DNA from: Minisyncoccota bacterium
GTDB taxonomy: Bacteria > Patescibacteriota > Minisyncoccia > Minisyncoccales > CG1-02-41-26
Assembly: GCA_028712605.1 (NCBI GenBank)
Contig: JAQTPV010000003.1
Location: 1-35,551 of the forward strand
Length of the DNA: 35,551 bases
Direction: 5' to 3'
The notes beneath the pieces were generated by a model. It was not told the DNA's origin and ran no database searches. It was given only the letters and a program-made list of their open reading frames with translations. Within the stretch, counting starts at the first letter, position 1. Every line of letters begins with the position of its first letter. Shown piece after piece: positions 1-35,551 of the stretch. The position numbers were made by a program, and so were the translations under genes.

Positions 1-1814
1 TCTTGCACCACACCACCCACATTGGCAGCCTTAAGGGCTGGGGCATCATTGGTGCCCTCTCCTATAAAACCAACCTCGTACTTTTTCTGCAATGATTTGA
101 TAATCTTATACTTAGTTTGCGGCGCAATCCTAGCGAACACCGAAAAATCACAGCAGGTCTTATCAAAATCAGCCTCAGCTAAGGCGTCTAACTTTTCACC
201 CAAAATTACGTGCGAAACATCACTAATCAAACCAACATTGCGCGCTACGTCCCCCGCCACCTCCTGACTGTCTCCTGTGATAATTTTTACCTGAATACCT
301 AGTTTTTTAGCTAGCTTAATAGCCGCATGAGCCGTATCTTTTAAGGGGTCGACAAAAGCCAGATAGCCCAAAAATGTCATGTCCTTTTCATCTTGTTCGC
401 TGAAATTGGAACCATTAAATGGCTTATAGGCCACAGCTAAAATCCTCTTGCCCATAAGGCCCCGTTCTTTAATTTCTTCTTTTAGGCTTTCTGGGCTTTG
501 CCCATCTGGAAAAGTTGAGCAAAACCGCAAAACAGATTCAGGCGCTCCCTTCATAATGACAATTCTTTCCTTAGTGCTTTCAACTAGAACACTATTTCTC
601 ATTCTCACTGAGTCAAACGGCACTTCAGTAATTATTTTATAATTATTCAACTGCTCTTTGGTAAAAGTTGTAGCTGCGTTGAATAGAGCGCTATCAAAGG
701 AACTAATGACAGCATCGGTCTGTTCCCCAATATAATTGGAAGATAAAAGACCGAATAAAACACAGGTTTCCGTTTCTGGTGAATAGATTGCATCCAAAGT
801 AAGCTTATTCTGCGTTAGGGTGCCCGTCTTATCAGCACACAGAACCTCAATGTTGCCCAAATCCTCAATAGCAGTTAAGCGTCGGGCTACCACTTTTTCA
901 CGGGCCATTTTCAAGGCACCACTAGATAAAGCAAAGGTAGCCACTACAGGCAAGGCTTCAGGTAAAATACTCACCACTAAGGCAACGCAAAAAATTAAAA
1001 AGTCTGAAAAATCTTCAGTGCCACGCAAGATCAAATTAGCAATGAAAACAAACAGAATGGCGGCCGCCACTATTTTCATCATTAACTTACTAGCAAAAAG
1101 TAATTCTTTCCCATAAGCGCTTACTCTGTGAATGCCAGCCATCATTTTAGTAATCTCACCCACGGTTGTTTCTGGCCCCGTGGCTAAAGCCACCGCCTTA
1201 GCCCTGCCCGCCACTACCGCCGTACCACTAAAAAGAATGTTTTGGGCTTTAAAAATTTCTTGAGTGGCTTCAGGTAATGCCTCGCAACCCTTAACCACTG
1301 GCTGCGATTCACCAGTTAAAACTGATTCGTCAACCAAAAAACCTTGCCCCTTAACCAGCCGCGAGTCAACGGGAATAATATTGCCAGCTTCCAAGAATAG
1401 GATATCGCCGGGCACTAATAATTTTTTTTCAACCATCACTTCTCCTCCGCTCCTGACAACCTTAACCTTAGAAGTAATAAACTTTTTCAATAAAGTAATG
1501 GCTTTTTCAGACCGATATTCCTGGAAAAATCCAACTGCCACATTAACCAAGATAAAAGCTAAAATCACATAGCCATCAACGATCTCGCCTACCAAAAAGG
1601 CTAAGAATCCAGCACCAAACAATAAATAAAAAAAGGGCGATTTTAACTGCCGTCCTAAAATTTCTAACCAATGTGCTCGTTTTTCTTTAATTTCATTGTA
1701 ACCAAACTTTTCCAAGCGCCTCGCTGCCTCCTGAACGCTTAAGCCCTGCTCGCTAGTCGCGAGCAGGCTTAAAACCTCTTTGGCTTCTTTATTTGTATAC
1801 TGACTAAAATCCAT
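1..1814 (-). CDS. P-type cation-transporting ATPase (partial, C-terminus beyond window edge)
   Basis: Minus-strand reading frame open to the window edge (absent from the ORF track because it is truncated). Translation starts MDFSQYTNKEAKEVLSLLATSEQGLSVQEAARRLEKFGYNEI, contains the phosphorylation motif DKTGTLTQNK and a hinge motif GEGTNDAPALKAANVG. Confidence 0.93.
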   Translation of the reverse strand, partial: MDFSQYTNKEAKEVLSLLATSEQGLSVQEAARRLEKFGYNEIKEKRAHWLEILGRQLKSPFFYLLFGAGFLAFLVGEIVDGYVILAFILVNVAVGFFQEYRSEKAITLLKKFITSKVKVVRSGGEVMVEKKLLVPGDILFLEAGNIIPVDSRLVKGQGFLVDESVLTGESQPVVKGCEALPEATQEIFKAQNILFSGTAVVAGRAKAVALATGPETTVGEITKMMAGIHRVSAYGKELLFASKLMMKIVAAAILFVFIANLILRGTEDFSDFLIFCVALVVSILPEALPVVATFALSSGALKMAREKVVARRLTAIEDLGNIEVLCADKTGTLTQNKLTLDAIYSPETETCVLFGLLSSNYIGEQTDAVISSFDSALFNAATTFTKEQLNNYKIITEVPFDSVRMRNSVLVESTKERIVIMKGAPESVLRFCSTFPDGQSPESLKEEIKERGLMGKRILAVAYKPFNGSNFSEQDEKDMTFLGYLAFVDPLKDTAHAAIKLAKKLGIQVKIITGDSQEVAGDVARNVGLISDVSHVILGEKLDALAEADFDKTCCDFSVFARIAPQTKYKIIKSLQKKYEVGFIGEGTNDAPALKAANVGGVVQ

Positions 1815-1816
1815 AG

Positions 1817-2953
1817 TTAAAACCGAACGAAGTTATTAATAATTCCAGCAACCGAGCCACCCGCCAATATAATAATCACAAAATAAATTAAAAATCGAGG
1901 GTGCTTCAAAGAGTATTCCGGGATCCTGTCGCCTGCCTGCTTTGCCTTTTGATATAAAAGACTGATGGCTACGCCTTCAGCTAACCCCACAAAAGTACCC
2001 ACGATGCTCACCACAGGAATAAACCTGTTAAAACCCACTAAGAACAGCCCCAACGGCACTAAAACTGAGAGTAAAAAAGCGATGGGCGCTGGAAAGCGGC
2101 AGTCATAATGAAAAATATATTTTAGATAATTAGCCGAAACAACAAAAGAAGTAGCCACTGTTAAAAGCCCTAAAAGCCCGCCCAGTAAAATTACGTGGCC
2201 ACCCAAAAATGGTGCTAGACTTTCAAAAACTTTATCTGTCATTGAAGACCCTGCTACGCCCACTGTCAAAAAACCAAATAATAAATACACAAAGACACAA
2301 ACTAAAGAAGCAATAATCACCACCCTCTTGAGGTGGCCTTTTTTTTCTAAAATTTCCAAAAGCCCAGGTACCGTACTCCAGCCAACAAGACTAAAGAGAA
2401 AAACGCCAAAAGGTAAAAACAGATAATGAGAGTCAAAAAGTTTATAATGGCTTATATCTATCTTGGGCCAGCAGAAAGCAACGATAAGCCCAAAAATAGC
2501 GAACATTGCTAAGCTCATCACCAGCTCTAGCTTAGCAATTGATTTCGTGCCCCAAAACACAAAGAGCGAAAGAAAGGTCCAAAACAGCACAGCCCCTTGT
2601 TGGGCCGTCAAAAAAGAGGGGAAAATGGTTTTTATAAATTCGCCGGCCAAAATAACATAGACCAGAAGGGTGCCAACGGTGCCAAAAATGGTAGCGATTA
2701 AAATGAAAAATTTAGCTCCGCGCCCAAAATATTTTTTAGCATAACCAGTAAGCTGGTGCGGTCCATTAGTGCGCAAAACAACTTCGCCATAGAATAAATG
2801 CAAGAACAAAACAACGGTCCCTAGTAAAATTAAATAAAAAAGCGAAATTAAAACTCCGCTTCGAGAAACAACGTATGGAATAGCGAAAACGCCAGCGCCG
2901 ATAATAGTTCCTATCAGGCTGGCTGAAGCCAAAATAGGTTTACTTATCTTCAT
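1817..2953 (-). CDS. Aromatic/HAAAP-type amino-acid permease-like membrane protein
   Basis: ORF 1817..2995; likely start is the internal Met MKISKPILASASLIGTIIGAGVFAIPY (conserved GTIIGAGVFAIPY N-terminal helix); about 11 hydrophobic segments. Confidence 0.8.
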   Translation of the reverse strand: MKISKPILASASLIGTIIGAGVFAIPYVVSRSGVLISLFYLILLGTVVLFLHLFYGEVVLRTNGPHQLTGYAKKYFGRGAKFFILIATIFGTVGTLLVYVILAGEFIKTIFPSFLTAQQGAVLFWTFLSLFVFWGTKSIAKLELVMSLAMFAIFGLIVAFCWPKIDISHYKLFDSHYLFLPFGVFLFSLVGWSTVPGLLEILEKKGHLKRVVIIASLVCVFVYLLFGFLTVGVAGSSMTDKVFESLAPFLGGHVILLGGLLGLLTVATSFVVSANYLKYIFHYDCRFPAPIAFLLSVLVPLGLFLVGFNRFIPVVSIVGTFVGLAEGVAISLLYQKAKQAGDRIPEYSLKHPRFLIYFVIIILAGGSVAGIINNFVRF

Positions 2954-3380
2954 AGTCAGCCTCTTGACCAAATAACTTAATTTCCAACCAATCAAAACCA
3001 GAAAGGATCAGAAGTACTAAAAAAGTAGCGAAAACCGTTAGGCTATAAAACCCCATACCAACCCCGATACCAACAGCAGCCGTAGCCCATAAAGCGGCCG
3101 CCGTGGTTAGCCCCTCAATCTGCCCCTTATGCTGTAAGATAATCCCGGAGCCCAAAAAGCCAATACCGATAGCCACTGCCTGGACAACTCCAATAGCTGC
3201 TGGAGCGTTCAGGGCCTCCATAAAATCAATATCAATAATAGCAAACAAACAACAGCCTAAACTAACCAAAGCGAAAGTACGAAGCCCCGCTTCTTTTTTT
3301 CGGCTTTTCCGCTCTAAACCGATTAAGGCTCCCAACAAGCCAGCTAGCAAAATTTGCAAAAAAGGCTCAAAGCCAAACAT
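2940..3380 (-). CDS. MgtC/SapB family membrane protein
   Basis: 146 aa; LLAGLLGALIGLERKSRKKEAGLRTFALVSLGCCLF and GIGFLGSGIILQ..GLTTAAALWATAAVGIGVGMGFY are characteristic of MgtC/SapB. Confidence 0.92.
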   Translation of the reverse strand: MFGFEPFLQILLAGLLGALIGLERKSRKKEAGLRTFALVSLGCCLFAIIDIDFMEALNAPAAIGVVQAVAIGIGFLGSGIILQHKGQIEGLTTAAALWATAAVGIGVGMGFYSLTVFATFLVLLILSGFDWLEIKLFGQEADYEDK

Positions 3381-3381
3381 A

Positions 3382-3771
3382 TCAAACCTTATAGACCCTA
3401 TACCCTTCTCTAACTACTTCTTTAACCTTTAGGCCAACCTCCTGCCCTCTCCCAGCCTTAATAATCTTTTTATGATCAAACTCCATGGATTTAACCTGTT
3501 GCTTGAAATCAGTCTTTTCCCCCCCCTCAATCTTGATAGTATCGCCAACTTTAATCGTGTCTCCAAACTTAATAACCGCCACGCTGATTTTATCAAAATA
3601 ATGCACCACCTTACCAACCTCTTTTAATTTTTCTTTCATCTTAACTGGGGCAACCTTTTTGTCTACATTTTGTTTAGCGCCCTTTTTTGGCTTGGTGCTA
3701 GCGGTTTTCTTGACCGCCTTTTTAGCTGTTGTTTTGGCAACTTTTTTTGTTGCTTTTTTTGGGGCAGTCAT
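3382..3771 (-). CDS. EF-Tu domain-2-like beta-barrel protein with Lys/Ala-rich N-terminal tail
   Basis: KEVGKVVHYFDKISVAVIKFGDTIKVGDTIKIEGGEKTDFKQQVKSMEFDHKKIIKAGRGQEVGLKVKEVVREGYRVYKV resembles a stand-alone translation-factor domain 2; preceded by an about 40-aa KKATKKVAKTTAKKAVKK tail. Confidence 0.7.
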   Translation of the reverse strand: MTAPKKATKKVAKTTAKKAVKKTASTKPKKGAKQNVDKKVAPVKMKEKLKEVGKVVHYFDKISVAVIKFGDTIKVGDTIKIEGGEKTDFKQQVKSMEFDHKKIIKAGRGQEVGLKVKEVVREGYRVYKV

Positions 3772-3782
3772 ATTTTTTTACT

Positions 3783-4412
3783 TTACAAAACCGATTTACT
3801 GCGAGCAGTTTTTCTCTGCTCGTCGGTAATGGCTTTGATAAGTTTATCTACTAATTTTTGAGGGTCAGTATCATATACTATCTTGGTTTTAGGCCGATAG
3901 CCTTTAGCCAACACCGGCTCAATTAAATCAGCTGTGCCTCCAGAACCCTGCATCACTCCAACTGGCGTTCTGGTTTCAAAAGCAATAGTAAACTCATTTA
4001 AAGTACCCGTTCGGCCACAAACAATGATCACGCCATCCGCCGCCTTGGTTAAAATCAAATTGCGACCCACGTAATCAAAGCCAGTGTAAACAATCAAATC
4101 AAAATAATCAGTGGGTAGTTTATACCTCTTAACGTGTTCATCTTTACTGCCAGCTGGAGAAAAACCGATACTCACTCCACCCGCCTCTTTGGCGCCCTTG
4201 GCTGCATAGTAAGGAACGCCCGTAGTGGCGCCAGTTAACAAAATACAGCCCCTCTCCACTATGGCCTTACCTAAAGTCTCGCCTAAGTCTTTGATGTTGG
4301 GCGAACAACACGATAGCTCAGCTGCTCCAGACACGCAAATCTTATAACGATGCTCACCTAACCAATCCTTGGGATTTTCCACTTTTTTGCTTTTTGTTTT
4401 TTTCATCACCAT
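3783..4412 (-). CDS. LOG/SLOG-family (TIGR00725-like) Rossmann protein
   Basis: ICVSGAAE...LGKAIVERGCILLTGATTGVPYYAAKGAKEAGG..IGFSPA...GRNLILTKAADGVIIVCGRTGTLNEFTIAFE: LOG-like nucleotide-binding fold. Confidence 0.75.
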   Translation of the reverse strand: MVMKKTKSKKVENPKDWLGEHRYKICVSGAAELSCCSPNIKDLGETLGKAIVERGCILLTGATTGVPYYAAKGAKEAGGVSIGFSPAGSKDEHVKRYKLPTDYFDLIVYTGFDYVGRNLILTKAADGVIIVCGRTGTLNEFTIAFETRTPVGVMQGSGGTADLIEPVLAKGYRPKTKIVYDTDPQKLVDKLIKAITDEQRKTARSKSVL

Positions 4413-4497
4413 ACATTTATCTATAAATTTTACTTCTGCGTTTAATAATTATACCACAAACACCTCTCCAACGAAAAGCGCAGGCTCCTGAAGCGGC

Positions 4498-5319
4498 TTA
4501 CTTTTCATTGGTTGCAAGATTCGCTAATACATAGACTTCGTCCTGACCTCTTAAGTGTTGCCTTATACCAACGACCTTCTCGTCCCTAATCTCAATTCTA
4601 CTAAAACCTTTTTCCTCACCAATAACCCTGCCTGTACGCTTATCCAAAAGATGTTCAATGTTGAAATAGCCCCTTTTCCCTATTACCAAGCCGTCTCTAA
4701 CAATAATTTGATCAAACCAATCGGAAATTATTTGTTTAGTATCGGGGCTTAAAAGATATTCTTTAGCCATGAGGCCCCCAGTTGTCCCTATAAATAAACC
4801 GTCTCGTTCTATAACCCTTATGCTTTGGTCAACTCCCTTTTCTACCCCCACTACTCCCTTGCTGGCTTGAGATGCCTTCTTTCGCTCCAACTCCTCTCTG
4901 ATTCCTTCAGCATCATCTACTGCCTTTTGCCATAATTTATTAGCCCGAGCTCTTATAGCCTTCTGCTCCTTGCCTTCCTCCAATTTCGCCTTCTGACCCT
5001 CGTCGTCCGGCTCAATTGTATCAGAAGACGTCTGCTCGCTTCCCCGCGCCCAACCAACCCCCAAATCATCTAGAGGCAACCCCGCATCGTATATTGCTCT
5101 TCTATCAGAATCGCTTAAAACTTCGTAAGCCTCATTAGCTCTTTTGAACTCCTCTTCATCACCCCCCTTATCCGGGTGAGTCTCTTTTGCTAGTCCCCAA
5201 AAAGCTCTCTTAATCTCGTCTACGGTTGCTGTTCGTTCAATTCCCAAAACATCATAATGAGTCTTCTCCGAGGAAAGCCCTTTCTCAAAATTGTAATTAA
5301 TTTTTTTCTCTCCCAGCAT
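4498..5319 (-). CDS. J-domain protein with C-terminal internal repeats
   Basis: THYDVLGIERTATVDEIKRAFWGLAKETHPDKGGDEEEFKRANEAYEVLSDSDRRAIYDAG is a J-domain with HPD; C-terminal repeated motif RDGLxIGxxGx...EyLLd..T..vI. Confidence 0.85.
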   Translation of the reverse strand: MLGEKKINYNFEKGLSSEKTHYDVLGIERTATVDEIKRAFWGLAKETHPDKGGDEEEFKRANEAYEVLSDSDRRAIYDAGLPLDDLGVGWARGSEQTSSDTIEPDDEGQKAKLEEGKEQKAIRARANKLWQKAVDDAEGIREELERKKASQASKGVVGVEKGVDQSIRVIERDGLFIGTTGGLMAKEYLLSPDTKQIISDWFDQIIVRDGLVIGKRGYFNIEHLLDKRTGRVIGEEKGFSRIEIRDEKVVGIRQHLRGQDEVYVLANLATNEK

Positions 5320-5410
5320 AATATTTTTTACTTCCTACGCCCGCTTACTGAAAAATGCGTAGAGCCTATCACTCTAATCATATTATAGTAAACTTCAACC
5401 TAAACAAAAA

Positions 5411-5443
5411 GTATGCCTCTTGACCGAAAGAGCCAAAAGGCAT
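5411..5443 (-). terminator. Putative intrinsic terminator (minus strand)
   Basis: Minus strand: ATGCCTTTTGGC-TCTTTCG-GTCAAGAGGCAT followed by ACTTTTTGTTT; a 12-bp stem with two G-U pairs that only fold fully on the minus strand. Confidence 0.7.
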
Positions 5444-5459
5444 GCCAACCTTACCAAAA

Positions 5460-5522
5460 CTAACAACTCTGCGCCAGTATTGGTAAGGCTATAATTAGGA
5501 TCACTAACAATATTCTCAGCAT
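5460..5522 (-). CDS. Candidate 20-aa hydrophobic small protein MLRILLVILIIALPILAQSC
   Basis: Minus strand GAGGAGGTGTTGTTT-ATG: strong Shine-Dalgarno at good spacing; hydrophobic 20 codons ending TGT TAG; sits between two hairpins. Too short for the ORF track. Confidence 0.45.
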   Translation of the reverse strand: MLRILLVILIIALPILAQSC

Positions 5523-5548
5523 AAACAACACCTCCTCGTTATTAAATT

Positions 5549-5569
5549 TTCTGCAGCCAAACTGCAGAA
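5549..5569 (-). terminator. Hairpin downstream of tRNA-Arg, putative terminator
   Basis: TTCTGCAG-CCAAA-CTGCAGAA perfect 8-bp stem; on the minus strand followed by AATTTAATAA. Confidence 0.55.
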
Positions 5570-5575
5570 TTGCAA

Positions 5576-5648
5576 TGCTCCTAATAGGGCTCGAACCTAT
5601 ATCAGCGGCTCCGGAGGCCACCGTTTTGTCCAATTAAACTATAGGAGC
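5576..5648 (-). tRNA. tRNA-Arg(CCG)
   Basis: Minus strand folds by hand: GCTCCTA TA GTTT-AATTGGACA-AAAC G GTGGC-CTCCGGA-GCCGC TGAT ATAGG-TTCGAAC-CCTAT TAGGAGC A; complete cloverleaf with anticodon CCG, 3' CCA not encoded. Confidence 0.93.
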
Positions 5649-6345
5649 TAGGCTTTTTGACTATCAAATAAAGATTCTGTCGGTTGCCTTTTTCGTTTTT
5701 AATAACGCCTGCCTTGATAACTTGCCAACCAGTTTTTTGGGCTAAATTAACCAATTCTTTTTCAAAAAAACAATGATAATATCTCTCTCCCGTTGCCTTA
5801 CCAAACCAAGGCTCAATGATATCTCTAAAATCTAACTTAGATAAACCAAAAATCTTTTTCAAAAAAAATTTCCAAAAAATCTGCTGCTCTTCCTTGTCTT
5901 TGGGCTGCCAAACGGTTAGAATGAAAAATCCGCCTAGCTTAAGCACCCTTTTAGCTTCTTGCATAAATTGCTCCCTCATCTCTGCAGAAGGGATATGATG
6001 CAAAACAGCAATAGAATAGATTATGTCAAAGTAATTATCCTGAAACGGCAAGCTTAGGGCGTCAGCCACTTGGAAATTATCGTTGGGGTATCTTTTTTGA
6101 GCAATCTCAACCAGTTTATCAGAGATATCAGTACCAAAATACTGCCCGCCCTTTTCTTTAATAACCCCCAAGCACCGGCCATTGCCGCACCCTAAATCCA
6201 AGACCCTATCGCCTTCCCTAATACAATCAAAAAACTGCCTTGCTTCTGGCCAGAGGATTTGACGAGTGCTGGAGAACTCTTCAGCAATAGCATTATAATT
6301 ATCTTTAACCTTATTCAATAAATGTTGTGCGTATTTTTTATCCAT
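5602..6345 (-). CDS. Class I SAM-dependent methyltransferase, Trm9/ALKBH8-like
   Basis: Start taken at MDKKYAQHLLNKVKDNYNAIAEEFSSTRQILWPEARQFF (ORF 5602..6393). Motif I VLDLGCGNGRCLG; IYSIAVLHHI; the YNxIAxxFSxTRxxxWP...CGNGxxLG pattern resembles the Trm9 family. The 3' end lies inside the tRNA-Arg gene. Confidence 0.85.
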   Translation of the reverse strand: MDKKYAQHLLNKVKDNYNAIAEEFSSTRQILWPEARQFFDCIREGDRVLDLGCGNGRCLGVIKEKGGQYFGTDISDKLVEIAQKRYPNDNFQVADALSLPFQDNYFDIIYSIAVLHHIPSAEMREQFMQEAKRVLKLGGFFILTVWQPKDKEEQQIFWKFFLKKIFGLSKLDFRDIIEPWFGKATGERYYHCFFEKELVNLAQKTGWQVIKAGVIKNEKGNRQNLYLIVKKPSSYSLIGQNGGLRSR

Positions 6346-8017
6346 GTTGCATAAAAAAGAAGTTGAAAAAGATATTGCTCGCGAATTAACCAAAGCCCGA
6401 CTAAAAACCCGGAAAGATTTGGATTACTTTAAGCGCCAGATGGCTAAAAAGCATAAAATAACTTGTCTAAAAACCTCGGACTTACTTAAAATCTATCACG
6501 AAACTAACAAAAGTGAAAGCAAAAAAGCAAGCCCGCATCTAGAGAAACTATTAGTTAAGCGGCCGATGCGCTCTTTGTCTGGCATTGTTAATGTTTCGGT
6601 TTTAACCAAGCCTTATCCCTGCCCGGGAAAGTGTATTTTTTGCCCCACCCAAAAAAATATTCCCAAAAGCTATCTAGCCAAGGAGCCGGCTGTTCAACGA
6701 GCCATTTTAAATAAGTTTAACCCTTATCAACAAGTTTGGATGCGGCTTTTATCCTTAAAAGAAACTGGTCACCCAATAGATAAGGTGGAGTTAAGAATAA
6801 TTGGCGGCACTTGGAGTTATTATCCAAAAAGATATCAGGAATGGTTTATGGCCCAGTGCCACAAGGCCTGCAACGATTTTCCGCTAAAAAGGGTTCCGGC
6901 TCAATCAACAAAACTTAATTTCGTTAAGCTGCAACGGCAAAATGAAAAAGCTAAATGCCGACTTGTCGGTATTGCCATTGAAACCAGGCCAGACTATATC
7001 AATTCAAAGGAAATTAAATGGATGAGGAGTTTGGGCATCACTAAAGCGGAGTTGGGGGTACAAAGTATTGACAATAAAGTTTTAAATCTAAACCAGCGAG
7101 GCCATGGAGTAAAAGAAATTATTGAAGCCACCCACTTACTTAAAGATGCTGGCTTTAAGGTATCTTATCAAATGATGCCTGGACTTTATGGCTCCAATGT
7201 CAAGAAGGATCTGGCCGTATTTAAAGAAATTTTCACCAACCCTGATTTTAAACCCGATTACTTAAAAATCTATCCCTTAGCCCTAGTTAAAAACACCAAG
7301 CTATACAATCTTTACCAACAAGGCAAGTTCAAGCCCTATTCTGAAAAAGAATTAACCAAACTTTTGGTGGAAATTAAAAAATTAATTCCCCACTGGGTTA
7401 GAGTAGAAAGGGTAATTCGCGATATCCCTTCGGGTGACATCGTGGAGGGCGGCAGTAAAATTTTAAATTTAAGAGAGGTTGCTTTAGCTGAAATGGCCAA
7501 GCAAGGCATATCTTGCCAGTGCGTACGCTGCCGCGAAGTTAAAGAAAACTATGATGCTAAAGAAAAATTATATTTATTTAAAGAAACTTACGAGGCTTCA
7601 GCTGGGCAGGAAATATTTTTAAGTTTTGAAAACAAATCCCGTACTAAACTTTATGCCTTACTCCGCCTCCGTCTCCCCCAATCATCAGTAGCAGCTGAAA
7701 TTCCGTTGATTTTTCCAGCCTTAAAAGAGGCGGCAATTATCCGTGAATTGCACACTTATGGCCAAATGGCCCAGATAAATAATTTAAAAAATCATAAAGG
7801 CGCCCAGCATAAGGGCTTGGGTAAAAAACTTCTCCAAGAAGCAGAAAAAATTACGAAAGAATCCAGCTATAAAAAAACTTGTGCCAAACAACGCCGAAGC
7901 ACCTGTGCTGAGCAACGCCGAAGCATAGCTGTTATTTCAGCTATCGGCGTTCGCCCTTACTACCGCAAACTCTTCTTTAAACTCAAAGATACCTATATGG
8001 TCAAAAACTTAAAATAA
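6344..8017 (+). CDS. elp3: Elp3 homologue (radical SAM + GNAT, tRNA U34 carboxymethylation)
   Basis: KRPMRSLSGIVNVSVLTKPYPCPGKCIFCPTQ...RIIGGTWSYYPKRYQEWF...VGIAIETRPDYI...LGVQSIDNKVLNLNQRGH...SYQMMPGLYGSNVKKDLAVFKEIFTNPDFKPDYLKIYPL...RVIRDIPSGDIVEGG..NLREVALAEM...IRELHTYGQM...HKGLGKKLLQEAEKI...AIGVRPYYRKLFFKL: strongly Elp3-like across both domains. Confidence 0.95.
   Translation: MLHKKEVEKDIARELTKARLKTRKDLDYFKRQMAKKHKITCLKTSDLLKIYHETNKSESKKASPHLEKLLVKRPMRSLSGIVNVSVLTKPYPCPGKCIFCPTQKNIPKSYLAKEPAVQRAILNKFNPYQQVWMRLLSLKETGHPIDKVELRIIGGTWSYYPKRYQEWFMAQCHKACNDFPLKRVPAQSTKLNFVKLQRQNEKAKCRLVGIAIETRPDYINSKEIKWMRSLGITKAELGVQSIDNKVLNLNQRGHGVKEIIEATHLLKDAGFKVSYQMMPGLYGSNVKKDLAVFKEIFTNPDFKPDYLKIYPLALVKNTKLYNLYQQGKFKPYSEKELTKLLVEIKKLIPHWVRVERVIRDIPSGDIVEGGSKILNLREVALAEMAKQGISCQCVRCREVKENYDAKEKLYLFKETYEASAGQEIFLSFENKSRTKLYALLRLRLPQSSVAAEIPLIFPALKEAAIIRELHTYGQMAQINNLKNHKGAQHKGLGKKLLQEAEKITKESSYKKTCAKQRRSTCAEQRRSIAVISAIGVRPYYRKLFFKLKDTYMVKNLK
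7880..7927 (+). repeat. In-frame tandem repeat, 2 x 24 bp, inside the elp3 GNAT region
   Basis: TGTGCCAAACAACGCCGAAGCACC / TGTGCTGAGCAACGCCGAAGCATA encoding CAKQRRST-CAEQRRSI. Confidence 0.9.
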
Positions 8018-8053
8018 AAATCCCAAACAATAATTTAGAATTTTAATTTTTTC

Positions 8054-8088
8054 GTAAGATAGAAGCATCTCTAATGCTTCTATCTTAC
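8054..8088. repeat. Perfect 15-bp inverted repeat (hairpin) between convergent elp3 and fucI
   Basis: GTAAGATAGAAGCAT-CTCTA-ATGCTTCTATCTTAC, perfect 15-bp arms and 5-nt loop. Confidence 0.9.
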
Positions 8089-8097
8089 ATTCTGACA

Positions 8098-9828
8098 CTA
8101 GGCATACAAAGGACCTAGTGCCTTACAAACCTCACGATCTCCACCAAGCCGTGTCCACAGCGTTGGACGGAATATACGGTTTTCCGCTATGTTTATGTTA
8201 TGGTAGTCAACAGGTATACGGAGCATCGCCGCCATTATCATGACTTCCTCACCAATGTGACCAATAGCCGCTGAAACGTGGTTCGGGTCAATTCCTCTGC
8301 TCATAACGTCAAAAGTATCTATATTATCAGCCCTAACGAAAGTGTCTGGCCACGTAGGGTCGGTTCTCATACGAACGTAATCGGCAACATTCTCTGGCAG
8401 TTCCACTGTATGCCCTTCTATCACAGTAAGCGTCACGTCCTGCCCAATTCGGTTGAACCGGATCATTGTGATCGGTAGCTCACCCGGTGTGACGAAATGC
8501 GTAGAAAGACCATCGGCAGGAAAGTATCCAAGACCGGCTGGATGCCATTCTGTTCCCTCAATCGCCTGCTGCATCCTTTCTTCAGCAGGTAAAAGTGCGG
8601 GATCGGTAGCCCAATCAAGCGCCGCTGGTCCGCTGTTGATTAAATGCAGAAATCCTGTCGGTGCAACTGAACTCATATCAAAGCCAGTTGCTTCTTTAAT
8701 CTTTTTTGGAGACCAGTAAGTTCTAAGGTCAGCAAACAGTGCAGAAAAACCAGTAAGCATAACACCCCACTGCATGCCCATACCATTCATAAAGTCGTTC
8801 TCTGTGGCATGGACTATGGGCGCCCTAAGACCATTCCAGTCAAATGTGCTGGAGTTGATGGCTTCCGGGAAGTCAAAATTCGGATACCAGTCTGTCCAGT
8901 AGCGTTGTCCAGCAGTTCCACCAAACAGAGCATTGGTTCCCTGTGATCTTTCCTCGTCCCCTATAACATCATTTCCACGCATAATATCACGAACAACAAG
9001 AGTCATTGGAACAAGAAAATCCACTAACTTTATAACATCAAGCCCATTCCTTTTACCTTTTGGATCGATACGCCCACCAAAACTTTCAAAAAACCATTCA
9101 GTTGCTTTTTTGGCTTCATCCTTGTCGTACATCTCTTTCTGTATACGCATCAGGACTTCGATCTGGTCAACGTGAGCAAGCTTCATACCGAACCATCTGG
9201 CGAGTATGTCACTGACAAGTTCAGACCCGGCGATTCCCATAGATACGTGACCTATACTGGCGTAGCTCTTACCCCTCATTATGATTACGGAACCGGCGCA
9301 TTTCAGGAATTGGGTAATTTTTTTGATACTTTCTGGATGTAGTGGAGCCGCAGGATCCATATCCTCAACATCAGGCGGATAGACACAAAACACAGGATTT
9401 TTATGTGCTGTCGCTGATGCTCTTTTGGAATTTAACAAGACTGCACCTGGCCATGCAGTTCCATTCATGGCTTCGTAAGCAGTTATCCATTCTGGATGAC
9501 CGAAGAAGGCTGTCTCCCATCCCATTGACCAAGTAGACATAGAGTTGATAACAATGCTGACACCAGCCTGCTCAAACTCTTTCTGCACTATCGCCGCATC
9601 TCGTGGTCCGCCGACGGGAACACTGCCTTTGACGACCTTCAGCTTTGTGCCATCGTACATCTCAATTGTTTCAGCAAGCCTTACAACCTTATCAAGACGA
9701 TTCATGACGACTGGCATCTGTTGTGCTTTTACGCTACCTTCTGGAACGCCTGACACTGGATAGGTTCTTGGATCTATTGCGGTACAGATTCCTACTGTTG
9801 GTGGATTGCCTACTAATTCACGGTTCAT
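8098..9828 (-). CDS. fucI: L-fucose isomerase (FucI-like)
   Basis: 576 aa; MRGKSYASIGHVSMGIAGS, GQRYWTDWYPNFDFPEAINSSTFDWNGLRAPIVHATENDF, FADLRTYWSPKKIKEATG, LHLINSGPAALD, ATLEW-like GTEWHPAGLGYF, AAMLRIPVDYHN match L-fucose isomerase; SD AAGGAG before ATG. Confidence 0.94.
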   Translation of the reverse strand: MNRELVGNPPTVGICTAIDPRTYPVSGVPEGSVKAQQMPVVMNRLDKVVRLAETIEMYDGTKLKVVKGSVPVGGPRDAAIVQKEFEQAGVSIVINSMSTWSMGWETAFFGHPEWITAYEAMNGTAWPGAVLLNSKRASATAHKNPVFCVYPPDVEDMDPAAPLHPESIKKITQFLKCAGSVIIMRGKSYASIGHVSMGIAGSELVSDILARWFGMKLAHVDQIEVLMRIQKEMYDKDEAKKATEWFFESFGGRIDPKGKRNGLDVIKLVDFLVPMTLVVRDIMRGNDVIGDEERSQGTNALFGGTAGQRYWTDWYPNFDFPEAINSSTFDWNGLRAPIVHATENDFMNGMGMQWGVMLTGFSALFADLRTYWSPKKIKEATGFDMSSVAPTGFLHLINSGPAALDWATDPALLPAEERMQQAIEGTEWHPAGLGYFPADGLSTHFVTPGELPITMIRFNRIGQDVTLTVIEGHTVELPENVADYVRMRTDPTWPDTFVRADNIDTFDVMSRGIDPNHVSAAIGHIGEEVMIMAAMLRIPVDYHNINIAENRIFRPTLWTRLGGDREVCKALGPLYA

Positions 9829-10007
9829 TATCGTTCTCCTTTCTTCTTTGAGTTAAAAAAACGTAGCCCTCGCAGGATAAAACAACAAAATGAAATATTC
9901 ATCACCTCTTTTCACTATGGTAATAATAAGAACTAAAATAAAATTATCAAAACTTAAATATTTTTATCCTATCACCCACAACCCTCATGTCAAGCTAAAA
10001 TAATTCA

Positions 10008-10028
10008 GGGACGTTGTTCCAACGTCCC
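10008..10028 (-). terminator. Hairpin downstream of ferredoxin gene
   Basis: GGGACGTTG-TTC-CAACGTCCC perfect 9-bp stem; on minus followed by TGAATTATTTTAG, a weak U tail. Confidence 0.45.
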
Positions 10029-10054
10029 CCTATATTTGATTCATCTTTAGCATA

Positions 10055-10255
10055 TCACCTCTTTTTAATTCTTATAGCGCCGTGCCCACAGGCTTCTGCA
10101 CACGTTCCACAGCCACAACATTTATTTAGGTTAATCTTTGGTACCTTACCTTTTGGACACGTCAAGGCTTTAATTTCACAAGTTCCCTTACAGCCCCCAC
10201 ACTTCTTACACTTCGTCTCATCTATTTCCGCTACCCAAAAAGATTTTTTTTCCAA
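10055..10255 (-). CDS. Small 4Fe-4S ferredoxin-like protein
   Basis: ORF 10055..10318; likely TTG start at 10255 preceded by GAGGGGGTG. CKKCGGCKGTC...CCGCGTCAEACGHGAI: the second motif is canonical CxxCxxCxxxC. Confidence 0.75.
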   Translation of the reverse strand: MEKKSFWVAEIDETKCKKCGGCKGTCEIKALTCPKGKVPKINLNKCCGCGTCAEACGHGAIRIKKR

Positions 10256-10268
10256 TAAATTCACCCCC

Positions 10269-10517
10269 TCAAAAATTAAAGTAATTTTTTTGTGGAAAGT
10301 TAGAGAATGGCGCCTCAATATCTCCTAACTGTAACGCCTCGGCTGAACAAAGTTCAATACATCCGCCACAGCCATTGCACAACTCCAAGATAACTACTGG
10401 TGCACTATGTAGTATCTGTAACTGTACTGCCGAACACATCTTAACTGTTCGAAAATACACAACACATATTCCACCACATCCGCCACATTTTGAGGTATCA
10501 AGAATAACTCTTTTCAC
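10269..10517 (-). CDS. Small ferredoxin-like Cys-rich protein
   Basis: GTG start with G-rich SD (GGGGGGGTGGAAA); KCGGCGGICVVYFRTVKMC...ELCNGCGGCIELCSAEAL: C-terminal CxxCxxCxxxC motif. Confidence 0.7.
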   Translation of the reverse strand: MKRVILDTSKCGGCGGICVVYFRTVKMCSAVQLQILHSAPVVILELCNGCGGCIELCSAEALQLGDIEAPFSNFPQKNYFNF

Positions 10518-10581
10518 TTTCCACCCCCCCTATAAAATTTATGGGCCAAAAGTTTTTAAGCTCTTAACCCATAATGTTCAT

Positions 10582-11817
10582 TTAGGCAGCCCAAGGTGTC
10601 CCATCAAACATCTTAGTACCCCTCTTCTGCATCCCGGTCAGAATCTGTCCAATTCTATAGGCATGGGCCTCATTGGCGTCAGTATTTATTTTAGCTACAT
10701 CTTCAAAGGTTGGCGTTTTCTTAGCCAAACTTGCAACCGCAGCAACAATGTTTCCGTCGCATTCAGAAGCCTGAAAAACATCTTCTAATTCTGCGGAATA
10801 AGACTTATCCAATGCGACTCTTATGTTAGCGATAATCGGATCTGCTTGGTAAATTTTAACCTTGTCTTCCAGCATACGCCAATAATCAACACAATGTAGC
10901 AAGAACAGCTTCAAGCCCTCAACCGTGGTAGTCGTTCTAACTGGTCGGCAGTCAAACTCAATAACTCCATCCCAACTACGCTCCTTAAGCATTAAGCAGA
11001 TCATAAAGTCTGAAGCCAACACACTGCCAATACCAGGTGCCAAGTCACAATCCATGCGAGCGGGTATCTGCCCGCCAAAATGTATAAATGGCGCCAAAAG
11101 ACCAAGTTCCAGCAGTTCGCCCAGTTCAAAGACCGGGTCCATCCCCAGCATAGACACATGCTGCGGGTATTCGGGATTAATGAAAATCCTCCCCTGATAC
11201 TTGGGGTCGCTGAAAACTTTCATAATTCCCGCAGCCGCAGAAGAACCAGTGCCAGCATAGCTGCCCAGCAATCTTGGTTCATAAAGTTTGGTTTCAATGG
11301 TATATTTGAAATCATAGCCCTTGGCAATGGCATAATCAACGCAAGCCTTAATACCAAGTAGGTACTTCATCCATCCCCTGCCAGCATCCTGTTCATAGCA
11401 ACCATCCTGCCCCTCTCTGCCGCCCCAGAAAATAATGTATTTAGCGCCTAAAACATAAGCAGCATCCATGGATTTACAACCCTTCACTATCGCTGCTTGG
11501 ACCACATCTGGATAGGGCGAAGAAAAAGCGCCGGAACGAAAACAAGGGTTACTGAAAAGATTGGTAGTAAAGTTATATACTTGGAGCCTGTATCGTTTAA
11601 GCTGCTCCTTCACACTGTTAAGAACATCTATTATTGTGCCCTCAGAAGCGTCATCATCATAAAGGTCCCTATCATGAAAGCTTATTTTCTTGATACCCGC
11701 TTCAGCACAGCCCGCCAACCCAGCTTCTAGTTCCCAAGCGCGCGTGGCTATACCAAAAGGGTCTCCCCCGCCGCTCACTAAGCACCAGGCACCTATGGAA
11801 AAATCGTAATACCTCAT
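10582..11817 (-). CDS. Xylose isomerase-like TIM-barrel sugar isomerase
   Basis: MRYYDFSIGAWCLVSGGGDPFGIATRA..., FHDRDLYD, YIIFWGGREGQDG, TIETKLYEPR, INPEYPQH, MDCDL, EFDCRPVRT follow the xylose isomerase order of motifs. Start at 11817 preferred because GGAGGATGATTCT precedes it. Confidence 0.85.
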   Translation of the reverse strand: MRYYDFSIGAWCLVSGGGDPFGIATRAWELEAGLAGCAEAGIKKISFHDRDLYDDDASEGTIIDVLNSVKEQLKRYRLQVYNFTTNLFSNPCFRSGAFSSPYPDVVQAAIVKGCKSMDAAYVLGAKYIIFWGGREGQDGCYEQDAGRGWMKYLLGIKACVDYAIAKGYDFKYTIETKLYEPRLLGSYAGTGSSAAAGIMKVFSDPKYQGRIFINPEYPQHVSMLGMDPVFELGELLELGLLAPFIHFGGQIPARMDCDLAPGIGSVLASDFMICLMLKERSWDGVIEFDCRPVRTTTTVEGLKLFLLHCVDYWRMLEDKVKIYQADPIIANIRVALDKSYSAELEDVFQASECDGNIVAAVASLAKKTPTFEDVAKINTDANEAHAYRIGQILTGMQKRGTKMFDGTPWAA

Positions 11818-11999
11818 AGAATCATCCTCCAATATGAAGCCAAATTAATTTTTGGCTTGTTAAAGATACATAAACAAAAAGCTACTTAGTAATAGCCTAA
11901 GCCCCTAGATTTTAAATGTCAATCTTTTGCATATTTTATTTGATTTTTTGGCTAAAAAAAATATACTTAAGCTAAGGTCGATTCATAACTCATAATTTA

Positions 12000-12782
12000 G
12001 TGTTTAAAAATATGTTAGAATTTTTAGGTTTGGGAACAACCATTATCGGCTTCATCGTAATTGTGTTTGGTTTGGGCGGCTTAAGGGTTGTGCAACAATA
12101 CCAGCGCGGCGTGGTGCTGACTTTAGGCCGATACACGAGCACTAGGGAGCCAGGCTTAACTTGGATTTTCCAAGGCATCCAGAGAATGATTAAAGTGGAT
12201 ATGAGGATTAATACAGCCGATATCCCCAGACAGGAAGCTATCACCAAGGATAATGTGCCCGTGGGCATTAACGCTGTTGTTTACTACAAAGTGGAAAAGG
12301 CTGAAGACGCCATTCTAAAAGTGGAAAACTACCCCTATGCTGTTCAGCAGTATGCCTTAGCAGCCTTAAGAGATATTGTGGGTGGGGTGGAATTAGACAC
12401 CTTGCTGACTGAAAGAGACCGCTTGGCCACGGAAATCAAAAAAATGGTGGATGTGGAAACCGAGCCTTGGGGCGTTGATGTAACTGCCATTAAAATGCAG
12501 GATATTGAATTGCCAGCTGGTATGAAGCGAGCTATGGCTGCTCAAGCAGAATCCGAAAGAGAAAAGAGGGCCATTATCATTAAAGCCGAGGGTGAAGTGA
12601 AAGCCGCCGAAAACTTAACTCAAGCGGCTCGTATGTTATCGGCTGTTCCAGGCGGCTTATCTATGAGAACTTTAGAAACAATTGACCGGTTGCAAGCTGA
12701 TCCATCAAAAACCGTGATTTTTGCTTTGCCCGTAGAAATCATGGAAGGCTTTAAATCAATTATTGAAAGCCGCAAAAGTTAG
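12000..12782 (+). CDS. SPFH/stomatin-like (slipin) protein
   Basis: RVVQQYQRGVVLTLGRYTSTREPGLTWIF, TKDNVPVGINAVVYYKV, VENYPYAVQQYALAALRDIVGGVELDTLLTERDRL, PWGVDVTAIKMQDIELPAGMKRAMAAQAESEREKRAIIIKAEGE are diagnostic. ORF starts at 12000 as GTG; an internal Met (MLEFLGLG) is an alternative. Confidence 0.95.
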   Translation: MFKNMLEFLGLGTTIIGFIVIVFGLGGLRVVQQYQRGVVLTLGRYTSTREPGLTWIFQGIQRMIKVDMRINTADIPRQEAITKDNVPVGINAVVYYKVEKAEDAILKVENYPYAVQQYALAALRDIVGGVELDTLLTERDRLATEIKKMVDVETEPWGVDVTAIKMQDIELPAGMKRAMAAQAESEREKRAIIIKAEGEVKAAENLTQAARMLSAVPGGLSMRTLETIDRLQADPSKTVIFALPVEIMEGFKSIIESRKS

Positions 12783-12806
12783 GTAATCAAAATTAATTCA
12801 TAAAAC

Positions 12807-12834
12807 AAAAACGCCCCTTAAAAGGGGGTGTTTT
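12807..12834 (+). terminator. Intrinsic terminator after slipin gene
   Basis: AAAACGCCCC...GGGGTGTTTT followed by TTTTATTATT. Confidence 0.75.
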
Positions 12835-12846
12835 ATTATTGAAAAG

Positions 12847-13500
12847 CTACCTGATCTCTTTTAAAAATTGTTCGGCCAATTGACCCGTACCCTCCTCGCT
12901 AATAAAAAACGATTTCCAAACAACCACAATATCAGCGTCATTGAGAATGGCTCGCTGCACTTCAGTAAACTCATCGCCACCGGCCACTGCAATTAAAATA
13001 TCAAAATTATTTTTGATAATACCAATTTCGTAATAAGGCAGTTCTTTTTCTTTATTGAAGCTTTCTTCATCAACTCCCCGATGCAAAATAACAACCGTAG
13101 GCGGTACTTTTAATTTTTCCAAAACGGCCGAAGGGGTTTTAACATTCATCATATCCACCATGGAATCCAAATGGTGTTTTTGGCATTCAGTAATAAACAA
13201 ATCAATTGTTTCAATCGGGGCAACCCCCAAGCAAACAACAGCTGAAGCCCCAGCCTGTGAAGCCATTTTCACCTCCCAGTCAGCTAAATCAGCTGTTTTT
13301 AAATCAGCTACAATATAGCCCTTGCCACCTCTGGCTGATTTTAAATATCGTACTACATTAATACCCTCTGATTTAATCAAAGGAGTGCCAGCCTCAAGCA
13401 AAATCCGCCGATCGTGCGGCAACTGAGCAATAATTTTTTGTGCTTCAAACAAATTACTGTTCAAAGCCACCTGTAAATATTTTTGCCCTCTTTTTAACAT
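12847..13500 (-). CDS. HPS/OMPDC-superfamily protein (3-hexulose-6-phosphate synthase-like), copy 1
   Basis: LLEAGTPLIKSEGINVVRYL, VADLKTAD (DxKxxD), ASAVVCLGVAP, MVDMMNV, LHRGVDE, IAVAGGDEF. Confidence 0.85.
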   Translation of the reverse strand: MLKRGQKYLQVALNSNLFEAQKIIAQLPHDRRILLEAGTPLIKSEGINVVRYLKSARGGKGYIVADLKTADLADWEVKMASQAGASAVVCLGVAPIETIDLFITECQKHHLDSMVDMMNVKTPSAVLEKLKVPPTVVILHRGVDEESFNKEKELPYYEIGIIKNNFDILIAVAGGDEFTEVQRAILNDADIVVVWKSFFISEEGTGQLAEQFLKEIR

Positions 13501-13503
13501 AGC

Positions 13504-14166
13504 CTACTTCATCTCCCTTAAAAAATCTTTGGCCAATTCAGCCATTTTTGCTGGGTTGTCATAAAATGCCCTCCACACCACAGCAATGTCAGCGTCATTA
13601 AAAATAGCCTGGCCCGCCTCCTTAAATGTTTCTCCACCGGCTACAGAAACAGCGATATCATATGTTTCTTTTATCCTTTGAATGTGATGAAAGGGAATTT
13701 CTTTTTCTTTATTGTCTGCCTCATCAACACCCAAATGGATTACTACGATATTAGGTAAATTTCTCAATTTACCTAAAACTTCAAAAGGAAATTCTACATT
13801 CATCATATCCACCATGGAGTCAATACCTGCTGAATGACATTCCAAAACAAATTGCTCAATGGCTTCTACGGGAGCTAAGCCCAAACAAGTAGCCGCTGAT
13901 GCACCAGCTACGGCCGCCAGCTTAACTTCGGTGGCGCCCCTATCCATGCATTTTAAATCCGCCACAATATATCCCAGCTTGCCTAACTTTAGGCTCCACC
14001 AATTTCTCAAGGCACTAATGCCTCTTTGGCCATAATGCTTAATAAAGGGAGTGCCAGCCTCAAGCAAAATCCGCTCGGAAGCAGGTAAAAGGTAAACCAT
14101 CCTTTCCACTTCACCCATGGAACGGTTTAAGGCAATCTGCAAATAATGTTGTTTTTTATCCAGCAT
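13504..14166 (-). CDS. HPS/OMPDC-superfamily protein, copy 2
   Basis: LLEAGTPFIKHYGQRGISAL, VADLKCMD (DxKxxD), ASAATCLGLAPVEAIEQF, MVDMMNV, IHLGVDE, VSVAGG; clear paralogue of 12847..13500. Confidence 0.85.
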   Translation of the reverse strand: MLDKKQHYLQIALNRSMGEVERMVYLLPASERILLEAGTPFIKHYGQRGISALRNWWSLKLGKLGYIVADLKCMDRGATEVKLAAVAGASAATCLGLAPVEAIEQFVLECHSAGIDSMVDMMNVEFPFEVLGKLRNLPNIVVIHLGVDEADNKEKEIPFHHIQRIKETYDIAVSVAGGETFKEAGQAIFNDADIAVVWRAFYDNPAKMAELAKDFLREMK

Positions 14167-14184
14167 CTTAATTGTTTACTCATT

Positions 14185-15048
14185 CTACCACAAGAGAGTG
14201 GTGATAAAATAACCAACAATGGATACCAAAGCAATCGGCGGCAAAGCAGGTAAGGGCCTCCTTTCTTTTTGGTTTATAAAAATCAAAAAGACGGCCAAAA
14301 GCCCTACAAGAGAGAATGCGGCCACCAACACACTGCTCCAGATATTAATGCTCAAGCACGAGATGGCCAAAAGTAAAGGGAACACCACATCGCCCCCACC
14401 CAAAATCATAAACTTCCCCTCTTGTTGAATTTCCTTGATGGGACTTTTAAATTCTTGAATAGTTTTAGGAATCACCAAACCAATAACTACTTGCTGGTTC
14501 ACCATTTCTTTAGCCATCTTAATCATATGGCCAGTTAGATGAACGGCCACAAAATCATAGATAGAGAAAACTAACATCATCAAACAAACTAAAAGTGGTG
14601 TCAATTGAATGCCCAAACTGCTAGCTACCCCAGCTGCGGCAAAGATAATGGCTAAATTATAAACCCAAATAAAGGGTTTTTTGATTAAGGCCCACACTAG
14701 AATCGCTGTAAGCACTAAAATCAAACCGTCAGACAACCATAAGCTCCAAAAAAATAAATTGCCCAAGATAACAGTACCCCACAAGATTATCTTAAAAAAG
14801 ATTCGTTTGGGCCTTTGAAATTTCAAAAAATAGGCTACTAATAATAAAGCCAACGTGGCCACTACGAAACTAAAGAAAAGCTGCCACACCGAAACCGGGG
14901 TCAAACCAATGGTATTAGATTGAACTAACTGTCTTAAGCGCCAACCAGCCAAAATCCCCAAGGCCAAGGTTAAAGAAAACATCAAAGCCTCAAAAGTAAA
15001 AACTATCCAAGGATTAGGCAGGGCTATTTGAGATTGCTCTTTGCGCAT
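14185..15048 (-). CDS. Presenilin-like A22-family intramembrane aspartyl protease
   Basis: Multi-TM protein with YDFVAVHLTGHM (YD motif), LGGGDVVFPLL (GxGD) and PLPALPPIALVSIVGYF (PAL) in the presenilin/SPP order. Confidence 0.88.
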   Translation of the reverse strand: MRKEQSQIALPNPWIVFTFEALMFSLTLALGILAGWRLRQLVQSNTIGLTPVSVWQLFFSFVVATLALLLVAYFLKFQRPKRIFFKIILWGTVILGNLFFWSLWLSDGLILVLTAILVWALIKKPFIWVYNLAIIFAAAGVASSLGIQLTPLLVCLMMLVFSIYDFVAVHLTGHMIKMAKEMVNQQVVIGLVIPKTIQEFKSPIKEIQQEGKFMILGGGDVVFPLLLAISCLSINIWSSVLVAAFSLVGLLAVFLIFINQKERRPLPALPPIALVSIVGYFITTLLW

Positions 15049-15166
15049 TAAAATTTTTTGTTTTAGACCTTAAGTTTTTAAGCATCAACTGGTACCTTTG
15101 AGGACTTGAAGTCCGGTAAGCGGTTTTGCCTCTTTTGGCTTGTTTGGAGGAATAATTACGCATACG

Positions 15167-16612
15167 TCAATTACTAAAATAACTCGCCTTAGTCCATTGG
15201 TATATTTTTTCAGTATCGGCCAATAGGTTAGCAGAACCTAAAACAATTATAGCAAGTTTTCTGATTTTGCCATCAGCGTGGATGGCTTGGAACACAAAAA
15301 CCCCAGACTGGCTAGCGTTTGTTTTGGAGGCAGTCTTCCCGCCTAAAAAATCAGTGTCATCAGGAAAAATATTATTTTGCTGCAAAGAGCTTAGACTGAA
15401 AGGGAGGGGTCCAAAAGTTCTCACTTTTTGCCCCCGACTAATCTGAAATAAAGTAGGCCGAGTTTGAAAGACGTACTTGGTTAAATAGAAAAGGTCTTGA
15501 GCTGTAGAAATATTACGGGAGCTCTGGCCCGATAAATCAGCGAAATAAGTATTGGGCATTAAAATAATGCCGGCTTTCTCATTCATTAAGGCCAAGGTTT
15601 GATCATGGCCCCAAAAATATCCAAGGGCTCGGGCTGCATTATACGATGTTTCCATTAATAAAGGGTAAAAAAGACCAACCACAGGAAACCGCTGTCCTAT
15701 TTTCACAACGCTATCTTCCTGCCTGTTTTGCAAAATGTCTCCATTAATCACCACTGATTTACGTAAATTGGTGTTTTCTACCATAACAGCAGCCATCATT
15801 AATTGGGTAATCTCGCCAATCGGAAAAATAGCTTGAGAATTTTTCTCGGCCAAAACTAAACCAGCGCCAATATCGGCCGCCATAAAACTTTCCGCTGAAA
15901 TCTCCGGGAAAGAGATTAATTGAGCATTTTGATATTGATAACCATCGTTTTCTTGATCAATCACCAAAAAGGGGGTACCCTCGACAACCGAATTAAAAAC
16001 TTTTTTCGTATCACTATCGGTTAGCTCAACGCAGCCGCCAGAAAACTCTTGGCTGTACTTCTGGCCATTCTCATAATAAGGCTCGCCGTGCACATAGTAC
16101 TTGCCATAAAATTTCATAGAATAAGGCATCCAGGTATCAGCTGCTGCTGAAAATACCAAACCGTCCTTGCTTTTGATGTCATAAAGTCCTAACGGAGTAC
16201 CACCCCATTCCGAAGCATCACCGCGTCGTAAAAGTGGAAAGCGCAATTGTTCCTTTCCTTCTTGATAAAAAACTAATTGCCGGCTGGCAAGATTAGCCTC
16301 CCAAAACTCCCGCCCCGAACTAAGTAAACCTTGCTTGATAGCGCTGAAATCTGATAGCAATCTTAAGTCAGCTAATTTCACAGAGGTAGTAGCGACGCTT
16401 AAACCTCCTTTAATTGTAGTGGTTGCTGCTTGACTCTCCTCGTTTTGATTGGCCAAAGTGTCTGTAAGGTAAGCTGACTGAAAATCAATTTTCTGATTAC
16501 CGCCTAAAATAAATAAAAAAACAACCGTTGAAAAAATCAGCACGATACAAGAAACAAGGATAATTTTAAAATCCCCTGAAAACATGATTTTGGATTTTAA
16601 CAAGCCCAGCAT
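15167..16612 (-). CDS. L,D-transpeptidase (YkuD) domain fused to degenerate S11 D,D-carboxypeptidase-like domain
   Basis: N-terminal TM, then YYVHGEPYY...FSGGCVELTDSD (YkuD H/C motif), then S11-like region with PIGEITQLMMA (SxxK position), SYNAARAL (SxN) and GGKTASKTNASQSG (KTG position). True start may be the internal Met (MFSGDFK). Confidence 0.85.
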   Translation of the reverse strand: MLGLLKSKIMFSGDFKIILVSCIVLIFSTVVFLFILGGNQKIDFQSAYLTDTLANQNEESQAATTTIKGGLSVATTSVKLADLRLLSDFSAIKQGLLSSGREFWEANLASRQLVFYQEGKEQLRFPLLRRGDASEWGGTPLGLYDIKSKDGLVFSAAADTWMPYSMKFYGKYYVHGEPYYENGQKYSQEFSGGCVELTDSDTKKVFNSVVEGTPFLVIDQENDGYQYQNAQLISFPEISAESFMAADIGAGLVLAEKNSQAIFPIGEITQLMMAAVMVENTNLRKSVVINGDILQNRQEDSVVKIGQRFPVVGLFYPLLMETSYNAARALGYFWGHDQTLALMNEKAGIILMPNTYFADLSGQSSRNISTAQDLFYLTKYVFQTRPTLFQISRGQKVRTFGPLPFSLSSLQQNNIFPDDTDFLGGKTASKTNASQSGVFVFQAIHADGKIRKLAIIVLGSANLLADTEKIYQWTKASYFSN

Positions 16613-16638
16613 CCTTCTTTAGAGAGGGTGCTGGGCCA
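16604..16638 (-). terminator. Hairpin downstream of NIF3-like gene, overlapping first possible start of the LDT gene
   Basis: GCCCAGCATCCT...AGGGTGCTGGGC, 12-bp stem with one non-Watson-Crick position; minus strand continues TTGTTAAAA. Confidence 0.5.
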
Positions 16639-16665
16639 GAGAGAAAAATCTTAAAATGATAAACC

Positions 16666-17610
16666 TTAGCGCCTCACTCTTATTAGCCCAGAACAAGGCA
16701 CAACCTCAATGCCTTGTCTTTCCAATTGATCTAGAAAAAGATTGACTCCTAAAGAATCAGATGAAATATGGCCGGCTATTACCACATTCACATTAGCGGC
16801 CTCAGCCTCCTTTCTGTGCTCCTCTGATAGGTGCATCCCCACCACTGTTCCAATGCCAGCCTGAGCCATCTTTTCGTAGAGTTTAGGCGAGCCTTCAGTA
16901 CCTCCTGTAATTTCTGTTACCGCTACCCTGCCTAAATAATTATCCGGGCTGCCAGCATAAATCTTGGGGCCCGCCCCAATCTTGATAGCTTCTCTGTATT
17001 CAGGTATTTCCTTCAGAGTAGTCAATAAATCATCCACCTTTTCTAAGCCAGGGTTATTCTCTACCTTTTCTTTTAAGAAGTGGGCGGCTAAATTATCGCA
17101 AGGGGTATGGATACAAACAAAATTAATTTTTAGCAACCGAGCCGCATCTACCGCTCGGTTGTGATTGGCAGCATTAACGCCTCGGGCCACCTCTGAAATT
17201 CTGACTTTCATTAAGCCTTCGGCCACATTAATCGGCACGCCATACTGACTTAAAACCTCGCTTTGCAGTTCCATCACATCTGCTAAGTGAGCTAAGCCCC
17301 GGCCCTCGGGGTGATGAGCAATCACTAAGTCAATATCGCCCAGTTCATGGGCTAATAAGATTTCAGCTGGCTCCATATCAACGCCAACTAGCACCTTTCT
17401 GATTTCCCTATCCTCGCTAATATTCAGAACCCTAGAGTCTAGATAAGGATTACTTAAATTGTCTTGATCAAAATCAGCCTTAGCTTTTTCGTCCAGTTTT
17501 TCATAATCTTTCTTTCGCCGCTCCAGCATTTTAGCGACTTGCTCTGATCCCCTTAAATCAGCTTCAGTACCCGCTTTAATAGCCAGGTCAAAAATCTCTT
17601 TTGTTGTCAT
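16666..17610 (-). CDS. NIF3/DUF34-like protein
   Basis: DLVIAHHPEGRG, FVCIHTPCDNL, GRVAVTEITGGTEGS, VVIAGHISSDSLGVN resemble NIF3-family metal-binding segments. Confidence 0.7.
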   Translation of the reverse strand: MTTKEIFDLAIKAGTEADLRGSEQVAKMLERRKKDYEKLDEKAKADFDQDNLSNPYLDSRVLNISEDREIRKVLVGVDMEPAEILLAHELGDIDLVIAHHPEGRGLAHLADVMELQSEVLSQYGVPINVAEGLMKVRISEVARGVNAANHNRAVDAARLLKINFVCIHTPCDNLAAHFLKEKVENNPGLEKVDDLLTTLKEIPEYREAIKIGAGPKIYAGSPDNYLGRVAVTEITGGTEGSPKLYEKMAQAGIGTVVGMHLSEEHRKEAEAANVNVVIAGHISSDSLGVNLFLDQLERQGIEVVPCSGLIRVRR

Positions 17611-17670
17611 ACATTTTTAGAATAAGTTATTACTTATCTTTTTAACATCTTTTCAAAAAGAGGACAACCC

Positions 17671-18771
17671 CTAAGACCTCCTATGCAGGGCGGACAAAAT
17701 GCCCAGGCTCAAATAGGAGGCAAAAAGATGCGAACCCCCATAACTTACAAAGGGCAAGGGGATACCAACAACCGGGAAAACCCCCAAGCACATCCCAACA
17801 TTGATAAACAACTGCGAAAGAAAAAAACAGACTAAACCAGTAGCGAAAAGACGAGTAAAATTATCCTCGGCCAAAAAAGCAATCCTTAAAATGCGCCAAC
17901 AGACAAATGAAAAAAAGATAAAAAGTAAAGTAACGCCCAAAAAGCCCATTTCTTCAGCAATGGCTGAAAAAATAAAGTCAGTTTTGGGCTCTGGCAAAAA
18001 ACCATACTGAACCTGCGACCCCTTACCAAGGCCCTTACCCAAAATGCCACCTGATCCTATAGCGATTTTAGACTGATTAACATTCCAAGAGACTCCTTGC
18101 CTATCCACCTGGGGATTTAAAAAACTTAGAATACGCTGCTTTTGGTAATCTTTTAGCCAGAATATCCAGCCCAACGTAAACACCAGTGAAAAAATAATAA
18201 TTAATAAAAGCAGATGCCGCCACCTAATGCCAGAAAAAACAATCACCCCAACCCATAAGGCAACCAGCCCCAAGGCCGATCCTAAATCTGGCTGTAAAAG
18301 TACTAAGGCCACTGGAATTAGAACGTAAAGCCCAGAAAAAAAAATAATCCTAAGTCTCACCACTTCGGTATGTCTGCTGGAAAAATACTTACTTAAAACA
18401 ATCAATAAAGCAATAACCATAAAAGGTACCGGCTCCAAAGAAATGGGGCCCAACTTATACCATCCCTGGTTACCCCGAATAGCCACGCCAAAGAATAAAA
18501 CCCCAAGCAGGGCTAAAATACCGACCAAATAAAAGCCAAAGGCTAAATAGGAATTAGCCTTTAGAGAGCGCCAGTCAAAGAATTGCAGGCTGATCACCAT
18601 GGCCAGAGACACACTGAAAAAGATGATCTGTTTATAAAAAGTTGTAAAATCATGTTTAGTTAAAGAACAACTATAAATGGACAGGAGCCCCAAAAGGGTC
18701 AGAAAAAAAGCGGGCGCTAATAAGGCCCAGTCAATTCTTTTAAAAAAATTAACGACATTAGTCAGTTGCAT
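17671..18771 (-). CDS. rodA: SEDS-family peptidoglycan polymerase RodA
   Basis: GLLSIYSCS, GNQGWYKLGPISLEPVPFM, LLQPDLGSALGL, GKGLGKGSQVQYGFLPEPKTDFIFSAIAEEMGFLG, NVGMCLGVFPVVGIPLPFVSYGGS. Confidence 0.96.
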   Translation of the reverse strand: MQLTNVVNFFKRIDWALLAPAFFLTLLGLLSIYSCSLTKHDFTTFYKQIIFFSVSLAMVISLQFFDWRSLKANSYLAFGFYLVGILALLGVLFFGVAIRGNQGWYKLGPISLEPVPFMVIALLIVLSKYFSSRHTEVVRLRIIFFSGLYVLIPVALVLLQPDLGSALGLVALWVGVIVFSGIRWRHLLLLIIIFSLVFTLGWIFWLKDYQKQRILSFLNPQVDRQGVSWNVNQSKIAIGSGGILGKGLGKGSQVQYGFLPEPKTDFIFSAIAEEMGFLGVTLLFIFFSFVCWRILRIAFLAEDNFTRLFATGLVCFFLSQLFINVGMCLGVFPVVGIPLPFVSYGGSHLFASYLSLGILSALHRRS

Positions 18772-18773
18772 GA

Positions 18774-20834
18774 TTATTCTATGAAAGCCAAGAATTCAGT
18801 TTCGTTGATAATCTTGACCCCAAGCTTCTTGGCTTTATCAAATTTAGATCCAGGGTTCTCTCCTACTACCACAAAATCAGTGTCACTGGAAACCGATTCA
18901 GAAACATTGCCGCCTTGTCGCCTAATCATTTCCTTGGCCCTTTCTCGCTCTAGGGTGGACAGGGTACCGGTTAAAACAAAAGTTTGGCCGCTTAGCTTCT
19001 GACTATCGCTTTTGGGAGAAGTGTTTTCCACTTTTACCCCCACCCTAAACAATTTTTCTAAAAACACAATATTGTCTTTCTTGCGGAAGAATTGGTGGAT
19101 GTTTTTGGCGGTTTTAGGGCCGATATCTTTTATCTTCAGCAAGTCTTCCAAAGAAACGGCCCGCAACTTACGCAAACTACGAAAAATGTTAGCTAAATCT
19201 TGAGCCGTTTCTTCCCCCACCCCTTCAATCCCTAAAGCATATATAAAACGAGACAAGCGAATTCGTTTTTTTGCAGAAATAGCTTTGACTAAATTATGAG
19301 CTGATTTTTCAGCGAACCGCTCTAAATTCAGCAAATCAGTTTCTTGCAAGGTAAATAAATCAGCTGGGTCAGATAAAAGGCCGTAATCTAATAATTGGTT
19401 AATGATTTGCGGCCCTAAACCATCAATGTCAAAAGCGGCCCTACCCACAAAATAATAAAAGTAACGTCGTTGCCTGGCCTTACATTTTTGATTGGGGCAT
19501 CGCCAAATCACATCGGGCTCTTTTCTAACTAAGGGCGTTCCGCAAACCGGGCAAGCATGAGGCATTTTAAAGCTTTTTTCTCGGCCAGTCCTTAACTCCC
19601 TTAACACCCTAAGAATATCGGGAATAACGTCGCCAGCTCGACCGACAATAACCGTATCGCCTATTTTCAAGCCCAACCTCTGAATTTCGTCTTCATTATG
19701 TAAGGTGGCCCTGGAAACCGTCACCCCGCCGATGGCTACGGGCTTTAAAATCGCTAAGGGAGTAATGGCACCGGTTCTGCCCACCTGAACAATAATATTC
19801 TGAACCATTGTTTGAGCCTCTCTTAAGGGAAATTTAAAAGCGATAGCGGCTCTCGGTGATTTGCCGGCCACCCCCAATTTATCAAATAATTTATTATTGT
19901 TCACTTGAACCACCACACCATCAATTTCAAAAGGTAATCGGTCGCGATGCTTCAACCAATACTCTCTATATCTAATCACCTCATCAATATTAGAACAGCG
20001 CTTAGCAGCTGGATGAATTTTGAACCCCAAAATTTTTAAAACTAAGTGCTCTTGCTCGTGAGTTTTCTGGCCGAAATCAGAAACTAAATCCCAAGCATAG
20101 AAATCCATCTTTCTTTGGGCGGTAATTTTTGAATCCAACTGGCGGATGCTGCCAGCCGCTATATTACGTGGATTAGCATAAGCGACCAAACCAGCTGCCA
20201 TTTGCTGCTGATTAATCTTGGCAAATTCTTTTTTAGATATTAAAGCTTCACCTCTAATCACCAGCTCCTCGGCGGCTTTAAATGACTGAAAAACCTCCGC
20301 TAAGCCCGCCGCTTTCAACCCTGACACGATTTCATCTTCTCCTCTTAAGCTTAAGGGTATGGCTTCAATGGTCTTTAAATTACAAGTAACATCTTCACCG
20401 ACTAAGCCGTTGCCACGAGTGGCCCCTATTGTCAAAAGGCCCTCTCGAAAAATTAGTTCCACTGCCAAACCATCAAACTTTAACTCACAGAAATAATCAA
20501 GCCCTTCATTCTCTTTGGCTGAAAGCAACTTGGTGATTCTGGCCTCCCAATCAAGGATATCCTGTTCAGAGAAAGCATCCTGCAAAGAAAGCATTGGCTG
20601 AGTATGTTCTACCTTATCAAATTTCTCCAAAGGCACACCGGCCACCCTTTGGGTAGGCGAATCTGCAGTCACTAAGTCAGGGAAACTATTTTCTAAATCA
20701 AAAAGCTCTTTTTTCAAAGAGTCCAGAGCCACTGCAGACAAGTCAGACCGATCTAAAACATGCACCTGATAACGCTGTTGATTGATAAACCTTTTAAGCT
20801 TTTCTATCCTCTGTTTAGCCTCCTGCTTAGTCAT
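18774..20834 (-). CDS. ligA: NAD+-dependent DNA ligase LigA
   Basis: CELKFDGLAVELIF (KxDG), TRGNGLVGEDVTCNLKTI, ANPRNIAAGSIRQLD, EIDGVVVQVN, four-Cys zinc finger CPVCGTPLVRKEPDVIWRCPNQKC, HhH and C-terminal BRCT. Confidence 0.98.
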   Translation of the reverse strand: MTKQEAKQRIEKLKRFINQQRYQVHVLDRSDLSAVALDSLKKELFDLENSFPDLVTADSPTQRVAGVPLEKFDKVEHTQPMLSLQDAFSEQDILDWEARITKLLSAKENEGLDYFCELKFDGLAVELIFREGLLTIGATRGNGLVGEDVTCNLKTIEAIPLSLRGEDEIVSGLKAAGLAEVFQSFKAAEELVIRGEALISKKEFAKINQQQMAAGLVAYANPRNIAAGSIRQLDSKITAQRKMDFYAWDLVSDFGQKTHEQEHLVLKILGFKIHPAAKRCSNIDEVIRYREYWLKHRDRLPFEIDGVVVQVNNNKLFDKLGVAGKSPRAAIAFKFPLREAQTMVQNIIVQVGRTGAITPLAILKPVAIGGVTVSRATLHNEDEIQRLGLKIGDTVIVGRAGDVIPDILRVLRELRTGREKSFKMPHACPVCGTPLVRKEPDVIWRCPNQKCKARQRRYFYYFVGRAAFDIDGLGPQIINQLLDYGLLSDPADLFTLQETDLLNLERFAEKSAHNLVKAISAKKRIRLSRFIYALGIEGVGEETAQDLANIFRSLRKLRAVSLEDLLKIKDIGPKTAKNIHQFFRKKDNIVFLEKLFRVGVKVENTSPKSDSQKLSGQTFVLTGTLSTLERERAKEMIRRQGGNVSESVSSDTDFVVVGENPGSKFDKAKKLGVKIINETEFLAFIE

Positions 20835-20859
20835 TTTTTTACCCTGTCAAATACTTTTG

Positions 20860-20886
20860 CTCCGCAAAAATCCTACGCAACAGGAT
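20860..20886 (-). terminator. Weak hairpin downstream of PilX-like gene
   Basis: Minus strand ATCCT-GTTGCGT-AGGAT followed by TTTTTG. Confidence 0.45.
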
Positions 20887-20895
20887 TTGAAAGGT

Positions 20896-21306
20896 TTAAT
20901 TTAGGTTAACTTCCAATTTTCTTTTGGTATTAGTGGGTTTGTAATTACCAGCGGCCCTAAAGATTAAGTTGCTGGCGCTATCCACACAAACTTGATATGC
21001 CACAGAATTGTCTACTCCAAAGGTAAACCACATGGCACTTGGGCAAGTGGGCGGAGACACATTGTCGGGATAAATTAACTCGTTAACTGCAGGAGTCCAA
21101 CTGGAGCTTTTTATTAAACGATACATGCTTTTCTCAATCCCAGTGTCAGCCGCACAAAAAGCAATAACCGAATCAGATAGAGCCATCATGCCCTTTAATT
21201 GACTGACAGAAAGGGTTACTAAAGCCAAAAGAGCCGAGGTCATCACGGCCAAAATCACTACCACGAAAAATAAGGCTGATCCTCTTTGTTTATCCATAAT
21301 AAACAT
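20896..21306 (-). CDS. PilX-like minor pilin assembly protein
   Basis: MDKQRGSALFFVVVILAVMTSALLALVTLSVSQLKG; N-terminal helix of PilX/GspK type followed by DTGIEKSMYRL. Confidence 0.7.
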   Translation of the reverse strand: MFIMDKQRGSALFFVVVILAVMTSALLALVTLSVSQLKGMMALSDSVIAFCAADTGIEKSMYRLIKSSSWTPAVNELIYPDNVSPPTCPSAMWFTFGVDNSVAYQVCVDSASNLIFRAAGNYKPTNTKRKLEVNLN

Positions 21307-21308
21307 AA

Positions 21309-21911
21309 TTATTGAACTATATTAGGATTGCGCTGGCAAATAGTGGTTTGAAAAATTAACTCTTGGGGCGGGGTATCTTTAGTATCCATAATTAAATTGA
21401 TTGTTATTTTAGGCTGTTTTTGGTCAGCTTGACCGTCACCTGAAACATTAAAACTAACGCTTTTGACCACCGAGTCAGCCGGCGTTAAGGCTTCAGCCAC
21501 CCCTAACTCTGACCTCCTGGTACTTGTTGAGCGCCTCACGACTAACTGATCGCCCTGTTTAGAAAACTCAATGCATTTATTATCGTAATTTAAAAAACGA
21601 ATAACAGTGGCTGGGGTACTTGTACTATAATTATATTTATAACCCGCCACCCCCACACAATCGCTATTAGCTGAAGCGTCCTTCCGGGCCATCCTAATAG
21701 ACCTATCCATATACTCCAAGCCATACGAAGCGCTATTTAAAAGATTATTAAGATTTAAAATTTTTCTTTGCTGAGTCATCGCTGAAATAAAAAGCCCGAT
21801 AAAAGCAATGGTAATAATAGAGAATACAACGATAGCCACCAAAAGCTCCAACAGGGTGAAGCCCTTAGAGTCATCGGAAAAATTTATTTTAATGGCTTTA
21901 TTTTTGGTCAT
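21309..21911 (-). CDS. PilW/GspJ-like minor pseudopilin
   Basis: SKGFTLLELLVAIVVFSIITIAF prepilin motif; start at MTKNKAIK adjacent to the upstream stop. Confidence 0.82.
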   Translation of the reverse strand: MTKNKAIKINFSDDSKGFTLLELLVAIVVFSIITIAFIGLFISAMTQQRKILNLNNLLNSASYGLEYMDRSIRMARKDASANSDCVGVAGYKYNYSTSTPATVIRFLNYDNKCIEFSKQGDQLVVRRSTSTRRSELGVAEALTPADSVVKSVSFNVSGDGQADQKQPKITINLIMDTKDTPPQELIFQTTICQRNPNIVQ

Positions 21912-21912
21912 C

Positions 21913-22494
21913 TTAACGCCAATTATAGAGTTCTTCAAAAACTTTTATCCTATTAGCTTCAGGCCAGGTTACCTCCACTGTAACTTTAAGCATGTCATTG
22001 ACTGGGGCTGGATTAGCCGGAGGCCAGTCAACCCCTTGAGGTTGAGCGGGCTCTACGATAATGCGGCGCTTAAATTTAGTATTTTTAACAATGTTATTGT
22101 ATTCGTAAAAGTTACTAGCATTCAAGCCTAAATATTTACTAAAACTCGCCGGAGGAGAGCTCATCGTATCATTATAGTCAATCTCGCAACCACCAGAGCT
22201 TGGAGAATTACCGATCCCCACCGTACCCAAACAAGGTGCTAAATAACTTACTAAATTATTCCAGGCATTAGGATCCTTGCTTAAGAGAGCAAGATCGCGA
22301 AAATTTCTCACTACTTCCACGCCTTCCTTAGCAAGTTGGGCGGCGATAAATCGATCGGTGGAAACAATGGACATTTTTATTATTCTGGGAATGATAGCGT
22401 AAACGCCAACTACGCCGATGATAATAATCATGGTGGCAATGGCTGTTTCAATCAGGGTAAAGCCTTTTTGATTAAATGGGTATTTATTATGCAT
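21913..22494 (-). CDS. PilV/GspI-like minor pseudopilin
   Basis: QKGFTLIETAIATMIIIIGVVGVYAIIPRI prepilin motif, LAKEGVEVVRNFRD. Confidence 0.82.
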   Translation of the reverse strand: MHNKYPFNQKGFTLIETAIATMIIIIGVVGVYAIIPRIIKMSIVSTDRFIAAQLAKEGVEVVRNFRDLALLSKDPNAWNNLVSYLAPCLGTVGIGNSPSSGGCEIDYNDTMSSPPASFSKYLGLNASNFYEYNNIVKNTKFKRRIIVEPAQPQGVDWPPANPAPVNDMLKVTVEVTWPEANRIKVFEELYNWR

Positions 22495-22507
22495 TAATGC
22501 TTTTTAA

Positions 22508-23083
22508 TTATTCTACCTGTACCCTACCAACCGTATTAATCCTAATAACTTTAGTCTTTGAGGGATTACTTTTAAGGCCCAAGGTAATTATAGTTTCCTG
22601 TCCGCTAGTAGCTGTATTAACGCTAATAATAGGGTCCGGTGGACGGAAGGTAACATCCAAAGTACTGCCAAGATTACCCGCCAAAAGACTAATATCAGCC
22701 ACATTCAATTCGGGCTTTAAAGTAACTTGTCTAATGATGATGTCCTTATCCGGACTTGATTTATACAAATCATTCCCATTACAGTCTGCAAACAAAACGT
22801 AAGATTGGTTCCAATTAGGGCCGCTTTTGTCAAAATGGATACCAAAAACTTGCGTAATATTACTGCCGCAATTTCTACCCTGGCCCGACATTGCCAGATT
22901 CTGCATCTCTCTAATGTCTTGAGCCACCAGATAGGCAGTTTTCTTTAAAAGGGTCAGCTTTTCTTCTTGAGCTGTCATAGCTAAAACGACAGCTGATAAA
23001 ATAGCCATCACCGTAATGGTCACCAATAACTCCAAAATAGTAAACCCCAATTGATTGTCAGAGCGTAGCCGATGAATTCTCAT
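22508..23083 (-). CDS. GspH/FimT-like pseudopilin
   Basis: QLGFTILELLVTITVMAILSAVVLAM; FimT-like DIREMQNLAMSGQ. Confidence 0.82.
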   Translation of the reverse strand: MRIHRLRSDNQLGFTILELLVTITVMAILSAVVLAMTAQEEKLTLLKKTAYLVAQDIREMQNLAMSGQGRNCGSNITQVFGIHFDKSGPNWNQSYVLFADCNGNDLYKSSPDKDIIIRQVTLKPELNVADISLLAGNLGSTLDVTFRPPDPIISVNTATSGQETIITLGLKSNPSKTKVIRINTVGRVQVE

Positions 23084-23093
23084 TATGAATAGC

Positions 23094-23885
23094 CTAACTA
23101 AGAAAATGGAGGTACCAACTAAGGATTGCCTCTCCCCAAATAAACGCCACAAAAGTTCCGATAACTAAAAATGGGCCGAAAGGTACCTCGCTTTTTAAGC
23201 CTTTTTTCTTCGCGACCATAAGTATTAATCCAATTATAGCACCGATCAAAAAGGCAAAAAAGAGAGCTGTTAACACTGCAGGCCAACTTAAAAAAATTCC
23301 CATAAAAAACGCTAATTTCACGTCACCAAAACCCATCCATTGACCCTTGGAAACTAGCCAAATCAAAAAGAATAATCCGCCAGCCAGAATGGCAGCCGCT
23401 AAAGCCGCAACGAAACCAGGCCATAAGCCCGAGACAAGGGCTTCAAAAATCCTGTATAAAAAAACAGTGGCAATAGCTGAATAAACGACTAGATTGGGGA
23501 TTAAGGAATATTTAAAATCATAAATAAATATCACCTCAAGCAGGCTTGCGATAACCAAGAGATAAACAAAATGAATAATGTTTTGATAGTTAAAACCGAA
23601 AAAATAAAAATTAAAAATGAACAAAAATAATAGTCCCGTAGTAACTTCTACTAAAGGGTATTGCCAAGAGATTTCCTGACGGCAATAGCGGCATTTCCTT
23701 AAAAGCAAGAAAAAGCTGACAATAGGAATTAAATCAAGGCAGCCTAATTGATGGCGGCAATGAGGGCAGAAAGAACGCCCGAGAAGGAAGCTTTTACCTG
23801 CTTTCAGCCGATAGGCTAAACAGTTCAAGAAACTGCCTATAATCGCCCCAAAACAAAAAATAATCAGGGAAAAAACGAGGAGCAT
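23094..23885 (-). CDS. pilD: Type IV prepilin peptidase (A24, PilD)
   Basis: GSFLNCLAYRL, two CxxC motifs (CPHCRHQ..CRYCRQE), FIYDFKYSLIPN and GFGDVKLAFFMG. Confidence 0.96.
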   Translation of the reverse strand: MLLVFSLIIFCFGAIIGSFLNCLAYRLKAGKSFLLGRSFCPHCRHQLGCLDLIPIVSFFLLLRKCRYCRQEISWQYPLVEVTTGLLFLFIFNFYFFGFNYQNIIHFVYLLVIASLLEVIFIYDFKYSLIPNLVVYSAIATVFLYRIFEALVSGLWPGFVAALAAAILAGGLFFLIWLVSKGQWMGFGDVKLAFFMGIFLSWPAVLTALFFAFLIGAIIGLILMVAKKKGLKSEVPFGPFLVIGTFVAFIWGEAILSWYLHFLS

Positions 23886-23898
23886 AAATCCGAAAAAA

Positions 23899-24366
23899 TT
23901 AATCGCTAACTATTGGTGGACAAACCACAGGGTTTGCAATATCCGAACAATAATCAACTGAAGTAGTCGCTGGATCAATATCAGTAGTACCAGCATGCCC
24001 TAAGCTGTCAACGCAATACCAAGTCGCACCATTCTGTTCATTTAAAGGAGCAAAGGCGCAAACAGAATCAGAACTACTTAACGGAGCCTTAACCAAGGAA
24101 TAGGTATTGCCGAAAGAATTCTTCTGAACATCATTGACCAAAGGGCCCATATCTTCACTAGTGGTTGAAAAATTATCGTAGTTACCGTAGCCGTCAAAGG
24201 CGCTGGCCATCAAGGTCCTCATTTGGGCCATAGAAGCCTTAAGCCTACCGTCTTTAGCTTTTTTAGTGACTCCTGGGAAACCCACTAAAACCACCGAAGC
24301 CAAAACCCCAATAATAGCAATCACAACTAAGAGTTCAACCAACGTAAATCCTTTTTGATGACTCAT
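23899..24366 (-). CDS. Type IV pilin
   Basis: MSHQKGFTLVELLVVIAIIGVLASVVLV; C-terminal C..LNEQNGATWYCVDSLGHAG. Confidence 0.93.
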   Translation of the reverse strand: MSHQKGFTLVELLVVIAIIGVLASVVLVGFPGVTKKAKDGRLKASMAQMRTLMASAFDGYGNYDNFSTTSEDMGPLVNDVQKNSFGNTYSLVKAPLSSSDSVCAFAPLNEQNGATWYCVDSLGHAGTTDIDPATTSVDYCSDIANPVVCPPIVSD

Positions 24367-24471
24367 ATTTATTAAAAACTTTTTAAATTTTGTGAAAAAT
24401 TCAAAATCTATTTAAAATTAATCGTATTATAACATAGATTTAATAAAGGCAGCAGCTTACGCTAGCACAAA

Positions 24472-24505
24472 AGAAAGACCCCGCCTAAAAAGGCAGGGTC
24501 TTTCT
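24472..24505 (-). terminator. Intrinsic terminator between pilin transcription units
   Basis: Minus strand AGAAAGACCCTGCCT-TTTT-AGGCGGGGTCTTTCT then TTTTGT; 15-bp stem with one G-U pair. Confidence 0.85.
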
Positions 24506-24533
24506 GATGAAAATCAAATCTATGTATTTTCAC

Positions 24534-24992
24534 TTAATCAGTTATGCCGGCAGGACAGGCAGTAAGAGTTGCATTGGTGCAAGAAGTCTTAACATCGGAA
24601 GTGGTAGCTACACCAGCTAACCCAGAATAATCGGCGCAATAAGCGCTTGCCCCATCTTTCTCATTCAATAAAACATACATGCAAGTACCAGTACCGACCG
24701 CACCGTTAGTAATAACAAACCCCTCTTTATTATAACCATTATTTTTAGCCTCGGTCGCTAAAGAGGTCATATCTGCACTGGTGCTGGAAAAACCAGTGTA
24801 AGTGCCTTGATTACTGGAATAATAAGTCATCACGGTTCTAGCCTGAGCAACGGCTGATTTGACCCTAGAATCCTTGGCTTTCTTAGTGGCTGACGGGAAG
24901 CTCACCAAAACAATAGAGGCTAAAATACCAATAATAGCGATAACCACTAATAGCTCGATTAAAGTAAAACCTTTTTGTCTACTGATGTTCAT
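24534..24992 (-). CDS. Type IV pilin
   Basis: Start at MNISRQKGFTLIELLVVIAIIGILASIVLVSFPSATKKAKDSRVKSAVAQARTVM; C..LNEKDGASAYCADYSGLAG. Confidence 0.94.
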   Translation of the reverse strand: MNISRQKGFTLIELLVVIAIIGILASIVLVSFPSATKKAKDSRVKSAVAQARTVMTYYSSNQGTYTGFSSTSADMTSLATEAKNNGYNKEGFVITNGAVGTGTCMYVLLNEKDGASAYCADYSGLAGVATTSDVKTSCTNATLTACPAGITD

Positions 24993-25054
24993 ATTTTTTA
25001 TGTTAATATTACTGACTAAAACATTAATTGAGTTCCTGGATACATTTCTGCCCA

Positions 25055-25492
25055 TTAGTTATCAATAATCGCACCGCACGTTCCAGAAGCAGTTCGGCAA
25101 GGAGAGGAAACAACCCCAGCCATCCCGGAGCCATCAGCGCAATAATAGGTAGCCCCGTCTTTTTCATTTAAGCGGGCCGACATACAACAAGTGCCGGATG
25201 TAGCAAAGATTTGCAGGTCTGCTTTCTGATAAGCATTATTATGGACCTCCTTAGCTAAAGAAGTCATTTCAACGTTAGTCGTAGAGAAATTAAGATAGCT
25301 ATTGGTATTCCCCCAATAATAAATCATCACAGTTCTGGCTTGGCTTACTGCTGATTTGACCCTGGAATCCATAGCCTTTTTTTTGGCCGAAGGAAAGGTC
25401 ACCATAACTATAGAGGCTAAAATACCAATAATGGCAATGACTACCAAAAGCTCAATTAAAGTAAAACCTTTCTGCTTACTAATAAATTTCAT
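25055..25492 (-). CDS. Type IV pilin
   Basis: MKFISKQKGFTLIELLVVIAIIGILASIVMVTFPSAKKKAMDSRVKSAVSQARTVM; CC..LNEKDGATYYCADGSGMAG. Paralogue of 24534..24992. Confidence 0.94.
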   Translation of the reverse strand: MKFISKQKGFTLIELLVVIAIIGILASIVMVTFPSAKKKAMDSRVKSAVSQARTVMIYYWGNTNSYLNFSTTNVEMTSLAKEVHNNAYQKADLQIFATSGTCCMSARLNEKDGATYYCADGSGMAGVVSSPCRTASGTCGAIIDN

Positions 25493-25609
25493 TCGCCTAA
25501 AAAATGAATACTCAACGCATTCATCATTTTACAATCGATAGATTATCGACCTTTGTATGATTAGTAATTAATATTATTTTAAGGCTGAAAGCTTGATTAA
25601 TCAAGGCAG

Positions 25610-26083
25610 TTATTCACACCGGCAGTTATTAGTGCTCACACAAGTGGCAGCGCAAGTAGGAGGGGCAACGGGATAGCGCTTCGCATAAAGCTTGCCGTCA
25701 ATACAAAAATAATCCCTATCGCCGGGCAAGTGAGCCACCATGCAAAAACCCTGCCTATCTGTATTACGTAAAAAAATTAAAGTCTGATCAGAATATTTCT
25801 GAGCATTATTACATAACGTGTTAAGAATAGAGGATGAGCAAGTACAAATATTGCCGGCTATAGTACAATTAACATTATTAAAATTTCTATCCCCCTGATA
25901 CACAATACCTGCTTGGACTCTAAATTGGCTCAAGTCGCTCATAATACGAGCATCCTTGCCCTGATTAAAAGCAATAGGATATCTGGTTAAGATCACGGCT
26001 GATAAAATGCCTATAATAGCTATCACTATCAAAAGCTCTAAAAGTGTGAAGCCTTTAAGGAATTTAATTTGATGTTGCAACAT
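25610..26083 (-). CDS. Type IV pilin, divergent
   Basis: Start at MLQHQIKFLKGFTLLELLIVIAIIGILSAVILTRYP; Cys-rich C-terminus CAATCVSTNNCRCE. Confidence 0.9.
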   Translation of the reverse strand: MLQHQIKFLKGFTLLELLIVIAIIGILSAVILTRYPIAFNQGKDARIMSDLSQFRVQAGIVYQGDRNFNNVNCTIAGNICTCSSSILNTLCNNAQKYSDQTLIFLRNTDRQGFCMVAHLPGDRDYFCIDGKLYAKRYPVAPPTCAATCVSTNNCRCE

Positions 26084-26090
26084 GATATTT

Positions 26091-27311
26091 TTAAAATGCT
26101 GTTCCACCCCCACTAATCTTAAAAAGCGGCAAAAAGACAGCAAAGGCCAAAAAGGCAACCGCTAGACCCAAAACGATAATCAACACTGGTTCAATAACAA
26201 TGGCTAACTGTTCGGCCGTTCTTCCGATATCCTTTCTGTAAAACTCCACCGTTTCCATTAAAATTTTATCTAATCGACCGGTTTCTTCGCCGGTTGAAAC
26301 CATTTGAGAAATAAATGGTGGAAATTCTTTGGGGTGGGCGGAAAAAACAACGCTCAAGCGTTCTCCGCGTGACACCCTTAATTCTGTTTCTTCAATAATC
26401 TCCTGATAAACGGTATGGCCAATAATGTCTTTGGTAATCTTTAAAGCTTGGGTAATGGGTAGGCCGGCCATAATCAAAACCGCCAAATTTTCACCTAACC
26501 TCACTAAATAAAACTTTTTCAAAAAGCCGCCCAGAAATGGTACCTTTAAGATAAAGCGGTGGTATCGCTTTTTAAACGCCAAAGATTTTTTAACCCCAAG
26601 ATAAATAAGAATAGGAGGTACTACCACAAGTGGAGCTAAAAAAATACCGCCATTTTTCATAAACGTACCCACCGCAATTAAAATCTTGGTTGGCCAGGGT
26701 AAATCTCCGCCCATGGAGATTAATAATTCAGATAATTTTGGAATGATTATAAAAATGGCAACCAGACCAGCTAAAATAAAAACGATGATAACAAATATAG
26801 GATAGGTTAAGGCTCCCACAACCTTTTGTTTAAATTCATACTCATTTTCTAAGTGTTGCGCCAAGTAAACAAAAGAGTCCGCTACCTTACCGGTGGCTTC
26901 ACCTGATTTAATAATACTGATGTAGAAAGGGCCAAAGGTTTTTGGGAAAAGGCCAAAGGCCTGGCTTAAAGAACTTCCCGTTTCAATTGATTCGGCAATC
27001 TTAAGCAACTGCTCTCTCAAAGTAGGATTATCGGTTTGCGCCACTTGCGTTCTGATGGTTTCAAGAGGCGGGATAGCCGATTTAAGCATTGTGCCAATCT
27101 GGCGGGTAAGCATAATCAGCTCTTTAGCCGAAACATGACTAAAAATTTTTAAATCTTTAGATAAAATACTCTTATTCTCTTCAGCGGTCAAAGAGGTGGT
27201 GTAGAAACCGTATTTACCCAAGATATCTAAAGCCGCCTTCTCGGAAGAAGCCTCAATCACACCCTTTTGAACTTTACCTTCGTTGGTCCTGGCTGTATAA
27301 CTAAATTTCAT
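26091..27311 (-). CDS. pilC: Type IV pilus inner-membrane platform protein PilC
   Basis: MKFSYTARTNEGKVQKGVIEASSEKAALDIL, LTRQIGTMLKSAIPP, SGEATGKVADSF, MVSTGEETGRLDKILMETVEFY. Confidence 0.96.
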   Translation of the reverse strand: MKFSYTARTNEGKVQKGVIEASSEKAALDILGKYGFYTTSLTAEENKSILSKDLKIFSHVSAKELIMLTRQIGTMLKSAIPPLETIRTQVAQTDNPTLREQLLKIAESIETGSSLSQAFGLFPKTFGPFYISIIKSGEATGKVADSFVYLAQHLENEYEFKQKVVGALTYPIFVIIVFILAGLVAIFIIIPKLSELLISMGGDLPWPTKILIAVGTFMKNGGIFLAPLVVVPPILIYLGVKKSLAFKKRYHRFILKVPFLGGFLKKFYLVRLGENLAVLIMAGLPITQALKITKDIIGHTVYQEIIEETELRVSRGERLSVVFSAHPKEFPPFISQMVSTGEETGRLDKILMETVEFYRKDIGRTAEQLAIVIEPVLIIVLGLAVAFLAFAVFLPLFKISGGGTAF

Positions 27312-27316
27312 ATTAA

Positions 27317-28414
27317 TCAGATTGATTTAAGCCTAGCCTCTAAGTCCTCTGGGCTTAAAGAATAAATCACAGCGGTTTCTTTGGAAACCTGTTTGGCCCT
27401 AACTAAATCACTTAGCGATTGATTCATGGAAATCATCCCCTGCTTAGCAGAGGTTTCAATAATGGCTGGAATCTCATGAATTTTATCTTCTCTAACTAAA
27501 TTAGCAATCGCCGGATTAACCAACATTATCTCGCAAGCTGGGATAAAGCCATCGTCTATTCTAGGAATCAGCCTTTGGGCGACAACTCCCAACAAAGAGC
27601 TGGCCAGTTGGGCCCTAATTTGACTTTGTTGATGGGGCGGAAAAACATCAATGATGCGATGGATCGTTTGGCTGGCTGAATTGGTATGCAAAGTGGCAAA
27701 TACTAAATGACCAGTTTCAGCAGCAGTAATGGCTGTGGCGATGGTTTCAAAATCCCTCATCTCGCCAACCATAATCACGTTAGGGTCTTCTCTTAAGGTA
27801 GATCTTAAGGCTTTAGCAAAACTTAAGGTATCTTGATAAACCTCCCTTTGATCAATGATAGACTTATCGTCCTGAAACACATATTCAATAGGGTGCTCAA
27901 TGGTAATAATATGTTCTCTCCGAGTATGATTGATCTCATCAATTAAGGCCGCTAAGGTGGTGGATTTCCCCTGCGAGGTAGCACCCGTAATTAAAACGCA
28001 GCCTTGCTTAGCCCTGGTAAATTTGTAAAGCACGGGCGGTAAATTGAGTTCCTCAATGGTCCTAATACGTGATGGAATTAACCGCATAGCCATGCTCAAC
28101 ATATTACTTTGAAAAAAAGCGTTAACCCTAAAGCGCGCGATACTATCAATATTATAAGCAAAATCAATTTCTCGCTCTTTGAATAATTGCTGTTGTTGGT
28201 TTTCATTAAGAACGCTCAAGACTAAACCTTGAGCCACGGCAGGAGTAATAACCGGCTCGCCCTCCACCTCCACCAAAACCGTACTTACTCTTAAAATTGG
28301 CGGGTGGCCGCAAGAAATATGCAAATCCGAGGCATTGCTTTTAATGGCAATGTCTAATAAATTTTTCATTTGCAGCTTATAGTCCATCTTATCTTCATTA
28401 TAACATTTCAGCAA
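27317..28414 (-). CDS. pilT: Twitching motility ATPase PilT
   Basis: SDLHISCGHPPILRV, GATSQGKSTTLAALID, IEHPIEYVF, REDPNVIMVGEMRDFETIATAITAAETGHLVFATLHTNSA. Likely start is an internal Met (28390 or later). Confidence 0.96.
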   Translation of the reverse strand: MLKCYNEDKMDYKLQMKNLLDIAIKSNASDLHISCGHPPILRVSTVLVEVEGEPVITPAVAQGLVLSVLNENQQQQLFKEREIDFAYNIDSIARFRVNAFFQSNMLSMAMRLIPSRIRTIEELNLPPVLYKFTRAKQGCVLITGATSQGKSTTLAALIDEINHTRREHIITIEHPIEYVFQDDKSIIDQREVYQDTLSFAKALRSTLREDPNVIMVGEMRDFETIATAITAAETGHLVFATLHTNSASQTIHRIIDVFPPHQQSQIRAQLASSLLGVVAQRLIPRIDDGFIPACEIMLVNPAIANLVREDKIHEIPAIIETSAKQGMISMNQSLSDLVRAKQVSKETAVIYSLSPEDLEARLKSI

Positions 28415-28439
28415 ACCAACATCGGAGAATGTTGGATGG

Positions 28440-28808
28440 CTAAATTGCTAAAATTTCTTTAATCTTATCCACAACCTCTGACGGTTTAAATTGGCTTTTA
28501 ATTAAATATTTCACAGCCCCGAGCTTAAGCCCTTTCTCCACTTCTTCCTTTTGGCCTAAATTACTTAAAATCACAACCTTAAGCGCGCTTAGGGCCGGGT
28601 CGGATTTAATCCTTTCTAAAATTTCCCAGCCACCCGCCCCCGGCAGAACAATGTCTAAAAGTATTAAATCTGGCCTTTCTGAACCCAAGGCCTCCAAGGC
28701 CTGCTCGCCATTCTTAGCTATTTTTATATTGAAGCCTGTATTCTCAAATTTCTGCTTATAAATATCAATTAAAAAAGGGTCGTCCTCAACAAGTAGAATA
28801 TGATGCAT
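28440..28808 (-). CDS. CheY-like single-domain response regulator
   Basis: ILLVEDDPFLIDIY, DLILLDIVLPGAGGWEIL, VVILSNLGQ, VKYLIKSQF: receiver-domain Asp and Lys conserved. Confidence 0.95.
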   Translation of the reverse strand: MHHILLVEDDPFLIDIYKQKFENTGFNIKIAKNGEQALEALGSERPDLILLDIVLPGAGGWEILERIKSDPALSALKVVILSNLGQKEEVEKGLKLGAVKYLIKSQFKPSEVVDKIKEILAI

Positions 28809-28815
28809 ATCTTTA

Positions 28816-30546
28816 TTACATTCCTTCCTCCATCATACCTACAATTTCCTCAAAAGAAGTTTCGCCTTGCAATACTTTGATCACCCCTTCCTCTTCCATG
28901 GTAACCATGCCCTGCGTTCTCCCCTCTTGGAAAATAGCTTGTTCTGAAGGATTGGTATTGATAATTTTGCCCAAATCAGGGGTCATCTTAATCATTTCAA
29001 AAATCCCCTTCCGGCCAGCGTAGCCTTTCATATTGCATTTTTTACAGCCCTTAGCCTGATATATGGTAATAGGTTCTTTCAAATTCAATTGCGCCTGAAC
29101 TTCCTTGGGAAGGCCCCTGTATTTCTCCACAAGATATCGTTTAGTCTGCCCCTCGGCTCTAATGGGAACCTTGCATTCAGTACATAAAACCCTCACTAAC
29201 CTTTGGGCAATAGCCAAACTCAAAGCACCAGGCAATAAAAACGGTTTAACACCCATATCAACCAAACGGGGAATGACCCCTGGCGCATTATTGGTATGCA
29301 AAGTACTTAAAACTAAATGCCCGGTCAGGGCTGCCTGAACGGCTAGGCCCGCAGTTTCCTCATCTCTAATCTCACCCACCATGATGATATCGGGGTCCTG
29401 TCGCAGAATTTGCCGCAACCCCCTGCCAAATGTGTAGTTAATCTCTGGTTTTACTTGCGACTGATTCACTCCCTCCATAAAATATTCAACTGGATCTTCT
29501 AAGGTTACAATGTTCACCCCGTCATTATTAAGCAACTTCATGATTGAATACAAGGTAGTCGTTTTACCAGACCCCGTTGGACCCGACACAATAATCATGC
29601 CAAATGTTGATTGAATAGATTCTTGCAACTCTTTTTCATCACGACCCCCCAACCCTAAATCCTCTAAGGTTTTTAAACCTTGCAATGGGTCTAAAATACG
29701 AACTACCACTTTTTCACCTAAAGTGGTTGGAAAGGTAGAAACCCTAAAATCAATCCGCTTATCGCCAAATTGGGCTGAAAAACGCCCATCCTGAGGGAAA
29801 CGGGTTTCATCAATCTTTAAGCCGCTTAAAATCTTGACCCGCGCCACAATGGCCGGATGTATTTTTAATGGCAAAACCAAGGAGGGGTACAAAACGCCAT
29901 CCAATCTAAAGCGCACCTTGGAGTTGGTTCTGGTTGGCTCAATATGGATATCCGAGGCCTCGCCCTCAACAGCCTGACGCAACATCACGGCTACCATTTT
30001 AATTGTCGGGGCGTCCTCAACTAACCTTTCCAGGTTTTGCCGATCGCCACCAACGCCAGCCTCATCTTTTAGTTCACCTTCTAAATCCGCTAAAACATTC
30101 TCAACCTCCTTTTCGGAGGCAAGATATTTATTCAAATACTTCTGAAAATTAGACTGGCTAATTAAAAAAATACTGGGTGAAAATTTATTCTGCCGGGCTA
30201 AAAACTTCAAAGCCTCTTGCGCCTCAGCGTTTTCCGGATAAACCATACCTACCTCTATCTTTCGTTTATCCCGATCAACCGACAAGGGTACCATCTTATA
30301 AAACTCTACCGATTCCTTGGGAATCAAGGCTAAAACCTCTAAGGGCGTATCTTCGGCAATCTGATCTTTAAGAGGGATATCTAAAACCTCACTCTTTAAT
30401 TTAAAAAGATCCTCTTCAGGGATAATCTTTTTTTCTATTAAAATCTCCTCCAAAGGCCTAGCTGATTTCACCCCCTCCTCCTGCAACTCAGCCAACTGCT
30501 TTGAAGAAATAATTTTCTTTTTTATTAAAGCCTGGCTTAAATCCAT
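28816..30546 (-). CDS. pilB: Type IV pilus extension ATPase PilB/GspE
   Basis: N-terminal T2SSE_N-like domain, SDIHIEP, GPTGSGKTTTLYSIMKLLN, TLEDPVEYFMEGVNQSQV, LRQDPDIIMVGEIRDEETA, C-terminal Cys motif CTECK..CKKCNMKGYAGRKGIFEM. Confidence 0.97.
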   Translation of the reverse strand: MDLSQALIKKKIISSKQLAELQEEGVKSARPLEEILIEKKIIPEEDLFKLKSEVLDIPLKDQIAEDTPLEVLALIPKESVEFYKMVPLSVDRDKRKIEVGMVYPENAEAQEALKFLARQNKFSPSIFLISQSNFQKYLNKYLASEKEVENVLADLEGELKDEAGVGGDRQNLERLVEDAPTIKMVAVMLRQAVEGEASDIHIEPTRTNSKVRFRLDGVLYPSLVLPLKIHPAIVARVKILSGLKIDETRFPQDGRFSAQFGDKRIDFRVSTFPTTLGEKVVVRILDPLQGLKTLEDLGLGGRDEKELQESIQSTFGMIIVSGPTGSGKTTTLYSIMKLLNNDGVNIVTLEDPVEYFMEGVNQSQVKPEINYTFGRGLRQILRQDPDIIMVGEIRDEETAGLAVQAALTGHLVLSTLHTNNAPGVIPRLVDMGVKPFLLPGALSLAIAQRLVRVLCTECKVPIRAEGQTKRYLVEKYRGLPKEVQAQLNLKEPITIYQAKGCKKCNMKGYAGRKGIFEMIKMTPDLGKIINTNPSEQAIFQEGRTQGMVTMEEEGVIKVLQGETSFEEIVGMMEEGM

Positions 30547-30563
30547 ATGATATAAAAACCCGC

Positions 30564-31448
30564 CTAATAAGGCATGAACGGATTGTCCCTGCCAATATCT
30601 TCTTTTTTAGGAGGTGCAATGTTTTCAAAAGGCGAAAGGTCGTGAAGGCCCAATAAGGAATAAACCACACAGGTGTCCTGTCTACCTTTTGCATCAAAAA
30701 CAGTCACCTTGGGGACATAGAGCCCTGCTTCTTTATAGACATAGGATGGATTTCTTTCTTCAGACATAGCACCATCACCAAAGTCCCATCTGTACTTCAA
30801 TTGATCAGTGCTGTTTTCAATATTCACAGAAAAGATAAAGGTGGAATCTTTCTGGGTAGTGCCTTCCTTGGCACTGACGTCACAAGAAGAAATTTTAAAT
30901 GGGGCACTGAAATCTCCAACCACTACTTCTGTATAGGCGCTTGCCTTTCTTGATTCAGTAACCTCCTGACCGCCCTTATAATAAGTAACCTTACCTTCCA
31001 CCTCTACCATCGCCCGATATGTACCGGCTTTTTCATAACTGCAGGTATTTTCAGCTACCATCTTTTTCTGGGCCGTAACTGAATTAGCCTTATCGGCCGA
31101 TGGGAAATCAAACTTCCCATCGTTATTACAATCAAAACGATAAACAAACTGTCCCTCAATAGGGCCCGCAATATTAGCAGTTAAACTCACCTTAGTGTTG
31201 GGCGAAGTGATAGCTGGGGTAGCCTCCAGTGTTACTTGCATTTCCGGTAGAGTAACCTTAAGGGGCTCCCTTAGCACATTCCAATTGATCTCCACGCTCT
31301 GGAGTGGCTGGGACATTTTTTCAACGGCTGGTAGGGCGAAAAATTTAGCATCAAAAAATATTTTGCTTATAAGAATAATCAAAAGAATTAATCCTAAAAC
31401 AACTAATAAATATTTAAAGGCTTTATCGCCATTGAGTTGAACGGGCAT
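30564..31448 (-). CDS. PKD-domain membrane-anchored protein in the pilus operon
   Basis: N-terminal TM; KYRWDFGDGAMSEERNPSYVYKEAGLYVPKVTVFD is a PKD domain; C-terminus GRDNPFMPY. Confidence 0.85.
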   Translation of the reverse strand: MPVQLNGDKAFKYLLVVLGLILLIILISKIFFDAKFFALPAVEKMSQPLQSVEINWNVLREPLKVTLPEMQVTLEATPAITSPNTKVSLTANIAGPIEGQFVYRFDCNNDGKFDFPSADKANSVTAQKKMVAENTCSYEKAGTYRAMVEVEGKVTYYKGGQEVTESRKASAYTEVVVGDFSAPFKISSCDVSAKEGTTQKDSTFIFSVNIENSTDQLKYRWDFGDGAMSEERNPSYVYKEAGLYVPKVTVFDAKGRQDTCVVYSLLGLHDLSPFENIAPPKKEDIGRDNPFMPY

Positions 31449-31459
31449 AGGCTAAAAAA

Positions 31460-31984
31460 TTAATAAGAATATGTTTTGATAATCAAAGTAAACGTCGTCA
31501 TATTCATTTGCGTGGGCTCAACAGTGAAAGACAGCTGTTTGACGTCAAACACCCTAGCTGATTTTTCTACGGTCTTCAAAAAGTTCTCAAAAGAATTTAA
31601 AGGACCCATAACCACCAAGGAAACGGAAGCAATCTTAATATTAGGATTCTCGCCGCTTGCGCCTTCGTTACTAACTGCCACACCACCCAATAAAAGCCCG
31701 CTATCGGAAGCAGTTTTTTGAAAATAAGTTAAAAGGTCGGGGGAAAATGGTTCTTGGGGTATGGCCGAATTAATCTTATCTAAAACTACCCGGTAATCCA
31801 CTAAGTTGTTTTTCAATATTCTTAAGGCAGCGTAATAGTCGTTTTTATCTTTAATATCAGTTTGTAAATATTGAACCTGCTTCTCGGTCACTAAAAACTT
31901 TTTATATTCAGGAAAAACAAAATAAACAAAAACCAATAAAGCTAAAAAGATTAATATTGGAACAGCAAAAAGCCTTTTTTCCAT
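31460..31984 (-). CDS. PilO-like protein
   Basis: N-terminal TM then coiled coil; PQEPFSPDLLTYFQKTASDSGLLL..., SLVVMGPLNSFENFLKTVEKSARVFDVKQLSF is PilO-like; operon position. Confidence 0.8.
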   Translation of the reverse strand: MEKRLFAVPILIFLALLVFVYFVFPEYKKFLVTEKQVQYLQTDIKDKNDYYAALRILKNNLVDYRVVLDKINSAIPQEPFSPDLLTYFQKTASDSGLLLGGVAVSNEGASGENPNIKIASVSLVVMGPLNSFENFLKTVEKSARVFDVKQLSFTVEPTQMNMTTFTLIIKTYSY

Positions 31985-32034
31985 TTTTTTTAGAAACCCG
32001 CTATCCCTGCCATGCTATACCTTAATAGTTTTGG

Positions 32035-32595
32035 CTATTGATTAGCGGAGGTAAAAACATTATCAGCAAGTTCTATGGATAAATTAAAGGAAACGCCGCT
32101 ATCACTCAAAGACACACCGCTTGCGCTAAGTTGCCGCACAGCAGGGTTCTCTCTCAAACTTAGAAGTTGCTCTCCCAAAGTTTTGAAATGGTCAGTCTGA
32201 GCGTCCAGCGATAATGTCACGCGGCCCGCTTCAAACCCTAAATTAACACTTTTCAACCGTACTTTCTTTAGGCAAATGCTTTTTAAAAAATCAAAAACCC
32301 GTGAAGCAAAGTAATGTTTAGACCATAAAGAAGAGAAGTCACCTATTTTTGAAGCAGTCTGAACCAAATCATTTTTCAAATCAAAATTGTCACCGGTATC
32401 TAAGGTCATCAGCTCCTGTTCTGCGGATATCCTTTTTTGATCCCACGAAGGATTCAAATAGGAATTCAGAAAAACAAATGTCCCCAAACTGACCAAAAAT
32501 AGCCCTGCTGACAAAACAACCCATAGATTAACCTTAAAAGGCGTTTCTACTTTAGGTTTAGGGATAATCTTAATAATGGATGGATCCTGTAACAT
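32035..32595 (-). CDS. PilN-like protein
   Basis: Short cytoplasmic N-terminus + one TM; operon position between PilM and PilO. Confidence 0.7.
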   Translation of the reverse strand: MLQDPSIIKIIPKPKVETPFKVNLWVVLSAGLFLVSLGTFVFLNSYLNPSWDQKRISAEQELMTLDTGDNFDLKNDLVQTASKIGDFSSLWSKHYFASRVFDFLKSICLKKVRLKSVNLGFEAGRVTLSLDAQTDHFKTLGEQLLSLRENPAVRQLSASGVSLSDSGVSFNLSIELADNVFTSANQ

Positions 32596-32614
32596 AGTTT
32601 TAAAAATTATTGAG

Positions 32615-33676
32615 TTACACTTCTACTCCCATCATGCCTACGCCAATGGCCACGGCGAATGATGGGCCTAATCGCTTTAGTCTTTCCCCTAAGGACTGGG
32701 GAGAGGCCAAAGAGCGAAATGGATCAGCCAGAGAAACATTCTTTTTCAAACGAGAGGATAAATAATCCTTAAGGCCAAACAATGAAGCCATGCCCCCCGA
32801 GATAATAATGTCTTCAATATGTTTAGTCTGCTGACCTTGCGAGAAATCATTACAAATCTTTTCAATTTCTGAAGCAAAAACGTCAATCTTAGCAGATAAA
32901 ACCTTGAAGGCCTCGGCATGATTAGGATCTAAACCATATCTTTTTTTGATGGCTTCGGCTTCATTAAAATTAACCTTCAAAACTGTGCTTAATTCGTCAG
33001 TTAAGGCGCTGCCTGAAATATCAAAACTGTGGCTAGTGAGCAAATTGTGACTCTCAACAATGCTAATCGTGGTGCTTTGCCACCCAAAATCAATTAAGCA
33101 AACTGGCTGAGAAAACTTACTTGATGCAGTAACTGATCTAATTAAGCCGAAAACTTCAGCCTCTAATCCTTTAATTTCAAATCCGCAAATTTCAGCCACC
33201 CTTTGATAGCTTAAGAGAACTTTTTTAGGCACTGCCACTAATAATACCTTAAGCCGAACAGCCGGCAATCTTTCCTCTTTTTCAATGATTTGCCAATCAA
33301 AACTAACTTCGGATAAGGGGATAGGAATATGATGTCTAGCCTCAAACTCAATGGCATTAGGAATTTCTGCTTCACTCATCGGCGGCAGGGTAAACGTAGT
33401 AAAGAATGTGGAAAAGTCAGGGATAGCAAAAGCTACTTTTTGTTGTTTAATATTTACCTTTCGTAAAATCCCTTTCAAAACTCCAGCCACCCGATCAGCC
33501 AACAATAGCCCTTCTTCAGAATGGAAAGCTTTTAGGGATGACTCGCCTTGAGGTAACTGAAACTCTACGTAATTTTCTAATTTTTTCTTGGAGCCTCTAG
33601 AAGAGAGCTCCACCATCTTAATAGACGCCACCCCCACATCAATGCCTAAAGCCGCTTTCTGAAATAAAGAAACCAT
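32615..33676 (-). CDS. pilM: PilM, actin-like pilus assembly ATPase
   Basis: AALGIDVGVASIKMVELS, PNAIEFEARHHIPIPLSEVSFDWQII, VCLIDFGWQSTTISIV, IIISGGMASLFGLKDYLSSRL. Confidence 0.95.
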   Translation of the reverse strand: MVSLFQKAALGIDVGVASIKMVELSSRGSKKKLENYVEFQLPQGESSLKAFHSEEGLLLADRVAGVLKGILRKVNIKQQKVAFAIPDFSTFFTTFTLPPMSEAEIPNAIEFEARHHIPIPLSEVSFDWQIIEKEERLPAVRLKVLLVAVPKKVLLSYQRVAEICGFEIKGLEAEVFGLIRSVTASSKFSQPVCLIDFGWQSTTISIVESHNLLTSHSFDISGSALTDELSTVLKVNFNEAEAIKKRYGLDPNHAEAFKVLSAKIDVFASEIEKICNDFSQGQQTKHIEDIIISGGMASLFGLKDYLSSRLKKNVSLADPFRSLASPQSLGERLKRLGPSFAVAIGVGMMGVEV

Positions 33677-33725
33677 AATTATTATATCACTTTATTAGTG
33701 ATAAAAAAATGTGTAAGATTGAATA

Positions 33726-34457
33726 ATGAATTTACTAAAAAAATGTAAGGAAAAAATCGTTGAAACGCTTTTCCCTGCTTGGTGCTTAAACTGCCACAAA
33801 GAAGGAATGGCACTTTGCTCTGATTGTCTAAGCTTAATTGAAATTAATCCTTGGCAACACTGCCCCTTCTGCCCAAAGCCCAAAAGAGTAATCAATAAAG
33901 GTAAATGCGGCAGCCATCAACATTTTGCTTTAGATGGTCTTTTTTCCGCTGTTTCGTATCAAGACCCATTAGTTAAAAAAATTATTCGGGCATTCAAATA
34001 TCAGCCCTTCTTGAAAAATTTAGATCAACAACTTATTCAAATCATTTTAGCACATTTTCAAATAAGCGAAAACAAAATACTTTTCCACAGTCAAGATAAT
34101 AGTTGTTTAATCGCAATACCGATTTCTAAATCAAAACTAAAGAGGCGAGGATATAATCAATCCAGCCTTCTAGCTAAAGGGCTTAGCACTTTTTATCAAA
34201 TCCCTATCTTGGAAAACATACTTATCAAAACGAAAGAAACAAAATCCCAAGTTAGTCTAAGTAAAGAGGAGAGAAAAGAAAATTTGGCTGGCGCTTTTTC
34301 AATCACCAGTTCAGAAATAATCAAAAATAAAATCATCTTTTTAGTAGATGATGTTTTTACCACTGGCGCCACCATGGAAGAAGCAGCTAAAACCTTGAAA
34401 AGGGCTGGCGCTAAAAAAGTGTTTGGCATCGCCGTCGCCCGGGAGGGCTTAAATTAA
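33726..34457 (+). CDS. comF: ComF family phosphoribosyltransferase
   Basis: Zinc-finger CLNCHKEGMALCSDC...CPFCPKP, AFKYQPF, KRRGYNQSSLLAKGL, IIFLVDDVFTTGATMEEAAKTLKRAGAKKV. Confidence 0.95.
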   Translation: MNLLKKCKEKIVETLFPAWCLNCHKEGMALCSDCLSLIEINPWQHCPFCPKPKRVINKGKCGSHQHFALDGLFSAVSYQDPLVKKIIRAFKYQPFLKNLDQQLIQIILAHFQISENKILFHSQDNSCLIAIPISKSKLKRRGYNQSSLLAKGLSTFYQIPILENILIKTKETKSQVSLSKEERKENLAGAFSITSSEIIKNKIIFLVDDVFTTGATMEEAAKTLKRAGAKKVFGIAVAREGLN

Positions 34458-34478
34458 AATCCAAATTGCCAATATTTA

Positions 34479-34868
34479 TTAGGTAGTCTTATCAAAAGCC
34501 CTGTAAAACTTAATTAAATTCTCAATTTCTTTTTTCTCGTTATAGCCTGTGGCTTTTTGTCGTTTCTTCTCTAACTCCTCCAAGCGCTTCTTGTAATCAA
34601 TCTTGGAGATATAGTTTCCTGGCTCGCCGAAAATCTCTTGAAGCATCTTTTTGCGGTGCTCTCTGTCAACAGGATTATAAAAACCATCAATCTTGGACGG
34701 CATTCTTTCAGCCCTTAACCTTAAGCTTTCCTTGGACATATAGGCAGCTGTACCCCAAAAGCTTTTCTCTTCTGGTTCTACAGCTGGAGCTGACGCTGGC
34801 TTTGACGCCTGCTTAGACGAGTTGTTTGCAGGGCTTAACGATTTAATAATAAAATCAACAATCCCCAT
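34479..34868 (-). CDS. Hypothetical protein, unknown function
   Basis: 129 aa ORF, no recognised domain; charged C-terminal helical region. Confidence 0.65.
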   Translation of the reverse strand: MGIVDFIIKSLSPANNSSKQASKPASAPAVEPEEKSFWGTAAYMSKESLRLRAERMPSKIDGFYNPVDREHRKKMLQEIFGEPGNYISKIDYKKRLEELEKKRQKATGYNEKKEIENLIKFYRAFDKTT

Positions 34869-34871
34869 AAG

Positions 34872-35551
34872 TTAAACTCTAATAATGCCCAACCAAAGAT
34901 TAGAATTATCAATTTTAATCTCTTTGCTCGCTAAAAATTCTCCTTGCTGGCTGTCATTTTCCAGTAATTTTCGGGACTTAGTAGTTTCTAAAATCTGTTT
35001 TTGGTTTTTAGATAAAATTTGATTAACTTCATCAGCGGCCGAATAATGAATATCTATTTTATCAGCGGGCTTAAGCCCTGCTTTCTTTCTTAAATCCTGA
35101 ATGTGTCTGATAACTTCTCGCAATTGCCCTTCTTCTTTCAATTCATCAGTCATGGTGATATCTAACTCCACACCATCTTTCATGCTTTCATCAATCAAAA
35201 TCTCTTTAGCATTAACCTCGTCTTGGATTAGCCTCAAAAGCTCTGCCTGATTCTTGGTTCGTATCTTTAAAGCCGTTATCGGCTGTCTAACTCCCACTCC
35301 AAGCTCTGCCCTTTTTGCTAAGGCCGAAGAAACAATAGCGCGAGTTGCTGTCATTTGATTTTCCAACTCATCAGCAATAACTTTTTTATTGGCCTTAGGC
35401 CAATCACATAAATGCACTGACTCGGGGTCACCCTCTCTTTTCAGTTCCTGGTACATCGTTTCAGCTAAAAATGGCATCAGCGGGGCGATTAATGTAGCTA
35501 AAGTGGAAAGTACGCTATGTAACGTTTGTTCTGTTGCTTGCTTTTCTTGAT
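34872..35551 (-). CDS. ileS: Isoleucyl-tRNA synthetase, C-terminal fragment (runs off window)
   Basis: TLHSVLSTLATLIAPLMPFLAETMYQELKREGDPESVHLCDWP is the class Ia anticodon-binding region; C-terminal DUF5915-like end. Confidence 0.9.
   Translation of the reverse strand, partial: QEKQATEQTLHSVLSTLATLIAPLMPFLAETMYQELKREGDPESVHLCDWPKANKKVIADELENQMTATRAIVSSALAKRAELGVGVRQPITALKIRTKNQAELLRLIQDEVNAKEILIDESMKDGVELDITMTDELKEEGQLREVIRHIQDLRKKAGLKPADKIDIHYSAADEVNQILSKNQKQILETTKSRKLLENDSQQGEFLASKEIKIDNSNLWLGIIRV

Follow-up and report, generated by a model that had tools for sequence, protein, structure and literature searches.

A putative sugar-entry module of two aldose–ketose isomerase genes and neighboring ferredoxin genes in a CPR bacterium

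Four adjacent genes and their predicted transcription units

The DNA analyzed here (the window) is 35,551 nucleotides long and makes up the complete contig C28 of a genome of 0.77 Mb, termed G000, that is 99.9% complete with 3.3% contamination. Two other genomes recur in the comparisons and are termed G001 (same genus) and G081 (another class). As an earlier sequence-only reading had described, four genes lie on the minus strand of the window, each preceded by a G-rich Shine-Dalgarno stretch (Table 1). These encode a XylA-like protein, two small ferredoxins, and a FucI-type protein. The genes neighboring this island include elp3, ligA, ftsW, and genes for prepilins and the type IV pilus, a set that would be expected of a member of the Candidate Phyla Radiation (CPR). 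It had also been claimed that kinase and aldolase genes are absent. Indeed, neither a sugar kinase nor a standard aldolase is recognized in the island, but genes of the HUMPS family (3-hexulose-6-phosphate synthase-like) located nearby at 12847-14166 had been passed over. A Band-7 gene and two HUMPS genes flank the island on the side opposite elp3, and all of these are missing at the equivalent G001 locus. Except for one tRNA, the window gave no Rfam matches.

Table 1. Genes and candidate regulatory features of the isomerase–ferredoxin island
Feature	Positions	Strand	Basis
Perfect 15-bp inverted repeat, terminator-like	8054-8088		Lies between the convergent fucI and elp3 ends
fucI (FucI, 576 aa)	8098-9828	minus	Pfam domains, 3a9r match, codon usage
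Candidate fucI promoter, TTGACA-16-TAGGAT with extended -10 TG	9966-9993	minus	10/12 matches, consensus match only
Terminator 3′ of Fd2	10007-10029	minus	Fold z -5.0, terminator scan; conserved in G001
Fd2 (66 aa), 2[4Fe-4S] type	10055-10255	minus	PF00037, 35 bits, above cut-off
Fd1 (82 aa, GTG start)	10269-10517	minus	PF00037/PF12837 matches near cut-off
14-pair hairpin between the XylA-like gene and Fd1	10539-10574	minus	Fold z -4.9, terminator scan, alignment
XylA-like gene (411 aa)	10582-11817	minus	TIGR02631 match, PDB match, residue mapping
XylA-like promoter and leader	11826-11922	minus	Alignment with congener G001

The Fd2 coding region starts with a TTG codon at 10255 that follows GAGGGGGTG. 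Its product carries both of the standard CxxCxxCxxxC motifs of bacterial 2[4Fe-4S] ferredoxins, whereas Fd1 is regular only in its second cluster motif, the first having the unusual arrangement CxxCxxxCx9C. Unlike the usual bacterial ferredoxins of this type, both proteins are encoded beside a sugar isomerase.

The XylA-like coding region starts with the ATG at 11817, and the open reading frame as listed begins with a TTG at 11832. Its promoter and leader include, in order, TTGACA at 11922, CTTAGGCTATTACT, a hairpin formed by AGCCAAA..TTTGGCTT, and then GGAGG. This promoter and leader region is strongly conserved in G001 and occurs only once in the host DNA searched. The leader hairpin is no more stable in the window than shuffled versions (z -0.65). 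The hairpin between the XylA-like gene and Fd1 is also kept in G001, wherein it is accompanied by a run of T nucleotides, and its predicted form is attenuator- or processing-like. Given the conserved promoter, the conserved Fd2 terminator, and the fact that fucI has its own promoter-like site past this terminator, the XylA-like, Fd1, and Fd2 genes look like one transcription unit and fucI like another.

The two isomerases and an altered metal site

The fucI product carries the Fucose_iso N1, N2, and C domains in order, each above its Pfam gathering score, and matches the D-arabinose isomerase 3a9r with 385 bits. This same three-domain architecture is found in L-fucose isomerase FucI and D-arabinose isomerase (1FUI, 3A9R; TIGR01089), and the window protein also matches these enzymes over its full length, in all three Mn ligands, and in six residues of the pocket. 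The retained Mn ligands are E343, D367, and H517, equivalent to Glu337, Asp361, and His528 of E. coli FucI. The retained pocket residues are R21, W100, Q308, Y435, W493, and N516, which correspond to the Arg, Trp, Gln, Tyr, Trp, and Asn residues that have been described together with the metal site (PMC6894278). The pocket numbering in that report is slightly off the 1FUI chain, and the FucI residues were matched by type and context. Every metal or substrate residue checked is intact. The protein scores 397.3 and 448.8 bits where the NCBIfam equivalog cut-offs are 850 and 775, respectively, and thus is assigned to the FucI superfamily with its equivalog status unproven. It is 38-40% identical to ordinary FucI sequences and has a shorter loop after the LINSGPAALD motif, and its gene, unlike those of known FucI systems, is not adjacent to fucK, fucA, or fucP.

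The XylA-like protein scores 146.1 bits against TIGR02631, for which the equivalog cut-off is 447, and its best match to a class I XylA in the PDB has an E value of 4e-35. The 50 PDB matches listed for its predicted model in a fold search are xylose/glucose isomerases, with E values from 1e-14 to 6e-13. Judged by this model, which has a pLDDT of just 66.7 and is weak directly after His246, the protein is a member of the XylA TIM-barrel fold. It resembles class I D-xylose isomerases (Arthrobacter type, TIGR02631) also in size, in H54/D57 and K183, and in nearly all ligands of both metal sites. It differs in its overall identity of ~30%, in one extra residue between E217 and H220, in its linkage to ferredoxins, and in having no xylulokinase partner.

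To compare active sites, we took the catalytic and metal residues of XylA from a published list (PMC11194214); the Nonomuraea and Embleya rows were left out of the mapping. In XylA numbering, the residues retained are W16, F26, H54, D57, W137, E181, K183, E217, H220, D255, D257, and D287, which include the catalytic H54, D57, and K183 as well as the metal-2 ligands H220, D255, and D257. The sole altered catalytic or metal residue is the metal-1 ligand Asp245, which is replaced by His246. The metal-1 set is therefore E175, E216, H246, and D289, in place of E181, E217, D245, and D287. This position is His in 5 of 5 CPR homologues and Asp in the XylA proteins of Deinococcus, Thermus, and Streptomyces.

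In L-rhamnose isomerase, metal 1 is bound by Glu, Asp, His, and Asp, wherein the His residue is His288 (PMC10908623). The XylA-like protein likewise has a His ligand beside Glu and Asp, and the spacing of the four metal-1 ligands is similar in the two proteins by sequence comparison rather than superposition. However, it has Glu instead of Asp as its second metal-1 ligand, and its sequence as a whole is far nearer to XylA. A weak match to the L-rhamnose isomerase model TIGR02635 (23 bits) is seen for the G081 XylA-like protein only. With its rhamnose-isomerase-like metal ligand, this XylA variant may act on a new range of substrates.

Distribution and evidence for horizontal transfer

The GC content of fucI, previously judged by eye to be higher than that of its surroundings, is 0.470 when computed, versus a mean of ~0.41 for window genes. 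Its codon usage is clearly foreign, with a z score of 11.5 relative to window genes and 9.8 relative to 48 host genes. Within the island, only this gene (z ~10) deviates clearly: the XylA-like gene has a GC content of 0.462 and codon z scores of 1.8-1.9 against the same two sets, and the ferredoxin genes have a GC content of 0.39-0.40. High expression could contribute to the codon bias of fucI; the contrast between FucI and MnmA identities given below is independent of this effect. A search for signs of mobile elements, in the form of repeats flanking the island, revealed just short repeats at chance level.

The G001 locus carries a presenilin-like membrane protein gene, the xylA-like gene, a ferredoxin gene, the conserved terminator, and elp3, in this order. 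There, fucI is missing and the terminator lies directly between the ferredoxin gene and elp3. The locus in this relative is thus not devoid of all four genes. Rather, the presence of the xylA-like gene, ferredoxin gene, and terminator beside elp3 without fucI indicates that fucI was either gained between the terminator and elp3 in G000 or lost in G001. The XylA-like proteins of G000 and G001 are 62% identical, and the neighboring proteins on the stretch from xylA toward the methyltransferase side show 66-74% identity, values that are compatible with vertical descent of the XylA-like gene in these two genomes. The G001 XylA-like frame has one frame break within the run encoding FWGGREG, and the G001 ferredoxin begins inside a run of N. 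When genome contigs were searched with a two-row XylA-like profile, the sole match was the congener contig JAPLWD010000068.1 (Candidatus Gribaldobacteria, LacPavin metagenome), which has the same content as the G001 contig C52; a single-sequence search of genome contigs gave no match.

The two isomerases are rare. A fucI gene is present in 1 of 60 relatives and in 2 of 380 genomes of the phylum, namely, G000 and G081. Members of the close XylA-like clade occur in the same 2 of 380 genomes as well as in the congener G001, and share 62-77% identity. More remote XylA homologues (27-29% identity) that keep the His ligand are encoded by G343 and G698, and these have no ferredoxin neighbors. Given G000, the chance that the sole other fucI genome is also the sole other genome with a close xylA-like gene is ~1 in 379. 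G081, the only genome of its class in the collection searched, has long contigs with CPR core genes beside both isomerase genes. Because these two genes are ~349 kb apart in G081, their co-occurrence is not a result of linkage.

FucI from G000 and G081 is about 81-82% identical, whereas MnmA from the same pair of genomes is 48% identical. This contrast, the foreign codon usage, and the absence of the gene from the G001 slot make horizontal acquisition of fucI well supported. The codon z score of fucI is 4.1 in G081 compared to 9.8 in G000, and that of the G081 xylA-like gene is 6.0 against its own genome. The G001 XylA-like protein is nearer to that of G081 (76-77% identity) than to that of G000 (62%), and so this gene has likely moved horizontally somewhere in its history. 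On these comparisons, both isomerase genes appear to have moved between the G000/G001 and G081 lineages. The G000 and G081 copies of fucI differ at 53% of fourfold sites, which indicates that the exchange was not recent and that the protein is under strong constraint. No closer relatives of either isomerase were found in other collections, the viral contigs scanned yielded no match, and plasmids and phages yielded nothing but ordinary XylA and FucI proteins (26-38% identity).

Ferredoxin neighbors, metabolic setting, and competing explanations

Genes for carbohydrate entry and ferredoxins are both very scarce in CPR bacteria. Fer4 matches in G000 are the Fd1/Fd2 pair, one ferredoxin encoded beside a PfkB kinase gene and rplY, and the hydrogenase; G001 has equivalents of this set, and G081 has two small ferredoxins and a few other matches. 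Ferredoxin genes adjoin the xylA-like gene in G000 and G001. No ferredoxin gene adjoins the xylA-like gene of G081; in that genome, a dicluster ferredoxin gene (L012:8395-8700) directly precedes fucI, its end overlapping the fucI start. The chance of this adjacency is ~0.4%, as estimated from two ferredoxins, two slots, and the ~1,100 genes expected from genome size. Thus, the neighborhood does recur, as xylA with a ferredoxin gene in G001 and as a ferredoxin gene with fucI in G081, and this makes less likely the suggestion of the sequence-only reading that these are simply unrelated acquired genes. The ferredoxins of the three genomes have no specific relationship to one another, such that the link would be one of kind and not of orthologous genes. 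The recurrent isomerase–ferredoxin link is suggestive. The literature yielded nothing on two sugar isomerases with ferredoxins in CPR bacteria. A rare isomerase pair that appears to have moved between distant CPR lineages, with ferredoxins beside isomerases in both, provides a lead to the sugars used by uncultured cells.

In G000, the gene for a group A6-like [FeFe] hydrogenase adjoins a NuoF-like gene. The genome also encodes a 2-oxoacid:ferredoxin oxidoreductase that is split into a POR_N/TPP protein (559 aa) and a POR-gamma partner. No Fer4 match is reported for this oxidoreductase, and hence it may require free ferredoxin. Ferredoxin-dependent sugar oxidoreductases of the AOR family, considered as a missing redox partner, were not found in G000, G001, or G081. 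FGGY kinases are lacking in G000 and G001, and two divergent members are encoded in tandem in G081. Both G000 and G001 encode a PfkB-family kinase with ribokinase/IolC-like scores, and in G000 its gene lies on a different contig than the island.

The explanation we favor, and hold to be somewhat better than an even bet, is that this fermentative CPR bacterium carries a rare module for sugar entry, in which two redox-neutral aldose–ketose isomerases are accompanied by ferredoxins that serve fermentation. FucI, with its conserved site for one Mn(II), would convert aldoses of the D-arabinose/L-fucose type to 2-ketoses. The XylA-like protein, given the residues it retains, would catalyze a two-metal hydride shift in the manner of XylA, but with His at metal 1. 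The XylA-like gene and the two ferredoxin genes would form the older transcription unit, and fucI would be a separate, horizontally acquired unit downstream of it. The most likely role of the ferredoxins is to supply the 2-oxoacid:ferredoxin oxidoreductase and the [FeFe] hydrogenase with an electron carrier; they would take no part in isomerization itself, and sugar entry and electron disposal would thus be expressed together. Several observations count against this module: no FGGY kinase was found that would explain what becomes of the ketoses in G000 and G001; the G081 xylA-like gene stands apart from both ferredoxins and fucI; the ferredoxins of the three genomes are not specifically related; and both isomerases score under the NCBIfam equivalog cut-offs.

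The main rival is a chance neighborhood, wherein gene shuffling and transfer brought genes of unrelated roles together within a small genome, and we give it roughly one chance in a handful or slightly better. It is consistent with fucI being a separate unit behind a conserved terminator, with the lack of ferredoxin neighbors for the xylA-like gene of G081 and for the remote homologues in G343 and G698, and with the absence of a specific relationship among the ferredoxins. However, it must treat as accidental both the coincidence of fucI and a close xylA-like gene in the same second genome of 380 and the placement of one of about two small ferredoxin genes of G081 directly before fucI. These observations suggest that the four genes are not simply unrelated but belong to a rare and shared module for sugar use. 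The earlier proposal of a horizontally acquired cassette stands with regard to fucI, but acquisition of all four genes by one transfer is very improbable. The genes are contiguous, on the same strand, and equipped with strong G-rich Shine-Dalgarno sites, and both isomerase genes are common to G000 and G081. Yet in G001 the xylA-like and ferredoxin genes occupy the equivalent place, between the same promoter and terminator, and fucI is absent there; only fucI has foreign codon usage, and the isomerase genes lie far apart in G081.

We also consider it unlikely that the ferredoxins partner the isomerase-like enzymes, or that the XylA-like protein performs a redox-linked reaction other than isomerization. 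Adjacency that recurs in two distant lineages, the unusual first cluster motif of Fd1, and the changed metal site of the XylA-like protein would fit such coupling. A bolder version is similarly doubtful: that a hitherto undescribed His-metal-1 branch of xylose-isomerase-like proteins, dedicated small ferredoxins, and a FucI-type enzyme form a transferable module, with electron transfer controlling or completing sugar conversion. A ferredoxin-dependent sugar reaction is unsupported, there being no positive evidence beyond adjacency, and the redox-dependent sugar conversion raised previously finds no support in the active sites of FucI and the XylA-like protein, which keep the residues for redox-neutral isomerization. 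Domain searches of the two isomerases revealed neither a cluster-binding nor a flavin domain, no AOR-family enzyme was found in G000, G001, or G081, and the genome encodes general clients for ferredoxin.

XylA-like proteins and genes beside the island

The change of Asp245, the metal-1 ligand of class I XylA, to histidine is also present in two more distant XylA-like proteins from other CPR genomes, in which the Phe94 position is likewise occupied by histidine. Beside the island, the best match of the two HUMPS-family genes is the Hps part of archaeal Fae-Hps, with scores (186 and 164 bits) that fall under the cut-off. Both genes and the Band-7 gene are missing from the corresponding slot of the congener.

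Features and their locations (window unless a DNA stretch of another locus, L, is named)
Feature	Location	Strand	Genome
Remote XylA-like proteins	L013:7432-8745; L044:7963-9120		other CPR
HUMPS-family genes, two, tandem	12847-14166	-	own
Band-7 gene	12000-12782		own
Divergent FGGY-type proteins, two, tandem	L037:10183-13120		G081, CPR of another class
PfkB sugar kinase, then a single-cluster ferredoxin and rplY	L038:6255-7469; L040:300-1627		own; congener
Split 2-oxoacid:ferredoxin oxidoreductase, indolepyruvate-type layout	L047:2814-5071		own
24-nt in-frame elp3 repeats, two	7871-7925		own
Consecutive prepilin-like genes, four, in type IV pilus cluster	23899-26158	-	own

A sugar kinase, FGGY-type proteins and an oxidoreductase

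The first FGGY-type protein, which has no match in Pfam or NCBIfam, looks like a kinase when judged by eye and from its neighbor only. The PfkB locus, whose gene order is common to both congeners, is a further case of a sugar gene adjoining a ferredoxin. No Fer4 domain was seen in the large subunit of the oxidoreductase.

Repeats and prepilin-like genes

The elp3 repeats, encoding TCAKQRRS and TCAEQRRS and missing from the congener's elp3, are a small repeat insertion within a coding gene. The four prepilin-like proteins have closely similar N-termini.
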